In this document: positions 1 to 64,000 of the stretch, in pieces
How the letters are laid out: each line of letters starts with the position of its first letter
How positions within the stretch are numbered: the stretch's first letter is position 1
Translations under genes and position numbers: made by a program
From: Aureimonas ureilytica DSM 18598 = NBRC 106430
Lineage (GTDB): Bacteria > Pseudomonadota > Alphaproteobacteria > Rhizobiales > Rhizobiaceae
Assembly: GCF_000382705.1 (NCBI RefSeq)
Contig: NZ_ARQE01000008.1
Coordinates: 152,919 to 216,918 of the forward strand
Direction: 5' to 3'
Length of the DNA stretch: 64,000 nucleotides
Notes under the pieces: model-generated
What the model saw: only the letters and a program-made list of their open reading frames with translations
The model's database searches: none
What the model was told of the DNA's origin: nothing

Positions 1-2
1 AT

Positions 3-1130
3 GCCCGTCTCGACGAACTCGTGGACGATGGGCTCGAAGAGCCGTCCGACCCACGCAAGACCGGCAGCGCGGCCTCGCTGCTGCGCTGGGAGGATCTTGG
101 GCGGATGGGACGGCGCGCCGTCGCGGCGGGTCCGACGGCCGCTGACATCGAGCGGGTCACGGGCGAGCCGGCGCAGGAGCCGTTGCGGGTCTATGTCGGG
201 CTGAACTCGGCTCCCAGCATCGAGGAGCGTATCGACTTGGCCTTCCGCGAGATGCTGCGCGTCGGCGCCTTCGAGCGCTCGGTGCTCGTGGTCGCGACCC
301 CGACGGGAACGGGCTGGCTCGACCCGGCCAGCCAGATGCCGCTCGAGTATCTCCATCGCGGCGACGTGGCGACGGTGGCGGTCCAGTACTCCTATCTCGC
401 AAGCTGGCTCGCGCTGATGGTCGAGCCGACCTACGGCGCCGATACGGCGGAGCGTCTGTTCGACCGGGTCTACGACCATTGGCGCAGCCTGCCGAAGAAT
501 GACCGCCCGCGCCTTTATCTTCACGGTCTCAGCCTCGGGGCCCTCAACTCCGATCTGTCGGTGGACCTCTACGACGTCATCGGCGATCCGTTCCACGGGG
601 CGCTCTGGAGCGGCCCGCCGTTTCCCAGCCGCACATGGCGACAAGCGGTCGGGGAACGCCTCCCCGGCACGCCTGCATGGGCGCCGCGTTTTCGCGACGG
701 GTCGGTGATCCGCTTCACGGGCGCGTCCAACAGCCTGGACGAGGCGAGCGCGCCGTGGGGGCCCCTGCGGATCGTGTTCCTGCAATATGCCAGCGACCCC
801 ATCACCTTCTTCGAAGTGGGTTCCGCCTGGCGCGCGCCGGACTGGTTCGCCGAGCCGCGCGCGTCCGATGTGTCCGCCGAGCTTCGCTGGTACCCGATCA
901 TCACCTTCTTCCAGCTCGGCCTCGACATGATCCTCGCGACCACGACGCCGATGGGACACGGCCATGTCTACGCGCCCGAGGACTATGTGGACGCCTGGAT
1001 CGCCGTAAGCGATCCGGCCGGCTGGTCGCCGGATCGCGCCGAGGCTTTGAAACGTGATCTGCGCAATCTCCCCGAAGCCTCCTCGGCCTCGCCCCCGCTT
1101 TCGATGGGGGCAGGCGCTGACGGGCCCTAG
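3..1130 (+). CDS. Alpha/beta-hydrolase membrane protein (Abhydrolase_9-like), 5' end cut by window edge
   Basis: The reading frame is open from the first full codon at position 3, so the start lies outside the window. The GTG at 21 is internal by this reading. Counting from that GTG, a GLSLG motif at residues 169-173 (G-x-S-x-G nucleophile elbow) sits inside a hydrolase-like domain of about 270 residues, which starts near VGLNSAPSIEER (residue 59). A GHGHVY stretch near the C-terminus could supply the catalytic histidine. The pattern resembles the Abhydrolase_9 family, whose members usually carry N-terminal membrane helices; that part would be upstream. The in vivo substrate is unknown. The C-terminus is intact, ending about 65 bp before the convergent chemoreceptor gene. 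Family assignment is from memory of conserved blocks. Confidence 0.7.
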   Translation, partial: ARLDELVDDGLEEPSDPRKTGSAASLLRWEDLGRMGRRAVAAGPTAADIERVTGEPAQEPLRVYVGLNSAPSIEERIDLAFREMLRVGAFERSVLVVATPTGTGWLDPASQMPLEYLHRGDVATVAVQYSYLASWLALMVEPTYGADTAERLFDRVYDHWRSLPKNDRPRLYLHGLSLGALNSDLSVDLYDVIGDPFHGALWSGPPFPSRTWRQAVGERLPGTPAWAPRFRDGSVIRFTGASNSLDEASAPWGPLRIVFLQYASDPITFFEVGSAWRAPDWFAEPRASDVSAELRWYPIITFFQLGLDMILATTTPMGHGHVYAPEDYVDAWIAVSDPAGWSPDRAEALKRDLRNLPEASSASPPLSMGAGADGP

Positions 1131-1195
1131 CTGCAGCCCGACCCCGACACCGCCCCGCCTCCCGCCTAGGGAGTCCGGTGAGCGATTCGTAATCC

Positions 1196-2845
1196 TCAGG
1201 AACGCCCTCCTCCGACTTCGCGAAAGTCGTATCTTTCCCTTTCGTCGAGGTAGGGATCGTCCTTGGGATTTCCTGCCGGCGTCTGCGCTGCCGGGGAGGG
1301 GCTAGGGCTGACCTGAGACGTCAGATGCCCATTCTCGCGATCGTCTTCTTCCCCACTCCCCTCCATCGTGAAGAAATTGGTGCGGCTCCTGAGTTCTCTC
1401 GCTTCTTGCGACAGACGCTCTGCCGTTTCCGACATATCGTTGGATGCAGCGGCGTTCGCTTGCGTGACCTGATCGAGCTGTATGATGGCTTGATTGATCT
1501 GCTCGATGCCAACGGATTGTTCCCGACATGCGGATGAGATCTCGTTGACCAGCTTGGCGGATCGTTCGATCGCAGGCACCAGCTCAGCCAGTTTCACACT
1601 CGACGCCGACGAAAGTTGCCGGGTTTGCGTGGAGATATGTGCGATTTCCACGGCAGCTTCCTGAGAGCGCTCGGCAAGCTTGCGGACCTCGGAGGCGACC
1701 ACGGCAAAACCCTTGCCATGCTGACCGGCGCGCGCAGCTTCGATCGCAGCGTTCAAGGCCAGGAGATCCGTTTGGCGAGCGATCTCCTGCACGATCTTGA
1801 CTCTATGGACGACGTTTTCCATCGCTAGGACCGATCGATCCGCTGCCGTTGCGACATCGCGGGCCAGATCGCTCGCAAGTTCCGTCGCCCTTTGGGCATG
1901 CGACGCGTTGTCGGCTGTCTGACGAATGTTCGCAGACATTTCTTCCATCGCAGAGGATGTCTGCTCGCTCGCTGCTGCCTGTTCGGTGGAGCCTGACGAC
2001 AATTGTTCGGCAGTCGTCGCGGAATCGTTCGATCCGGCTGCCACCTGGGCCGCGGACAGGCGCACGTCGGATACGATCCCGCGGAGATTTTCCACCATCG
2101 TTCCGCTCTCGCGGATCAGATCGCCGACCTCGTCGCTTCGCTTCACCGTCGGCACGCGTGAGAGATTTCCTGCCGCAACCGCCTTGATGGATGCGAGGGC
2201 CACCTGAATTCCGCCCGAAATATTACGGGAAATCGCCCAGGCGGTGAATCCGACGATCAACGTAATCAGCGCAAATATGCTGCCCACATACCAGACCTGC
2301 TGCTTGAAGGCGGCGGTCAAATCGTCCGTATAAACGCCTGTCAGTACGATCCAGCCCCAGCCTTTCGACTTGGCGGCGAAGGCAAGCTTCGGACTGGGTT
2401 CCGTCTGATTGAGCCGTGGGTACTGGTAGCTGACAAATCCGCCGCCGTTCTGGCCGGCCGCGAGCAGGCGTCTCGTGTTATCGACATCACCTGCATTCTT
2501 GGATTGCAATCCGTTTGTCTTCTCCATCTCAGGTTTGGGGTGGGCAACCCGCGTGCCATCGGCATCCAGAGCGACGAAATATTCCGATCCCGCGTAGCGC
2601 GCGCTGCGGATGACATTCTTGGAAGCTTCCTCGGCCGCCTCCATGCTCATGCGACCATCGACACCAGCCGCATGAAAAGCATCCACAGTACTGATAATCG
2701 TTTCAATCTGCGTTCTCAGCTGGGTCTCACGACCCTCCCAGAGGGAATCACGGATTGTTTTCAATCCAAATCCCATGACACTGCAGATGCCCAGAAGGGA
2801 TATGAGGGCTATCAGATTCAACTTCTGCGATATGGATATCTTCAT
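1196..2845 (-). CDS. Methyl-accepting chemotaxis protein with single Cache sensor
   Basis: A 549-residue transmembrane chemoreceptor. TM1 is at about residues 9-28, a periplasmic sCache-type sensor at about 30-180 (with [17 protein letters not shown] and a G-W-G-W block before TM2), TM2 at about 186-206, then HAMP and a long cytoplasmic coiled coil. The signalling hairpin tip reads [20 protein letters not shown]. The start is at MKISISQKL (2845), where GGAAGG lies upstream and the hydrophobic TM1 follows directly; the frame is open to 2917 but that extension looks non-coding. There is no C-terminal xWxxF CheR-docking pentapeptide, so adaptation would depend on other receptors. Base composition is visibly less GC-rich than neighbours and the upstream region is A+T-rich, which suggests later acquisition. 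The ligand is not predictable; sCache receptors often sense small organic acids. Confidence 0.92.
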
Positions 2846-2903
2846 CGAGTGGCGCGCCTTCCAGGCAGATGGAATTTTTAACCTGTCTCGAGGAATGGAA
2901 CAT

Positions 2904-2926
2904 GTAATGATTACCATAAATTTATG
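2904..2926. promoter_or_regulatory. Adjacent palindromes upstream of the Cache chemoreceptor gene
   Basis: Two symmetric elements abut. GTAAT-G-ATTAC spans 2904-2914 and the perfect 12-bp palindrome CATAAATTTATG spans 2915-2926. They lie about 60-80 bp upstream of the chemoreceptor start in A+T-rich DNA and could be an operator or promoter element. No specific regulator is recognised. Confidence 0.35.
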
Positions 2927-3303
2927 CGGCTACTCATTGTAATATATACTTACTACTTGATCCTTCCTTTGCGAGGATGGCCCGCCAGCCCGGATGTGTG
3001 AGCCGTCGGGGCAACGCGCGATCCAAAGCCGTCGAGAAGCTCCGGCATGGGCGACGGTATGTTGGCGGATGGTGGGACAGGGGCGTGCCGAAGGCCTGGC
3101 CTCCCATTTCCTCCCGATCCGATCGTCGCAGACTATTTTCCCGCAGTGCGCAAAGTCGGCTTGATCACGACTTCGAGAAGTGGCACTGGGCCGCCATCCG
3201 GAGCCGGATTTGCTTCAGTCCTCCGGACGAAATCGGACCCAGACACTCACATGCCAAGCGACAGTGACAGTCGATTGACGCAGCCGCGTCCGGTCTTGCC
3301 GCA

Positions 3304-3326
3304 CGGCGCCCTGCACTAGGGCGCCG
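3304..3326 (+). promoter_or_regulatory. Strong hairpin in mgtE leader
   Basis: CGGCGCCCT and AGGGCGCCG form a perfect 9-bp stem with loop GCACT, ending 38 nt before the mgtE start codon. No U-run follows, so it is not a classical terminator. It could be a leader structure or part of a transcription-termination control. No known magnesium riboswitch consensus was recognised. Confidence 0.35.
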
Positions 3327-3364
3327 CCTTGCGTCGGGCCCGCGCGGCGTCCCGGAGCGAGCCC

Positions 3365-4735
3365 ATGCATGACATTTCCGAACATGATTTCCTGAACAAG
3401 CTGGCCAGGGACGCCGAGGCGTTCCGGGGCCGGCATGTCGCCGACATCGTCGCCAAGCTGAACGAGCTCTCCAGCGAGGCCGCCGCCTTCCTGGCCGCGC
3501 GGCTTCCGCTCGAGATCGCCGCCGAGGTCTTCGACCATCCCTCGCTGGACGAGCCGCAGGACATTCTCTTCGCGCTCGACGCCTCCAAGGCCGCGTCGAT
3601 CCTCGACGCCATGGCGGCGGACCGTCTGGCCGATCTCTTCCGCGACATGGAGGAGCCCCCGCGCGAACAGCTCCTGTCGCTCCTGACGAACGAGACGCGC
3701 CGGATCGTCGCCTCGCTCCTGACCCATCCCGAGGGCAGCGCCGGCAGTCTGATGACCACGGAATTCGTGTCCGTGCCCTCGACCTGGACGATCGGCGAAA
3801 CGCTGAAGCACCTTCGCGAGGTCGAAAGCGCGCGCGAGACGATCTACGCGATCTATGTGGTGAACCCGACGAGCCGCCGGCTGGAGCGGGCGGTTTCGCT
3901 GCGCCGGCTGATCTCGGGCGATCTTCATGCCCCCGTCGGCTCCGTCGCGCGCTACGACACGCCCGTCTCGGTGCTGCCGCAAACCGACCGCGAGGAGCTC
4001 GCGCGCCTCATTTCCGAGCACGATCTCCTCGCCATCCCCGTGGTGGACGAGAAGGGGCATGTCCTCGGCATCGTGACGGTGGACGACGTGATCGACGCCA
4101 TGGTCGAGGCCTCGACCGAGGACGCGCACAAGTTCGGCGGCGTGGAAGCACTCGACCAGCCCTATACGCAGATCGGCTTCCTGGAGATGCTGCGCAAGCG
4201 CGCCGGCTGGCTCGCCGTCCTGTTCCTGTCGGAAATGCTGACGGCGAGCGCCATGCAGCATTTCGAGGACGAGCTGGAGCGCGCCGTGGTGCTGACGCTC
4301 TTCATTCCGCTGATCATGAGCTCGGGCGGCAATTCGGGCAGCCAGGCGACTTCGCTCATCATCCGCGCCCTGGCGCTCGGCGAATTGCGGCTGAAGGACT
4401 GGTGGCGCGTCGCCTTGCGCGAATTGCCGACAGGGGCCGCGCTCGGCTCCTTCCTCGGCCTCATCGGCATCGCCCGCATCGCCGTCTGGCAGAAGGCCGG
4501 CATCTACGATTACGGCCCCTACTGGGTCCTGATCGCGCTGACGGTCGGCCTCGCGCTGGTGGCCATCGTCACCTTCGGCTCGCTCGCCGGCTCCATGCTG
4601 CCCTTCATCCTGAAGCGCCTCGGCTTCGATCCCGCCAGCGCCTCGGCGCCCTTCGTCGCGACGCTCGTCGACGTGTCGGGCCTCGTGATCTACTTCAGCG
4701 TCGCGCTTCTGGTTCTACACGGAACGCTTCTCTAG
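3365..4735 (+). CDS. mgtE: Magnesium transporter MgtE
   Basis: A 456-residue MgtE-family Mg2+ channel. The N-terminal helical MgtE-N domain occupies about residues 15-120, followed by two CBS domains (about 130-250), which in the family sense cytoplasmic Mg2+ and close the pore. The C-terminal membrane domain has about five helices from residue 270. The pore-region signature SSGGNSGSQ is present (residues about 319-327), and an acidic block (VDVSGLVIYF) lies in the last helix. The start is ATG at 3365, preceded by GGAGCGAG; an in-frame ATG-less extension to 3329 lacks a site. The gene is monocistronic, bounded by an upstream hairpin leader and the terminator at 4768-4793. Length and motifs are normal for the family. 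Confidence 0.95.
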   Translation: MHDISEHDFLNKLARDAEAFRGRHVADIVAKLNELSSEAAAFLAARLPLEIAAEVFDHPSLDEPQDILFALDASKAASILDAMAADRLADLFRDMEEPPREQLLSLLTNETRRIVASLLTHPEGSAGSLMTTEFVSVPSTWTIGETLKHLREVESARETIYAIYVVNPTSRRLERAVSLRRLISGDLHAPVGSVARYDTPVSVLPQTDREELARLISEHDLLAIPVVDEKGHVLGIVTVDDVIDAMVEASTEDAHKFGGVEALDQPYTQIGFLEMLRKRAGWLAVLFLSEMLTASAMQHFEDELERAVVLTLFIPLIMSSGGNSGSQATSLIIRALALGELRLKDWWRVALRELPTGAALGSFLGLIGIARIAVWQKAGIYDYGPYWVLIALTVGLALVAIVTFGSLAGSMLPFILKRLGFDPASASAPFVATLVDVSGLVIYFSVALLVLHGTLL

Positions 4736-4767
4736 CCGCCTTCGCCGCATTGAGAGTCGAAACGAGA

Positions 4768-4793
4768 AACGGGCGTCCTTTCGGGCGCCCGTT
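4768..4793. terminator. Bidirectional terminator between mgtE and the second chemoreceptor
   Basis: An 11-bp stem (AACGGGC/GCCCGTT plus inner pairs, including one G-T) closes a TTTC loop. It is followed by GTTCATT on the plus strand and a T-rich TTTCTCGTTTC on the minus strand. It sits in the gap between two convergent genes. Confidence 0.8.
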
Positions 4794-4819
4794 GTTCATT
4801 GGGGAAAGGGAAGCGGCGC

Positions 4820-6412
4820 TCAGGCCGCCATCCGCTCGATCCGCCGCTCGGGGCGGGCCGGTGCCTCGTCCCCGGTCCCGGAACGCCCTGCGGCCTGACC
4901 TTCCGAGCGATGCGCGGCCGGCTCGCCGAGCTGGAAGAACTCCATGCGCTCGTTCAGGCGCAGCGCCTCGCTCGACAATTGGCCGGCGGTCGCCGCCATC
5001 TGCGTCGCCGCGCCGGCATTGGCCTGCGTCACCTGATCGAGCTGCACGATCGCCTGGCTGATCTGCGAGGCGCCGACCGACTGCTCGCGGCAGGCCGCCG
5101 AGATTTCCGACACCAGTTCGGCCGTGCGGCGGATATCGGGCACGAGGCGCTGCAGCCGCGCGCCCGCGTCTTCGGCGACCGCCAGCGTGCGCGTCGAGAG
5201 ATCGCCGATGTCGCGCGAGGCGCTCTGCGCCCGCTCGGCGAGCTTGCGAACCTCGGAGGCAACCACCGCGAAGCCCTTGCCGTGCTGCCCGGCGCGAGCT
5301 GCCTCGATCGCGGCGTTCAGCGCCAGAAGATCGGTCTGGCGGGCGATCTCCTGCACCACCGCGATCTTCTCGGCGATGGTGCGCATGGCCTGCGTCGACT
5401 GCTGCACGGCCTCGCCCGTTTCGGCCGCCTGACGGGACGCGTCCACCGACATCCGCTCGGTGATCGCGGCGTTCTCGGCGGTCTGTCGGACGTTGGCCGA
5501 CATTTCCTCCACCGCCGCCGAAGCCTGTTCGGAGGCCGCCGCCTGCTCGGTCGCGCCCGAGGACAGTTGATCGGCCGTCGCGGAGGACTGGGTCGACCCC
5601 GACGCGACGCTGGCCGACGAGGCGAGGACACCGCCGACGATCTCGCGAAGGCGCCGGCTCATCTCCGCCATGCTGCGCTGCAGATCGGCCAGTTCGTCGC
5701 TGCCGCGAACGTCCACCGAGGTCGAAAGGTCGCCCTCGCCGATCGCCCTGGCCATGGCGATGGACTGCTGGAGCGGGCGGCGGATGCCGCGATGGAGCGC
5801 CCAGCCGGCCACGAGGATCAGCGCGACGCCCGGCAGGCTCCACAGCCCCGCGCGCAGGGCGCCGGCCTGGATCACCGCATTGACGTCGTCGACATAGATG
5901 CCCGTCGAGACCGACCAGCCCCAGGGCTCGAAGGCGCGCGAATAGCCGCGCTTGGCAAACAGGCCGTCCTGACCGGTGCGGGTCGTGTCGTAATCGGTCC
6001 AGCCGCCGCCGGCGCGGGCATGGGCGATCATGGTCTGGATATAGAGATTGCCGCGCGCGTCCTTGCGGTCCCAGGCGCTGGAGCCTTCCTCGGACGGGTC
6101 CTGCGACAGGACGCGACGACCCTCGTAATCGTGGAAGAACAGGTAATCGTTGTTGTTGAAGCGCACGGGGCGCAGCACGGCCTTGGCCATCGCCTCGGCG
6201 GTGGCGTGGTCGAATTCGCCGGCCTGCGAGCGCTTCTCCAGGCTGTCGAGGATCGACCAGGCGGAATCCACCTGCGCCTTCAGATAGAGATTGCGATCGC
6301 TCCAGACCTGATCGCTCAGGAATTTCAGCTGCACCGCCACAACGGCGGCCATGGCGACGACGCAGAGCATCGTCAGGCCGATCAGTTTCCGCGACACCGT
6401 CATCCGCATCAT
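4820..6412 (-). CDS. Methyl-accepting chemotaxis protein with single Cache sensor
   Basis: About 530 residues, with the same architecture as the receptor at 1196-2845. TM1 follows the start directly, then a sCache sensor ([20 protein letters not shown] block and [11 protein letters not shown] before TM2), HAMP, and a methyl-accepting domain with tip [20 protein letters not shown]. The two tips are identical over that stretch, while the sensor domains are clearly diverged, so they probably listen to different ligands and share one signalling array. The start is chosen at the ATG at 6412, with GGAG 10 nt upstream. The ATG at 6421 has its GGAG only 2 nt away, and the longer frame to 6568 looks non-coding. 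No CheR-docking pentapeptide is present. GC content here is typical of the window, unlike the other receptor. Confidence 0.92.
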
Positions 6413-6624
6413 CGCTCGCATGCTCCATCCGCCGCTCCGCCGGGCGTCGCTCGAGAGAAACCACAGGAAAACTAATGGTCCCTTCCTTTCGCCGGAACCG
6501 TCGAACCCGCGCTCGCGCTTTCGATCGGTCTGGTTAAGGGCGCCTTTGCGCGTCCCCAGTCCGCGCATAAAGGGTTCCGTAAGGGAAATTATCGAGAGTG
6601 TCGGTCTGTTGACGGGAGCGGCCC

Positions 6625-7482
6625 ATGACGAGCGTAGACATCGATCTGATCGGCGTTCCCGTCTTCGTCGTCGATGTCGAGCCGGACGGCGTCTTTCGGC
6701 TCGTGGCCATCAACGCCGCCGATGCGAGGGTCGTCGGTGTGGACGCCCTTGCGGTCGCCGGCCGGCGCATCGAGGACTGCGTGCCACCCGATCTGGCCGC
6801 GCCCATCATCGCGCGCTTCTCGACATGCGTCGCCAGCGCCGATCTCATGGAATATGACGAGCAGGTGGGTTCGGATGTTTCCCCGAAATGGCTGCGGACG
6901 ACGCTGACGCCGGTGGTCGAGCCGACGTCCCGGCGGGTCGTGCGGATCGTCGGCGTTTGCGTCGAGATCACCGAGCGCAAGGCGATCGAGACCGAGCTCG
7001 CCCGGGCGGTCGTCCTCGACCCTCTCACCGGCGTGATGAACCGCAGAGGTCTGGAACGCGAGGTCGAGGCGGCGATCGATCATGGACGCGAGGCCGACGA
7101 GGCCTTCGGCCTCGCCCTGATCGACATCGACCAGTTCAAGTCGATCAACGACACCTATGGGCACCGGGTGGGCGACGCCGTCCTTTGCCACGTCGCGAAC
7201 ACGCTGCAGGCGGCCCTCTCGGACGGCGAGGTCGTGGCGCGCATCGGCGGCGACGAGTTCGTGGCGTTGCTGCGCTTGTCGTCGCCAAACGACCTTCACG
7301 AGCGACGGGCCAGCCTGCAACGGCTGATGGATCGCGACGCTCTCCTGGTCGGCCGGGCCGTCCACGTCAGAGCCAGCCTTGGATGTGCGATCTGGCACGA
7401 TCCCTGGACCTTGGACGATCTCCTCTCGGCGGCCGACGCCGACATGTATCGCAACAAGATCGGGCGCCGGGAGGCGGCCTGA
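6625..7482 (+). CDS. PAS-GGDEF diguanylate cyclase
   Basis: A 285-residue soluble protein that should condense two GTP into c-di-GMP. The N-terminal PAS-like domain covers about residues 5-118 and ends in the usual [10 protein letters not shown] linker. The GGDEF domain runs from about 128 to 282, with [25 protein letters not shown] and an intact GGDEF at 208-212. The RxxD inhibitory site expected nine residues before GGDEF reads SDGE instead, so product inhibition through that site should be absent. The start is ATG 6625 with GGGAG upstream. There are no membrane helices or signal peptide. It is the left of two c-di-GMP genes in the window (the other is at the right edge). The signal sensed by the PAS domain is unknown. 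Confidence 0.92.
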
Positions 7483-7772
7483 ACGCTCGGTCGGCGTAGG
7501 ACGGGCAGGACCAGGATCAGCGGATCTCTCGCTCGTGAAACAAGGCGGCCCCGCAAGCGTGCGCAGGTCGAATGTCCGTATCGCGACTATCCCGGCGCCT
7601 TTCCATGTCTTCAGGGGCGCGACCTTCACGCCCGAAGCCCATGACGTCGTCCGATGCATCGCCGCCTTCGCCGACCGGGCCTCGCAGCGGCGGCCGGCGA
7701 TCGCCGGGCGAGGCGCCCGAGGCAAGAACCGCCGGGGCGTTTCCTTCCTTCTGGACTCGAATGAACGAAGAA
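7483..7772. other. Intergenic region, no feature recognised
   Basis: Between the diguanylate cyclase and the terminator of the MFS gene. Short frames here overlap each other on both strands without ribosome-binding sites, and no repeat or promoter motif stands out. Confidence 0.5.
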
Positions 7773-7799
7773 AGCCGCGCCCCGAAAAAGGGCGCGGCT
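7773..7799 (-). terminator. Terminator of the AAHS transporter gene
   Basis: A perfect 10-bp stem AGCCGCGCCC/GGGCGCGGCT with a 7-nt loop lies just past the stop codon of the minus-strand transporter. It is followed on the minus strand by TTTCTTCGTTCATT. Confidence 0.75.
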
Positions 7800-7810
7800 C
7801 GCAAGCGCCT

Positions 7811-9019
7811 TCAGGCGGCGAGGGGCGCGGCGACGCGGTTTCGGCCGAGGATGAGGGCGACCGTCGTCGCGCCGCAAAGGGCCGCGATCGGCAGCAGCGC
7901 GTAGAGGAGCTGCTGCGGGCCCATGCCGCTCGCCAGAAGCCAGCCGGCGAAGAGCGGGCCGGCGATCGACCCGAAGCGCCCGACCGAGACGGCCAGGCCG
8001 ACGCCGACGCCGCGCACCTCGAGCGGGTAGCATTGCGGCGCGATGCCGTAGAGCAGCGCCTGCACGCCGATCAGCGTCGCGCCGACAAAGGCCCCGGTGA
8101 CGAGCGCCGCCGCGACATTGCCCGCCGGCACCATGGCGAGAAGCGCGATCGCCAGCATCAGCCCGCCGAAGCACAGGGCGGCCGACAGGGCGGGCCGTCG
8201 GCTGTCGAGGAACCGGCCGCCGAGGATCGCGCCCGCGGACCCCCCGATATTGAAGACGATCTGGACCAGGGACGCCGTGTCCCGGGCAAAGCCGAGCGAA
8301 ACGAGGATCTGCGGCAGCCAGTTGAGGAGGAGATAGACGACGACGAGGCCGAAGAAGAAGGCGGTCCAGAGGAGCAGCGTCTGCGCCATCGCGCCGCCGC
8401 CCAGAAGCACGTCGCGGCGGCGGGCCGAGCCCTTGGCAGCCCGCGTCACGCGGAACGGCGCCATCCATTTCAGGAGCGGCAGGATCAGGAGAAGCGGCAG
8501 GATGCCGCCGACCACGAAGATCGACCGCCAGTCGTCATGCAGGCCCATCATCGCGACGAGGCTCGCCAAAGCGCCGCCGAGCGGCACGCCGGCATACATG
8601 AAGGCGACGGCCCGGCCGCGCCGCTCGGGCGAGACGGACTCGGCCGCGATGGCGATGAGATTGGGCAGCGCCGCGCCGAGACCGATGCCCGTCAGGAAGC
8701 GCATGAGAACGAGATGCTCGAACGTGCCGGCAAAGGCCGTACCGATCGAGAACAGGCCGAACACGGCGAGCGACAGGGCAAGGCCGGTGCGCCGCCCCCA
8801 GCGATCGGCGATCACGCCGCCGCCGAGCGCGCCGAAGACGAGGCCGAAGGTCGCGGCCGAAAAGAACAGCCCCATCTGATCGGGCACCAGCCCGAAGGCG
8901 GGCACGAGCTTGGGCGCGGCGACGCCGGCGGCCTGAAGGTCGAAGCCTTCGATGATCGCGGCGAGGAACACGAGCGCGAGCGCGCGTGTCCCCCCATGGG
9001 CATGGGTGGCTGTGGTCAT
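7811..9019 (-). CDS. MFS transporter, aromatic acid:H+ symporter (AAHS) type
   Basis: A 402-residue inner-membrane protein with about 12 predicted helices. The first helix carries the GFDLQAAGVAAP motif, matching the D-x-x-D/Q-L family signature of AAHS symporters (PcaK, MhpT, HcnK types). The loop 2-3 motif G-x-x-A-D-R-x-G-R-R reads GGGVIADRWGRRTG. The start is ATG 9019, preceded by GGAGGAGA; upstream in-frame sequence to 9109 is not needed. It is next to a MarR regulator and divergent from a hydroxycinnamate-degradation operon, so the likely cargo is ferulate, p-coumarate or a similar aromatic acid, taken up with protons. The substrate is inferred from context only. Confidence 0.88.
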   Translation of the reverse strand: MTTATHAHGGTRALALVFLAAIIEGFDLQAAGVAAPKLVPAFGLVPDQMGLFFSAATFGLVFGALGGGVIADRWGRRTGLALSLAVFGLFSIGTAFAGTFEHLVLMRFLTGIGLGAALPNLIAIAAESVSPERRGRAVAFMYAGVPLGGALASLVAMMGLHDDWRSIFVVGGILPLLLILPLLKWMAPFRVTRAAKGSARRRDVLLGGGAMAQTLLLWTAFFFGLVVVYLLLNWLPQILVSLGFARDTASLVQIVFNIGGSAGAILGGRFLDSRRPALSAALCFGGLMLAIALLAMVPAGNVAAALVTGAFVGATLIGVQALLYGIAPQCYPLEVRGVGVGLAVSVGRFGSIAGPLFAGWLLASGMGPQQLLYALLPIAALCGATTVALILGRNRVAAPLAA

Positions 9020-9189
9020 GATCGTCTCCTCCCAGAGGCCGCTGATGCGGCTGTCATGCGTTCGCCCGGCCCGCCGCCGGCATCGCTTTCCCGCGAATGC
9101 CGCCTCCATCGGCGGGCTGGAGCCTCGTGAACCGTGTCCTCGGACGGCTCGGTCGCGGCGGCCTCGTCAGGCCGCGCGCGCGCCCTGCG

Positions 9190-9642
9190 TCAGACGTCCT
9201 TCCAGATGCGCGACAGAAGCCCGCGAAGCGTCTCGCGCTCATCCGATGTCAGCGTGCCGAAGGTGCGGTCCTCCTGCGCCAGCGCCCGCTCGCGCCAGTC
9301 CGCCACGGCCCGCGCGCCGAGTTGGCTGAGATGCAGGCGCTGGATGCGCTGATCCTCGGCATCGAGACGCCGCTCGATCAGCCCGCGCCCGTCGAACTCC
9401 GCCAGCATGGGCGCGAGATTGGCCCGCTGGAGCCGCGCCTGCCGGCCGATCTCGGCCGCCGTGATGCCCGGCGTCTCGTCGATGAGGCACAGGACCGTGA
9501 AGGCGACCGGCTTGATCTCGTCGCCGAGCGCCTCCGCGAAGCCCGCCAGATCAAGGATCGAAGCGCGGCGTAGGTGATAGCCGAGGAGATCGTCCAGCTC
9601 GGGGCGCGTCGTCAGCTCGATCCGGCCTCTCCTCGATGTCAT
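9190..9642 (-). CDS. MarR-family regulator of the hydroxycinnamate cluster
   Basis: A 150-residue winged-helix MarR protein. The DNA-binding part is at about residues 45-110 (ITAAEIGRQARLQRANLAPML recognition region, then the wing with a D-x-R motif in DAEDQRIQRLHLS). It is transcribed divergently from the aldehyde dehydrogenase operon, with 135 bp between the starts, and upstream of the transporter on the same strand. MarR proteins in ferulate/p-coumarate clusters (FerR, HcaR, CouR types) repress until the hydroxycinnamoyl-CoA thioester binds. By analogy this one should sense the CoA ligase product; that is inference. Inverted repeats in the divergent promoter region are candidate operators. 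Confidence 0.88.
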   Translation of the reverse strand: MTSRRGRIELTTRPELDDLLGYHLRRASILDLAGFAEALGDEIKPVAFTVLCLIDETPGITAAEIGRQARLQRANLAPMLAEFDGRGLIERRLDAEDQRIQRLHLSQLGARAVADWRERALAQEDRTFGTLTSDERETLRGLLSRIWKDV

Positions 9643-9701
9643 TCCCGCTCGCGCTCCGCCGTCGAAATCGACCTCTTGTCAGAGGAATACCGTTATGGAA
9701 T

Positions 9702-9729
9702 ATAGCAGTCAATCGCTATTTCCAATAGC
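9702..9729. promoter_or_regulatory. Candidate MarR operator in the divergent promoter region
   Basis: ATAGC (9702-9706), GCTATT (9715-9720) and AATAGC (9724-9729) make two overlapping inverted repeats. The second, GCTATT-TCC-AATAGC, is perfect. The A+T-rich site lies between the MarR gene and the aldehyde dehydrogenase gene, where MarR operators normally lie. Confidence 0.5.
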
Positions 9730-9732
9730 AAT

Positions 9733-9759
9733 ATCCGAGGGCTCCGAAGAGCCTCGGAT
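9733..9759 (+). promoter_or_regulatory. Leader hairpin before the hydroxycinnamate operon
   Basis: ATCCGAGG pairs with CCTCGGAT and CTC with GAG around a CGAA loop, giving 11 base pairs with one bulged G. The hairpin ends five bases before the Shine-Dalgarno sequence GGGGAGGAG of the first operon gene. It could be an mRNA-stability or translation-control element. Confidence 0.45.
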
Positions 9760-9777
9760 GTCTGGGGAGGAGACCGG

Positions 9778-11190
9778 ATGAGTGCCACCGCAAACCAGTT
9801 TCGCCGGATGAACCCGATCAGCGGCGAGGTCGCGAGCGAGGCGCCCGCGCAGACGCCGGCGGAGGCGCGGGCCGCCGTCGATGCGGCCGCCAAGGCGATG
9901 CCCGCCTGGGCCGCGCTCGGGCCGAACGCCCGCCGCGCCGCGCTCCTGAAGGCCGCCGACGCGCTCGCCGCCAAGGGCGACGCCTTCGTCGCCGCCATGA
10001 TGGCCGAGATCGGCGCGACGGAAGGCTGGGCGCGCTTCAACGTGATGCTCGCCGCCTCCATGCTGCGCGAGGCCGCCTCGCTCACCACGCAGGTTTCGGG
10101 CGAGGTCATTCCCTCGGACAAGCCGGGGTGCCTGGCCATGGCCATTCGCGAGCCGGCAGGCGTCGTGCTCGGCATCGCGCCCTGGAACGCGCCGGTGATC
10201 CTCGGCGTGCGGGCGCTGGCGACGCCGCTCGCCTGCGGCAATGCCGTGGTGTTCAAGGCGAGCGAGCTGTGCCCGCGCACGCATGGGCTGATCGTCGAGG
10301 CGCTGGCCGAGGCCGGCCTGCCGGACGGGCTCGTGCAACTCGTCACCAACGCGCCGGAGGATGCGGGCGAGGTCGTCGGCGCGCTGATCGACCACCCGGC
10401 CGTGCGCCGCGTCAACTTCACGGGCTCCACCGCGGTCGGGCGCATCGTGGCCGTGCGGGCCGCGCAGAACCTCAAGCCCTGCGTGCTCGAACTCGGCGGC
10501 AAGGCGCCGCTCCTGGTTCTCGAAGACGCCGATCTCGATGAAGCCGTGAAGGCCGCCGCCTTCGGCGCTTTCTTCAACCAGGGCCAGATCTGCATGTCGA
10601 CCGAGCGCCTCATCGTGGTCGATGCCGTGGCCGACGCCTTTGTCGAGAAGTTCACCGCCAAGGCGCGAACGCTCGCGGCGGGCGATCCGCGAAAGGGCGC
10701 AACGCCGCTCGGCGCCGTGGTGGACGTGAAGACGGCCGACAAGCTGAACGCGCTGGTCGAGGACGCCGTGTCCAAGGGCGCGCGCGTGGTCGCGGCCGGG
10801 GAGGCGGAGGGCGTGCTCGTGCCCGCCCACGTCGTGACGGACGTGACCTCCGACATGCGGCTTTATTCCGAGGAAAGCTTCGGCCCGGTCGTCGCGGTGA
10901 TCCGCGCGCGGGACGAGGCGGACGCGATCCGCATCGCCAATGACAGCGAATACGGCCTCTCGGCTTCCGTCTTCACGCGGGACGCCGCGCGCGGCCTCAA
11001 GGTCGCGCGGCAGATCCGCTCCGGCATCTGCCATGTGAACGGCGCGACGGTTCATGACGAGGCGCAGATGCCCTTCGGCGGGACCGGGGCGTCCGGCTAC
11101 GGGCGCTTCGGCGGTCGGGCCGGCATTGCCGAGTTCACCGAGCTGCGCTGGATCACGGTGGAGACCGAACCCGGCCATTTTCCGATCTGA
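9778..11190 (+). CDS. vdh: Vanillin/benzaldehyde-type NAD(P)+ aldehyde dehydrogenase
   Basis: A 470-residue aldehyde dehydrogenase. Catalytic residues are in place: Asn137 in PWN, Lys160 in VVFKASE, Glu238 in LELGGKAP, and nucleophile Cys272 in NQGQICMSTERL. The NFTGST cofactor motif is at about 213-218. It is the first gene of an operon followed by hydratase/lyase and CoA ligase genes. The expected role is oxidation of the aromatic aldehyde (vanillin from ferulate, 4-hydroxybenzaldehyde from p-coumarate) to the acid in the cytoplasm. The start is ATG 9778 with GGGGAGGAG. The salicylaldehyde dehydrogenase subfamily is close in sequence, so exact aldehyde preference rests on context. Confidence 0.88.
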   Translation: MSATANQFRRMNPISGEVASEAPAQTPAEARAAVDAAAKAMPAWAALGPNARRAALLKAADALAAKGDAFVAAMMAEIGATEGWARFNVMLAASMLREAASLTTQVSGEVIPSDKPGCLAMAIREPAGVVLGIAPWNAPVILGVRALATPLACGNAVVFKASELCPRTHGLIVEALAEAGLPDGLVQLVTNAPEDAGEVVGALIDHPAVRRVNFTGSTAVGRIVAVRAAQNLKPCVLELGGKAPLLVLEDADLDEAVKAAAFGAFFNQGQICMSTERLIVVDAVADAFVEKFTAKARTLAAGDPRKGATPLGAVVDVKTADKLNALVEDAVSKGARVVAAGEAEGVLVPAHVVTDVTSDMRLYSEESFGPVVAVIRARDEADAIRIANDSEYGLSASVFTRDAARGLKVARQIRSGICHVNGATVHDEAQMPFGGTGASGYGRFGGRAGIAEFTELRWITVETEPGHFPI

Positions 11191-11243
11191 ACCGGCCTCA
11201 CGTCTCTTTCGACATTCCGACATTCACCGAGGACACGACGCCC

Positions 11244-12083
11244 ATGAGCGAGACCGTGAACACCGCCGATATCGTCACCGCCGAAATCGCTGACGGCATC
11301 GCCTGGGTGCGCTTCAACCGGCCCGAAAAGCGCAACGCCATGAGCCCGGCGCTCAACCGGCGCATGAGGGAGGTCCTGGACGAGCTGGAGTTCCGCGCGG
11401 ATGTCGGCGTCCTCGTGCTCACCGGCGAGGGCAGCGCCTTTACGGCCGGCATGGATCTCAAGGAATATTTCCGCGAGACCGAGGCCAAGGGTCTGGCCGG
11501 CGTGCGCCAGAGCCAGCGCGAGAGCTATGGCTGGTGGCGGCGCCTGCGCTGGTATCAGAAGCCGACCATCGCGATGGTCAACGGCTGGTGCTTCGGCGGC
11601 GGCTACGGCCCGCTCTTCGCCTGCGATCTGGCCTTCGCGGCCGACGAGGCCAAGTTCGGCCTGTCGGAGATCAACTGGGGCATCCTGCCGGGCGGCGGGG
11701 CCACCAAGGTCGCCGTGGAGCTGATGCCCTTTCGGCAGGCCATGTATCACGCCATGCTCGGCGAGCCGATCGATGGCAAGAAGGCCGCCGAATGGGGCCT
11801 CGTCAACGAGAGCCTGCCGCTGGAGCGCCTGAAGGAGCGGGTGACGGAGGTGGCCAAGGTGCTGCTCGCCAAGAACCCGGTCGCGCTGAAAGCCACGAAG
11901 GACGCCGTGCGCCGCGTCGGGATCATGGCCTATGACGAGGCCGAGGATTACCTCGTGCGCGCCCAGGAGGCCGCCAATTCCTTCGACAATGAAGGCCGCA
12001 AGGAAGGCATCCGCCAGTTCATCGACGAGAAGGCCTACAAGCCGGGTCTCGGCGCCTACGACAAGGCCCGGACGCAGGGCTGA
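11244..12083 (+). CDS. ech: p-Hydroxycinnamoyl-CoA hydratase/lyase
   Basis: A 279-residue crotonase-fold enzyme that hydrates feruloyl- or coumaroyl-CoA and cleaves it to the aromatic aldehyde and acetyl-CoA. The match to the Pseudomonas HCHL/Ech type is strong: FNRPEKRNAMSP, TAGMDLKEYF with Met70 and Tyr75, PTIAMVNGWCFGGG for the oxyanion hole, and FGLSEINWGI with the catalytic Glu142. The C-terminal KPGLGAYDKAR ending is also typical. It lies 53 bp after the aldehyde dehydrogenase and 63 bp before the CoA ligase. Substrate scope between ferulate, p-coumarate and caffeate cannot be read from sequence. Confidence 0.93.
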   Translation: MSETVNTADIVTAEIADGIAWVRFNRPEKRNAMSPALNRRMREVLDELEFRADVGVLVLTGEGSAFTAGMDLKEYFRETEAKGLAGVRQSQRESYGWWRRLRWYQKPTIAMVNGWCFGGGYGPLFACDLAFAADEAKFGLSEINWGILPGGGATKVAVELMPFRQAMYHAMLGEPIDGKKAAEWGLVNESLPLERLKERVTEVAKVLLAKNPVALKATKDAVRRVGIMAYDEAEDYLVRAQEAANSFDNEGRKEGIRQFIDEKAYKPGLGAYDKARTQG

Positions 12084-12087
12084 CGAC

Positions 12088-12123
12088 GGTTCGCTGTCTG
12101 TCGGTTCGCTGTTCATCGGTTCG
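12088..12123 (+). repeat. 15-bp tandem repeat before the CoA ligase
   Basis: GGTTCGCTGTCTGTC (12088-12102) is followed by GGTTCGCTGTTCATC (12103-12117) and a partial third unit GGTTCG. The array fills the short gap between the hydratase/lyase stop and the ligase ribosome-binding site. Confidence 0.6.
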
Positions 12124-12146
12124 ACTGGGAGGGAGGACCCAATCCT

Positions 12147-13643
12147 ATGCAAGACTGGCTTGCCCCCGATCCGGTGGGCCTGCACGCGCAGGCGCGCCCG
12201 GAGAAGACCGCCCTTGTCGATCTGGCGACCGGGCGGCGCTGGACCTACAAAGCCTTGGACGAGGTGATCGGGCGCGCTTGCGCCGCGCTGGGGGCTCTCG
12301 GCCTCAGGCCGGGAGACCGGCTCGCCGCCATCGCCCGCAACTCGGCCGATCTCGCGATCGTGCTCAAGGCATGTCTGCGCTCGGGCGTCATCTTCACGCC
12401 GCTGAACTGGCGTCTCGCCCCAGCCGAGCTGGACGCGATCCTCGCTGACTGCACTCCGGCGCTGATCCTCATTGATGGCGCGGCTGTCGGCTTCACCCCG
12501 CCGGAGGGCGCTGGTGTGCTGGAGGTCGGCGCCTTCACTGCGCGCTGCGAGGCGGCCGAGCCGGCCCCGCGCGGCCCGGCGCGCGATGCCGGCGAGCCCT
12601 GCGTCATTCTCTACACGTCCGGCACGTCGGGCACGCCCAAGGGCGTGATCCTGACGCCGCAGACGCTGTTCTTCACCGGCGTCAATTTCGGCGTGCTCGG
12701 CCATGTCACGTCGGACTCGGTGTTCCTTGCCGAGTCCCCGATGTTCCACGTGATCGGCCTCGTCACCTCGTTTTGGCCGCCGCTTCTCCAGGGCGGCATG
12801 GTGCTGGTCTCGCCGGGTTTCGACCCCGCCACCACCAATGCAAGGCTCGCCGACCGCGCGCTGGGGATCACCCACTACTTCTGCGTCCCGCAAATGGCGG
12901 CGGCGCTGCGCGAGGCTGACGGATTTGCCCCCGAAAACTGGTCGCTCAAGGCGCTCTTCACCGGCGGCGGGCCGAACCCGCCCGCCAATATCCGCTGGTG
13001 GCTGGGCCGGGGCGTCGCGATGGTGGACGGCTACGGCATGACCGAGGCCGGCACGATCCTCGGCATGCCGCTCGACCCCGCGCTGATTGCGGCCCATGCC
13101 GGGGCGGTCGGGCAGGCGGGTCCGGCGACCGCCATCCGTATCGTGGATGCCGAGAGCCGGGACGTGCCGGACGGGACGGCCGGTGAGATCATCGTCAAGG
13201 GCCTGCACGTGACGCCCGGCTACTGGAACCGGGCAAACGAGCGCGACAGCGCCTTCACGCCGGACGGCTGGCTGCGCACAGGCGACATCGCGGTGCGCGA
13301 CGCGGACGGCTTCGTGACGATCGTCGATCGGCGCAAGGACATGTTCATTTCGGGCGGCGAGAACGTCTATCCGGCCGAGATCGAGTTCGCCCTCACCGAG
13401 CATCCCGCCGTCCTCGCCGCCGCCGTTCTCGGCGTGCCGGACGCGAGATGGGGTGAGGTCGGCCACGCCTTCGTCATCCTGAAGCCCGGCGTCGAGGGGA
13501 TTGAGCGCGAGCTTCGCGCCCATTGCGAAGCGCGGCTCGCGCGCTTCAAGGTGCCCAAGACCTTCCAGATCGTCGACGACCTTCCGCGCACCAGCACGGG
13601 CAAGATCCGCAAGAACCGGCTGCGCGAGAGCCTCGCGACCTGA
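12147..13643 (+). CDS. fcs: Feruloyl/hydroxycinnamoyl-CoA synthetase
   Basis: A 498-residue AMP-forming acyl-CoA synthetase that activates the aromatic acid with ATP and CoA. The A3 phosphate-binding motif YTSGTSGTPKG is at residues 156-166, with YGMTEAG in the middle, GWLRTGD, DRRKDMFISGGENVYP, and the C-terminal catalytic Lys486 in RTSTGKIRK. It is the third gene of the operon, so the order is dehydrogenase, lyase, ligase: the complete CoA-dependent non-beta-oxidative route from hydroxycinnamate to hydroxybenzoate-type acid. The start is ATG 12147 with GGGAGGGAGG ending 11 nt upstream. The ring-cleavage genes are not in this window. The family also contains medium-chain fatty acid ligases; the neighbours decide the call. 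Confidence 0.87.
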   Translation: MQDWLAPDPVGLHAQARPEKTALVDLATGRRWTYKALDEVIGRACAALGALGLRPGDRLAAIARNSADLAIVLKACLRSGVIFTPLNWRLAPAELDAILADCTPALILIDGAAVGFTPPEGAGVLEVGAFTARCEAAEPAPRGPARDAGEPCVILYTSGTSGTPKGVILTPQTLFFTGVNFGVLGHVTSDSVFLAESPMFHVIGLVTSFWPPLLQGGMVLVSPGFDPATTNARLADRALGITHYFCVPQMAAALREADGFAPENWSLKALFTGGGPNPPANIRWWLGRGVAMVDGYGMTEAGTILGMPLDPALIAAHAGAVGQAGPATAIRIVDAESRDVPDGTAGEIIVKGLHVTPGYWNRANERDSAFTPDGWLRTGDIAVRDADGFVTIVDRRKDMFISGGENVYPAEIEFALTEHPAVLAAAVLGVPDARWGEVGHAFVILKPGVEGIERELRAHCEARLARFKVPKTFQIVDDLPRTSTGKIRKNRLRESLAT

Positions 13644-13985
13644 TGGCCTGACGAAACGACGCCCCGACGTCGCGGCGCATCCAATTGCGTCCGATCCGGC
13701 GGATCGGAAGCGGTCGGCGCGGGCCGTCTGAAGCGCCGCGCCGAGCGCGTCCCAAAGCTCGGCCGTGCGCGGGAACGGGCGCGGGGCCGGACGAGCCGCC
13801 CGCCCGGATCGGCCACCTCCACCTCACTTTCGCCGGACCGCGCCGGGAGAAGGGCGCGACCGACGGAAAGGGGGCCGTAGGAGATTGGTAACCATAAATG
13901 CGCATCCTGTTCCCGCGCGCCGCGCCGCCGGGACCCTCCGGCTTCGCGACGGACGCCCGCTCGCACCCGTTCCGCCGGACCGTTC
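13644..13985. other. Intergenic region after the hydroxycinnamate operon, with one inverted repeat
   Basis: A perfect repeat CCGATCC-GGC-GGATCGG lies at 13691-13707, about 50 bp after the ligase stop. It could form a 7-bp stem, but no T-run follows. The rest shows no supported gene. A small A+T-richer patch at 13885-13900 may belong to the promoter of the next gene. Confidence 0.45.
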
Positions 13986-15323
13986 ATGACCCTCGAGTTT
14001 TCCGCCGATATCGGACTGGCCCCTTCGCGGGCGCGCGCCGCGCCGCGCAAGGCGGGCTCGGGCCGGCTCTTCCGGGGGTTCCTGTGGACCGGATCGGCCG
14101 CAGCGCTTCTCCTGACGCTGGCGGCCGCCGCCATGCCGACCCTCTTCGCGCTCGGCGGCGAAGGGCTCGACCCGGCCGCGACCGTCGATCTCACCCGCGC
14201 CATGGGCAGCCTGACGCTCGCCAAGACGCCGAGCCCGCTCGCCGCCAAGTCCTCGCGCGTGCGGCGCGCGCCGCGCCACCGGGCCGAGGCGCCGCCGGCC
14301 CCCGCCGCCGCCCTTGCCGCCGCGAACAGCCAGGAGCCGGACGCGGGGGCGTTCGGGGGCGGGCGCGTCGCGCGGCTGATCGCGCCCTCGACGGAGTTGC
14401 ACAGGACGGCGATCGCCGAGGCCCTGCATGGGCTGGACCGGCCGGATCTCACCGCCGCGACGCGGTTCTCGCCGCTCCTTCCCGCCTCCGACGAGGTCGC
14501 CGAGGCGGTGGCGGAGGATGAGGCTCTTGCGGAAGCCAGGGTCGCGAGCCAGCAGCCGGACCTCGCCGACGCCGCAGCGAAGGAGACCGCCGAGAGCGCC
14601 AAGGCCGACGCCGATGCGGACGCGCAGCTCGCGGCGCTGGTGGTGCCCAAACCGACCTTCCGCCCCCTCCTTCAGCGCAGCGCGACGCCCGCAGAACCCG
14701 ATACCGGCGACGAGGACGAGGACGAGGACGACGACGCGGCCTCCGCCCCGCCTCGCCGCTCGGCCGCGCCACGCCGTGTCGTCGCGCCCCCGCGCACCGA
14801 AGCGCCGAGCCCCGTCATGGCCTATGCGAGGCCGGACGCCGGCGCGCTGCGGATCGACCCGTCCGCCGTCGACGCGCCGACGCTGCGCCCGAAGCTCGGC
14901 GCCGGGACCGCCATTTACGACATCACGGCGGCGACCGTGTATCTGCCGAACGGCGAGCGGCTGGAGGCCCATTCCGGCCTCGGGAAGATGCGCGACAACC
15001 CGCGCTTCGTTCACCAGAAGAATCGCGGGCCGACACCGCCCCACACCTACAAGCTGTCCTTACGCGAAAGCCTGTTCCATGGGGTGCAGGCCCTCCGCCT
15101 GACGCCGGTCGGGGGCGAGCGCAAGATTTTCAACCGCAACGGCCTTCTCGCCCACACCTACATGCTCGGCAAGGGCGGCGATTCCAACGGCTGCGTCTCG
15201 TTCCGCGACTACAAGCGCTTCCTCGCCGCCTTCCGGCGCGGCGAGATCCGCCAGCTCGTCGTGGTGGAACGCATGGACGCTCCGAGCACGAAGTCGCGCT
15301 TCGCCTGGCTGTTCGGCCAGTAA
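13986..15323 (+). CDS. Membrane-anchored Tlde1-domain (DUF2778) protein, LD-transpeptidase-like
   Basis: A 445-residue protein. A short cytoplasmic N-terminus precedes one membrane helix at about residues 32-55. A long Ala/Pro/Glu-rich linker follows, with an acidic run near residues 240-250. The C-terminal Tlde1/DUF2778 domain (about 310-435) has AHSGLGKMRDNP, NRGPTPPHTYKLSLRE, HTYML and SNGCVSFRDY. The His and the Cys of SNGC match the catalytic pair of this LD-transpeptidase-like fold. Tlde1 is known as a type VI effector that cuts and swaps peptidoglycan stems in Salmonella. This copy is anchored, has no immunity gene or T6SS gene nearby, and is common in Rhizobiales, so a housekeeping cell-wall role is as likely. 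The ribosome-binding site at this ATG is weak, so the start is uncertain. Confidence 0.8.
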   Translation: MTLEFSADIGLAPSRARAAPRKAGSGRLFRGFLWTGSAAALLLTLAAAAMPTLFALGGEGLDPAATVDLTRAMGSLTLAKTPSPLAAKSSRVRRAPRHRAEAPPAPAAALAAANSQEPDAGAFGGGRVARLIAPSTELHRTAIAEALHGLDRPDLTAATRFSPLLPASDEVAEAVAEDEALAEARVASQQPDLADAAAKETAESAKADADADAQLAALVVPKPTFRPLLQRSATPAEPDTGDEDEDEDDDAASAPPRRSAAPRRVVAPPRTEAPSPVMAYARPDAGALRIDPSAVDAPTLRPKLGAGTAIYDITAATVYLPNGERLEAHSGLGKMRDNPRFVHQKNRGPTPPHTYKLSLRESLFHGVQALRLTPVGGERKIFNRNGLLAHTYMLGKGGDSNGCVSFRDYKRFLAAFRRGEIRQLVVVERMDAPSTKSRFAWLFGQ

Positions 15324-15342
15324 GGCCGCGAGGGCGCGTTTC

Positions 15343-15380
15343 TCGCCGCGATCGGGTCCTGGCAAAAGGTTTCGCGGCGA
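15343..15380 (+). terminator. Possible terminator hairpin after the Tlde1-domain gene
   Basis: TCGCCGCGA (15343-15351) and TCGCGGCGA (15372-15380) are perfectly complementary 9-bp arms around a 20-nt spacer, 20 bp past the stop codon. They are followed by AAGTTTCGAG. The long loop and weak T-run make it uncertain. Confidence 0.35.
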
Positions 15381-15552
15381 AAGTTTCGAGAGGCGCAAAG
15401 CCCGGCGCGCCAACGTTTAGCCCTGACCAGAGGGCGTGGCGCTCGGCCGCGCGCGCCGGTCCTTACCTTGGAATGTTTCCGAACTGCCGCAGCTAGTGCT
15501 CCGATCGATGGCCGTGACCCGATGTCCGGTGCGGCCAAAGGAGGAGAGTTCC

Positions 15553-17658
<2,106 letters not shown>

Positions 17659-17678
17659 GCCAAGTCCCTACAAGGCAG

Positions 17679-17704
17679 AACGAGGCGCCGCGAGGCGCCT
17701 CGTT
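17679..17704. terminator. Bidirectional terminator between katE and the luxI operon
   Basis: A perfect 11-bp stem AACGAGGCGCC/GGCGCCTCGTT with a GCGA tetraloop, followed by TCGTTT on the plus strand. It separates the convergent katE and the small gene ending at 17718. Confidence 0.85.
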
Positions 17705-17717
17705 TCGTTTGAGCGGC

Positions 17718-17927
17718 CTATTGAAGGTGACGGCCTTCCTGGATCGCCTGCAGGATGAGGCCGCGCGCTTCCTCCACATGGTGGATCGCGTCGCGCAAGC
17801 CGTAATCCTCCGTCCAGCGCGCGATCTGGCGCAGCATCACGGCGATGGCCTGGAGGTCGGTCGGGTCTTCGTGGTCCCCGAACGGATCGTTCGGATGGGA
17901 CAGGTCGAAAGAGTTCGTATCACGCAT
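17718..17927 (-). CDS. Small acidic protein of unknown function, third gene of the luxI operon
   Basis: A 69-residue protein with no recognised family. The N-terminal 27 residues are rich in Asp and His (DLSHPNDPFGDHEDP). The rest should be two amphipathic helices (LQAIAVMLRQIARWTEDYGL and a second with HHVEEAR). No signal peptide, Cys or membrane segment is seen. Its ATG lies one base after the P450 stop codon (TGA-T-ATG), so translation is very probably coupled. The operon ends at the terminator 17679-17704. It could be a P450-associated accessory or binding protein, but there is no sequence evidence for a function. The conserved position next to a stop codon, rather than homology, is the reason to call it real. 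Confidence 0.7.
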   Translation of the reverse strand: MRDTNSFDLSHPNDPFGDHEDPTDLQAIAVMLRQIARWTEDYGLRDAIHHVEEARGLILQAIQEGRHLQ

Positions 17928-17928
17928 A

Positions 17929-19254
17929 TCAGGCAGCTTGCTCGCAGCGACGTTTGGCGGAAGGAGAGGTGAGGGTCGTGTCCGGGCCGCGCCGGTCGGC
18001 GCGCTCGGCGAGGCGCACGGTGATCGGCGGCGGAATGAGGGTGACGCTCGGCTTGGGCGTCAGCGCGCGGGCCGTGGTGCTGGCCGCGAGCTCGAAGGTC
18101 GAGGCGAGTTCGAGCACGAGAACCTGCAGCTCCAGCATGGCGAGGCCGATGCCGACGCAGGCGCGCGGGCCGACGCCGAAGGGCACATAGGCCGGGCTCG
18201 CATGGGAGCGCTCGGCGTCGAAGCGCTCGGGTTCGGGCCAGAAGCGCGGGTCGCGGTGGAGATGCCACGGGCTGATCAGGAGCGAGGTGCCCTTGCGCAG
18301 CGTCACGCCGCCGATCTCCGTCGTCTTCACCGCCTCGCGCGAGAACCAGTAGGCCGAGGGGTAGAGGCGCAGGATTTCCCGGGTGAAGCCGAGGCTGAGA
18401 TCGGCCGAAGGAAGCCGCGAGGGCATCAGTTCGCCGCTCTCGTCGACGACACCAGCTGCTTCCGCCGCGATGCGCTGGGCCAGCGCCGGATCGTTGGCGA
18501 GATGCCAGAACACCCAGGCCGCCGCCGTGCCGGTCGTGTGATGGCCGGCGAGGATCAGCATCAGGACTTCGTCGCGCAGGTCCTGGTCGGACAGGCCGAG
18601 TTTCTGCAACTGACGCACGAGGCTGCCCTCGCTCGCATTACGCCGCGCCCGGTCCACCACCACGGCCATCATGGCCTTGGCCTCGCGCAGGTTCCGCCGC
18701 TTGCGGAAATAGGCGCGCGGCGAGGGAACGAGGCGGAACATGCCGTCCGCCAGATCGTCCTCCACCAGATGCACGGCGCGGATCAGCGTGCCTTCCTCGA
18801 CCGGACCGAGCACGCCCGGCCCGAACAGGACCGTGCAGACGACGCGCAGCGCCAGCGGCGCGGCCACCGCATGGGCGTCGAACGAGCCCTCGCGCAGGAG
18901 ATGGGCGAAGGTGCGCCGGTAGAGCGCGGAAATCTCGGCGACGTAGCTCGACGCCACGCCCTTGGCCATCTGCCCGTGGATCGCCTTGCGGCGGCGCGCA
19001 TGTTCCTCGCCGCTGATCGTCAGCGAGCTGTTGCCGACGATCTGGCGCAGCTTGTGGATCAGCTTGCCCTTGTCGATCGCGGCGGGCGCGGCCTTCATGA
19101 TCGGCTTCACGAGCGTCGGATCGACCACGAGATAGATCGGCGCCGGGCCGAGGCGCAGACGCTCCATGCGCTCGCGCGAGGCGTTGCCGCGCGTCTGGAA
19201 GAACTGGAGCGGGTCACGCCGAAAGGCGCTGAGGTCCGAAAACGGATGCGACAT
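17929..19254 (-). CDS. Cytochrome P450, overlapping the luxI gene
   Basis: A 441-residue soluble P450. The I-helix oxygen-binding motif is AGHHTTGTA (His-His in place of the usual x-Asp/Glu before Thr), the K-helix ExxR is EILR, and the haem loop is FGVGPRACVGIG with axial Cys366. The start at ATG 19254 (MSHPFSDLSAF) has GGAG seven bases upstream. It lies inside the 3' end of luxI, a 41-nt overlap that implies coupled expression. No redox partner (ferredoxin, reductase) is next to it. Being co-transcribed with an acyl-homoserine-lactone synthase suggests either that it oxidises the signal or its acyl chain, or that it makes a quorum-controlled metabolite. Both are inference. The His-His I-helix variant is found in some bacterial fatty-acid or terpene P450s. 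Confidence 0.93.
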   Translation of the reverse strand: MSHPFSDLSAFRRDPLQFFQTRGNASRERMERLRLGPAPIYLVVDPTLVKPIMKAAPAAIDKGKLIHKLRQIVGNSSLTISGEEHARRRKAIHGQMAKGVASSYVAEISALYRRTFAHLLREGSFDAHAVAAPLALRVVCTVLFGPGVLGPVEEGTLIRAVHLVEDDLADGMFRLVPSPRAYFRKRRNLREAKAMMAVVVDRARRNASEGSLVRQLQKLGLSDQDLRDEVLMLILAGHHTTGTAAAWVFWHLANDPALAQRIAAEAAGVVDESGELMPSRLPSADLSLGFTREILRLYPSAYWFSREAVKTTEIGGVTLRKGTSLLISPWHLHRDPRFWPEPERFDAERSHASPAYVPFGVGPRACVGIGLAMLELQVLVLELASTFELAASTTARALTPKPSVTLIPPPITVRLAERADRRGPDTTLTSPSAKRRCEQAA

Positions 19255-19873
19255 CGTGGATCTCCACGTCCTGAAGGGAGGCCCGAAGGCGGGCGAGCGT
19301 CTGGGCGGGCTGTTCGCCGAGCGGGATTTCGCCGGCGACGGCATGGAGGGTCCGGCCGAACCGATCCGTCCCCACGCATCCGGGCGGGCCGTAGCGATGC
19401 GTCGCGATGCCGATCCGGCGCAGGAAGCGCTCGTAGGTGAGGTCGGCGACCGCCACGAGCGAGACGAACCCCTGCGCCCGGGCGACTTCCATCATCAGCC
19501 CATAGACCGCGAGCGCCCGGCGAAAGCGCTCCGTGCCTTCGCCGACGACGCCGAGCCGGCTGATCTCGGCCATGTCGGCGCGAACCGGGAAGGGCCGCAC
19601 CGTGGCGAGGTGCGGAAAGATGTCGCGGCTGAGATAGGGCCGGTCGGTCGGGGTCAGGCGGAAGCCGCCGACCACCTTATGTCCCTCGAACAGGGCGCAA
19701 TGCAGCGCATCGTCCGTGTCGAACTCGTCGCGCTCTTCCTCGCCAACGAGCTTGAGATCCCAGCCGAGTTCGTCCACGAAGAGCCGCTTGCGGAACAGGC
19801 GAAGCCTGCGCACGGTCTCGGCATCGGTTCCTTGGAACGCAAAGACCGCTTTCTTTTTATTTAAGTTTTCCAC
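19214..19873 (-). CDS. luxI: LuxI-family acyl-homoserine lactone synthase
   Basis: A 219-residue autoinducer synthase that would join the acyl group from acyl-ACP to S-adenosylmethionine. Nearly all invariant LuxI positions are visible: Arg28, Phe32, Trp38, Asp49, Asp52, Arg72, and Glu103/Arg106 in AEISRLGV. The start is a GTG at 19873; the first codons are unusually A-rich (residues ENLNKKK). It overlaps the P450 gene by 41 nt and is divergent from luxR, 62 bp away. A 17-bp inverted repeat in that gap is a candidate LuxR-binding site, implying the usual positive feedback. Acyl-chain length cannot be predicted from the sequence. Confidence 0.93.
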   Translation of the reverse strand: MENLNKKKAVFAFQGTDAETVRRLRLFRKRLFVDELGWDLKLVGEEERDEFDTDDALHCALFEGHKVVGGFRLTPTDRPYLSRDIFPHLATVRPFPVRADMAEISRLGVVGEGTERFRRALAVYGLMMEVARAQGFVSLVAVADLTYERFLRRIGIATHRYGPPGCVGTDRFGRTLHAVAGEIPLGEQPAQTLARLRASLQDVEIHDVASVFGPQRLSA

Positions 19874-19882
19874 GCGACGTCC

Positions 19883-19899
19883 CGCATCTCTCGGATGCG
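19883..19899. promoter_or_regulatory. Candidate lux box between luxI and luxR
   Basis: CGCATC-TCTCG-GATGCG is a perfect 6-5-6 inverted repeat of 17 bp. It lies 10 bp upstream of the luxI start codon and 37 bp upstream of luxR. Position and symmetry fit a LuxR-binding site, although closeness to the luxI start would put it in the leader or over the promoter. A small CTAGCC-TTCG-GGTTAG hairpin (19905-19920) lies on the luxR side. Confidence 0.5.
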
Positions 19900-19935
19900 T
19901 GGATCTAGCCTTCGGGTTAGAGCAGAGGGCATCGC

Positions 19936-20736
19936 ATGAACGGGGGAGAAACTTTGGAGACGGAGGAGATGCTGGCCGCGATCGAGACGGCGGACACCAT
20001 CGCGGACCTGACGGCGCTGCTGCAGCGCTTCGTGGAGGCGCACGGCTTCTCCGGCTTTTCCTTCATGGATGCGGGCTCGGTTCTCCAGAGCGTGCCCTTC
20101 TTCGTGGGAACGTCGGGCGCGGCCTGGGAGGAGGAATACCGCTCCAACCGCTTCTTCCAGTTCGACCCCTGCGTCGATCAGGCGCGCCGCACGAACCGCC
20201 CCTTTCTCTGGAGCGACATCACGCTGCCGGCCAAGGCTGGCGGGCGCAAGTCCGGCGCGCTGCGGACCATGGAAGCGGCGCGCGACCACCATTTCACCAA
20301 TGGCGTGACGATCCCCTACCATTTCACCGACCATCTCGGCCGGGTCTTCTCCAGCTCCAGCGTCTTCTTCTGGAAGAGCCGGCGGGAGGAGCTCGTGGCC
20401 CTGTTCGCGCGCCCGCGCATCCGGCACGACCTGCATCTCGTCATGCTCTACTGGTCGCAGCGGATGATGGACGTGACGGCGCGCGAGCGCGCCCAGCCCC
20501 AGCGCTTTCTGGACGAGGACGGCAATCCCCTCGTGGAGGTGAACCTCACCGACCGCGAGCGCGACGTGCTCGCCTGGGCGGCCAATGGCAAGACCGTGCC
20601 GGAAACGGCGATCATCCTCTCCGTCTCGGAAGAAACCGTGGGCACCCATATGCGCAACGCCATGCGCAAGCTCGGCTCCGAAACCAAGACGCATGCCGTG
20701 GTGAAGGCGATCTATCTCAATCTCATCAATCTCTGA
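19936..20736 (+). CDS. luxR: LuxR-family autoinducer-binding transcriptional regulator
   Basis: A 266-residue LuxR-type regulator. The six conserved autoinducer-pocket residues of the family are present: Trp64, Tyr68, Asp77, Pro78, Trp92 and Gly123. The C-terminal GerE helix-turn-helix spans about 198-262, with LTDRERDVLAWAANGKT and the recognition helix in SEETVGTHMRNAMRKLGS. The start is ATG 19936 with AGAGGG upstream. It is divergent from luxI and should bind its acyl-homoserine lactone, then act at the inverted repeat between the genes. A pocket with all six residues argues for real AHL binding rather than a plant-signal-responsive LuxR solo. Confidence 0.93.
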   Translation: MNGGETLETEEMLAAIETADTIADLTALLQRFVEAHGFSGFSFMDAGSVLQSVPFFVGTSGAAWEEEYRSNRFFQFDPCVDQARRTNRPFLWSDITLPAKAGGRKSGALRTMEAARDHHFTNGVTIPYHFTDHLGRVFSSSSVFFWKSRREELVALFARPRIRHDLHLVMLYWSQRMMDVTARERAQPQRFLDEDGNPLVEVNLTDRERDVLAWAANGKTVPETAIILSVSEETVGTHMRNAMRKLGSETKTHAVVKAIYLNLINL

Positions 20737-20829
20737 GCGATGCGCTTCACTCTGCGGCATTTGCCCGCATGGTCGGCTGACAAGCCCCGGCCGCGCCGAT
20801 ACGATCGCGCAAACATTCGGGGAATCAGC

Positions 20830-22512
20830 ATGATCAGACGCTTCCTTGCATCCACGGCCCTGGTGCTCGCCCTCGGTCTGCCCGGATACGCCCAGTCTCT
20901 CGCCCCCGAGCCCGCGCCCGCCGGAACCCTCGAAGGCGCGGCCGCCCTGCGCACGTCCTTCGCCGCCTATCTCACCGAGATCCCGTTCGAGCAGGGCCTT
21001 CTGCGGATCGAGCCCGATCCCGCCGGACAGCGCATCACCCTTTCGCCCCAGAGCTTCCTGAGCGGGATCGCGGGCTTCCCGGTCCAGTTCGCCCCGCTTG
21101 CCATCGTCGTCAGCGAGCGGTCGGACGGCAATTGGAACGTCTTCTCGCGCGATCCGATCGTGATCTCCACGACGGGAGAGATCGAAGGGGAGATGACGCA
21201 TTTCCGATACGATCAGGCGACCCAGCTGACGAAGGGCGTGTATTCGCCCGCGCTCGCCGCCTTCACGCAGGCGGAGGGCACCGCCGAGCGGATCACCAAC
21301 GTCCAGGAAGACGCGACCACCCGCTCCAAGGCCGAGATCGGCAAGGCCACCGTGGAGATGACCGGGCGTCCGGGTGCGACCGGAGGCGTCGATATCGACA
21401 TTCGCCAGACCTATGACGACTGGCGCCAGACCAGCGCCTTCACGCCGCCCCGTCCGGGCGAGGAGACCGGGGAGACCGGGGAGAGCGGGTCCGATCCGGG
21501 CACGGTGCCCGAAAGCGCGCCCGAGCCGATCGAAATCGCGATGGCGGCGCGCACGATCGAGGCGAGCGCCGCGCTCCGGGACGGGCGCACGGTCGCGATC
21601 CGCGATCTCTACGCCCTGGCGGTCCAGCATACCGGCGAGTTGGCGACCGACCCGAAAACGGCGCTCGCCGGCCCCCTCGGCGCCCAGTTGAAGGATGCGA
21701 TCGGCAAGGTCCTGCCGCTCTGGGCCTCGCTCAGCGGCGAGGCGACCGCGCGCGACGTGACGCTCTCCTCGCTCTATGGCGAATTCCTCTTTTCCGAGGG
21801 GCGCCACGCGATGCGCTTCACCGGGATCGAGGACAATGCCGGCTTCGACATGGACGTGAGCGTCAAAGGCATGCGCGCGACGAGCCCGCTCATGCCCGCC
21901 TGGGCGGCGAGCCTCGTACCGGAGGACATGGATATCGGCTTCGCCATGTCGGGGGCCGATCTGAAGACGCCGGCTTCGATCGCCCTCGCCGAGGCCGACT
22001 TCACGCAGGACCCGCCGCTCTCGCCCGAAGCGCAGGCGCGCGTTTCGGCCGCCTTCGATCCGACACGGATCGTGCTCCAGCTGAAGCCGAGCCGCCTTCG
22101 CTCGGCCGATCTCGACATCACCGCCAGCGGCGACTTCGCCTTCCGCGACGGCGCGCCGTCCGCCAACGTCACGCTGGAAGCGGCCGGGCTCGACAAGGTG
22201 ATCGGCAAGCTCCAGAGCGCGGCGCAGAGCGAGCCCGATCTGCATCAGACCGTGGGCATGCTGCAATTCGCCAAGGGTTTCGGGCGCGCCAAGGGCGAGG
22301 ACCGGATGGAATGGATCGTCGCGGCCGCGGCCGACGGATCGGTCACGGTCAACGGCACGATGGTGAAGGGACCGGACCCGGTGGCGGAACCCGGCGACGA
22401 CGAGGATGTGACGCCGGGCGACGAGCCGGAGAATGGCGACACGCAGGACGGTGAAACCCAGGACGGCGACACGCAGGACGGCGACACGGGCGCCACGCAG
22501 AGCGACCTTTGA
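20830..22512 (+). CDS. Exported protein of unknown function with acidic repeat tail
   Basis: A 560-residue protein with a Sec signal peptide (MIRRFLASTALVLALGLPGYA, cut after AQ-like Ala). Two beta-rich halves are separated by a Gly/Glu/Pro linker at about residues 215-235, and the overall look resembles periplasmic proteins that hold lipidic ligands, but no family is recognised with confidence. The last ~35 residues are an acidic repeat tail (units of the form GDTQDGETQD). The tail repeats are mirrored in the DNA as short near-tandem units. The start is ATG 20830 with GGGGAAT upstream; an in-frame ATG at 20740 would disrupt the signal peptide. It follows luxR by 93 bp on the same strand and may or may not be co-transcribed. 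Confidence 0.75.
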   Translation: MIRRFLASTALVLALGLPGYAQSLAPEPAPAGTLEGAAALRTSFAAYLTEIPFEQGLLRIEPDPAGQRITLSPQSFLSGIAGFPVQFAPLAIVVSERSDGNWNVFSRDPIVISTTGEIEGEMTHFRYDQATQLTKGVYSPALAAFTQAEGTAERITNVQEDATTRSKAEIGKATVEMTGRPGATGGVDIDIRQTYDDWRQTSAFTPPRPGEETGETGESGSDPGTVPESAPEPIEIAMAARTIEASAALRDGRTVAIRDLYALAVQHTGELATDPKTALAGPLGAQLKDAIGKVLPLWASLSGEATARDVTLSSLYGEFLFSEGRHAMRFTGIEDNAGFDMDVSVKGMRATSPLMPAWAASLVPEDMDIGFAMSGADLKTPASIALAEADFTQDPPLSPEAQARVSAAFDPTRIVLQLKPSRLRSADLDITASGDFAFRDGAPSANVTLEAAGLDKVIGKLQSAAQSEPDLHQTVGMLQFAKGFGRAKGEDRMEWIVAAAADGSVTVNGTMVKGPDPVAEPGDDEDVTPGDEPENGDTQDGETQDGDTQDGDTGATQSDL

Positions 22513-22546
22513 GCCGTCCCGAAAGCGGCCGTACGGGCCCGCGCGC

Positions 22547-24937
22547 CTACCACCAGCCCGGCGGAACGGCGCGGGCGGGCGGCACCTGGGAGCGGCGCGG
22601 CTGACGCGAGCCCGGCGGCCAGGCGAGGCCGCCATGGAAGGGCGCGCCGCGCGCGAGCTGCGGATTGTGGAACGGGTCCGCCGCCGCGATCCCCGGCCAG
22701 CGCGCGAGCATGGCCCGCGCCTCGCGCGCGCTGTCCCCGCGCGGCGCGGGCATCGCCCGGTCGGCCAGAAGCACGGCGTCGGGCGTGACGAGCACGCGGC
22801 GCCCGAAGGCCTGAAGCTTCAACGCGTAGTCATGCACGCCGAAATGATGGGGAAACAAGAGCGCGTCGAAGCCGCCGAGCGCCAGGAATTCCGACCGGCG
22901 CGTCAGGAAACCCTGCCAGCCGAGGCCTGACACCTGACGCGCGGTGACGAGCGCGTCGCCATAGGCGGGGTCGCCGCCTTCCAGCCCCCCGAAGGGCGAG
23001 AGCGAGACCCCGAGCGGCGACAGGAGGCGGCCCGCCTCGACCACCGCGCCGTCGGCGTTTCGCACCACCGGCGCGACGGCGCCCATGTCGGCTTCCCGCA
23101 GCCGGGCGACGAGATCCTCCAGCCAATCCGGCGTTGCCGGGCGCAGCCGCGCGTCCACGAAGCAGAGCGCATCGGCGCGCACCGCGTCGGCGGCCGCATT
23201 CAGCCTTGCCGCCCGGGAGCGGCCGGACCCGCTCTGGAAGACTTCCACGCCGTCGAGCCGCAGCGCTTCGCGCAAGGCGGGGTCGAGAACCGGGGCGCTG
23301 ACGAAGAGCGAGACCGAGCCCGCCGCGCGGGCGGGGCGCAGCGCCTCGGCCGCCTCGCGGAGCGCGAGCGTCGGATCGTCGGCGTCGAGAATGAGGGCGA
23401 CGCTCGGCGTCGCGCCCTTTCGGCGCACGCGCACGGCCGGCAGGGTCGCGGCGGGGCGCGGCCTTATATCGGCCTCGATGCCGCGCGCGCGCAGATGCGC
23501 GGCGACCTCGGCCTGCATCGCCTCGGCTTCGGCCTTGGCGGCCGGCCAGGGTGAGACGGCGGCAAAGCCCGGGACATGCAGCATCCGGCCGAGCCGATGA
23601 TGCCCGGCCTCGACGGCACTCACGAACAGGCGGTGGAGGCTCGCGACCCCACGCTCCAGCGCCTCGCAGGCCTCGCTCCGGCGCATCAGGAAGGCGCGGT
23701 CCGGCCCGGATTGTTCCAGAAAGCGCTCATAGTCGAAGGCCGGGAAGGCAAGCGGCTGCAGCGCGCCGTCGTCGCCCTGCAGGAGAAGATCCCCATAGGC
23801 GAGCGACGCGCCCGCATCCGCGTCGAGAGCCGCAACGAGGCGGGCGAGCGCGCCCGGCCGCAACCGGACGCCGGCTCGCAGCCAAAGGACGAAATCGCAT
23901 TCGGCCGCGTCGCCTTCCAGAAACAGGCGCGCGGCGGCCGGGTCGAAGCTCGCCGGCCCGCCACTCGGCGGCAGGATCGCCGCCGCCGCGCCGGCTCGCT
24001 CCTCGCCGAGCGAGGCAAGGCTCGCGTCGCCATCGCCGAGGCCGACGGCCAGAAGCGCGAGCCGGCCGGGCTCGGGCGGTGCGAGCCGGGCTTCAGCGAA
24101 GCGCGCGTCCCAGGCCTCGAACGCGCCGAAGGGCACCTGATCGGGCAGAAGCGCGTCGAAAAACGCGCCGCGCGGCGCGTCGGCTTCAGCCTCCGCGCGC
24201 GCCGCGAGATCGAGCGCCAGCCCGTCGGGAAAGGCAAGGATCGTCAGCGCGCCGCCGGGCAGGGGCTTGCCGTCCACGGTGACGTCGATCTCGCGCGGGC
24301 GCCCGTCCGCAAGCAGGCGCGGCAGGGTGAGGCGAAAGCCGGCGACCGGACGTTCCGTGTCCCCGGCCGCCACCATGCGCCAGCGGTCGGCGAAGGCGCG
24401 CGCGACTGGCGCGCCCTCCGCCCAGGCTTCAACGGTGCGCGTTCGCCCTGGCTCTCCGGCCGCCTCCACCCAGCCGCTGAGAGACAGGCCGCCGCGCCAT
24501 TCCACCTGCGCCGAAGGCGCGCCCGTGGCGGCCAGCGGCGCGTCGCCCGCGAGCGCGATCGGCGGGGCGAGCGCGAGGTCGAGATTGGCGAGCCGCAGTT
24601 CGGCGCGGGTAAGGCCGGGGAGCGCCGCCGCGTCGAGCGCGAAGCGGAAGCCGTGGCATCCGTCGCCAAGCCCCGTCGCCAGAGCTTCGCGGTCGAACAG
24701 GGCGGCGCGGGCGAGCGCCGTCGGGTAGCCGTCGAGGAGGAGTTCGACGACAAGCCGGCGCTCCGGGTCCGCCGGGTCGATCGCATAGCCTTCCAAGAGG
24801 GTTTCGCCGCTGCGCACGAAGCGCACGCGCAGCGCCGTGTCGCCGGTCTCGGTGCGCGCCGGTGGGTCGTCACGTCGGCGGCGACGGGACGCCACCAAGG
24901 AGCCAATCGACGAGGGCGAGGGCGTTGTCTCGGTCAC
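22547..24937 (-). CDS. Large glycosyltransferase (GT2-like) with two N-terminal GW/GF modules
   Basis: About 796 residues. Two copies of a ~95-residue module (about residues 39-130 and 143-240) show the pattern L-x-G-W/Y, then V-x-x-x-x-x-G, then GDG-x-x-GFRF or GFRL. The C-terminal third (about 505-740) looks like a GT-A/GT2 fold, with SRAARLNAAADAVRADALCF-like nucleotide-binding and acidic VDARLRP positions, and FDALLFPHHFGVHDYALKLQ in the acceptor region. A middle domain (about 265-480) resembles a second, degenerate sugar-transferase-like fold. The frame starts with GTG at 24937, overlapping the preceding transferase gene by 68 nt; the exact start is uncertain because no clear ribosome-binding site is seen. 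It is cytoplasmic and probably builds a surface glycan. The substrate is unknown. Confidence 0.75.
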   Translation of the reverse strand: MTETTPSPSSIGSLVASRRRRRDDPPARTETGDTALRVRFVRSGETLLEGYAIDPADPERRLVVELLLDGYPTALARAALFDREALATGLGDGCHGFRFALDAAALPGLTRAELRLANLDLALAPPIALAGDAPLAATGAPSAQVEWRGGLSLSGWVEAAGEPGRTRTVEAWAEGAPVARAFADRWRMVAAGDTERPVAGFRLTLPRLLADGRPREIDVTVDGKPLPGGALTILAFPDGLALDLAARAEAEADAPRGAFFDALLPDQVPFGAFEAWDARFAEARLAPPEPGRLALLAVGLGDGDASLASLGEERAGAAAAILPPSGGPASFDPAAARLFLEGDAAECDFVLWLRAGVRLRPGALARLVAALDADAGASLAYGDLLLQGDDGALQPLAFPAFDYERFLEQSGPDRAFLMRRSEACEALERGVASLHRLFVSAVEAGHHRLGRMLHVPGFAAVSPWPAAKAEAEAMQAEVAAHLRARGIEADIRPRPAATLPAVRVRRKGATPSVALILDADDPTLALREAAEALRPARAAGSVSLFVSAPVLDPALREALRLDGVEVFQSGSGRSRAARLNAAADAVRADALCFVDARLRPATPDWLEDLVARLREADMGAVAPVVRNADGAVVEAGRLLSPLGVSLSPFGGLEGGDPAYGDALVTARQVSGLGWQGFLTRRSEFLALGGFDALLFPHHFGVHDYALKLQAFGRRVLVTPDAVLLADRAMPAPRGDSAREARAMLARWPGIAAADPFHNPQLARGAPFHGGLAWPPGSRQPRRSQVPPARAVPPGWW

Positions 24938-27365
24938 GGGCGAAGGAATCCAGATGCAAATGGGGGGAAGGGGCGTCGGGCCGGCCGGCCGGGTCGGCGG
25001 CGGCCATGGTCAGGCCAGTCTCGGCCGCGAGCCGATCGAGTTGCCCGAGGCCGGGCGTGCCGGGCGACAGGCAGAGCGCGCCGAGCTGAAGATGGCGCAC
25101 GAGGGGTCCGAGTTCGCCGGGCGCGACGCGCCCCGTCATGAAGACGTTGCCGAGGCCGAACGCGGCCGCATCGTCCATCGTCGCGCCGAGAACCATGATC
25201 CGGTGGCCCGGCGCGCGCGCGCGAAGGCGGCCCGACAGGGCGCGCAGGAACCGCTCCGCCCGAGGGCTGGGCGCGGGGAGGAGCAGCCCGAGCGGCGGAG
25301 AAGGGGCCGCGCGCGGGGGGAGGATGGACGGCTCGTTCGCCAAGAGTTCGACCGGGCAGGGGGCCGCCCTTTGTCGAAGCAGCGCTTCGGTGCCACGATC
25401 CGCCGCGAGGACGCGCCGCAGAAGCCCGACTTTCGGCTCGTCGCCTTCGATCCAGGCTTCCACCGCCGCCGCGCCCTCGACCAGCGCGTCCAGCGGCGCG
25501 CCGAGTTCGGCGAGCCGCGCCCAAAGCGCGGCGGGCGGCGGGGCGCCGACGCATTCGATCGAACGTGGCGCGAGGTCGGACAGAGCGGCGAAGCCGGCGT
25601 CGGCAGCCTCGGCCACGAAGGCGAGCGACTGGGGCGCGCTCGCGCGCTCGGTGGCGTGCAGGCGAAGATGCGTTGTCCCGTCCGAACGGCGCCATTCGAG
25701 CGCGAGGCCTGTTTCGCCCTCGCGGCGGAGGCGAAACAGGCGCTCTTCGGCGAGCGGATCGCCGGCCGCGAACACGAGGAGAGGCGCGCCGGATGGGGCA
25801 GGCAGTGCCGCCTCGATCAGGCCGCGCGCCGCGCGCAGCGGATCGGCGGCGGCGAAGGCCGAGGCTTCCGGTCGATGGGCGGGAAAGCGACGGTCGGCAA
25901 GGCGGCGGTTCTTTGCCAGGAGCGCCGTGCGCTCGGCCGAGAAGGACCGACCGCCCCCATGCGGAACGAAGACGCCCGGCGCCGCGACGTTGCGAAACCC
26001 CGCCGCGCGCACGCGCAGGCAGAGGTCGAGATCCTCGAAATAGCCCCGGCCGAACAGGCTCGTCACCCGCCGCACCGCGCGGCGCGCGTCGTGGCGCAGG
26101 AACAGGGCAAAGCCGGTGCCGGTCGGCAGATCGATCGCCGCGCTGCCATGCGCCTTCGCGGCGGCGGCATCGATCCGGCGCGCCTCGTCCACGGTCGGCA
26201 GCGGCGCGCGATCGACGCGCGCTGGAAAGCTCGCAAGCTCGCCCGCGTTGGAGAAGGGCGTCACCGTCCCGATCCCGGCCTCGGAATAGGCGACGTCGGC
26301 AAGCCGCGCGAGCGCGCCGGGCGGGAGCACGGCGTCGCTGTTGAGGATCAGGACGTCCTCGTCCTCGCGGAGGCTTTCGAGCCCCCGATTGACGGCGCCG
26401 GCAAAGCCGAGATTGCTCTCGTTGCGCAGGAGATCGACGAGACCGCGCCCGGCCAGCGCGTCGAGAAGCAGGCGCAGGCGACGGTTGGGCGAGGCATCGT
26501 CCACCACGAGCACCCGCACGGGCGCCCCGCCGGCCTCGGCTTTCGCGGCGACCGCCGCGCGCAGGCAATCCTGCGTCGCCTCGAAATCCTCGTAGACGGG
26601 GATCAGCACCACGATGTCGCGCCGGTCCGGCGTCGTCTCGGGCGCGCGCGACGCGGCATTTGACAGGGCGGCCCCGGAGCGCGGCCAGAGCGCCCCTTGC
26701 GCCAGGGGCTCGGCCTCGCCCGCGCGTTCCAGCTTGAAGCCCTGCACCGTGGCGGAAACCGGACAATCGACATAGGCGCCGCGCGCGCCGGGCGGCGCCA
26801 GCGGAAAGCCGGGCTCGGCGGCAAGCGCGTGACGCGCCGCCCCATCCGCGTCGCTCAACACCAGATCGAGCCGATCGCTCTCGCCCGTCCAGGCCACCCA
26901 GCCGAGGAGCCGACCGTCCAGCGGATCGAGCCGCGCGAAGGCGGGCGATCCGCCTGCAAAGAGGCGACGCAGGGCAAGGCGCAGGAGATCGTGCGCGCTG
27001 GCCGTCTGCGCCACGAGAAGGGCCGGATCGGGCAAGTCCGCGCCCGCGTTCGACAATTGCAGGGCGGCGAGCGCGGTGAGCGGATCGGCCGGATCGGCGG
27101 CGAAGGCGCGCGCGAGATCGGCGGTGGCCTCGGCGCGCGCATCGAGAAACCACAGGGCGAGCGCCCGCAGCGCGAGGGCCGAGGCGGCCGGGGGCGAGGT
27201 CAGGCGGCAGCGCCGGTCCGCCAGCGCGAAAGCGTCGCGCGGCCGCCCCGAGGCGAGCGCCCGCGTCGCCGCGCCGACCAGCGCTTCGCCATGGGCCGCC
27301 GTGCCGGCCATGAGGCCGGGGCCGGACAATTCGACCTGATCCGAAAGGGAGGGCTCCTGCGACAT
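24870..27365 (-). CDS. Large glycosyltransferase with GT2 core and GT-B-like C-terminus
   Basis: About 831 residues. The N-terminus has TPR-like helical repeats (about 30-130), then a GW/GF-type module (about 140-215, with LDGRLLGWVAW). A complete GT2 domain (about 245-500) carries VLIPVYEDFEATQDCLR, DDASPN, an NSD acidic motif and GRGYFEDLDLCLR. The C-terminal ~300 residues resemble a GT4-like Rossmann domain with PSPRAERFLRALSGR and GRVAPGELGPLV. Two catalytic halves suggest a bifunctional polymerase-like enzyme. It is the first gene of a two-gene minus-strand unit with the 796-residue transferase. The ATG at 27365 has no good ribosome-binding site. It is divergent from the Hint-domain gene. 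Confidence 0.82.
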   Translation of the reverse strand: MSQEPSLSDQVELSGPGLMAGTAAHGEALVGAATRALASGRPRDAFALADRRCRLTSPPAASALALRALALWFLDARAEATADLARAFAADPADPLTALAALQLSNAGADLPDPALLVAQTASAHDLLRLALRRLFAGGSPAFARLDPLDGRLLGWVAWTGESDRLDLVLSDADGAARHALAAEPGFPLAPPGARGAYVDCPVSATVQGFKLERAGEAEPLAQGALWPRSGAALSNAASRAPETTPDRRDIVVLIPVYEDFEATQDCLRAAVAAKAEAGGAPVRVLVVDDASPNRRLRLLLDALAGRGLVDLLRNESNLGFAGAVNRGLESLREDEDVLILNSDAVLPPGALARLADVAYSEAGIGTVTPFSNAGELASFPARVDRAPLPTVDEARRIDAAAAKAHGSAAIDLPTGTGFALFLRHDARRAVRRVTSLFGRGYFEDLDLCLRVRAAGFRNVAAPGVFVPHGGGRSFSAERTALLAKNRRLADRRFPAHRPEASAFAAADPLRAARGLIEAALPAPSGAPLLVFAAGDPLAEERLFRLRREGETGLALEWRRSDGTTHLRLHATERASAPQSLAFVAEAADAGFAALSDLAPRSIECVGAPPPAALWARLAELGAPLDALVEGAAAVEAWIEGDEPKVGLLRRVLAADRGTEALLRQRAAPCPVELLANEPSILPPRAAPSPPLGLLLPAPSPRAERFLRALSGRLRARAPGHRIMVLGATMDDAAAFGLGNVFMTGRVAPGELGPLVRHLQLGALCLSPGTPGLGQLDRLAAETGLTMAAADPAGRPDAPSPHLHLDSFARDRDNALALVDWLLGGVPSPPT

Positions 27366-27519
27366 GCCGCATCATCGCAGGCTTGACTTTCCGAAGGCTG
27401 GTGTCGCCGCGCTTCGAGGGCGTTCACGCTTTGCTTGCCCTGTTCCCGGCTTCCGCTTGCGGGGGCGGACGGGGAAGCGCGATATTCGCCCTCTGAAACG
27501 AGCCGGCGGAGCCGCGTCC

Positions 27520-29103
27520 ATGAGCGAGAGTGACGAGACGAGCGCGGAAGGCCAAGGGGGCTCCGGCGGCAATAACGGCGGTGGCGGCGGCGCAGCGTCC
27601 TCGGCGGCCAATGTGGTGGTCGCCGGCGGCATGGCCACCACCGCCGGCATGAGCATGACCTCGCCCGTCGCGGCCGCAGCCGGCCCGAGCGCCAGCGCCG
27701 CGAAAAGCAGCGGCGGGGAAGGGAACGCCAAGGATTCCGGCGCTTCCAACGAGAATTCCGACAGCGGCACGAACGGCCAGCAGGATGGCGGCGGCGCGCA
27801 TTCCGGCGGCCTGGGCACGGCGGGCGGCGGAGTTCAGGGCGCGGGCGCCAAGGTCGCGGGGCCGGGCGCGGGCGCGTCCCATGGTCCGTCCGGTGCATCC
27901 GGCGGTTCGACGGGCGTCAGCGGCGCCTCCTCCGGCGGCTCGCGCGGAACCGGCACCACGACCACGGGGCGCAGCGAAGGGCGAGGAGCCGAATCCGGTG
28001 GCGGCCCCGAGGCCTCGGCGGCGAGCGCGGCGGGCGACGGCGGCGGCGCGGCGGCGTCCGGTGGGGGCGGCGGAGGCGAAGGCGGATCGGGCTCGGAAGG
28101 CGGCGGGTCCGGCGGTTCGGGGGGCTCCGGCGGGTCCGACGGATCGCATTCCGGCAATGCGGGCGGCGCCGGCGACACCGCCATGGGCGGCGCGACCGGC
28201 GGAGGCTCCGATGGGGCCGGCGGCACGGGCGGCGGGCTCGGCGCGGGGCCGGGGTCATCCACCGGCGGCGGGTCCACCTCCGGCGCGTCCGGGAGCGGGG
28301 GGTCGGGCGGCGACGGCGGCTCGACGGGCGGCGCGACGGGCGGCACTGGGGGAAGCTCCGGCGGCGGCTTCGGTTCGACCTCGTCCGGCGCGGGTGGCCT
28401 GTCCTCGGGCGGCCTGTCGTCCGGCAACGGGTTCGGCTCGTCCGGCAACACGTTCGGCACGAGTTCTCCGGGCGGACCGGAGGTTCAGGGCGCGAGCGTT
28501 TCGCCGGTCTGCTTCCGGCCGGGAACCGCGATCGCGACGCCGCGCGGCCCGGTCGCGGTGGAAAACCTGCAACCCGGCGATCTCGTCCTCACCACGGATG
28601 GGGACGCGCTGCCCGTTCTCTGGATCGGCCGGCAGACGCTCGATTCCAGCGAAGGCGATCCGCTCCGCGTGTTTCCGATCCGCGTGCGCGCCGGGGCGCT
28701 CGGCCCGCGCCTGCCGCTGCGCGACCTGTTCCTGTCGCCCGATCATGCGCTCGGCCTCGACGGCATTCTCGTTCATGCCGGGGCGCTGGTGGATGGCGAG
28801 GCGATCTCGCGCGAGGCGAACCCGCCGCGCGTGCTGGTTTATTACCATATCGAGCTGGAGCGCCACGCACTGGTTCTCGCCGAAGGCGTGCCGGCGGAAA
28901 GCTTCGTAGACAATCCCGAACAGCTCCTGTTCGACAATGGGGGGGAGCGCGACCGCGCGCTCGCTGGCCGCGCGCCTTGCGCAGAAATGACCCTGCCCCG
29001 CGCCAAGGCCGCCCGGCAGGTGCCCATGGCGATCCGCCACCGTCTGGCCGCCTGCGCCGCCCTCCTGCGGGCGGGTGACGAGACGGGCGTCGAAGCGGCC
29101 TGA
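27520..29103 (+). CDS. Gly/Ser-rich protein with C-terminal Hint domain
   Basis: About 527 residues. Residues 1-325 are a low-complexity Gly/Ser/Ala/Thr region of irregular G-G-S/G-A-S units, with no Cys and no signal peptide. A Hint_2-type domain follows, starting at Cys331 in VCFRPGTAIATPRGPVAVE. It continues with NLQPGDLVLTTDGDALPVLW, LSPDHAL (block B-like His) and YYHIELERHALVLAEGVPAE. Hint domains perform self-cleavage or thioester chemistry at the Cys. This domain lacks a C-terminal HN, so cleavage or transfer rather than splicing is expected. In alphaproteobacteria such proteins often travel through type I secretion; an exporter lies 23 kb away. The start is ATG 27520 with GGAG upstream. 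It is a likely secreted or surface protein. Confidence 0.85.
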   Translation: MSESDETSAEGQGGSGGNNGGGGGAASSAANVVVAGGMATTAGMSMTSPVAAAAGPSASAAKSSGGEGNAKDSGASNENSDSGTNGQQDGGGAHSGGLGTAGGGVQGAGAKVAGPGAGASHGPSGASGGSTGVSGASSGGSRGTGTTTTGRSEGRGAESGGGPEASAASAAGDGGGAAASGGGGGGEGGSGSEGGGSGGSGGSGGSDGSHSGNAGGAGDTAMGGATGGGSDGAGGTGGGLGAGPGSSTGGGSTSGASGSGGSGGDGGSTGGATGGTGGSSGGGFGSTSSGAGGLSSGGLSSGNGFGSSGNTFGTSSPGGPEVQGASVSPVCFRPGTAIATPRGPVAVENLQPGDLVLTTDGDALPVLWIGRQTLDSSEGDPLRVFPIRVRAGALGPRLPLRDLFLSPDHALGLDGILVHAGALVDGEAISREANPPRVLVYYHIELERHALVLAEGVPAESFVDNPEQLLFDNGGERDRALAGRAPCAEMTLPRAKAARQVPMAIRHRLAACAALLRAGDETGVEAA

Positions 29104-29116
29104 CGGACGGTTCGTC

Positions 29117-32100
29117 TCAGCCGCGCCGGGCGGGGCGGCCGGCGCGGGCGAAGGCCGTGCGGCTCCAATGGCGCCCGGTGGACTTGTAGCCGGCGAGGCA
29201 ATGGATCGCCGCGAAGCGCGCGAGCGTGTGGCGGTCGATCACCAGGAGGTCGCGGGCTTCGTCCGGCCGCGTCGCCAGGATGCGCGCGGCGGCGCGCGAC
29301 AGGAGGCCGGGCCCGGTGCTTAGCCAGAGAATGTCGGTGTCGCCCCGGTTCACCGCATCCACGGCCAGATCGCGCGCCAGCGTGATGACGGGATGGCCGG
29401 GCACGGCGGCGAGGATGTTGTTGCCGAGCGAGCCGAGGTCTTCCTGATAGGTCACGAGCCCGACCGGGCCGGACAGGAGCGGGTGGATGGGCGCGAGGCA
29501 GCGATCGTCCGCATCCGCATAGACGCCGCCTTCCTCGACGAGGAGCGCAAGGCGAAAGAGATCGGCCTTCATGGCCGGCTCGCGGGCGCGCTCGAAGGCG
29601 GCGCGCGCGGCATGAAGGCCACGCTCGCTCAGGTAATCGCCGGCCGAGGCCCGGCTCCAGAGTCGATAGGCGAAGCCTTCGTTCTGGCTTTGCCAGCTCG
29701 CGCCATAGGCGGCGATGTCGGAGGGCGGGGGCGGCGCATCCCAGAATTGATGGATGACGCGCGGAATGGCGGAAGCGCCCTCGCGCTCCGATAGATCACT
29801 CGCCATGGGAGAGGCGCCCTGTCGGCGCAGCTCGATCAGGAATTGCAACGCGGCGAGCGTGTTGTCGGGATAGGTTTCGACGCACGCCCGCAGCGCGGCG
29901 AGCCGCGCGGCAGGGTCGACCGCCATCAGGGCGCGGCGCAGCGCGGCCACGGCCTCGGCGTCCATGCGAAACTCGTCGTAGAGCTGTCCGTAATGGTTCT
30001 GCGAGGGGTTGGCCGACTTGCCCTTCAGCCGGCTCGCGCCCGCCTCCAGCGCCGCGAGGTCGGCGAGATGCGCGCCCGCGCGCTCCATGTCGAGGCCGAG
30101 AAGCGCGGCGTGGATCAGGCGGTTGCGCACCCAGCCATCGCCCGGCAGGCGCGCGGCCGCCGCTTCCCCTTCGCGGATCGCCGTCCCGAAATCCCAGCGC
30201 GCCGAGGCGAGAAGCGAGCCGACGAAATGGCGACGCCCTTCCTCGGGCAGGAGCCCGGCGGGCGGCGCGGCGAGCTCCGCCTCCACGGCCTCATGTGCGC
30301 CGCTGTCGATTCGCTCCACCTGCGCCTGCTGCCAGAGATGGGCGTGATGGGGATGCCGGGCGCGGGCCTCGTCCAGCACGTGGCGCGCCTCGCCGAGCCG
30401 CCCGGTCTGGCGCAGGAGATCGGCGCGCAGCGACGCTTCTTCCGGGCGCTCGCCGAAGCGGGTGCGGATCGCGGCGAGGCGCTCCAACGCGCCGGAAACA
30501 TCGCCTGACAGCGCCAGCGCCCTTGCCGCTCCGAGCGAGGCGGACAGCCGGGCCGGATCGCGCGCGGCGGCGCGGCTGAACAAGTCGCAGGCCGTTGCGG
30601 GATCGTCCTTCACGAGGGCGCGCCGCGCCTCGGCTTCCAGGAGCGCGGGGTGATCGGGCTCGGCGCGGCGCAACCGGTCGAGGCAGGTTTCGGCGCGCGC
30701 GTTGTCGCCCGCGCGCATCCAGTCCTCTGCGGCGTCCACCAGCGCGTCGCGCCGCTCGCCATGCCGCTCCGCCACGGCCTCGAAAGTCTCAGCGGCCTCG
30801 GCCCAACGCCCGTCCGCCCGGCGGATCAGGGCTTCCGCGAGGCCGGCTTCCGCCGCGCGCCGGGCCCCGATCGGAATGCGCGCCAGCCACTCCCGCGCCG
30901 CATCGAGCGCGCCGGCGTCGCGCAGCAGCGCCGCCGCCTCGATCTGCGCATGCGCTTCCATCGGGTCGCTCTCAGCCGCGCGGCCGAGCGCGCGCAGTGC
31001 GTCCTCCCCGCGTCCTTCGGCCCGCGCGACGGCGGCAAGGCCGATCAGCGCCCAATAGAAACGCGGCTGAGCGGCGAGCGCGGCCTCGTAAGCCGCCGAG
31101 GCCCCGGCGAGATCGCCCTGAAGGCGCAGGTCGTCGCCTTCAAGCAGACGCGCGCCGGGATGGGCGGGGCCGAGCGCCAGCGCCCGCGTGAGAAGCAAGC
31201 GCGCCGCTTCCGGTCCGATCCGCCTGTGTTGCAGTCGATAGAGATCGAGAAGCGCCTCGACCGGCGGCGAGGGCTCATCGGCCAAGGCCACGAGTTCGGC
31301 TTCCGCGAGGGCCAGCGCGCCGGCCTCGCGCAGCGCCGCCGCGCGTTCGAGACGCAGCATCGGATCGGCGGGGGAGAGCGCCAGCGCGGCCTTCAGATGC
31401 GCGGCGGCGGCCTCCCCATCGCCGCGCTCCCGCGCCGCGCGCGCCAGGGCTCGCAGGACGGCGGGGCTCGCCGGAGCGCGCGCGAGAAAGCGCGCGAGAA
31501 CCGTTTCCGCCGCCAGCATGTCGCCGGCGCGCCGCAGGAGATCGGCCTCGGCGCAGATCAGGGCTTCGTCATGGGGAGCATCGGCTTGCGCCCTTCGAAC
31601 GGCCGCCAGCGCCGAGGCGATGGACTCAGGGGGGCGCGCCAGCCGCGCGCGCTCCAGCGCCGCCGGGGCAAAGCCGGGGCGCCGGGCGAGAAGCGCATCC
31701 AGCGCGGCCTCCGCCTCCGCCTCGCGCCCCAAGGCCGCGCCCTGCCGCGCCGCGTCGAGCGCGAACCAGGGATCGTCAGGCAGGAGAAGGCTCGCCGAGC
31801 GCATGAGCGCATAGGCCTCCTCGCCCGCGCCGCGTTCGCGCGCGCACTCGGCAAGGCCCCGCAGCGCATGGGGCAGCGGGGTTCCCGATGCCAGTCGCGT
31901 CCAGGCCGACGCCGCCTCGTCGGCCCGCCCGAGCGCGCGCAGCGCCGCGCCTTCGTCGTAGCGGTTCCAGAGATCGCGCGGATCGCGCCGCGCCGCCTCG
32001 CGGAACCCCGCCAGCGCCGCCTCCGACCGCCCCTCGGCGCGGGCGACGAGGCCGAGCGTTCGATGGGCGGGGGCAAAATCCGGCGCGTCATCGGCGAGCG

Positions 32101-32302
32101 CGCGGGCCAGCGCTTCTGCCTCGCCGGTCTCTCCGAGCGCCAGATGCTCCAGCGCCATGTCGTTGCGCGTCCAGCGATCCGCCGGGCGCGCGGCCAGCGC
32201 CTCACCGAAACGCGCCAGCGCCTCGCCGTGCCGGCGCTCGGCCCGCAAGGCCAGCGCTTCGGCACGCAGCTCGTCGAAAGTGGGGACGGGGGTCTGGCTC
32301 AT
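29117..32302 (-). CDS. TPR-repeat protein fused to a GT32-like glycosyltransferase
   Basis: About 1061 residues. Residues 1-780 are helical TPR-like repeats (many units with A-x-x-x-x-x-G-R/D and A-L-A-x-x-P signatures). The C-terminal ~220 residues form a Gly_transf_sug (GT32) domain: IPRVIHQFWDAPPPPSDI, KADLFRLALLVEEGGVYADADDRC with the DxD metal motif (ADADD), and a closing HHW-like region (STGRHWSR). The start is ATG 32302 with GGAGCCCC directly upstream. TPR-GT fusions usually act on proteins or surface glycans, the repeats gripping a protein acceptor. A Gly/Ser-rich Hint protein is encoded convergently next door and could be a client; that is speculation. Confidence 0.87.
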   Translation of the reverse strand: MSQTPVPTFDELRAEALALRAERRHGEALARFGEALAARPADRWTRNDMALEHLALGETGEAEALARALADDAPDFAPAHRTLGLVARAEGRSEAALAGFREAARRDPRDLWNRYDEGAALRALGRADEAASAWTRLASGTPLPHALRGLAECARERGAGEEAYALMRSASLLLPDDPWFALDAARQGAALGREAEAEAALDALLARRPGFAPAALERARLARPPESIASALAAVRRAQADAPHDEALICAEADLLRRAGDMLAAETVLARFLARAPASPAVLRALARAARERGDGEAAAAHLKAALALSPADPMLRLERAAALREAGALALAEAELVALADEPSPPVEALLDLYRLQHRRIGPEAARLLLTRALALGPAHPGARLLEGDDLRLQGDLAGASAAYEAALAAQPRFYWALIGLAAVARAEGRGEDALRALGRAAESDPMEAHAQIEAAALLRDAGALDAAREWLARIPIGARRAAEAGLAEALIRRADGRWAEAAETFEAVAERHGERRDALVDAAEDWMRAGDNARAETCLDRLRRAEPDHPALLEAEARRALVKDDPATACDLFSRAAARDPARLSASLGAARALALSGDVSGALERLAAIRTRFGERPEEASLRADLLRQTGRLGEARHVLDEARARHPHHAHLWQQAQVERIDSGAHEAVEAELAAPPAGLLPEEGRRHFVGSLLASARWDFGTAIREGEAAAARLPGDGWVRNRLIHAALLGLDMERAGAHLADLAALEAGASRLKGKSANPSQNHYGQLYDEFRMDAEAVAALRRALMAVDPAARLAALRACVETYPDNTLAALQFLIELRRQGASPMASDLSEREGASAIPRVIHQFWDAPPPPSDIAAYGASWQSQNEGFAYRLWSRASAGDYLSERGLHAARAAFERAREPAMKADLFRLALLVEEGGVYADADDRCLAPIHPLLSGPVGLVTYQEDLGSLGNNILAAVPGHPVITLARDLAVDAVNRGDTDILWLSTGPGLLSRAAARILATRPDEARDLLVIDRHTLARFAAIHCLAGYKSTGRHWSRTAFARAGRPARRG

Positions 32303-32376
32303 GGGGCTCCGGCAGCGGCATCACCCCATCATGCCCCGCCAATGGTTGAAAGCTTCTGAGCCGAGATCGCCGCGTC

Positions 32377-34335
32377 TCAAGCCTCCCCTTCCAGAATTGC
32401 GACACCGGAGGGCGGCAGCTCGTCCGCGCCGAGCCGGAAATTGCCCGCGAGGCCGTGCTCCGACAGGCGCAGGGTCCGGCTGCCATAGTTGAAGACATAG
32501 CTCAGCCCGCCGGCGCGGCGCAGGCGCAGGCCGGGCGGAAGGTCGAGAACGGGAAGCCCGACCTCCTCCGCCAGCCCTTTCAGGAGGTCGAAGGCGAGCG
32601 TCTCGTCCGGCCAGCCGCCGAGATAGAGGAGCGGTCCCGTGCCGACCAGCGCGGGCTCCCCGTCATCGGCGCGAAGGCGCACCGAAGCATCTCCGGTTTC
32701 CAGCATCTCGCGCCAGACCTGGAACGCGCCCGCCCCGCCTTCCATCGGAACGTCGAGGTTCGGCGGCAGGGTTTCGACGCGCGTCACCTTCAGCGCGTCG
32801 AGCGGCGCGGGAAGCTCGGGCGGCAGGGCGGCGGGAATGGCGAAATCCGCCGTGCGCGAGCCCGAGCGCGGGCCGACCAGCGCGAGCCCGTCGAGCCGGC
32901 CGAGCGCCTCGCGCAACGCCTCGGGCCAGGCGAAGAGGCCGGGCACGAGAACGAGGCGGTAGGGCGAGGGATCGGCGCTCTTGGCGTCCAGAAAATCCAC
33001 CGACAGGCCGAGCCGGCGCAGCGCCTTGTAGAGGTCGTAGACGAGGCGGAAATAGTCGAACTCGCGGCCCTGCGGCTGCGCGGTCCAGGCCCAGGCGGAG
33101 GGATAGTCGAAGACGATGGCGACATCGGCGCGCCCGGGCATCGGCAGGTCCTGCCCGGCGATCTCGCCCGCCACCGCTGCCGCTTCGAGAAGACCCGGCG
33201 CGGGCTCGCTGTCGGGGCGCAGCAGCCCCGCATGCATCTGCTCCTGCGCGAACGGCGCCTGCCGCCAGCGGAAATAGCTGACGACCTCGGCCCCGTGCGC
33301 GAAGGCTTCCCAGGTCCAGAGCCGCACCATGCCGTCGCGCGGGGCGGGGTTGTGCGGCGCCCAGTTCACCGGGCCGGGCTGTTGCTCCATGATCCACCAG
33401 CGCCCGTTCGAGGTGGCGCGGTAGAGATCGTGATGGAGCGCCTGAAGGTCGGGATCGCCCGCTCTGGCGAACTCGGCCTTGAATTCGGGCGAGCGAGGCG
33501 ACCATTGGTCGAGAAAGCCGAGCGGGTAGCTGTCCCAGCTCGACACGTCGAGATCGGCCCCGACGTCGAAATGATCGAAGGACAGGGTGCGGCCCATGAA
33601 ATTGTGGATCACGTCGCGGCCGGGCGAGAAGCGGCGGATGATGTCGGCCTGAAGCCGGTTGAACGTGACGATGGCTTGCGAGGAATAGCGCCGGAAGTCG
33701 AGGACATGGGCGGGGGCCGGTTCGGTCAGCGCCACGTTGGGCAGCTCGATCTCCTCGAAGCTCTGATATTCCATCGACCAGAAGACCGTGCCCCAGGCGC
33801 GGTTCAGCGCGTCCGGCGACTGGTACTTGCGGCCCAGCCAGTCGCGAAAGCCGCTGAGCGCCGCCTCCGAATAGGAGAGGGCCGTCAGATGGCAGGCATA
33901 TTCGTTGTCGGTCTGCCAGGCGACGACGCCTGGATGCGCGCCGAAGCGACGGGCGAGCGCCTCGGTGATGCGCGCGCATTCCGCCCGGTAGCCCTCGTGC
34001 GAGAAGTCGTAATGCCGGCGCGAGCCGAAGCCGCGCACGCGCCCGTCCTGGCCGACCGGCAGCATGTCCGGCATCTCGTCCACCAGCCATTTGGGCGGCG
34101 TCGCCGTGGGCGTGCCGAGCACGACCTTCAGCCCCGCGCCATGGAGGACGTCGATCGCGCGCGCCAGCCAGTCGAACTCGGTCGCGCCACGCTTGGGCTC
34201 CAGCCGGGACCAGGCGAATTCGCCGATCCGCACAAAGGAAATCCCCGTCTCGGCCATGCGCCGCGCGTCCTCGGCCCAGAGCTCTTCCGGCCAATGTTCG
34301 GGATAATAGCAGACGCCGAGCGCGCGGACGGACAT
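32377..34335 (-). CDS. GH42 beta-galactosidase
   Basis: A 652-residue glycoside hydrolase family 42 enzyme that hydrolyses terminal beta-galactosides. There is an (alpha/beta)8 barrel with GVCYYPEHWPEELWAEDARR at the start, acid/base Glu145 in TDNEY and nucleophile Glu317 in MEQQPGPVNW. A trimerisation-type domain and a small C-terminal beta domain follow. There is no signal peptide, so it acts on imported sugars. The start is ATG 34335, with AAAGGA nine bases upstream; in-frame ATGs at 34344 and 34365 are worse. It is the last gene of an operon with a binding protein and two permeases, so the transporter probably brings in a galactoside or galacto-oligosaccharide. Confidence 0.93.
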   Translation of the reverse strand: MSVRALGVCYYPEHWPEELWAEDARRMAETGISFVRIGEFAWSRLEPKRGATEFDWLARAIDVLHGAGLKVVLGTPTATPPKWLVDEMPDMLPVGQDGRVRGFGSRRHYDFSHEGYRAECARITEALARRFGAHPGVVAWQTDNEYACHLTALSYSEAALSGFRDWLGRKYQSPDALNRAWGTVFWSMEYQSFEEIELPNVALTEPAPAHVLDFRRYSSQAIVTFNRLQADIIRRFSPGRDVIHNFMGRTLSFDHFDVGADLDVSSWDSYPLGFLDQWSPRSPEFKAEFARAGDPDLQALHHDLYRATSNGRWWIMEQQPGPVNWAPHNPAPRDGMVRLWTWEAFAHGAEVVSYFRWRQAPFAQEQMHAGLLRPDSEPAPGLLEAAAVAGEIAGQDLPMPGRADVAIVFDYPSAWAWTAQPQGREFDYFRLVYDLYKALRRLGLSVDFLDAKSADPSPYRLVLVPGLFAWPEALREALGRLDGLALVGPRSGSRTADFAIPAALPPELPAPLDALKVTRVETLPPNLDVPMEGGAGAFQVWREMLETGDASVRLRADDGEPALVGTGPLLYLGGWPDETLAFDLLKGLAEEVGLPVLDLPPGLRLRRAGGLSYVFNYGSRTLRLSEHGLAGNFRLGADELPPSGVAILEGEA

Positions 34336-34361
34336 GGGGGGCATTCCTTTGAGAACAAACG

Positions 34362-35213
34362 TCACTTCACCGCGCCGGCGGTGATGCCGGAGACGAACTG
34401 GCGTTGGAGAAAGACGAAGAGCGCGACCATGGGCACGGTCATCAGCGTCGCGCCGGACATGAGCGCGCCCCAGGGCGGCACGGAATTGACCGTGATAAGC
34501 GAGCCGAGCGCGACGGGCGCGGTGCGCGCGGCCGGATCGGGCGCGACGAGGAGCGGCCAGAGGTAGTTGTTCCAGGAGGCGAGGAACAGGATGATGAAGA
34601 GGGCGGCGAGCGCCGGGCGCACCAGCGGCAGCGCGATGCGCAGGAAGATGCGCAGCTCGCTCGCCCCGTCGAGCCGCGCCGCTTCCACGATCTCCTGCGG
34701 CAGGCCGAGGAAGGTCTGGCGCATGAAGAGGACGCCGAGCGCGTTGAAGAGCGGCGGCACGACCACCGCGATCAGCGTGTTGGCGAGCGACAGGTCGCGC
34801 GCGACGAGCACATATTGCGGGATGATCACCACCGCATAGGGCACGGTGAGCGTCGCGACGAGGAGGCCGAACAGGGCGCCCTTGCCGCGAAAGCTGTAGC
34901 GCGCGAAGGCATAGCCCGCGAGGCTGCTGAGCCCCGCCGACAGAAGGGCATAGGCGAGCGCCACGAGAACCGAGTTCGCGAGCGCCCGGTCGAAGCGCGC
35001 GATCTCGACGATGCGGCTAAGATTGGCGAGAAGCTCGCCGCCCGGCCGGAGCGGCACGCTGGCGGACAGGATCGCCTCGTCCGGCTGCGTGGCGAAGACC
35101 GCCATCAGATAGAGCGGCGCGAGCCAGAGGAGGGCGAGCGGCAGGAGGAGAAGCGTCAGCCACAGCCCCTGCCGGCGCTCGCGCGCCGAGCCACCCGACC
35201 GACCGGCGCTCAT
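34362..35213 (-). CDS. Sugar ABC transporter permease, MalG/CUT1 type
   Basis: A 283-residue inner-membrane protein with six helices. The EAA loop is EAARLDGASELRIFLRIALP, diagnostic of binding-protein-dependent permeases. The gene begins at ATG 35213 overlapping the preceding permease stop by four bases (ATGA). Longer reading frames upstream are shadows. With the MalF-type partner it should form the channel of a CUT1 importer. No ATP-binding gene is present in the operon. Confidence 0.93.
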   Translation of the reverse strand: MSAGRSGGSARERRQGLWLTLLLLPLALLWLAPLYLMAVFATQPDEAILSASVPLRPGGELLANLSRIVEIARFDRALANSVLVALAYALLSAGLSSLAGYAFARYSFRGKGALFGLLVATLTVPYAVVIIPQYVLVARDLSLANTLIAVVVPPLFNALGVLFMRQTFLGLPQEIVEAARLDGASELRIFLRIALPLVRPALAALFIILFLASWNNYLWPLLVAPDPAARTAPVALGSLITVNSVPPWGALMSGATLMTVPMVALFVFLQRQFVSGITAGAVK

Positions 35214-36076
35214 GCCCGCTCTCCGCCGCGCGTGAGAAGAAGGTTCAGCGCCGCGATCAGCGCGGCCATGGCCGCGATGGCATAGGCGATGGCGGAGGCG
35301 TAGCCGAAATTGAGGTTCACGAAGCCCTGCTTGTAGAGATAGGTGCCGAGCGTTTCGGTGGCGTTGCCGGGGCCGCCGCGATCGGTGATGAGCCAGGGTT
35401 CGGCGAAGAGCTGCATCGTGCCGATCACCGAGAGGACGAGGCAGAAACCGAGAACCGGCGAAAGAAGCGGCAGCGTGATGCGGGTGAAGCGGCGCCAGGG
35501 GCCGGCCCCGTCCATGCGCGCGGCCTCGTAGAGGTCCTTCGGGATGGATTGCAGACCGGCCAGAAGAATGATCGCGTTGTAGCCGGTCCAGCGCCAGGTG
35601 AGCGCCAGAACGATCACGGCCTTGGCCGGCCCCGCCTCGTGCAGCCAGTTCGGACCGTCGATGCCGAACGCGGCGAGCGCCTCGTTCACCGCCCCGAACT
35701 CGCCGTTGAAGAGAAGGCGGAAGACGACCGAATAGGCGACTTCGCTGACGACGACGGGGGCGAAGAAGGCAAAGCGCAGAAAGGCGCGCCAGCGCAGGAA
35801 GGGCGAATCCAGCGCCATCGCGAGCGCCGTCGCCAGTGCCAGCATCAGCGGCACCTGGACGACCAGAACGAGAAGCGTGTTGCCGAGCGCGTTCTGGAAG
35901 GCGCGGTCCACCAGAAGCCGGCGCCAGTTCACGTCGAGGTCGAAGACCCAGGGAGCGACGCGGGTGTTCTGGAAGGACAGGATCACCGACTGCGCCAGCG
36001 GCCAGAGCCAGAACAGGGCGAAGATCAGGAGGAAGGGCGCAAGAAACAGATAGGGAGCGCGTCGGGTCGCGTGCAT
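35210..36076 (-). CDS. Sugar ABC transporter permease, MalF/CUT1 type
   Basis: A 288-residue inner-membrane protein with six helices and the EAA loop YEAARMDGAGPWRRFTRITL. The N-terminal RRAPYLFLAPFLLIFALFWL is typical of CUT1 permeases. It follows the binding-protein gene after a 124-bp gap containing two strong hairpins and is coupled to the second permease by a four-base overlap. Confidence 0.93.
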   Translation of the reverse strand: MHATRRAPYLFLAPFLLIFALFWLWPLAQSVILSFQNTRVAPWVFDLDVNWRRLLVDRAFQNALGNTLLVLVVQVPLMLALATALAMALDSPFLRWRAFLRFAFFAPVVVSEVAYSVVFRLLFNGEFGAVNEALAAFGIDGPNWLHEAGPAKAVIVLALTWRWTGYNAIILLAGLQSIPKDLYEAARMDGAGPWRRFTRITLPLLSPVLGFCLVLSVIGTMQLFAEPWLITDRGGPGNATETLGTYLYKQGFVNLNFGYASAIAYAIAAMAALIAALNLLLTRGGERA

Positions 36077-36107
36077 GGGCAGGCAAGTCCGGTCTGGAAG
36101 CCGCGAA

Positions 36108-36133
36108 ACGGGGGCGGGATAGCGCGCCCCCGT
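36108..36133 (-). other. Intercistronic hairpin 2 in the sugar ABC operon
   Basis: ACGGGGGCG and CGCCCCCGT form a perfect 9-bp stem with an 8-nt loop between the binding-protein gene and the first permease gene. No T-run follows. It resembles the mRNA-stabilising or partially terminating hairpins seen after binding-protein genes in many ABC operons. Confidence 0.6.
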
Positions 36134-36151
36134 GGAGGCCGTGTCGCCGCG

Positions 36152-36189
36152 CCCGGCGGTTCGGCGCGGGGCGCGCGCGAACCGCCGGG
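36152..36189 (-). other. Intercistronic hairpin 1 in the sugar ABC operon
   Basis: CCCGGCGGTTCG and CGAACCGCCGGG form a perfect 12-bp stem around a 14-nt G/C-only loop, 11 bp after the binding-protein stop codon. It is positioned to protect the binding-protein message from 3' decay and lower permease expression. Confidence 0.65.
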
Positions 36190-36200
36190 AAGCGGAGATG

Positions 36201-37493
36201 TCAGTTCTGGACCGGCAGGCCGGTCGCGCCCGAAATCTCGTCGGCCGCCTGCTGGAGCGCGTCCTTCGCCTCGATCCGGCCGGCCATGAACTCGGCGAAG
36301 ATCGGGATGAAGCTGTTGTCGGCTTCGGCGAAATATTGCGTGCCGCGCCAGGGCTTGATCTTGTCGAGCGTGCCCAGAACCGTTTCCCAGATCGGCTGGT
36401 TGCCCCAGAAGGGTTGCGGCTGCTTCACATAGGGGTCCTTCAGCGCGGCCGGCAGGGTCGGCACGAGGCCGCTCGCCTTCAGCTGCGTGATCTGCCCCTC
36501 GGGCGTGCCGAGCGCGAAGCGCAGGAAGGCGAGCGCGGCCTCGGGGTTCTTCGAGGCGGAGGGGATGGCGAGCGCCGAGCCGCCGAGATTGGCCGCGCGC
36601 GCGCCGCCCTTCTCGAAGGCCGGCATCAGCGCGATGCCCCATTTGCCGCTCTGCTCGGGAACCGCGCCGCGCAACGAGCCCTCGTACCAGCCGCCATAGA
36701 CGGAGGCCGCGAGCTTGTCGGCCTTGATGGCCTGCAAGGTCTCGCCCCAATTGGCCTGGAGGAAGAGATCGGCCTTGGCGACCTTGCCGACCGTTTCCAG
36801 CGCCTGGAGGCAGGCGGGCTGGTCGATCGTCACATGCTCGGCGGCGGGATCGAACATCGCGCAGCCCGCTTCGTTGGCGAGCATTCGGAACCAGGTCGTG
36901 TCGCCATTGGTGGACACGAGCTTGGTGCCCTCGTTCGCCGCCACGATCTTCTGTCCGGCCGTGACGAAATCGTCCCAGGTCTCGATCGAGGCGACGTCGA
37001 CGCCGGCCTTCTCGAACATGTCGCGCCGATAGAAGAGAACCACCGGGCCGGAATCCCAGGGCATGGCGTAGACCTTGTCGCCGACGGTGAGTTCGGTGAG
37101 CTTGAACTCGGGGAACTGCCCAAGAAGCGTCGCGCCGTCCGGCCCCATCATGGCCTTGATGTCGCGGAAGCAGTCGGGGAAGCGCGCCCAGAACACTTCC
37201 GATTCCTGGTTCTCGACCGTGTAGACGTCGGGCATTCCGGCCCCGCCCGCCGCGCAGCCGGCCAGGCCGCGATCATAGGTCGGCTGGTTGCCGACATCCT
37301 CGATCTTGACCGTGACGTCGGGATATTTCGCGTTGAAGGCGGGCACCACGGCTTCCAGCGCCTTGGCCGCGACGTCCCAGCTCCACACGGTGATCGTGCC
37401 GGAAAGCTTGGGCTCCTGCGCCCCGGCGACGCCCGGCGCCAGAAGCGCCCATCCCGTCAGTGCGGCTGCCGCCGCCTTGCTCATGGCTCTCAT
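36201..37493 (-). CDS. Sugar-binding protein of a CUT1 ABC importer
   Basis: A 430-residue periplasmic binding protein with a Sec signal peptide (about residues 1-25, cut near GVAGA-QEP). SBP_bac_1-type features include GTITVWSWDVAAKALEAVVP, AMPWDSGPVVLFYRRDMFEK and GGWYEGSLRG. It contains several Cys (for example in GLAGCAAGG and PDCFRDI), probably disulfide-linked in the periplasm. The start is ATG 37493 with GGGAGGATCGAC upstream. It is the first gene of the operon leading to the beta-galactosidase and is divergent from an AraC regulator. The ligand is likely a galactoside, by context. Confidence 0.92.
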   Translation of the reverse strand: MRAMSKAAAAALTGWALLAPGVAGAQEPKLSGTITVWSWDVAAKALEAVVPAFNAKYPDVTVKIEDVGNQPTYDRGLAGCAAGGAGMPDVYTVENQESEVFWARFPDCFRDIKAMMGPDGATLLGQFPEFKLTELTVGDKVYAMPWDSGPVVLFYRRDMFEKAGVDVASIETWDDFVTAGQKIVAANEGTKLVSTNGDTTWFRMLANEAGCAMFDPAAEHVTIDQPACLQALETVGKVAKADLFLQANWGETLQAIKADKLAASVYGGWYEGSLRGAVPEQSGKWGIALMPAFEKGGARAANLGGSALAIPSASKNPEAALAFLRFALGTPEGQITQLKASGLVPTLPAALKDPYVKQPQPFWGNQPIWETVLGTLDKIKPWRGTQYFAEADNSFIPIFAEFMAGRIEAKDALQQAADEISGATGLPVQN

Positions 37494-37559
37494 GTCGATC
37501 CTCCCACCCGGTGCAATCGGCCGGCTCGAACCGCCGGCTCTCTTCTCCCGGGACCGATA

Positions 37560-37590
37560 GTAGCGAAGCGGGGTTGCGCGTCGTCGCTAC
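37560..37590. promoter_or_regulatory. Inverted repeat between the sugar ABC operon and araC-type gene
   Basis: GTAGCGA (37560-37566) and TCGCTAC (37584-37590) are perfect 7-bp arms with a 17-bp spacer in the 108-bp divergent promoter region. It is a candidate AraC-family binding site. Confidence 0.4.
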
Positions 37591-37601
37591 GGACGCGATA
37601 A

Positions 37602-38537
37602 ATGTCGCAGATCCTAAGGTCGGCGGGGGAGGGCGCGTTGGGGACGGATCGCCTGGAAGCCGCGCCGCTCGGCGCCCATCATCTGCCGGTCGAGAGCTTT
37701 CTCGTGCGGGGCAACGATTTCCTCTTCGCGGGCTGCGAGGAGGTCTTCGTGATGTCCGCTCCGCACACGCACAGCCAGATCGAGTTCAACTACGTCCTGA
37801 GCGGCGCGATCACCTATCTCCACGACGGGCGCGAAGCGTGGATCGGCGCGGGCGACCTGGCGCTTCTCTGGGGCGCCATTCCGCATCGAACCGTCGAGGT
37901 GGCGCCGGGCACGCGCTATGTCTGCTTCTACCTGCCGCTGGAGGTGTTTCTGGCCGCGCCGATCGGCGAGGCGCTGCGCGCGGTCGTTCTGGAAGGGGGG
38001 CTCGTCGTCGCCGCCGACCCCCTGCGGTTCGAGCCCGAATCGCTGCGGCGGATGCGGGCCGAATGGCTGGCGACCGGCGACCGGCGCCTGCGCGACCTGA
38101 TCGCGGCCGAGGTCGTGCTTCTCCTGCGCCGGCTCGACGTCACCGGCTGGCGCGACCTCCTGGCGGGCGCGCATCACGAGGGGCGCCCGGTGGCGGGCGC
38201 GATGCCGCCGAAAATCCTGGAAATGACCCGTTTCATCGCCGAGCACGGGCACGAGGCGATCACCGTCGCCGACGTCGCGCGCGCCGCCTCGCTTCATCCG
38301 AACTACGCGATGACGCGGTTTCGCGCCGGGCTCGGCATGACGGTGGCCCATTACATTCTGCGCCATCGCATGATGGCGGCGCAGACGCTGCTCCTGTCGA
38401 CGCGCAAGGACCTCGCCGCCATCGCCTTCGAAACCGGCTTCGGCTCGGTGAGCCAGTTCCACCGCTCCTTTCGACGCTATTTTTCCTGCACGCCGGCGAG
38501 CTTCCGCCGCCACATGCGGCCCTCCCCCCCGGCCTGA
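37602..38537 (+). CDS. AraC-family regulator of the galactoside operon
   Basis: A 311-residue regulator. The N-terminal cupin-type sensor covers about residues 40-120, with HTHSQIEFNYVLSG and GDLALLWGAIPH. The C-terminal double helix-turn-helix (about 210-305) has VADVARAASLHPNYAMTRF and the second-HTH signature AAIAFETGFGSVSQFHRSFR. It is divergent from the sugar ABC operon, so it is probably its activator, sensing the sugar. The ATG at 37602 has only a weak ribosome-binding site; a TTG at 37638 is preceded by GGGGGAGGG and is a credible alternative start. Confidence 0.9.
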   Translation: MSQILRSAGEGALGTDRLEAAPLGAHHLPVESFLVRGNDFLFAGCEEVFVMSAPHTHSQIEFNYVLSGAITYLHDGREAWIGAGDLALLWGAIPHRTVEVAPGTRYVCFYLPLEVFLAAPIGEALRAVVLEGGLVVAADPLRFEPESLRRMRAEWLATGDRRLRDLIAAEVVLLLRRLDVTGWRDLLAGAHHEGRPVAGAMPPKILEMTRFIAEHGHEAITVADVARAASLHPNYAMTRFRAGLGMTVAHYILRHRMMAAQTLLLSTRKDLAAIAFETGFGSVSQFHRSFRRYFSCTPASFRRHMRPSPPA

Positions 38538-38561
38538 CCCGGTCGGGCCAGCCTGACGAGA

Positions 38562-39701
38562 TCAGACGTTGGTGATGTTGTAGACCGTGTCGGTGAAGCG
38601 CAGCTGCTCGACATTCGTCACGGACGCGCCGTAGCCGTCCGAGAAGTTGACGACGGTCGTGTGGTCGTGGGTCGCGACCGTCGCGTCCGTGAAATGGCGA
38701 TCCGAGAAGTTCACCGTGTCGGAACCCGCGCCGCCGTCCAGCGTGTCGTGGCCGACGCCGTAATGGGCGATCTGGAAATAGTCCGATCCGTCGCCGCCCA
38801 TCACGCTGTCGCCGACGCCGTAGGCCATCAGGTAATCGTCGCCCGCCCCGCCCGAAAGCGTGGCATGGCCGCCCGTCGAGCCGAGGATCGAATCGGCCCC
38901 GTCGCCGCCGAAGGCGTAGGCGCCCGCGCCGCTCGTGTCGTGCAGCATGATCGTGTCGTCGCCCGCCCCGCCGAGGATCGTGGCATGCTCGCCATAGGAG
39001 TCCACGGTGGAGCCGTGGAGCGAGCCGGATCCGTCGATCGTGTCATAGGCGCCGTGCGAGGCGATCGTGTCGCCGCTCGTGTGGATCAGATTGTTGTCGC
39101 CATGCGTCTCGATCGAGGCATGGGCGCCGAAGATCGTGTCGAACCCGCCGGTGGACTGGATCGTGTCGCCGCCGCCGCCGGCGTGAATCTGCGTGTGTCC
39201 GTTCGCTCCGCCCGCCAGATAGCTGCCGTCGGTCCCGGCCCAGAGCGTGTCCATGCCGCTGCCGCCGATCAGCGTGTCGTGGCCGCCCCCGCCGAACAGC
39301 GTCTGGTTGCCGCCTCCCGTTCCGCCGACGAGACTGTCGTTGCCGAGCCCCCCGTGGACCGTCGCGTCGCCCGCGCCGGCGGTGATCGTGTCGCCGCCGT
39401 TCGAGCCGAAGACCGTGTCGTTGCCGAGCCCCGTGAGATGGATCGTGCCGCTGTCGCCGAGCACCACCGTGGTGCCCGCGCTGCCGCCGTCCACCGCCAC
39501 GTCGTGCGAGGCCGGCGAGGTCACCACTACGGCAGCATCGCCCGATCCGGCGGCGACGCTGTCGCTGCCGGAGGCCTGGACCGCGACATGGCCGCTGCCG
39601 GCCAGTCCCTGATCGTCCAGAACGCGATTGATGTGGTCCACCGCCTCCGGTGACAGGGAGTGGAGGGCGGAGGCCTCGGAGCTGCTGTAGATCTCAGCCA
39701 T
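38562..39701 (-). CDS. RTX calcium-binding repeat protein
   Basis: A 379-residue protein. After a 40-residue helical N-terminus (ASALHSLSPEAVDHINRV), almost all of it is beta-roll sequence. Classical nonapeptides such as GGAGDDTIM, GGDGADSIL, GGAGDDYLM, GGDGSDYFQ and GGAGSDTVN lie in the C-terminal half, with degenerate units before them. The C-terminus (VEQLRFTDTVYNITNV) fits the hydrophobic secretion signal of type I substrates. No signal peptide or enzymatic domain is present. It is convergent with the AraC gene. A type I ATPase and adaptor at 52.4-55.4 kb are the obvious exporter, though not adjacent. It may be a small surface-layer or matrix protein. Confidence 0.88.
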   Translation of the reverse strand: MAEIYSSSEASALHSLSPEAVDHINRVLDDQGLAGSGHVAVQASGSDSVAAGSGDAAVVVTSPASHDVAVDGGSAGTTVVLGDSGTIHLTGLGNDTVFGSNGGDTITAGAGDATVHGGLGNDSLVGGTGGGNQTLFGGGGHDTLIGGSGMDTLWAGTDGSYLAGGANGHTQIHAGGGGDTIQSTGGFDTIFGAHASIETHGDNNLIHTSGDTIASHGAYDTIDGSGSLHGSTVDSYGEHATILGGAGDDTIMLHDTSGAGAYAFGGDGADSILGSTGGHATLSGGAGDDYLMAYGVGDSVMGGDGSDYFQIAHYGVGHDTLDGGAGSDTVNFSDRHFTDATVATHDHTTVVNFSDGYGASVTNVEQLRFTDTVYNITNV

Positions 39702-39769
39702 CGGGTGCGCTTAGGATAACCGTCAGCTCAGCCTTTCTCGTCGGGTTGCGGGCGGGTGGATGTCCGAAG

Positions 39770-40639
39770 TCAGGCCGCGCCGGCCTGGGGCATTTCGCGG
39801 CGGAACACGCGCAGCCGGTTTTCGGGCCGGTTGTCCTGACGCGCCACGCTGTCGGGCGCCGTCTCGGTGCGGGTGGCGGGGATCATGTCGAGCCGCAGGC
39901 CGACCAGCGGGTCGAGCGGCGTCGGGCCGGTGAACTCGATCTCGCGGCCCGACTTCTGCACCGGCGAGCCGCCGAGGAACAGCGCTTCGCCGCGCAGGGC
40001 GAGATCGGCGGGCGCGGCGTCCGTGAGGCGCAGCCGAAGGCCGATCAGCGGCAGGGCCTTGCCGCGCGATCCGGCATAGGCGCCGGCCGGAAACCAGTTG
40101 GACCAGCCGCCGGTTCGCCCGCCCGTCGCCACCTGATATTCGACCGGGCAGTCGGCACCGACGCCGCGCAGCTCCAGCCCTTCGATGCGGCCGGGCAGGG
40201 CGGGGCCGCAGAGCCATTCGCCGCGCGCCGCCGACAGATCGCCGCGAAGCGAGACATGGGCGCGCACCAGGAATTCGCTGGCGCCGGGCGCGAGCGCCGG
40301 GCGCTGGCGGGAGGCCGGCGCGGCGATCGACAGGCGGGGCGCCTCGATGCGGGAGAGTTCGAGCGAGGCCTGAAGGCTGCCGCCGGCTTCGGCGGCGCGA
40401 ATCGTCAGATGGATCGTTCCGTCCTGCTCGGCGAGAACCACGAGACCCTTGCCGGGTTCGGTGAGCGCGCCGAACTCCTCGCCGGGCGCGGTCACGAGAA
40501 AGATGCCTTCGGACGCGGCCTCGACCTGCGCCACGGGCGGCACGGAAAGGTTCAGCGCGTAAGCGGGGTCGAAGCGGTACACGAGGGAATGCAGTCCCCG
40601 CGTCACCTGCAGAACGGCCTTGCGCTCCTGTTCCATCAT
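39770..40639 (-). CDS. Protein of unknown function in the surface locus, with a ChW-like segment
   Basis: A 289-residue beta-rich protein with no signal peptide. I do not recognise a family over the full length. A C-terminal segment (about residues 190-235) reads like a W-rich repeat (GGWSNWFPAGAYAGSRGKAL, then GLRLRL), resembling the ChW-type hydrophobic-W repeat found in some cell-surface proteins. The start is the ATG at 40639 with GGGGAG upstream; the extension to 40774 is A+T-rich and non-coding. It is divergent from the module/SapC operon and convergent with nothing, lying 68 bp upstream of the RTX gene on the same strand. It could share a transcript with the RTX gene and act with it. 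Confidence 0.65.
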   Translation of the reverse strand: MMEQERKAVLQVTRGLHSLVYRFDPAYALNLSVPPVAQVEAASEGIFLVTAPGEEFGALTEPGKGLVVLAEQDGTIHLTIRAAEAGGSLQASLELSRIEAPRLSIAAPASRQRPALAPGASEFLVRAHVSLRGDLSAARGEWLCGPALPGRIEGLELRGVGADCPVEYQVATGGRTGGWSNWFPAGAYAGSRGKALPLIGLRLRLTDAAPADLALRGEALFLGGSPVQKSGREIEFTGPTPLDPLVGLRLDMIPATRTETAPDSVARQDNRPENRLRVFRREMPQAGAA

Positions 40640-40953
40640 CGCTCCGCTCCCCTGTCCGTTGTGGCTGAATTTTGTTGGTCGATCTTCTTTCCCGACCAAT
40701 ACACCCGCCTTCGTGAAATAAGTCCTTCCAAGATCGCCCGGCTTGCCGACAAAACAGCGGAACAATTCATTCAAATCAGAGACTTGTTAGTGTTAATGTC
40801 CATTTGCCATGAAGGCGCGGCGGCCCCTCGGGCGGCGTGCACGCGCCGCGACGCGCGATGCGAAAGACCTGATCCGGGTTCGGGATTTGTATACGGATGC
40901 GTAACATCCTCGGAGTAATTTGAATCATCATTCTTCTGAGAGACGTGACCGAC
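40640..40953. other. A+T-richer divergent promoter region of the surface locus
   Basis: About 314 bp between the unknown gene at 39770-40639 and the eight-gene operon. It is clearly less GC-rich than the flanks. It contains inverted repeats at 40675-40699 and a smaller one, GGATG-CGTAA-CATCC, at 40895-40909, but no gene. Confidence 0.55.
40675..40699. promoter_or_regulatory. Inverted repeat in the divergent promoter region
   Basis: TTGGTCG and CGACCAA, perfect 7-bp arms with an 11-bp T/C-rich spacer, 36 bp upstream of the minus-strand start codon. A candidate operator or leader hairpin. Confidence 0.4.
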
Positions 40954-41787
40954 ATGATCAGGGGCAGTATCGAGTCCGTTACCAGCGATGCCATCCAGGG
41001 ATGGATCTTCTCGGAAGACGGGCGCATCCGTGAGCGCACCATCCTCGCCTTCCGCGGCGACGTGTGCATCGGGGCCGGAACGGTGAACATGTTCCGCGCC
41101 GATCTGGCGGATGCCGGCATCGGCGACGGGCAGCTGGGCTTCCGCTTCCCGATCTCGGTGGACCCGAGCGAGGCCGGCGCGGTCTATGTGAAGCTCGAAG
41201 GCAGCGACGCGGTCATTCTCCAGTCCAGCGCCCTGATCGGCACGAGCGCCAAGGTGGAAAGCCGCCTCGACCGCACCGAGATGCGCAAGCGCCTCGCCGA
41301 ACTCAAATGGGCGCTGAAGCACGGCCGCATCCCGCAGTCCGACTTCGACTTCCTGCGCATTCTCTGGTCCTTCGGCGCCTACGAGCGGGGCCTCGCCCGC
41401 CGCGTGCCGACCGATGGCTCCATGGTCATGGACAAGCCGCTGACCGTCGCCGAACAGCTGATGGAAAGCTATGTCGGCCTCGAGGTCCAGATCTCGCAGA
41501 CCGAGATCACCGACGGCGCCGAGCTTCAGGCCGAGATCGCGCGTCTCGCCTCGCTCCCCGACGCCGCGCCGCTCTTGGCGCTTCATTCGGCCGACCGGGC
41601 GCGCCTGCGCGTCATGGAAGGCACGCATGTGTCCGGCACGGCCGGCGAAACGCCCCAGGGCACGCTCGCCGACTACACGCTGACGCCCGAGAACCTCGTG
41701 ATGATCGACATCCGCGCCTCGACCGAGCTGGCCGTGCCGACGGGCGGGCGCGTCATCGCCCTGTCCGCCGTGCCGGCGGTCTCGTGA
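40954..41787 (+). CDS. GW/GF-module protein, first gene of the surface operon
   Basis: A 277-residue soluble protein without a recognised family. Its N-terminal ~90 residues are the GW/GF module: MIRGSIESVTSDAIQGWIFS, then FRADLADAGIGDGQLGFRFP. Next comes a ~60-residue helical part (RKRLAELKWALKHGRIPQ) and a C-terminal beta part. The paralogue at 45205-46035 begins at the equivalent Met (MIQGHIDF), which is why ATG 40954 is preferred over GTG 40945. It heads an eight-gene run in one direction; a 59-bp gap separates it from the next gene. A carbohydrate- or glycoprotein-binding role is a guess from context. Confidence 0.8.
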   Translation: MIRGSIESVTSDAIQGWIFSEDGRIRERTILAFRGDVCIGAGTVNMFRADLADAGIGDGQLGFRFPISVDPSEAGAVYVKLEGSDAVILQSSALIGTSAKVESRLDRTEMRKRLAELKWALKHGRIPQSDFDFLRILWSFGAYERGLARRVPTDGSMVMDKPLTVAEQLMESYVGLEVQISQTEITDGAELQAEIARLASLPDAAPLLALHSADRARLRVMEGTHVSGTAGETPQGTLADYTLTPENLVMIDIRASTELAVPTGGRVIALSAVPAVS

Positions 41788-41846
41788 CGCCGGCCCGCAC
41801 CGACCCGTAACGCGGAGCCTCGAGAGGTTCGGCGGGATTTCGTGAC

Positions 41847-43925
41847 ATGCTGAACCTCGCCCCCATCCTCTACGCTTCGCCCGAACTCTCGCCCTCGCTC
41901 GGCGGGCAATGGCGCGGTCGCATCGACCGGATCGACCCGGTGAACGGGATCGAGGGCTGGGCGCTGGCGATCGACGACCCGGCGCGCCCGGTGGAGTTGG
42001 AACTGACCGTCGGCGGCTATGTCCTGTCGCTCGGCACGACGGGGCTCGCCCGCCCCGATATCGACCTCCACGTCTCGCCGCTGTCGCGCGCGGGCTTTCG
42101 CTTCGCGCCCTCGCTCTTCGGCCGGCTGGCGCGGCTCTCGGCGCATCGGCGCGACAAGCCGGTGGCGCTGCGCATCGCGGGCACCGACGTCACGCTTCTG
42201 CCGCCGGGCGGCCGCGCGCCGAGCGTCGGCGAACTCGTGGCCGAATGGCGCGAGACGATCCTGGCCGATCTCGGCCGGCGCGAAGCACCGCGCTCCAAGG
42301 GCGACCGGCTGCTGGCGCAGTTGCGCGCGCTGCGCCTCGACGCCGAACCCTTGCGCGAGCGCGCCCTTCGCCCGCTGTCGGACGGCGAGATCGGCCAGAT
42401 CGATCTCGTGCATCTCTCCTCGGACGGGCAGGTCTGGTTCATCGGCTGGTGCAAGCGCGGCGTGGAAACGGAGTTTCCCGCCCTCATCGCCGACCGCGTC
42501 AAATATCCCGCCGGCATCGCCATCGCCCCCTACGAGCGCTCCGACCTCTCGGCCAATTGCGTCGGGGTCGTCGGCCTGATCGAAACCGGCTGGACGCCGC
42601 CCGCCCAGTTCAAGGACGGGTTCATCTATGTCGGGCGCGCGGGCCAGTTCCACCTGCGCTTCGGCCCGCAGACGCGGCTCGTGCGCGCGGAGGCCTTCAC
42701 CTCGGCCTATCAGCAGCTTCAGCCCGCGCTCGTCGGCGGGCAGGGCGAGGCGATGGGCGCGGTTCTCGCCTCGCTCGCCAACTGGCTGCCGGGCGCGTCC
42801 GTGGCGGGCGGCGTCTTCGTGGAAGGCGGCGTCGACCGGCTGCTCCTCATTCCCGGGTTCGGCTGCATCGCCGAAGGCTGGGCCGTGAGCCCCGCCAAGC
42901 GCACCGAGACCTTCCATCTGAAGATCGGCGACACGGTGCTGACGGCGGACGAGAGCGCCACCTATTTCCGGCCGCGCACCGATCTGCAGGGCGCCTTCGG
43001 CTCCGCCCCCTCCGTCACCGCGCGCGCCGGCTTCACCACGATCTTCCGGGGCGCGCTGCCGGTCGGCGCGGCGGCCGCGCCGCTCCTGCGCGTCGTTCTG
43101 GAGGACGGCACCTCGGCGGTCCTGCGCGTCGATCCCAAAGTGCCGCGCCGCGTCGATCTCGTGTCGGACGGCGACGAGGTCCTGGCGCTCTATCCCTCGC
43201 TGCGCTTCGAGGCCTGCTACCCGGCGCTTCTCGCCGCCGTGCAGGACACGCTGCGGGCCGAATGGCGCGCGCCCTCGGTGCTGGCGCTCGAACCCGCGCC
43301 GGAAGTCGTGGTGCAGCGCCTGCCCCATGACGAGGGGAATCTGCGCCTCGCCTTCGACCGCGCCGCGCGCTTCCTGCCCGACATGGCCCCCGGCACGGGC
43401 CTCGCCTTCGTCGCCGACACCGGCCGCACCCGCACCGAGGCGCTCCTGCGCTTCGAGGAGCTGCGCGCGCGCACCGACGCGCCGCTCTCGCTGTTCGTGG
43501 TCGCCCATCCCGACGACATCCTCGCCGAGCTTCCCTGGATGCTGACGCGGCTTGAAGCCAGGCGCTTCGTCTATGCGGGGCGCGGCGTGGCGCTCACCCA
43601 GGCAGGCTGGGCCGGCGCGCGCGACAGTCTCGCGCGCCACGGGCATGCGGTGGACCGGTTCGAGATCGTCGACGACGAAGGCCGGCCCGACCGGGTGGAC
43701 GGCGCGCTCTCCGCGACCGCCTTCGGCTGGAGCACGCCGGCGCTTCTCGACTGGAGCCGCATGGCGCCCCGCTTCCTGCGCGGCACGTATGGCACCGGCG
43801 CGCTCCCTGTCCGGCCCGGCTTCGACCGGCTCGTTCCGGGCGGCGCGATCCGGCTGGAGCGCCCCCGCGCCTCGCGCCTCGCCGATCTCGTCGAAGCCGA
43901 CATCCTGAAAGGCGCATCGCGATGA
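41847..43925 (+). CDS. Large GW/GF-module protein of unknown function
   Basis: A 692-residue protein without signal peptide or known enzyme motif. It contains two GW/GF modules: one at about 20-115 (GRIDRIDPVNGIEGWALAID, then SRAGFRFAPSLF) and one at about 335-430 (GFGCIAEGWAVSP, then ARAGFTTIFRGAL). The segment between them is helical. The C-terminal ~250 residues alternate hydrophobic and charged stretches, with LSLFVVAHPDDILAELPWML and a PDRVDGAL block that could be a Rossmann-like domain. It overlaps the next glycosyltransferase start by four bases (ATGA). It could be a scaffold or acceptor-recognition subunit for the transferases; evidence is contextual only. Confidence 0.75.
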   Translation: MLNLAPILYASPELSPSLGGQWRGRIDRIDPVNGIEGWALAIDDPARPVELELTVGGYVLSLGTTGLARPDIDLHVSPLSRAGFRFAPSLFGRLARLSAHRRDKPVALRIAGTDVTLLPPGGRAPSVGELVAEWRETILADLGRREAPRSKGDRLLAQLRALRLDAEPLRERALRPLSDGEIGQIDLVHLSSDGQVWFIGWCKRGVETEFPALIADRVKYPAGIAIAPYERSDLSANCVGVVGLIETGWTPPAQFKDGFIYVGRAGQFHLRFGPQTRLVRAEAFTSAYQQLQPALVGGQGEAMGAVLASLANWLPGASVAGGVFVEGGVDRLLLIPGFGCIAEGWAVSPAKRTETFHLKIGDTVLTADESATYFRPRTDLQGAFGSAPSVTARAGFTTIFRGALPVGAAAAPLLRVVLEDGTSAVLRVDPKVPRRVDLVSDGDEVLALYPSLRFEACYPALLAAVQDTLRAEWRAPSVLALEPAPEVVVQRLPHDEGNLRLAFDRAARFLPDMAPGTGLAFVADTGRTRTEALLRFEELRARTDAPLSLFVVAHPDDILAELPWMLTRLEARRFVYAGRGVALTQAGWAGARDSLARHGHAVDRFEIVDDEGRPDRVDGALSATAFGWSTPALLDWSRMAPRFLRGTYGTGALPVRPGFDRLVPGGAIRLERPRASRLADLVEADILKGASR

Positions 43926-45208
43926 AGCTCGGGCCGATCCGTCACTTGGGCTTCGAACAGGCGCTTCTTCCCCAGCGCATGGCGATCGTCTCGCACAGCC
44001 ATCCGTCCATCTCCAAGGGCGGCGCGGAAATCTCGGCCTATGCGCTTTATCGGGGCCTGCGCGAGATCGGCGTCGATGCGATCTATATCGGCTCCTGCGC
44101 CACCACCGATCGCCACAAGCTCTCGCTCGGGCACGAGACCGAATTCGCCGTGTTCCGCGACGCGGCGCGCTACGACCATTTCTACCATCTCTCCCCGGCG
44201 GGCGAGGAAGAGGAGCTTCTGCGCATCCTCCGGGAGGAGCGGATCGGCCTCGTCAATTTCCACCATTTCTACAATCTCGGCCTCAACGCGCTGCGCGCCG
44301 CGCAGCGTTTGCCGGGCGTTCTGAACTTCCTGACGATCCACGAATTCCTGGCCATCTGTCACAATCACGGGCAGATGGTGACGCGGCCGGCGCAGGTCCT
44401 GTGCGAGCGCGCGCGCTGGGACGACTGCACGAGTTGCTTCCCCACAGAGAGCCGCAACCGCTTCCAGATGCGCAAGGAAACGATGCTGGACGGGTTCGGC
44501 GCGTTCGACGGCTTCGTCTCGCCGAGCCGGTTCCTCGCCGAGCGCTTCATCGAATGGGGCCTCGGGGCCGACCGCACCACGGTGATCGAGAACGGGCTTC
44601 TGTCCGCCCCCGAGGCGAAGACCGGCGAGCGCGGCGAGGGGGCCTGGGTCTTCGGCTTCTTCGGCCAGATCACGCCGTTCAAGGGCGTCGACGTCATTCT
44701 CGACGCGGCCGATCTCATCGCCAAGGACCCCGATCTCTCACGCAAGGTGCGCCTGCGCATCCACGGCAATCTCGTCGGCCAGTCGGCGAGCTTCACGGAA
44801 CGTTTCGAAGCGGCGCTGAAGGCCTATCCGTTCCTGAGCTATGCGGGCGCCTATTCCAACGCCTCCGTGCATCGGCTCATGGCAGATTGCGACTATCTCG
44901 TGATCCCCAGCAAATGGTGGGAGAACTCGCCCGTCGTCATTCAGGAAGCCTATTCGGTGGGCCTGCCGGTGATCTGCACGGGCATCGGCGGCATGGCCGA
45001 GAAAGTGCCGAACGGCGTGTCGGGCCTGCATTTCCGCCTCGGCGACGCGAGCGATCTCCTGCGCGCGGTGAAGCTCGCCGCCGACGGGCGCAACCATGCC
45101 ACGCTGAAGAGCGGCATTCCGCCGGTCATCTCCGCGCGCGGCATGGCCGAGCGCTACCTTGCCTTCTTCGCCTCCATGGCCGCCAGCCGACTGGTGGAGA
45201 TCGGATGA
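43922..45208 (+). CDS. GT4-family glycosyltransferase
   Basis: A 428-residue GT-B enzyme. The N-terminal acceptor domain has HPSISKGGAEISAYALYRGL (GGAE glycine-rich loop). The C-terminal donor domain has FGFFGQITPFKGVDVILDAA and the E-x7-E region in WWENSPVVIQEAYSVGLPVI. A Cys-containing insert (ICHNHGQMVTRP, CERARWDDCTSCFP) follows the first Rossmann part. It adds a nucleotide-sugar-derived residue to a surface glycan or lipid-linked intermediate; the sugar is unknown. Start and stop overlap both neighbours by four bases. Confidence 0.92.
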   Translation: MKLGPIRHLGFEQALLPQRMAIVSHSHPSISKGGAEISAYALYRGLREIGVDAIYIGSCATTDRHKLSLGHETEFAVFRDAARYDHFYHLSPAGEEEELLRILREERIGLVNFHHFYNLGLNALRAAQRLPGVLNFLTIHEFLAICHNHGQMVTRPAQVLCERARWDDCTSCFPTESRNRFQMRKETMLDGFGAFDGFVSPSRFLAERFIEWGLGADRTTVIENGLLSAPEAKTGERGEGAWVFGFFGQITPFKGVDVILDAADLIAKDPDLSRKVRLRIHGNLVGQSASFTERFEAALKAYPFLSYAGAYSNASVHRLMADCDYLVIPSKWWENSPVVIQEAYSVGLPVICTGIGGMAEKVPNGVSGLHFRLGDASDLLRAVKLAADGRNHATLKSGIPPVISARGMAERYLAFFASMAASRLVEIG

Positions 45209-46035
45209 TCCAGGGCCATATCGACTTCGTTTCGCGCTCGCGCGTGGAGGGGTGGATCAGCAGCCCGCATTGGCCGCTGCGCGGCGCGAGGGTTCTCGCC
45301 TTTCTCGACGAAACCTGCGTCGGCGGCGGGGTGGTGGACCTCTTCCGGCAGGATCTCGCCGATGCCGGCGTCGGCGACGGGTTCGTCGGCTTCCGCATCC
45401 CCGTGGCGCTGGAGCCCTGGCACGACACGCGCCTTCTCGACATCCGGCTGGAGGGCAGCGCCTTTCTTCTGAAGCAGCGCCGCGTCTGCCTCGCGCCGCG
45501 CGAAAGCGTCGGCGAGGACCGCCGCCGCCAGGGGCGCGACCCCGAATCCCTGTCCTGGATGCTGGCGCGCGGCTGGATCACCCAGCCGCAGCACGACGCC
45601 TTGCGCCTTCTCAGCCTCCTCGGAGCGCACACCCAGCTTCTGCCGCCCGCCCTGTCGCATCTCGAACCCCGGCGGCGCTGCGACGAGGTGGCGATGATCG
45701 CGGCGGGGATTCTGGAAGTTCACCTCTTGCAGCCCATGGCGCTCGAAATCCGCGAGGATCTCGGCTTCGAGGCGCTCGCCCCCTTGCGCGAGGAACTGCG
45801 CGAGACCTTTCCCGCCGTGCCGCCGGTGATCGGCGTCTGGGCCACGCGGCGCGGCGCGCTCGGCGTCGAGGAAGGCGCGCATCAGGGCGGTCCCGCCGGC
45901 GCGTCGAACCCGATCGAGCACGGGTTCGGGGATCGCGAGCTTCTGCTTCTCAATCTCGACACGCAGCCGAGCCTGCCGCGCGGCGCGGGGGCCGATCGCT
46001 TCACCGCCTTCGTTCCGTGCCGGCCGGAGGCCTGA
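45205..46035 (+). CDS. GW/GF-module protein, paralogue of the first operon gene
   Basis: A 276-residue protein beginning with the GW/GF module (MIQGHIDFVSRSRVEGWISS, then FRQDLADAGVGDGFVGFRIP). It is about as long as the paralogue at 40954-41787 and has the same order: module, helical middle with SWMLARGWITQPQHDALRLL, beta C-terminus. It starts at an ATGA overlap with the GT4 gene and is followed three bases later by a SapC-like gene. Two such paralogues bracketing a transferase suggest interacting subunits. No enzyme motif is seen. Confidence 0.8.
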   Translation: MIQGHIDFVSRSRVEGWISSPHWPLRGARVLAFLDETCVGGGVVDLFRQDLADAGVGDGFVGFRIPVALEPWHDTRLLDIRLEGSAFLLKQRRVCLAPRESVGEDRRRQGRDPESLSWMLARGWITQPQHDALRLLSLLGAHTQLLPPALSHLEPRRRCDEVAMIAAGILEVHLLQPMALEIREDLGFEALAPLREELRETFPAVPPVIGVWATRRGALGVEEGAHQGGPAGASNPIEHGFGDRELLLLNLDTQPSLPRGAGADRFTAFVPCRPEA

Positions 46036-46038
46036 GCC

Positions 46039-46776
46039 ATGCTCGCCGAAGCGCCCCGCCCCCTGTCCGCCGAGCTGATGGCGAACCGCATCTTCTCGCC
46101 CTTCGCCTATCCGCTGCCGCGTCAGGCGCGGATCGTGCCGATCGTGGCGGCGGAAGCGGAACGCCTGGCGGCGACCTTTCCGGTGGTCTGGCAGGCGGGC
46201 GAAAGCGGGCCGGCACTCGTCGTCCTGCGCACCCTCATGGAAAACGGCACGGGCTTTGCGCCGGGAACCGAGCGCGCCCTATCGCTTCTGCCGCTTCTGT
46301 TCCAGGCCTATCCCCTGACACTGCCGGCCGATCTCGGCGGGCCCGGCACAGCGGACCGGCCGGGGCGGCGGTTGATGCTGGACACGGCCTGCGCCGACGA
46401 GCCGGGTGACGCGGGCGCGCCGATCGCGACCAGCGACGGCAAGCTGTCGCGTGGCACGGAACTTCGCCTGCGCGCCCTGGAACTCTTCGAGCGCGATCTC
46501 GCGCGCACGCGCGCTCTCGGCGCGGCGCTCCTGCGCCACGGCCTTCTGGAGCCCTGGTCGCTCGCCTTCGATCTCGGCGCCGGCCAGCGCTGCGAGATCA
46601 CCGATCTTCTGGTCGTCGCCCCGCGCGTCTTCGACACGCCGGCGCTCGCCCCCGTCATGGAGGAGTTCGGGATCGCCGCCGCGCGGCTTCTCAGCCTCCA
46701 TCGCCTGTCGCTGTTTCGCACCGGCCAGCTTCTGGTTCTGGCACGCGCGGCGACCGCCAGGGGGATCGCCGCATGA
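46039..46776 (+). CDS. SapC-like protein (first copy)
   Basis: A 245-residue protein with the SapC-family look: RIFSPFAYPLPRQARIVPIV, AAEAERLAATFPVVWQAG and LPLLFQAYPLTLP, followed by a charged helical C-terminus. SapC was named from the Campylobacter fetus S-layer locus. Related proteins are widespread in alphaproteobacteria near surface-protein and exporter genes and their biochemical role is not established. It has no signal peptide, so it probably acts in the cytoplasm before export. It overlaps the second SapC-like gene by four bases. Confidence 0.78.
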   Translation: MLAEAPRPLSAELMANRIFSPFAYPLPRQARIVPIVAAEAERLAATFPVVWQAGESGPALVVLRTLMENGTGFAPGTERALSLLPLLFQAYPLTLPADLGGPGTADRPGRRLMLDTACADEPGDAGAPIATSDGKLSRGTELRLRALELFERDLARTRALGAALLRHGLLEPWSLAFDLGAGQRCEITDLLVVAPRVFDTPALAPVMEEFGIAAARLLSLHRLSLFRTGQLLVLARAATARGIAA

Positions 46777-47663
46777 GCGAGGGCGTCCCGCTTCTCGCCT
46801 TCATCAACCAGCGTTTTGCGCCCGCGCGCCGCTTCGGCTTCGCGCTGGAAACCGGCTTCGTGCCGATCAACGACACCGAATACCTCCTCACCGCCCATCA
46901 CCTGCCGCTCGTTGTGCGCATCGTCGCCGGAACGCCGATCCTCGCGGCGCTCCTTCGCACAGGCGACCTCGCGCGGCCGGCGATCGACGCGGAAGGCGCA
47001 TGGCGCCTCGGCTATCTGCCGATCGCGCTGCGCACCTATCCCTTCGTCCTCGCCGAGCGCGAGGCGGCGCGGCCGATCGACGAGATCGACGTTCTGCCCC
47101 ATCACGGCCAGATCGGCGCGCAAGGCGCGGTGATCTGCGTAGATTTCGCCTCGGGCCAGCTCGGCCCCGAAATGACGGCGATCCGCAACACACTGCACAT
47201 GACGCGCGCCGGGGGCAAACGCCTGTCGGCGGCGCTCGATCTCCTGCGCATCGCGGGCGTCCTCGTGCCGCTGGTCGGCGGAAACGGCGAAAGCCGCAGC
47301 GACTGGACCGTGGACCCGGTGGCCTTCGCGGCGCTCGGTGAGGCCGCGAGCGCGGGTCTCGCGCGGCAGTCCTTCCTGCCGCTCGATCTCGCCGGCGCGC
47401 TTCTCTTCTCGCGCCGCCATCTCCAGCCCGATCGCCTGCCCCGGCCGGCGCCCCGCACGCTGGGCGAGGCCGCCAAACCCGCCCCGCCCCCGTCCGACCC
47501 CGCCGACTTCATGCTGGCGAGCCTGGAGGCGATGGATTTCGCGCTGGACGGAAGCGATCTCTTCGATCTCGGCGACGTGGTGCTCGGGGCCGAATTCGCC
47601 CCGCCCGAACCCGCGCCCGAACCCGCCTCTGCCGCCGCTCCGGCCAAGGAACTGGCGGCATGA
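46773..47663 (+). CDS. SapC-like protein (second copy)
   Basis: A 296-residue SapC-family protein: GFVPINDTEYLLTAHHLPLV, IVAGTPILAALLRTGDL and LGYLPIALRTYPFVLAERE. The C-terminal ~80 residues are Pro/Ala-rich with an acidic helix (ADFMLASLEAMDFALDGSDL). It differs enough from the preceding copy that the two probably form a heteromer rather than being a recent duplication. It overlaps both neighbours by four bases. Confidence 0.8.
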   Translation: MSEGVPLLAFINQRFAPARRFGFALETGFVPINDTEYLLTAHHLPLVVRIVAGTPILAALLRTGDLARPAIDAEGAWRLGYLPIALRTYPFVLAEREAARPIDEIDVLPHHGQIGAQGAVICVDFASGQLGPEMTAIRNTLHMTRAGGKRLSAALDLLRIAGVLVPLVGGNGESRSDWTVDPVAFAALGEAASAGLARQSFLPLDLAGALLFSRRHLQPDRLPRPAPRTLGEAAKPAPPPSDPADFMLASLEAMDFALDGSDLFDLGDVVLGAEFAPPEPAPEPASAAAPAKELAA

Positions 47664-48349
47664 GCGCGCCCGATCCCGCTCTTGCCCGCGTCACCGGCAC
47701 GCGGTTTCGCCATGTCCTGAATGTCGGCAGCGGTCCCGCCCATCCCGGCAAGCTGCACGCGGCCTTCCACACGCCGCTCTGGCGCGAAGTGCGGCTCGAC
47801 GTCGAACCCAAGGTCCAGCCCGACATTCTCTCCAGCATGGTGGACATGCGCGCCAGCGTGCCGGACGCGAGCTTCGACGCGGTCTGGTCCTCGCACAATC
47901 TGGAGCATCTGTCCGCGCACGAGGTTCCGCTGGCGCTCGCCGAATTCGCCCGGGTGCTGACGCCCGACGGGTTCGCGCTCGTCACCTGCCCGGATGTGGA
48001 GGAGGTCGCGCGCTTCATTCTGGAGCGCGGGATCGAGGAGGTGGCCTACCCGTCGGCCGCCGGGCCGGTGACGCCGATCGACATGCTCTGGGGACACCGT
48101 GCCTCGATCGAGGCGGGCTACGGCTTCATGGCCCACCGCACCGGCTTCACGCTATCGAGCCTCGCGCGGCAGGTGCTCGACAGCGGCTTTGCGGAAGTGC
48201 GTCTGTCGCGCAGCCGCTTCGCGCTCTGGGCCCTCTGCCTCAAGCCCGGCTGCCGGCTGGAGAGTTTGAGCGCGGATTTCGCCCGCACCGAACAGGCCGA
48301 GCTCCTGGGGGCGGAGGCCGGCGGCGAGCCCTCCGCCGCGCCTTCATGA
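47660..48349 (+). CDS. Class I SAM-dependent methyltransferase (Methyltransf_11 type)
   Basis: A 229-residue methyltransferase. Motif I is HVLNVGSGPAHPG, the acidic residue after strand 2 is in VRLDVEPKV, and motif IV region is FDAVWSSHNLEHLSAHEVP, followed by VLTPDGFALVTCPDVEEV. It resembles methyltransferases of surface-polysaccharide clusters that methylate a sugar hydroxyl or cap a chain. It is coupled by ATGA overlaps to a SapC-like gene upstream and a GT4 gene downstream. Confidence 0.9.
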   Translation: MSAPDPALARVTGTRFRHVLNVGSGPAHPGKLHAAFHTPLWREVRLDVEPKVQPDILSSMVDMRASVPDASFDAVWSSHNLEHLSAHEVPLALAEFARVLTPDGFALVTCPDVEEVARFILERGIEEVAYPSAAGPVTPIDMLWGHRASIEAGYGFMAHRTGFTLSSLARQVLDSGFAEVRLSRSRFALWALCLKPGCRLESLSADFARTEQAELLGAEAGGEPSAAPS

Positions 48350-49614
48350 AGGTCCTCTTCGTTCACAACAATTTCCCCGCGCAGTTCCGGCATCTCGCCG
48401 AGCATCTGGCGCGCGAGCCGGGCAACGACGTCCGGGCCATCGGCGCGGACGGCGCGCGGCCGCTGCGCGGCGTGACCCTGCATCGCTACAGCATGCCGCC
48501 CGGCAATGTCGCGGCGACGCACCCGTTCGCCCGGCGCTTCGACATGGAAGCCCGTCGCTCCGAGCAGGTTCTCTATGTCGCCGCGCTTCTGATGTCGGAG
48601 GGCTTCGTTCCCGATATCGTCGTGGTGCATTCCGGCTGGGGCGAGGCGCTGCCACTGCGCTCGGTGTTTCCGGGCGCGCGCATCGTCGTCTATTGCGAAT
48701 ATTTCTACCGCACCGAGCGCTCGGACGTGAATTTCGATCCCGAGTTCCCCGCGCTCGGGCTCGACGGCGCGGTCTCCCTGCGAGCGCGCAACGCCATGAC
48801 GCTTCTGGCGCTCGCCGACGCCGATCTCGCGATCACACCGACCGAATGGCAGCGCTCGACCTTCCCCCGGAGCCTTGCCGAGATGATCGCCGTCGCTCAC
48901 GAGGGGATCGACACCGATCATGTGAGGCCGAGCGCGCAGGCCAAATGCCGCCTGGAGGACGGAACGCTGCTGACGCGCGACGACGAGGTCATCACCTTCG
49001 TCAACCGCAATCTCGAACCCTTGCGCGGCTATCACGTCTTCATGCGGGCGCTGCCGCGCGTCCTGGCGGAGCGGCCGAAGGCGCGCGTCGTGATCGTCGG
49101 CGGGTTCGGCGTGTCCTACGGCCAGCGCCCGCCGCCCGGAAAGACCTGGCACCAGATCTTCCTCGACGAAGTGGCCGGCGGTCTCGACCTCCGGCGCGTC
49201 CATTTCCTCGGCCATCTTCCCTACGAGGACTATCTCGACGTCCTGCGCGTTTCGAGCGTCCACGCCTATCTGACCTATCCGTTCGTCCTGTCCTGGTCGT
49301 GCCTGGAAGCCATGGCGGCGGGCTGCACCGTCGTCGCCTCGGACACGCCGCCCGTGCGCGAGGTGATCGACGGGACCAACGGGCTCCTCGTGCCCTTCCA
49401 CTCGCCCGAGGCGCTCAGCGAAGCGCTGCTGCAGGTGCTGCGCCGGCCCGAAGGCCATGCCGGACTGGGCGTGCGGGCGCGCGAGACGATCCGCCGCCGC
49501 TTCGACCTTCGCCGCGTCAGCCTGCCCCGGATGGCGCGCCTCGTGCTCGGCACGGCGTCGGCGGGGGGCGCTGCGACCTCTGGTCCCACCCCCGGCGCCT
49601 GGCCGATGGGCTGA
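48346..49614 (+). CDS. GT4-family glycosyltransferase, last gene of the operon
   Basis: A 422-residue GT-B enzyme. The N-terminus is MKVLFVHNNFPAQFRHLAEH, a form typical of GT4 transferases with N-terminal Glyco_trans_4_3-like domain. The donor domain has FVNRNLEPLRGYHVFMRALP, HFLGHLPYEDYLDVL and SWSCLEAMAAGCTVVASDTP with the second acidic REVIDGTNGLLV. The start at ATG 48346 overlaps the methyltransferase stop; the frame is open far upstream but that part is a shadow. The end has a low-complexity Gly/Ala/Pro tail. Confidence 0.92.
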   Translation: MKVLFVHNNFPAQFRHLAEHLAREPGNDVRAIGADGARPLRGVTLHRYSMPPGNVAATHPFARRFDMEARRSEQVLYVAALLMSEGFVPDIVVVHSGWGEALPLRSVFPGARIVVYCEYFYRTERSDVNFDPEFPALGLDGAVSLRARNAMTLLALADADLAITPTEWQRSTFPRSLAEMIAVAHEGIDTDHVRPSAQAKCRLEDGTLLTRDDEVITFVNRNLEPLRGYHVFMRALPRVLAERPKARVVIVGGFGVSYGQRPPPGKTWHQIFLDEVAGGLDLRRVHFLGHLPYEDYLDVLRVSSVHAYLTYPFVLSWSCLEAMAAGCTVVASDTPPVREVIDGTNGLLVPFHSPEALSEALLQVLRRPEGHAGLGVRARETIRRRFDLRRVSLPRMARLVLGTASAGGAATSGPTPGAWPMG

Positions 49615-49793
49615 GGGGACGGACGGCCGCGTGGCGCTTGGCTGGGGCTTTCGGCCCGCGCCGTGCTTCGGGCCTGCCCCGACAAAATTCGCTCCATCGG
49701 CCTTCGCGCGGAAGCCGCGTTAGCCAGTCTTAATCTCTCTTCGCCATGATCGCTCGCAATCGGGAAAGGGACACGCGTCCCAGGGTGAACGAC

Positions 49794-50927
49794 ATGCGCG
49801 CAGTCCTCGTGAAGTATTCCGGCCGTCGGTTGAACAACCACAAGGCGGTCTGGTTCGACGTCCCGTTCCAGGAGACGCTGGAGAGCTACTACAACACCGG
49901 CGATATCTGCGTTTACGATTCGACCCTGCGCGTCGTCGATTACGAGGAAGGCGACATCCTCAACATCGACATGCCGGTGTCCGAGGCGGAGGTGGCGCGG
50001 CTGAAGCAGCGCTGCAATTTCGTGCTCCTGCGCGGCTCGAACTATATTCACGAGGAGATGGACTGGGGCCATTTCCTCGCCTGGATCGAAGCGCTCGACA
50101 TGCCGGTCCTGTGCATCGGCGTCGGCGCGCAGGCCGAGCGCGAGCGCCCGATCATCCTGCCGACGGAAGGCCGGCGCGTCTGGCAGGCGATCGCCGACCG
50201 CACGCCCTCGATCGGCGTTCGCGGCGCCTTCAGCGCCGAGACGATGCACCGCAACGGCATCCACAATGTCGAAATCGTCGGCTGCCCGTCGATCTTCCGG
50301 GGGCTGGATCGCACCATGACACTGCGCCATGCACCGGACGGGCCGAAGCGCGTGACATTCAGCCTGCGCCGCGAGGTCGGCAACACCTATGCGGTCGATC
50401 CCGTCGCCTTCCAGGCGACGCAGAAGCGCATCATCGCCAAGCTCTCGCTGATCTCCGACTTCTTCCTGTCCTGCCATGGCGAGCCGGAGGAGAAGGCCTT
50501 CTTCTTCAAGGCGCCCAAGCACATGGAGGCGGCCGCCGCCAAGCTCGCGGCGGAAGGCTGGTTCGACGAGGTGACGGGGCGCACCCTGCGCGATCTCTAC
50601 GAGCGGCGGCTCTACTATGTCGGCGCGCCCGACGACTACGATCTCTATGCTGCGCAGTTCGACGCCGCGCTCGGCTACCGCGTCCATGCGGTGCTGCCGG
50701 CGGTGGCCGTCGGCGTGCCGGGCGTCCTCTTCTCCTACGACACGCGCTCGCGCGAGCTCGCCGAAACCTTCGACCTGCCGATCTACTCGCCCGAGGAGTT
50801 CGAGAAGCAGACGTTGAAGGACGCCTTCGCGCCCTGGCGCTTCGAGCGCTTCCAGTCGCTCTTCACCGAGCGCTACGACCGCATGAAGGCCTTCATCGAG
50901 AAGAACGGGGTGCGCTCGCGGATGTAG
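49794..50927 (+). CDS. Polysaccharide pyruvyl transferase family protein
   Basis: A 377-residue protein of the PS_pyruv_trans family, which transfers pyruvate from PEP to sugars as a ketal. Motifs seen are GSNYIHEEMDWGHFLAWIEA, CIGVGAQAERERPI, SIGVRGAFSAETMHRNGI, and FDAALGYRVHAVLPAVAVGV (the R-x-H region of the family). The start is ATG 49794 with AGGG eight bases upstream; the ATG at 49746 lacks a site. A 179-bp gap separates it from the GT4 gene, so it may have its own promoter. Its 3' end overlaps the convergent exported-protein gene by 35 bp. Pyruvylation would add negative charge to the glycan, as needed for S-layer anchoring in some bacteria. Confidence 0.85.
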   Translation: MRAVLVKYSGRRLNNHKAVWFDVPFQETLESYYNTGDICVYDSTLRVVDYEEGDILNIDMPVSEAEVARLKQRCNFVLLRGSNYIHEEMDWGHFLAWIEALDMPVLCIGVGAQAERERPIILPTEGRRVWQAIADRTPSIGVRGAFSAETMHRNGIHNVEIVGCPSIFRGLDRTMTLRHAPDGPKRVTFSLRREVGNTYAVDPVAFQATQKRIIAKLSLISDFFLSCHGEPEEKAFFFKAPKHMEAAAAKLAAEGWFDEVTGRTLRDLYERRLYYVGAPDDYDLYAAQFDAALGYRVHAVLPAVAVGVPGVLFSYDTRSRELAETFDLPIYSPEEFEKQTLKDAFAPWRFERFQSLFTERYDRMKAFIEKNGVRSRM

Positions 50928-52107
50928 GCGCGATCCGCACCCGCTTCAGGACGATGTCCCGCGCGGTGCCGACCTCGCAGCCCTCCGCCTCGGCCCGCAC
51001 GAAGGTCAGCGCCGGCCGGTCGCCGACGGTGGCGAAGTTGCGGTCGGTGGAATCCGGGTCGATCAGCGCCGGATAGCCGATCGGCCGGACCGGCGCGCAG
51101 GCCCCGAACAAGGGCGCTTCCATCAGAAGCGCGGGGCCGCGCCAGTCGAGAAGGTTCTCGCTCGTCGCGTAGTAGACGCCGGTGCGCTCGACTCCGGCCG
51201 CGTCCCGCGCCCGGCCGCGCATGGTCGCGATCCAGGTGCCGCTCGCCTCGTGCCGCGTCAGGCTGGTGACGGGCCAGCGCAGCACATCGGGCGCGACCGG
51301 GTCGCACAGGTGCCGCTCGCGCTCCAAGGGGCCGGCATAGGGGTCGGCGAGCGTCGTGCCGAAGGCCCCGTTGCGCCAGACCCGCCAGCTCGCGGGGTCG
51401 GCGAGCCGCTCGGTGCGCAGGAGGCAATTGCCGTTCTTCTGCGGCGCGGGGGCGACGACATTGGCCATGACGTAGAACGCGCCCTGCCAGGCCACGATAT
51501 TGGTCGGCTCGAAATATCCGGCATGGTGGCCGAGCGTTTCGTCGGCGCGAAACGGGATCGCGGCGACGAGGCGCGGCGCGGTCGGCTCGAACCGCACGCC
51601 GCCGTTTCGCGACACGGCCCCGGTCAGCGTGTTGTACCAGCAGGCCGAATTGTCGCCCTTCGGGCAGGGCGCGCCGAAGCGCTCGCCGTGATACTCGTTG
51701 TGAACCAGCGCGTAGACCTCGCGCCCGTCGGCGGAATAGGTCGCGCCGATCCAGCTTCGATTGTCGAAGCTGGACGGATCGGCGCTGTCGGCCCCTTCGA
51801 AGGCGACGCCGCAGCCGTGGCGCAGCGAAAAGAGGTCCTCGCCCGCCAGCCAGCGGCCGCGAAAATGCGTCTGCATGACATGGACGAGCCCGTCCGCCCC
51901 GCGAAAGGCGCGCGTCGGCGTGTCCGGAATGTCCCAGGGCTCGCAGGCCTGCGCCGCGTGGCTGAACAACACGCTCTCGCCCGGCTCCACCTGCAGCAAG
52001 AGCGTCGGCGCGGCGCCCTGCGCGGGCAGCGCGAGGCAGGAGCCGAGAAGCGCGGCGCCAAGCCCGCGAGCCGGCCCGCGGCGTGACGGAGAGGCGGGCC
52101 GCTTCAC
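50893..52107 (-). CDS. Exported protein of unknown function, beta-propeller-like
   Basis: A 404-residue protein with a GTG start (AAGGAAGG upstream) and a Sec signal peptide (residues 1-31, ending LPAQGA). The mature part has repeated blade-like stretches (VHVMQTHFRGRWLAGEDLFS, GATYSADGREVYALVHNEYH, NIVAWQGAFYVMANV, TGVYYATSENLLDWRGPALL) typical of five-bladed propellers of the glycosyl-hydrolase 43/DUF4185-like group. Catalytic acids cannot be assigned. Several Cys (CEPWDIP, GCGVAF, CPKGDNSACW, CLLR) suggest disulfides. It may modify or bind the surface glycan made by the neighbouring cluster. Convergent with the pyruvyl transferase, with a 35-bp overlap. Confidence 0.75.
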   Translation of the reverse strand: MKRPASPSRRGPARGLGAALLGSCLALPAQGAAPTLLLQVEPGESVLFSHAAQACEPWDIPDTPTRAFRGADGLVHVMQTHFRGRWLAGEDLFSLRHGCGVAFEGADSADPSSFDNRSWIGATYSADGREVYALVHNEYHGERFGAPCPKGDNSACWYNTLTGAVSRNGGVRFEPTAPRLVAAIPFRADETLGHHAGYFEPTNIVAWQGAFYVMANVVAPAPQKNGNCLLRTERLADPASWRVWRNGAFGTTLADPYAGPLERERHLCDPVAPDVLRWPVTSLTRHEASGTWIATMRGRARDAAGVERTGVYYATSENLLDWRGPALLMEAPLFGACAPVRPIGYPALIDPDSTDRNFATVGDRPALTFVRAEAEGCEVGTARDIVLKRVRIAPTSASAPRSSR

Positions 52108-52303
52108 CCGGTCGCGCCTTCCTTAAGCCAGCCTTCAGACACTTGCGGGATATTGAGGCAATTCCTCGCCGACGGGCGGAGGGAGACGAGACGGCGGCTC
52201 CGATCCGGAGCACCGCAGGAGGGGAGGCCGGTCGATGCGTTTCCGGCGGCAGACAGCGCAAGGGCGGGTTCGGCAGGACGGCCGAATGCGCGCGCGCGTC
52301 TGT

Positions 52304-52378
52304 GGCCTCGGGAACTGGGGCCTCGGGAACGGGGGCCTCGGGAACGGGGGCCTGGGGAACTGGGGCTTCGGGGGCTCG
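52304..52378 (+). repeat. Five-copy 15-bp tandem repeat in the leader of the type I exporter
   Basis: Units GGCCTCGGGAACTGG, GGCCTCGGGAACGGG (twice), GGCCTGGGGAACTGG and a diverged GGCTTCGGGGGCTCG run head to tail. The array ends eight bases before the ATG of the ABC ATPase gene. It therefore contains or replaces the ribosome-binding region. Confidence 0.85.
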
Positions 52379-52386
52379 TCGCCGCC

Positions 52387-54117
52387 ATGAACACTGTCTC
52401 CTCCTCGCCCCTCCTGGGCATTCTGCGCGAGTTTTCCTACGGCTACCTGGCGCTGCTCGGCTTCGGCTTCTTCCTGCCGTTCCTCTACATGTCCATGTCG
52501 TTCATTCCCATGAGCATCATGGAGCGCGTCGGCTCGAGCCGCAACGGCTCGACGCTCGCCACCCTGATCCTCATCGCGGTGATCGTCACCGTCACCTACA
52601 CGCTGCTGGAGGTCGTGCGCGCGCAGGTTCTGGAGCGCATGGGAACCGTGATCGACCAGAAGCTGACGCGCATCTGCTTCGACGCGTTCAACCGCGAGCG
52701 GCGCGCCGGCACCGGCTCGCCCGCGCAGGCGCTCGCCGACCTTCAGACCACGCGCCGCTTCCTCTGCGGCCCCTCGCTCTCGGCGCTGATCGACGCGTTC
52801 TGGTCGCCGCTCTTCGTCGTGGTCATGTTCGCCATGAACATGGCCTTCGGCTTCCTGATCCTCGGCCTCCTGGGCTTCTCGGCCCTCGTCTCGGTCTCGA
52901 CGCACTATCTCGTCGCGGGGCATCTGAAGGCCGCGCAGCGGCTCGACGGCGAGGCCAACGAATTCGGCCTCGCCGTGTCGCGCAATGCCGAGACGGTGCG
53001 CGTCATGGGGATGCTGCCGGACGTGACGGAGCGCTGGTACACGATGCACAGCGACGGCGTCGGCTGGCGCAACGCCGCGCAGACGCGCGCCGCGCGCATC
53101 GGCCTCGTGCCGCGCATGGTGCAGAACGGCCAGATGATCATCGTCTACGGGCTCGGCGGCTTCCTGTTTCTGGAAAACCAGATCCATATCGGCGTGCTCT
53201 TCGTCGTGCTCATGATGATGATGCGCGCGCAGGGGCCGCTCCAGTACATCATCAACAACTGGAGCTCGATCCAGTCCTTCTGGCTGGCGGCCAAGCGGCT
53301 CGACGGGCTCCTGCGCGCGGTCGGCGCCGAGCGCCAGCACATGCTCCTGCCCCCGCCCACCGGCGCGCTCGTCGTCTCGCGCCTCATGGGCGGGCCGCCC
53401 GACATGGACAAGCCGATCATCAACGACGTGTCCTTCACGCTGCATCCCGGCCGCATCATGGGCGTCGTCGGCCCGAGCGGCGCGGGCAAGTCCTGCCTCG
53501 GGCGGCTGCTCGTCGGCATCTGGAAGACGCGGCGCGGGACGGTGGTCTTCGGCGAGCAGGACCTGTCGCACTGGAACGAGGACGATCTCGGCCGCCATGT
53601 CGGCTATATCCCGCAGGACGTGGAGTTCCTGCCGGGCACGATCGCCGAGAACATCTCGCGCTTCGACCCGAACGCCACGAGCGAGAAGATCCTCGACGCG
53701 GTGGAACTCGCCGGCATTCACGACATCATCCGGGGCCTGCCGAACGGCTATTCCACGCGGCTCGGCGCGGGCGGTCATACGCTGTCGGGCGGCCAGCGCC
53801 AGCGCGTGGCGCTCGCCCGCGCCGTCTACGGCCGGCCCCGGCTCCTGGTACTCGACGAGCCCAACAGCAATCTCGACGCGCCGGCCGAACAGGTGCTCGG
53901 GCGCACCATGCAGGCCATGCGCGACGACGGCGCGGCCGTCATCGTCGTCTCGCACCGCGTCAGCCTCCTGTCCTTCTGCGACGACCTCCTCGTTCTCAAC
54001 GAGGGCGCGGTGCAGGCGATGGGCGGGCGCGAGCAGATCTTCAGCCGCCTGCCGCGCCTTCGCGGCACGCCGCCCCCGCTGGTGCTCCAGCCCGAGCCGA
54101 GGGTGGTGAACCTGTGA
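52387..54117 (+). CDS. Type I secretion ABC transporter (PrtD/RsaD-like)
   Basis: A 576-residue protein with six membrane helices in residues 15-300 and a C-terminal nucleotide-binding domain: Walker A GPSGAGKSC, signature LSGGQRQRVALARA, Walker B LLVLDEPNSNLD, then switch His in VSHRVS. There is no N-terminal C39 peptidase, as in exporters of RTX proteins with C-terminal signals. The start is ATG 52387; the frame is open to 52153 but that part is the tandem-repeat leader. It overlaps the adaptor gene by four bases (GTGA). The outer-membrane TolC-like partner is not in the window. Confidence 0.93.
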   Translation: MNTVSSSPLLGILREFSYGYLALLGFGFFLPFLYMSMSFIPMSIMERVGSSRNGSTLATLILIAVIVTVTYTLLEVVRAQVLERMGTVIDQKLTRICFDAFNRERRAGTGSPAQALADLQTTRRFLCGPSLSALIDAFWSPLFVVVMFAMNMAFGFLILGLLGFSALVSVSTHYLVAGHLKAAQRLDGEANEFGLAVSRNAETVRVMGMLPDVTERWYTMHSDGVGWRNAAQTRAARIGLVPRMVQNGQMIIVYGLGGFLFLENQIHIGVLFVVLMMMMRAQGPLQYIINNWSSIQSFWLAAKRLDGLLRAVGAERQHMLLPPPTGALVVSRLMGGPPDMDKPIINDVSFTLHPGRIMGVVGPSGAGKSCLGRLLVGIWKTRRGTVVFGEQDLSHWNEDDLGRHVGYIPQDVEFLPGTIAENISRFDPNATSEKILDAVELAGIHDIIRGLPNGYSTRLGAGGHTLSGGQRQRVALARAVYGRPRLLVLDEPNSNLDAPAEQVLGRTMQAMRDDGAAVIVVSHRVSLLSFCDDLLVLNEGAVQAMGGREQIFSRLPRLRGTPPPLVLQPEPRVVNL

Positions 54118-55433
54118 GCGTGCAGCTCTTCGTCGCCGCGCCCAAGCCCAACACGGATTGGCGCGCCGCGCTGCGCACCGGCTACATCGTGCTGGCGCTC
54201 GGCGTCGGCCTGTGCGGCGGCTGGGCGAGCTTCGCCCATATCAACTCCGCCGTGGTGGTGAACGGCGTCTTCTCCATGGAGACCTACCGCCGGACGGTGC
54301 AGCATCTGGAAGGCGGCATCGTCTCGCAGATCCTGGTGCGCGACGGCGATCTCGTGGAAGCGGGGCAGACGCTGATCCGGCTCGACACGACGCGCACGCA
54401 GGCCGCCGCCGCGACCGCCGCCAAGAACCTCGCCAACGCGCTCGCCACGGAAGCACGCCTCGTCGCCCAGCGCGACCTGAAGGACTACATGGTCATTCCC
54501 GAGGAGGCGACCTCGCTCCTGCGCGGCATGGAATCCACCGCGATCGAGGACAATCACCGCGAGTTCGAAAGCCGGCGGCAGGTCCTGAACGGCGCGCTGG
54601 AGCTTCTCGACGCGCAGGAAAAGCAGGTGCGCAACGAGATCGAACAGACCCGGCTCGACACGCAGACCGCCAACGAGCAGATCGCGAGCCTGACCGACGA
54701 ATTGCGGGGCCTTCGCCAGCTCTTCGAGAAGGGGCTCGTCGCGGTCAGCCGCGTCACCGCCCTGGAGCGCCAGAAGACCCTTCTGGAAGGCACGGTGAAG
54801 AAGGCGCGCAACGACGCGCAGAAGGCCAAGGACAAGATCGCCGAGATCGCCCTGCGCAAGGAGGTGCTGCGCAAGGACTACCGGCAGGAATCGGCCAATG
54901 CTCTCGTCGAGATCGGCAAGCAGATCGCCGCCTCGCGCCAGGAGCGGCAGATCGCGCTCGACCAGATGACGCGCACCGACATCCGCTCGCCCGCCACCGG
55001 CACGGTGCAGCAGATGCGCGTCTTCACGGTCGGCGGCGTGGTGCGTCCGGGCGAGCCGCTGATGGACGTCGTGCCGCAATCCGACGAGTTCACCGTGAAG
55101 GCCAAGGTCGCGCCGACCGATATCGACCGCATCCGCGAGGGAATGGATGTGGAGATCAACCTGAACGCGCTGACCAAGTACCGACGCGAAAAGCTCATGG
55201 GCAAGCTGCGCTACGTCTCGCGCGACGTGATCACCGAGGGCAATGCGAGCACGCCGCCCTATTTCTCGGTCGAGGTGACGCTGGATGCCGCAAGCTTCCC
55301 GGCCGACATTCGCGAGAAGATCGTGGCGGGCATGGAAGCGGCCATCATCATTCCCACCAAGGGGCGCACGGTGCTCCAATATCTGACCGCGCCGGTTCTG
55401 GAGAACATGGAGGAGTCGCTGCGCGAGCGGTGA
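54114..55433 (+). CDS. Type I secretion membrane-fusion protein (HlyD/PrtE/RsaE family)
   Basis: A 439-residue periplasmic adaptor. One N-terminal helix (about residues 22-42), a lipoyl-like half (TVQHLEGGIVSQILVRDGD), long coiled coil (about 100-290), the second lipoyl half and a beta-barrel part (IRSPATGTVQQMRVFTVGG). The C-terminal signature is GMEAAIIIPTKGRTVLQYL. It starts at a GTG overlapping the ATPase stop codon. The pair most likely exports RTX or Hint-domain proteins such as those at 38.6-39.7 and 27.5-29.1 kb. Confidence 0.93.
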   Translation: MSVQLFVAAPKPNTDWRAALRTGYIVLALGVGLCGGWASFAHINSAVVVNGVFSMETYRRTVQHLEGGIVSQILVRDGDLVEAGQTLIRLDTTRTQAAAATAAKNLANALATEARLVAQRDLKDYMVIPEEATSLLRGMESTAIEDNHREFESRRQVLNGALELLDAQEKQVRNEIEQTRLDTQTANEQIASLTDELRGLRQLFEKGLVAVSRVTALERQKTLLEGTVKKARNDAQKAKDKIAEIALRKEVLRKDYRQESANALVEIGKQIAASRQERQIALDQMTRTDIRSPATGTVQQMRVFTVGGVVRPGEPLMDVVPQSDEFTVKAKVAPTDIDRIREGMDVEINLNALTKYRREKLMGKLRYVSRDVITEGNASTPPYFSVEVTLDAASFPADIREKIVAGMEAAIIIPTKGRTVLQYLTAPVLENMEESLRER

Positions 55434-55568
55434 GGGCGGCTTGCGGTCGGGCATAGGCACCCAGCCGGGGCGCCGCGCTCTCACGCCTGATCCACCCCGC
55501 CGACGGAAGGCGCCCCGGCCTGTCAGGTCGTCTTCCCGCCGCTCGTCGAACCGCGCGGCGGGGCTCCT

Positions 55569-58500
55569 TCAGCTCGCGATTTCGTGCAGCCGAACGGAGG
55601 GCTCGACGGTCCGCGCGAGGTCGCACAAATGGCGGTGATGGGTGAGATAGACGACCTGCCCATGGCGCGACAGGCCCGCCAGAAGCCGCAGCACCTCTTC
55701 CGAGCGCGGCTCGTCGAAGGTTTCCATGATGTCGTCGGCGAGGAAGGGCACCGGCGCGCGGGCCCGGGCGAACTCCTCGTACCCGGCAAGGCGCAGCGCC
55801 AGATAAAGCTGGAAGCGCGTGCCCTTGGACATGTCCATGGCGAGCCGCGAGCCGCCGGCGCGCGTCAGGCCGATCAGCGTTTCGCGCTCCTTGTCGGCCT
55901 GCGTGGCGAGGCCGACATAGTCGCCGCGCGTCATCGTGCCGAAGGCCTGCGAGGCGCGGTCCATCATGGCGGAGCGATGGCGGTCGCGATAAAGGCGCAG
56001 CGCCTCGCCCGCGATCAACGCGCCGGCGCGAAGGCGAAGCGCCCGCACGGCGAGTTCCTCCATTTCGAGGATCGCGACGCGCCGCTCGCCCATGAGCCGC
56101 GCCACCGCGTCGTCGCCGCCGATCCGCTCCAGCGCGTCCGCCGCGTCGCTCTTGGCGCGAAACAGGGTTTCGCGCCGGGCTTCCAGATCCTTCAGCCGCG
56201 CATCCAGGCTCGCGCGCTCGGTCTCCAGAGCCTCGGCCTCGGTCTCCGCCAGCCGCTCGCGCGCCTCGATGAGTGAGGCGACGCCGAGATCGGCCAGAAG
56301 ATCACGCTCCCATTCCGCCAACCGCGCTTCGCGCCGGCTCCGTTCGGCGGCGGCCTCCAGGCATGGGCCGACCTCGGCCAGCGTGTCGACGCCGAAGGTC
56401 GCGATCATCGCCCCGGCTTCCGCCGCAAGGCGAGCCTGCGCGTCCACGAGATCGTCTTCCTCGCCCTTCAAACGCGCCAGTTCGGCGTCGCGGCGGCGCG
56501 CGGCTTCGGCGCGTCGCTCGGCCCTCTCGATCTCGGTGGCCAGCCGCTCGGCCCGCGCCGAGAGATCGGTTTCCGCGAAGGTGAGGCCGGAGGCGGCGAC
56601 GAGCGCGTCCAGCGTCTCGCCGAAGACGCGCCGGTTTTCCTCCATGGTCTCGACCCTGTGGCGCAGCTCGGCCACGGCGCGAAGCCGGGCCGGCAGGTCG
56701 GCCAGAACCGGCAGCATCTCGCGCAGCGCGCCGACCATGGAGCCGAGCGCCGCGAAGCTCTCGCCCTCCATCAGAAGCCGCCCGCCGAGCCGTTCCGCGA
56801 GGCCGCTTTCGCGGATCGAGGCGAGCCAGCCTTCGGCCCATTGCGCGGCGGCCTCGCCGGCGGCCTCGGCATCGCGGCGGCGCCGGTCGAGATCGAGCCG
56901 CCTTTGCGCGATCTCGCGCTCCACCGCCGCGCGCCGCGCGCCGGCTTCCGCCGCTTCGGTCAGGAGCGCGTCGGCCGCATCGCTGAGGATCGCGGGGTCC
57001 TCGCTGACAAGCTCCCGCCCCAGCGCCCGAAGCGCGGCTGTGAGCGCGTCGCGCAGCGTTTCGGCCTCGCGCTGGCTGCTTTCGCGCTGGGCTTGCGCCT
57101 CCTCCAACGCGGCGAGCGCTTCCAGCGCCTCGGCGCGGCGGCGCGAAAACTGGTCGAGACATCCGAGCAGCGCGGCGCAGTCCGCCTCGCTCTCCGTCAG
57201 GTCCGGCGGCAAGGCGGCGGCGATCTCGGCGGCGAGCCGTGCCCGCTCGGCCCGCGCGTCGTCGGCAAGTTCGCGCCAGCGCTCGGCCCCGGCGCGCGCC
57301 GTCGCCAGCGTGCCGGCGAGCTGACGCAGCTCGCCCACTTCGCGCGCCTGCGCCAACCGGCGCTGCGACAGGGCGTCGTCGGCGCTCAGGAGCGCCTCGA
57401 AGCGGACGGCGCTCTCCCCCGTCAGCGCGGCGCGGTGCGCGGTCCAGGCCGCGTCGCGCTCGCGCCGCAGCTCGTCGGCATGGCGATCGTCGATCGCGCC
57501 CGCGCTCCGTTCCAGCGCGTCGAGGCGGGTCGCGGCAAGGCGCGCTTCGGTTTCGGCGTCGCGCATCCGGTTCAGCGCCTCGCCCTCGCGCCGGTCGGCC
57601 TCGGTCAGCCGCGCGCGCCAGGTGGCCACCCGCTCGCCTTCGGGCAGATGCAGCGCGCGCAGGGCCGGCGCATCCCCGGTCCAGGGATGGAGCGCCTGAA
57701 GCCGCGCGGCGGCCACCCGCCGTCGGCGGGCTTCCTCGCCCGCGCCCTGCGCCAGCCGGCCGGCGGCGGCGCTGCGGCGGGCGAGCGCGCGCGCCCCGTC
57801 CAGCGCGGCGAGGGCGGCCGGGTCGAAGCCCTCCGCCACGGCCGCCTTGCCGGCGGTCTCGGCGAGCGTCAGCCGGTGCTCGGCCTCGGCCTTCTCCCTG
57901 AGGGCCGCGTCGAGCTTTTGCTCCAGCGACAGGCGCGCGTCGATCCGCGCGCGCAAGGTCCCGAGAAGCGGGGCGGGGAGAACCAGCGCGCCCGCCTCGG
58001 TGCCATCGGGCGCGCCGAGAAGCGTCAGGACCTGCGCCAGATGCGCCTCGGCCGCTTCCAGCTCGCGGCGGCGGCGGGGCAGATCGTCCTCTGCGGTCAG
58101 CGCGCGCGCCCGCTCGCCCTCCAGCGCCCGCCAGCGTGGCTGAAGCGCAAGGATCGCATCGCCTTCGCGCTCGCCCCCGCGCTCGGCCTCGATCCGCGCC
58201 CGGTCGCTTTCGACGCGGCGGAGCGCCGCTTCCACCCGCGCGCTTTCCGTCAGAAGGCGAGGATAGCTGTCGCGCCACGCAGCGGGCGGGCGAGGGGGCG
58301 CGCCCTCCGCACCGAGCGCGGCTTCCAGCGCCTCATGCTCGCGAAGGCGGGGCAGGGCGCGCAGCAGCGCGTCGATCTCGCGCCAGCGCCGGCGCAGCGT
58401 GCCGAGTTCGCCGACCGCGGCCTCGTAGCCCTCGCTCGCCTTGGCGAGATCGGCGGCGAGCGCATTGTGCGCCGAGGCGGCGGTGTCGATCTCGCGGCGC

Positions 58501-59090
58501 TTGGCGTCCAGCGCCTCGATGCGCTGGCGCAGGGCATAGATCGCGGTGGAACGCGCCTGCTTGCGATGAATGGCGTCGGCCTCGTCCTGCGCCCGCGTGA
58601 GCGCCGCGCTGATGCCGGCAAGGCCGGCGCTCGCGGAAAACAGAAGCTCGCCGAGATCGCCCCGGCTCTGGAGAATGGCCTCGCCGCCGGCTTCCAGCGT
58701 CTCGTCGTCCAGCGAGAACATGGCGCGGTAGCTTTCGCGCGACAGACCGCCCAGCGCTCCGGCGAGCACGGCTTCGTTGACCGCCTGCCCGCTGCCGTCG
58801 GTGAGCGAGCCCGTGCGCTGCTTGCGCCGCACCAGATGGCGCTCCGCGCCGTCGATTTCGAGAACCGCGCCGATTTCCATCGCCGAATAGGGATGCAGGA
58901 AATCGTAGCGCGACTTCTGCTCGATGCCGAAGAGAAGGTCGAGAAAGCCCGACAGCGAGGTCGATTTGCCGGCCTCGTTCAGGCCGTAGACGATGTGGAA
59001 ATCCGGCGCGCCGGGCGTGGCGGCGCCGAAATCCAGCCGATGATCGGTGAAGCGGCCGTAGCGGGTGAGGTCGAGGCGGCGCAGGCGCAT
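55569..59090 (-). CDS. YhaN-like SMC/Rad50-type ATPase
   Basis: A 1173-residue coiled-coil ATPase. The N-terminal ATP-binding half starts MRLRRLDLTRYGRFTDHRLD, with Walker A GLNEAGKST (residues about 36-44). Long coiled coils (about 170-960) follow. The C-terminal half has signature-like MDMSKGTRFQLYLALRLA and Walker B PFLADDIMETFDE, then YLTHHRHLCDLA. The start ATG overlaps the stop of the upstream nuclease gene by three bases. It pairs with the metallophosphoesterase as SbcC does with SbcD. YhaN/YhaO are linked to DNA-end processing in Firmicutes. No hook Cys-x-x-Cys is obvious. Role: DNA repair or processing, by family. Confidence 0.9.
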   Translation of the reverse strand: MRLRRLDLTRYGRFTDHRLDFGAATPGAPDFHIVYGLNEAGKSTSLSGFLDLLFGIEQKSRYDFLHPYSAMEIGAVLEIDGAERHLVRRKQRTGSLTDGSGQAVNEAVLAGALGGLSRESYRAMFSLDDETLEAGGEAILQSRGDLGELLFSASAGLAGISAALTRAQDEADAIHRKQARSTAIYALRQRIEALDAKRREIDTAASAHNALAADLAKASEGYEAAVGELGTLRRRWREIDALLRALPRLREHEALEAALGAEGAPPRPPAAWRDSYPRLLTESARVEAALRRVESDRARIEAERGGEREGDAILALQPRWRALEGERARALTAEDDLPRRRRELEAAEAHLAQVLTLLGAPDGTEAGALVLPAPLLGTLRARIDARLSLEQKLDAALREKAEAEHRLTLAETAGKAAVAEGFDPAALAALDGARALARRSAAAGRLAQGAGEEARRRRVAAARLQALHPWTGDAPALRALHLPEGERVATWRARLTEADRREGEALNRMRDAETEARLAATRLDALERSAGAIDDRHADELRRERDAAWTAHRAALTGESAVRFEALLSADDALSQRRLAQAREVGELRQLAGTLATARAGAERWRELADDARAERARLAAEIAAALPPDLTESEADCAALLGCLDQFSRRRAEALEALAALEEAQAQRESSQREAETLRDALTAALRALGRELVSEDPAILSDAADALLTEAAEAGARRAAVEREIAQRRLDLDRRRRDAEAAGEAAAQWAEGWLASIRESGLAERLGGRLLMEGESFAALGSMVGALREMLPVLADLPARLRAVAELRHRVETMEENRRVFGETLDALVAASGLTFAETDLSARAERLATEIERAERRAEAARRRDAELARLKGEEDDLVDAQARLAAEAGAMIATFGVDTLAEVGPCLEAAAERSRREARLAEWERDLLADLGVASLIEARERLAETEAEALETERASLDARLKDLEARRETLFRAKSDAADALERIGGDDAVARLMGERRVAILEMEELAVRALRLRAGALIAGEALRLYRDRHRSAMMDRASQAFGTMTRGDYVGLATQADKERETLIGLTRAGGSRLAMDMSKGTRFQLYLALRLAGYEEFARARAPVPFLADDIMETFDEPRSEEVLRLLAGLSRHGQVVYLTHHRHLCDLARTVEPSVRLHEIAS

Positions 59091-60355
59091 CAGGCGTCCT
59101 CCCCCGCGCCGACGCTGAGGCGCGCCAGCATGTCCTCGCCGGCCTCCGTCAGGAGCCGGTCCAGAAAGGCCTCGAACTCGGCTTCCGTGCGCCCCGCGAA
59201 ATCGCGCGCCTCGCCCGGCAGCTCGTCGCGCAGCTTCTCGGCGAGGGCGCGCACGGCCTCGCGCGTGCCATGGGCGCGGAGGACATCCTCGCGCATCAGC
59301 CGGCCGAGCTCGGCGAGCGGGCCGGCCGTGTCGGTTTCCGTGCCCGGCGGCTCGGTTTCCAGAACGAGCTTTTCCACGAAGGTCCGCCCGACGCGCTCGG
59401 CGCGCGCGGCGGCCTCGGCCTGGAGAAGATCGGCGTCGCGGCGCAGGCGAAAGGCCAGCGGCGTGCGCCCGGTCAGATGAAGCCGGGCCACCAGAATGGA
59501 CGAGCGGGCCGTTAGGCGCGCCGCTTCCAGCGCCCGACCGATCCGCTCGACCGCCTCGCGCCAGTCCTCGACGGCCGTGAGATCCACCGCCACGCGCGCG
59601 AATTCGGCGGGCGAGGTGACGCGCTCCTCGATCTCCACGGAGCGATCGTCGCGGATGGTGACGAGGGTCACGCTCTTGGCGCCGCCCTCGTTGATGTCGC
59701 GCCCCTGCGGCATGCCCGGCATGACGATGCGCCCGCCCGCATCGCCATGGGCGGCGCGGCCGTGGATATGGCCGAGCGCCCAATAGGAAAAGCGCGTCGC
59801 CTGAAGCTCGGGCAGCGAGGTCGGGGCGTAGACGTCGTGTCCCGGCGCGCCGGCAAGGCTCGTGTGGAGGAGGCCGATATTGGCGACGTCGGGCAGGGCG
59901 GGCTTGAACTTCGGCAGGAGGCTTTCGGGGGCCTGCGGCTTGGCGAAGCTGACGCCATGCACCGCGACCTCCAGCGCGCCGAGGGGCAGACGCACGATCT
60001 CGGCGCGTCCGCCAAAGACATGGACGTTGGGCGGCAGGGTCAGCTCGGCGGTGATGCGCGACATCGCGTCGTGATTGCCGCGGATCTTGAAGACCCGCAC
60101 GCCGCCCGCATGAAGCCGCTCCATCTCCCGCGCCAGGAAGCGCGCCGTCTTCATGGAGGTCTGCTCGCCGTCGTAGAGATCGCCCGCGATCAGAAGCGCG
60201 TCGACCCGCTCCTCCAGACACAGATCGACGATGGCCGACAGCGCCCGGCGCGAGGCATCGCCGATCAGATCGGCGAGGGCCGGATCGCGAAGGGACAGGG
60301 AGCGCAGCGGGGAATCGAGATGAAGATCGGCGGTGTGGACGAAGCGAAAGGGCAT
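59090..60355 (-). CDS. YhaO/SbcD-like metallophosphoesterase, DNA exonuclease
   Basis: A 421-residue calcineurin-like phosphoesterase. The metal-binding motifs are in order: FVHTADLHLDSPL, AGDLYDGEQ, KIRGNHDAMS, LLHTSLAGA and WALGHIHGRA. The C-terminal ~170 residues are the capping and helical domain that binds the ATPase partner. The start is ATG 60355 (MPFRF); the frame runs open to 60484 through A+T-rich leader. It is first in a two-gene operon with the YhaN-like ATPase. Confidence 0.92.
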   Translation of the reverse strand: MPFRFVHTADLHLDSPLRSLSLRDPALADLIGDASRRALSAIVDLCLEERVDALLIAGDLYDGEQTSMKTARFLAREMERLHAGGVRVFKIRGNHDAMSRITAELTLPPNVHVFGGRAEIVRLPLGALEVAVHGVSFAKPQAPESLLPKFKPALPDVANIGLLHTSLAGAPGHDVYAPTSLPELQATRFSYWALGHIHGRAAHGDAGGRIVMPGMPQGRDINEGGAKSVTLVTIRDDRSVEIEERVTSPAEFARVAVDLTAVEDWREAVERIGRALEAARLTARSSILVARLHLTGRTPLAFRLRRDADLLQAEAAARAERVGRTFVEKLVLETEPPGTETDTAGPLAELGRLMREDVLRAHGTREAVRALAEKLRDELPGEARDFAGRTEAEFEAFLDRLLTEAGEDMLARLSVGAGEDA

Positions 60356-60513
60356 GGCGCCTTGTCTAACACGGCTCTCCGGATGGAGCACCTGCAAGAC
60401 GGGTGATTGGACGCGTCGGTTATGGATCGCAACTTCTAGATAATCGCGCGCAAATCTATTTTGCCAACCACAGACCCGTTCCAACGACCAAAGTTAGGCA
60501 GCCAAACTTGAGA

Positions 60514-60543
60514 TCTGAGTTAGACTTATGTGGCCATCTCAGA
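60514..60543. promoter_or_regulatory. Inverted repeat upstream of the MarR gene
   Basis: TCTGAG (60514-60519) and CTCAGA (60538-60543) flank an 18-bp A+T-rich spacer, 41 bp before the chosen start codon. MarR proteins commonly repress their own gene, so this is a candidate operator. Confidence 0.35.
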
Positions 60544-60583
60544 ACATTATAAGGGAGATATATCAGTTTTGGAGCGAGCCATC

Positions 60584-61063
60584 ATGCGGTCCCCTGCCCC
60601 GCCCAATTTCGTGTCCGACCGGACGTCCGACGGCAACGACCTCGTCCAACCTCTGATCGCAATTTCCAAGGCGACGCGGCAGCTCGTCGCCATCCGGCTT
60701 GCCGAGATCGGCGTCGTGGCCGGTCAGGACCAGCTTCTGGACGCGCTGGACCGCACCGATCCGCGCAGCGTCTGCGCAGTGGCGCAGGACCTTTCCGTGC
60801 GCCCGTCCACGGTCTCCAAGATGCTCGACATTCTGGAGCGGCGCGGCTGGTGCTTCCGGCAGGCCGACGAGGCCGACATGCGGCGCACCTGCGTTCGGCT
60901 GACGGAAGAGGGCGAGCGGATGCGTTCCGAGGTCCATCGCATCTGGGCCGACGTGAACGGCGATCTCGGCCGCACGCTGCCGCAACCCGACCTGCACACG
61001 CTGACCGCGGCGCTGTGGGACATCGAGCGCCTCGTCTCCGGCCGCCTGTCGCGCCTGCGCTGA
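60584..61063 (+). CDS. MarR-family transcriptional regulator
   Basis: A 159-residue winged-helix regulator. The DNA-binding part is VCAVAQDLSVRPSTVSKMLD, with wing RQADEADMRRTCVRLTEEGE (the D-x-R-R motif). The ATG at 60584 has GGAG nine bases upstream. The frame is open to a GTG at 60530, and AAGGGAG lies before an in-frame TTG at 60566, so the N-terminus is uncertain by up to 18 residues. It is divergent from the nuclease/ATPase operon (start 60355), which it might control. Its ligand is unknown. Confidence 0.87.
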   Translation: MRSPAPPNFVSDRTSDGNDLVQPLIAISKATRQLVAIRLAEIGVVAGQDQLLDALDRTDPRSVCAVAQDLSVRPSTVSKMLDILERRGWCFRQADEADMRRTCVRLTEEGERMRSEVHRIWADVNGDLGRTLPQPDLHTLTAALWDIERLVSGRLSRLR

Positions 61064-61068
61064 GTGCG

Positions 61069-61114
61069 CGGCGCGTTTGCGCGCCGGGAGTTCCGGATCG
61101 GCCGGTGGAACTCC
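61069..61114. terminator. Pair of hairpins between MarR and ParA-like genes
   Basis: CGGCGCG-TTTG-CGCGCCG (61069-61086) and GGAGTTCC with GGAACTCC (61087-61114) lie back to back in the gap between two convergent genes. No T-run follows, so termination is only inferred from position. Confidence 0.4.
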
Positions 61115-61159
61115 GGCTCCCGGCCGGCTCCCTTTGCGAACCGCGCGAGCCCTCCCGTT

Positions 61160-61936
61160 TCAGGTGAACTGATAGGGCCCCGACGCGACCGCGTGCTGCG
61201 GGCGCGTCCATTCCTTGGGAAGCGCGACCTTGCGCGTGTCGCCGCGCCGCTCCGGGCGGCGCAATCCGAACATTTCGAGTTCCGACCAGACGGCGTCCGC
61301 ATCCTGGCGCGCGCTGGCGAGCCCCGGCGCGTCCTCGTCGGTGAGGTTGTAGATCGTGCCTCCGGTCAGGAACGGCGCTTCGAACGCGGCGCGCAGGCCG
61401 AGCCCCGCCGGCAGGCGAAAGCCCTGGCAGGCGCTGAGATCGCGCTCCACCCGGCGCGCGATGCGGCTGGGGATCGCGGTGATGCCGGTGGCCACCAGCG
61501 CGCGGCGACGCGGCGCGCGCTCGCCGCGCTCGGCCAGCATCGCGTCCGTCTCGGCCGCGGCGCTGGCGGAGAGGGGAGAGAAGCGAACGGGGATGATCGC
61601 CATGGCCGAGACCGAGGCCGCCTCGGCGAGCATCGTGTCGCAGACGCCGGCATCGATCACCACGAAGCGGCGCGAGCGACGGCCGAGATGAACCACCTCG
61701 TCCAGCTGCCGGGGCTTCGTGATGCGGGCGACCTCGATGCCTTTGGGACAGCCGGGCCGCTCGGCCCAGAGCGACAGGTCGGGGCGGCGCGCGGCATCCA
61801 CCAGCAGCACGTCGGTGCCCAGACGCTCGACGACCGTGGCGAGCGTCAAGGCCAGAGTTGTCGTTCCGCCGCTCCGGAGTGACCCGACCGTTACCACTGT
61901 CACTGTTCTTCTCCCATCACTGATAGAAGAATCCAT
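61160..61936 (-). CDS. ParA/MinD-like ATPase with degenerate P-loop
   Basis: A 258-residue protein with the fold signatures of ParA ATPases: strand 1 plus P-loop TVVTVGSLRSGGTTTLALTL, DVLLVDAARRPDLSLWAE, FVVIDAGVCDTMLAEAA (Walker B-like) and a helical C-terminus. The deviant Walker A KGGxGKTT reads LRSGGTTT, so the catalytic lysine is replaced by Thr and the signature lysine by Leu/Arg. It has no ParB or cargo gene nearby. It may bind but not hydrolyse ATP, or be a divergent cargo-positioning protein. The start ATG 61936 has no clear ribosome-binding site. A structured inverted-repeat region lies directly upstream. Confidence 0.75.
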   Translation of the reverse strand: MDSSISDGRRTVTVVTVGSLRSGGTTTLALTLATVVERLGTDVLLVDAARRPDLSLWAERPGCPKGIEVARITKPRQLDEVVHLGRRSRRFVVIDAGVCDTMLAEAASVSAMAIIPVRFSPLSASAAAETDAMLAERGERAPRRRALVATGITAIPSRIARRVERDLSACQGFRLPAGLGLRAAFEAPFLTGGTIYNLTDEDAPGLASARQDADAVWSELEMFGLRRPERRGDTRKVALPKEWTRPQHAVASGPYQFT

Positions 61937-61975
61937 TCATGCAAATGTCATATCGCAGCGCAATCCCTTAGTTGG

Positions 61976-62034
61976 CAAAGAACAAGCCTCACGTTGGCTT
62001 CAACCGACGTTTGCGATCACAACCGTGTTCTTTG
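61976..62034. promoter_or_regulatory. Nested inverted repeats upstream of the ParA-like gene
   Basis: An outer pair CAAAGAAC (61976-61983) and GTTCTTTG (62027-62034) is perfect over 8 bp. It encloses an inner hairpin ACGTTGG/CCGACGT (61991-62010, one G-T pair). The structure starts 40 bp upstream of the ParA-like start and could be its promoter/operator, a leader structure or a centromere-like site. A further 7-bp hairpin, GCTCTGC/GCAGAGC, lies at 62073-62093. Confidence 0.45.
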
Positions 62035-62129
62035 CACCACCTTGGGCGGCTGCGCGGAGGTCTGCCCTTGCTGCTCTGCACCAAAAGCAGAGCTGCCATG
62101 CAGCATCGCCTCTAGCGCCGGGCGGATCG

Positions 62130-62154
62130 GGAACCTATCTTGGTCTTGTGAGTT
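62130..62154 (+). promoter_or_regulatory. EcfG-like promoter of the candidate small RNA
   Basis: GGAAC (62130-62134), 16 bp, then AGTT (62151-62154). The general-stress sigma factor EcfG of alphaproteobacteria recognises GGAAC-N16/17-CGTT, so this matches except for one base of the -10 element. It would place the RNA start near 62160, just at the first hairpin. Confidence 0.55.
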
Positions 62155-62159
62155 TCGCA

Positions 62160-62265
62160 GCAGCCTTTTCCTCCCATTGGCTGAGGCGATGGGCCGCCGG
62201 TTCCTCCCACCGACGGCATCCTAACGGCGTTCGCTGGTCCTCCCCCAGCGGACGCCATTTTTTTT
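62160..62265 (+). ncRNA. Candidate small RNA with three anti-Shine-Dalgarno hairpin loops (ar14/cuckoo-like)
   Basis: Three successive hairpins each display UCCUCCC in the loop. Hairpin 1 is CAGCC/GGCTG (62161-62183) with loop TTTTCCTCCCATT. Hairpin 2 is GCCGCCGG/CCGACGGC (62193-62217, one mismatch) with loop TTCCTCCCA. Hairpin 3 is GGCGTTCGCTGG/CCAGCGGACGCC (62226-62256, one G-U) with loop TCCTCCC, followed by eight T. No protein gene precedes this terminator on the plus strand. The architecture matches what I know of the alphaproteobacterial ar14/cuckoo (CcsR-type) RNAs, which carry CCUCCUCCC loops and base-pair with ribosome-binding sites under stress. Here the loop motif is the shorter UCCUCCC. 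Start position is inferred from the promoter-like sequence. Confidence 0.75.
62226..62265 (+). terminator. Canonical intrinsic terminator of the small RNA
   Basis: A 12-bp stem with one G-U pair, a 7-nt loop and a run of eight T (62258-62265). It is the only textbook rho-independent terminator with a long T-run found in the window. Confidence 0.9.
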
Positions 62266-62518
62266 GGCGCTCGCGTCGTCCTGGCATGGCACGGCCCGCC
62301 GCGCCCCCGAGCGATGCGCGCTCGCACTTCCCGTTTCGCGCCTTCCGTCGAGGGTTCCCGCGCGGGGACGGCCCTGGGACCGAAGCCCCGACCGGCCACC
62401 CCCGTTCTGTGAAGCTTTGATGAAATCTCGGCCCTCGGTGGACTTGAGCCATCCGGTTTAACGCTCCGTCCAACTCCCCCTTCCTACACATGGGGACGCA
62501 CGGAACGGAGCGGCGGGC

Positions 62519-64000
62519 ATGGAACAGGTTCAGGGAACACGGCGGATCAAGATCCGGCAATATCGCCTCTTGTTCGCGCTTCAGATCGCTGCCCTCCTCT
62601 GCCTCGCGCTGTCGCTCGCCGCCCCGAACCTCGCCAAAGAGGGCCTCGCCATAGGGGAGCTCGGCACGCCGACCTTGTCGGTTGCGCCCTTCGCGCTGAT
62701 CGCCGCTTCGGTGCTCCTGCTCTTGTGGATGCGGCTCTGGTTGCGGCGCGAAGTCGAAGCGGCCGGGGCGGAAGCCGCGCGTCAGGTCGCCCTGCTTCAG
62801 GTCGATCCGCTGACCGGCGCCATGACGAGGCGCATCTTCATGGATGCGCTGAAGGCCGCGACGCGCCCCCATCCGGCCGGCGAGCCCTGCTCGCTCGCGC
62901 TACTCGACGTCGATCACTTCAAGTCGCTGAACGACAGTTTCGGCCACAATGTCGGAGATTTCGCGCTGACGCATCTCGTCGAGGTCGCCCGTCGGACCCT
63001 GCCGGGCGCCCTGATCGGACGGCTCGGCGGCGACGAATTCGCCGTGCTCCTGCCCGGCTGCGACGAAACCACAGCGCTGGCGCGAATGGAGGAATTCCTC
63101 TCGGCGCTGAAGACCCCGACCTTCGCGGCCAATCGCCAGCTCAATCTCAGCGCCTCGATCGGCCTCGTCACCGCGCCGCGCCAGACCTCGTTCTTCGAGG
63201 AGATGATCCTGCTCGCCGATCTCGCGCTCTACGAGAGCAAGCGGCGCGGGCGCGGGCGCGCGACCCTGTTCGATCCCGACATGCTGCGCATCAAGCGCAA
63301 CCGCCGCATGATAGAGCGCGACCTGCGCGCCGCGATCATGCTGGACGAGCTGGACCTGCACTACCAGCCGATCACCGGCGCCGACCAGACGATCCTCGGC
63401 GTCGAGGCGCTCGTGCGCTGGAAGCACCCGATCCGGGGCATGATCCCGCCGGCCGAGTTCATCCCCGTCGCCGAGGAAGGCGCCCTGATCGACATGCTCG
63501 GCGAATGGGTTCTGCGCCGCGCCTGTCAGGATCTGGAAGACCTTCCGGGCCGCTTCGTCAGCGTCAACGTCTCGCCCTCCCAGCTCCGCCGCAACGATCT
63601 CGTGGAGGTGATGAAGACCGTCCTTCGCGACAGCGGCGTCGCGCCCCATCAGCTCGTTCTGGAAATCACCGAGAACGTCTCGCTCCTGTCGATCCCCGAA
63701 GTGCTCGGGCGCATCCAGTCGCTGCGCACGATGGGCATCGTGATCGCGCTCGACGATTTCGGCACCGGCCATTGCACCTTCAACTATCTGCGCTCGCTGC
63801 CCGTGGACATCGTGAAGATCGACCGGTCCTACATTTCCCGTCTGGCGGACGATCCGGTTTCGCGCGTCTTCGTCTCGGCCGTTCTCGAAATCGCGCGCGC
63901 GCTGCGCCTGTCGGTGGTCGCCGAGGGGATCGAGACGCCGGAGGAGTTCAGCCTCTCACGCGCCGCCGGTTGCACACGGTTCCAGGGCTATCTTCTCGGC
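62519..64000 (+). CDS. GGDEF-EAL c-di-GMP protein, 3' end cut by window edge
   Basis: At least 494 residues, open to the window end. Two N-terminal membrane helices (about residues 17-37 and 55-75) are separated by a very short periplasmic loop, followed by GGDEF and EAL domains. The GGDEF motif is intact (RLGGDEFAVL), while the RxxD inhibitory site position reads LPGA. The EAL domain keeps LHYQPI, the EALVRW signature, EITENV, the metal-binding DDFGTG, KIDRSYI and VAEGIET. Both synthesis and breakdown of c-di-GMP are possible; the intact EAL motifs argue for a working phosphodiesterase. The ATG at 62519 is preceded by GGAGCGG. The missing part should be only the last few dozen residues of the EAL domain. 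Confidence 0.92.
   Translation, partial: MEQVQGTRRIKIRQYRLLFALQIAALLCLALSLAAPNLAKEGLAIGELGTPTLSVAPFALIAASVLLLLWMRLWLRREVEAAGAEAARQVALLQVDPLTGAMTRRIFMDALKAATRPHPAGEPCSLALLDVDHFKSLNDSFGHNVGDFALTHLVEVARRTLPGALIGRLGGDEFAVLLPGCDETTALARMEEFLSALKTPTFAANRQLNLSASIGLVTAPRQTSFFEEMILLADLALYESKRRGRGRATLFDPDMLRIKRNRRMIERDLRAAIMLDELDLHYQPITGADQTILGVEALVRWKHPIRGMIPPAEFIPVAEEGALIDMLGEWVLRRACQDLEDLPGRFVSVNVSPSQLRRNDLVEVMKTVLRDSGVAPHQLVLEITENVSLLSIPEVLGRIQSLRTMGIVIALDDFGTGHCTFNYLRSLPVDIVKIDRSYISRLADDPVSRVFVSAVLEIARALRLSVVAEGIETPEEFSLSRAAGCTRFQGYLLG

Follow-up and report, generated by a model that had tools for sequence, protein, structure and literature searches.

A divergent ar14-type small RNA of Aureimonas ureilytica with three UCCUCCC hairpin loops and a probable VtlR/LsrB-type promoter

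A short region between a ParA-like ATPase gene and a GGDEF-EAL gene in Aureimonas ureilytica DSM 18598 raises the question of whether it encodes a small regulatory RNA, and, if so, to which family the RNA belongs, what drives its transcription, and which mRNAs it may act on. An initial annotation, made from the sequence letters, had proposed three consecutive hairpins that each expose UCCUCCC, the third of them doubling as the RNA's own terminator with eight U. We analyzed the region within a window of 64,000 nucleotides (the whole stretch of DNA considered here; features are listed in Table 1), and both structural claims were borne out. In the folding ensemble, the UCCUCCC bases of each of the three loops are unpaired with a probability of at least 0.99, and hairpin 3 consists of a 12-bp stem and a 7-nt loop, followed by an A and then eight T/U. 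The minimum free energy of the RNA is −51.6 kcal/mol (z −3.98), and none of 200 dinucleotide shuffles was equally stable. When the three cores were kept fixed and the remainder was mononucleotide-shuffled, all three cores fell into hairpin loops in 1 of 1,000 folds. As a word, TCCTCCC shows no clear enrichment in the window (16 matches versus 11.81 expected, with as many in 11 of 100 shuffles), and the unusual feature is hence the arrangement of the loops. The 5' end was placed at 62147–62150 from the −10-like element and the start of the ar14 model match. Peptide coding was considered and rejected, as the open reading frames overlapping the RNA resemble high-GC noise and the stems of the region vary.

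Table 1. Positions, within the 64-kb window, of the small RNA, its upstream elements, its neighbors, and candidate targets
Feature	Position	Strand	Basis or remark
ar14-type small RNA, ~117 nt	62148..62265	+	ar14 match, fold z
Hairpin 1, UCCUCCC loop at 62169–62175	62155..62189	+	Fold; two-sided changes in 6/9 consensus pairs (57 relatives)
Hairpin 2, UCCUCCC loop at 62202–62208	62193..62217	+	Fold of the window RNA
Hairpin 3 and intrinsic terminator, UCCUCCC loop at 62238–62244	62226..62265	+	Inner stem of 5 pairs, 100% of cells paired
TGCA-N6-GCAG	62077..62090	+	Similar to TGCA-N6-GCAT, an LTTR motif located at −72 in the NfeR1 promoter (PMC10746234)
VtlR/LsrB-type box CAGAGCTGCCATGCA	62088..62102	+	Agrees with the Brucella VtlR motif at 12/15 positions
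Weak −35-like CTCTAGCG, assignment uncertain	62110..62117	+	CTCTAGCG in G019 and CTCTGGCG in G013, at the same distance
−10-like CTATCT	62135..62140	+	CTANNT at a fixed offset from the box in 7/8 standalone copies
GGAAC-N16-AGTT	62130..62154	+	Exact match; probably fortuitous
ParA-like ATPase gene, divergent neighbor	61160..61936	−	NCBIfam ParA_partition, 67.9 bits (cut-off 180)
GGDEF-EAL gene, runs off the window; starts ~250 nt past the terminator	62519..64000	+	PF00990, PF00563
Candidate target, MFS transporter (MhpT-like)	7811..9019	−	TGGGAGGA before ATG
Candidate target, aldehyde dehydrogenase	9778..11190	+	GGGAGGA before ATG
Candidate target, sugar-type ABC substrate-binding protein	36201..37493	−	TGGGAGGA before ATG

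The shape had been likened to the ar14/cuckoo family with a shorter loop motif, and covariance-model searches agree. The Rfam model ar14 (RF02344) matched the window over its full length at 62150–62260 (54.9 bits, E 3e-9); the gathering score is 58.8, so that a gathering-level scan of the whole window gives no matches. Among the orthologs adjoining the same ParA-like gene in the two most closely related genomes, that of G019 (L091) scores over the cut-off (59.4 bits) and that of G013 under it (54.8 bits), and a paralog in the window's own genome (L004) reaches 66.8 bits, again over the cut-off. Matches over the cut-off were found in all 21 Aureimonas genomes searched and, in a sample of 121 genomes from the GTDB family (Rhizobiaceae), in 108 (in 116 at E ≤ 0.001); in the NCBI taxonomy, Aureimonas belongs to the Aurantimonadaceae. 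The window RNA shares with the family the three hairpins with anti-Shine-Dalgarno (anti-SD) loops and the use of the third as an intrinsic terminator. The family loop motif CCUCCUCCC, reported to be ultraconserved, is absent from it, all three loops reading UCCUCCC; in many Aureimonas copies, loops 1 and 2 read CUCCUCCC or CCUCCUCCC, and hairpin 3 has GGUCCUCCCCC. Because of this shortened motif, we term the window RNA a divergent ar14-like member. Its membership in the family is very likely, and by its sequence, it is probably functional. Three other Rfam candidates were rejected: 6C RNA (RF01066; 39 bits at 62188–62263 against a cut-off of 47) is a weaker match than ar14 and covers two hairpins, CcsR1 is at chance level (12.9 bits, E 2.8), and the Scr3202 match is weaker than ar14 or at chance level.

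Comparison with related copies indicates that the structure has been maintained. The 21 genomes held 92 ar14 matches, of which 74 were analyzed, and 18, which were weaker or outside the analyzed regions, were left out (40 of 46 further regions were taken in). Three CCTCCC cores were present in 60 of the 74 copies, two in 13, and four in one; the alignment comprised 57 of the 60 three-core copies, leaving out two identical sequences and L008. In the 14 stem pairs of hairpins 1 and 3, 95.0% of cells were paired (89.0% in shuffles), two-sided changes occurred in nine pairs (4.4 in shuffles), and the covariation score was 0.242 (0.143 in shuffles). None of 500 shuffles reached these values for paired cells, double changes, or covariation score, and all six slid controls were far lower. 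Of the three hairpins, the RNAalifold consensus of the MAFFT alignment contains hairpin 1 and, from hairpin 3, the inner part; hairpin 2, where the alignment is poor, is missing from it. When the sequences were folded one by one, 171 of the 173 CCTCC cores were in hairpin loops, with at least three in each of the 57 RNAs, although this invariance is partly built in, since three CCTCCC cores were the criterion for choosing the 57 and the model used to find them contains the loops.

The initial annotation would have been contradicted by a lack of the three loops at homologous loci of related genomes; at the loci adjoining the orthologous ParA-like gene, the three loops are kept in all three. The promoter-like block, the structure, and the terminator are likewise intact in the window, G013, and G019, which argues against the window copy being a silent paralog. 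That reading would fit a genome with several ar14 copies and a window copy that scores under the Rfam cut-off, and there is a precedent in Sinorhizobium meliloti, where one of six NfeR1-type loci is described as reliably detected by Northern blot (PMC7143759). We consider silence unlikely for the window copy.

The genomic setting had been called new, and it is, but it is also shallow. A ParA-like gene beside the RNA is common to the window, G013, and G019 only; to the right, the window and G019 have a GGDEF-EAL gene and G013 a different one. ParA-like homologs (E ≤ 1e-10) occur in 16 of the 21 genomes, only the three with 76–100% identity adjoin the RNA, and 21 further ParA-like loci (L037–L057) showed no three-core cluster within 1.5 kb. 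Given this restricted left and variable right flank, the RNA appears, as far as seen, to be independent of its neighbors' function. The ParA-like ATPase gave no Pfam hit and has, as read by eye, an unusual P-loop (GSLRSGGTTT).

Two readings other than a trans-acting RNA from the plus strand can be weighed here. The hairpins might form a leader or attenuator of the GGDEF-EAL gene, which lies on the same strand at a short distance and also follows the RNA in G019. In G013, no GGDEF-EAL gene lies within 1.5 kb, the next gene resembling (by eye) a periplasmic binding protein, and dozens of paralogs lie elsewhere; we rejected the leader, a most improbable explanation, on the differing right flank of G013. 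The functional RNA might instead be transcribed from the opposite strand, which shows GGA in hairpin loops, with the GGGAGGA loops acting as a CsrA-type sponge. The U run of the terminator, the ar14 match, and the promoter block are all on the plus strand, and CsrA is rare in this order, which makes such a sponge scarcely credible. A trans-acting RNA read from the plus strand is the interpretation pursued below.

Further ar14-like copies in the window's genome differ from the window copy (C8:215068) in their surroundings. Those at C2:279596, C8:239825, and C1:218068 start at most about 50 nt past a DUF1127 gene (weaker copies include C13:20290), so that of the five DUF1127 genes detected in this genome, three precede ar14 copies in this way. 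None of the five lies near the window copy, and an HMM scan of the 350 nt upstream of it was negative. Among the 74 copies analyzed, 49 have a DUF1127 gene directly upstream and 25 are standalone, with at least one DUF1127-linked copy in every one of the 21 genomes. This DUF1127-ar14 arrangement is that of the CIN1 locus, described for ccaF1-CcsR in Rhodobacter (PMC10253847). G013 (11 matches) and G019 (10 matches) have an expanded ar14 set relative to the other Aureimonas genomes (two to six); most of the extra copies analyzed follow DUF1127 genes and have no good VtlR-type box. Several two-loop variants (L146, L148, L155–L157, L159, and L160, plus L012 in the window's genome) consist of one CCUCCUCCC-type hairpin and a GGUCCUCCCCC terminator and are immediately preceded by a GCATGGCTGCCATGC-like palindrome; by sequence, they are possibly a shorter, separately transcribed subclass.

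What drives the standalone window copy is the point at which we depart from the initial annotation, which had assigned an EcfG-like promoter on the basis of GGAAC-N16-AGTT and had suggested a general-stress regulator. The motif is indeed present, and its retention in the closest ortholog, G013, where much of the flank has diverged, would be consistent with the same anti-SD RNA being driven by the general-stress sigma factor EcfG. Its frequency in the 64-kb window is nonetheless at chance level (one match versus 1.77 expected). GGAAC-N16-NGTT stands at the RNA start in 2 of the 74 copies, those of the window and G013, which are mutual orthologs; it is absent from the third ortholog, in G019, and within 300 nt upstream of the 25 standalone copies, it was found in the window and G013 only. 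A single instance (L082, at −211) occurs within 520 nt upstream of the 49 DUF1127-linked copies. The conservation of GGAAC-N16/17-NGTT that marks an EcfG regulon is therefore missing, with the motif in two of three orthologs and 2 of 25 standalone copies.

The downstream half of the motif has a different explanation. Most standalone three-loop copies (13 of 15) begin with AGTTTCGC, compared with 4 of 45 DUF1127-linked three-loop copies, where TTTCGC is commoner at this position (31/45). The last letters of AGTTTCGC form part of the outer stem of hairpin 1, and AGTT lies within the 5' segment of the RNA. The 13 include five of the six copies with a VtlR-type box at −106 to −109, in which AGTTTCGC is expected to be internal to the transcript, far from its start. 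If an EcfG −10 element set the start (near 62160), the outer stem of hairpin 1 would be lost (−45.2 versus −51.6 kcal/mol). EcfG control is accordingly improbable, and with it, the general-stress label loses its support.

The upstream region points instead to a VtlR/LsrB-activated promoter of the sigma70 type, which, judged from its motifs, is the probable promoter of the window RNA. The VtlR motif described in Brucella is CAATGCAGCCATGCA (PMC12595884), and the box upstream of the RNA is its single match with at most three mismatches in the 64-kb window (1.33 expected by chance). With the same tolerance, the 15-mer is found within 150 nt of 18 of 25 standalone copies (12 of 15 with three loops), compared with 0 of 1,000 random 150-nt stretches of the window and 6 of 2,500 shuffled upstream regions. 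The spacing is also conserved: from the start of the box to the RNA match, the distance is 62 or 63 nt in eight standalone copies from eight genomes, and in seven of these, CTANNT follows at a fixed distance. TGCA-N6-GCAG precedes the start of the RNA match by 73 to 74 nt in all three orthologs. If the start is taken as 62148, positions −61 to −49 match the LsrB consensus GCAT-N3-TG-N3-T with one mismatch, which is where the S. meliloti abcR1 promoter has this element (PMC8844928); TGCA-N6-GCAG then sits near −72, in agreement with the nfeR1 promoter (PMC10746234). The sequence has the LTTR box and the CTATAT-like −10 of an NfeR1-type promoter. Counting against such a promoter are the weak −35, a scan for E. 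coli-type promoters that found none, and the chance expectation of 1.33 boxes of this quality per 64 kb. In six other standalone copies (L066, L074, L077, L084, L090, and L129), the box is at −106 to −109, a position that implies that a leader of some 45 nt precedes hairpin 1. On the minus strand, the window's box could also be taken for a small terminator-like hairpin (62092–62104), probably for no other reason than its palindromic sequence.

A candidate regulator for such a box is present. Because ar15/AbcR, the usual VtlR target and a possible marker for lsrB, was not found in the window's genome (20.1 bits, E 0.2), we used as query an LTTR that lies beside ar15 in another genus and that we took to be VtlR/LsrB (it adjoined ar15 in 8 of 10 loci, as read by eye). 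Each of the 21 genomes has one match, 65–67% identical. ar15/AbcR was found in 24 of 31 sampled family genomes; that the search detected none in the window's genome, which does have a VtlR/LsrB ortholog, counts against the VtlR/LsrB reading.

Whether the same regulator extends to the other copies is less clear. VtlR-type boxes with at most three mismatches accompany 23 of the 49 DUF1127-linked copies, compared with 6 of 1,000 background stretches, and 13 of 30 ar14 loci of other genera (the top-scoring loci from the sample of 121 family genomes). In the window's genome, however, one of five copies has such a box, namely, the window copy (the other four have boxes with four to six mismatches, which also weighs against the promoter proposed for the window copy), and the counts are two of seven in G013 and one of nine in G019. 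So few boxed copies among the closest kin count against set-wide control. We therefore offer only tentatively, and with more doubt than confidence, the view that VtlR/LsrB of Aureimonas governs a multi-copy set of anti-SD RNAs, comprising standalone copies and DUF1127-ar14 operons. If true, one redox- or nutrient-linked regulator would release many interchangeable blockers of extended SD sites, and the known control of DUF1127 genes by VtlR in Brucella would be part of the same circuit.

The loops suggest how the RNA may act. In S. meliloti, three redundant anti-SD loops of NfeR1, which has an LsrB-activated sigma70 promoter, are reported to silence ntrB and two substrate-binding protein mRNAs (PMC10746234), and by analogy, the window RNA should pair with extended SD sites. 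A scan of the 64-kb window found GGGAGGA 13 times outside the RNA, six of them at SD distance before the ATG of frames of at least 300 codons (Abhydrolase_9, aldehyde dehydrogenase, AMP-binding enzyme, AAA_27, substrate-binding protein, and MFS transporter). The transporter, dehydrogenase, and binding protein had already been named as plausible targets, and all three do carry GGGAGGA 6–8 nt before the ATG. Loops 1 and 2 are complementary to the 8-mer TGGGAGGA, which is found four times outside the RNA, three of these at SD distance, including the MFS and substrate-binding genes (six in total versus 1.69 expected, counting two copies that are the RNA's own complement). TGGGAGGA is kept in all three transporter orthologs found; among the binding-protein orthologs, GGGAGGA is kept in all four found, and TGGGAGGA is present in the window only. 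Strong SD sites are conserved anyway, so this conservation is support and no proof. By analogy with NfeR1, the window RNA is likely to be an anti-SD translational repressor, and it may, like NfeR1, act independently of Hfq.

Taken together, we favor, with reasonable confidence, a reading in which the small RNA encoded in the window acts in trans and belongs to the ar14 (NfeR1-like, "cuckoo") family. It would be transcribed from its own sigma70-type promoter, which VtlR/LsrB, a LysR-type regulator, would probably activate from a site at about −60 to −46, and transcription would end at the third hairpin. Any of the three single-stranded UCCUCCC loops could then pair with an extended SD sequence (GGGAGGA, at best UGGGAGGA) and block ribosome entry on mRNAs, those of transporters among them. 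The RNA adds a shortened-loop variant to a known family of anti-SD RNAs, and its likely control moves from general stress to the VtlR/LsrB regulator. Among the papers listed by searches of one literature collection, none dealt with small RNAs of Aureimonas or connected VtlR with cuckoo or CcsR RNAs. A link is suggested by two observations, namely, that VtlR activates three DUF1127 genes in Brucella (PMC12595884) and that many alphaproteobacterial DUF1127 genes carry 3' anti-SD RNAs. If it is general, VtlR/LsrB phenotypes may act largely via anti-SD RNAs.

Among known systems, the closest is NfeR1 (Smr14C2) of S. meliloti, which is described as an RNA of about 115 nt with three anti-SD hairpins, the third being the terminator, and with its own promoter comprising an LTTR motif at about −72 and a sigma70 core (PMC10746234, PMC8844928). 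The window RNA differs from it in having UCCUCCC loops in place of CCUCCUCCC, divergent stems, and a score under the ar14 cut-off, and in that no AbcR was found in the window's genome. AbcR1/AbcR2 (ar15, RF02345) share anti-SD-type pairing to transporter mRNAs (PMC8844928), but their fold differs from that of the window RNA. AbcR1 is placed under VtlR/LsrB in one account, which treats both VtlR and NfeR1 (PMC8844928), and another reports that no effect of lsrB was seen in S. meliloti 1021 (PMC7486931). The 6C RNA (RF01066) resembles the window RNA in having two C-rich hairpin loops. Lastly, the CcsR RNAs of Rhodobacter follow the DUF1127 gene ccaF1 (PMC10253847), just as paralogs in the window's genome follow DUF1127 genes; unlike these cuckoo/CIN1/CcsR loci, the window copy is not preceded by a DUF1127 gene and has a predicted promoter of its own.
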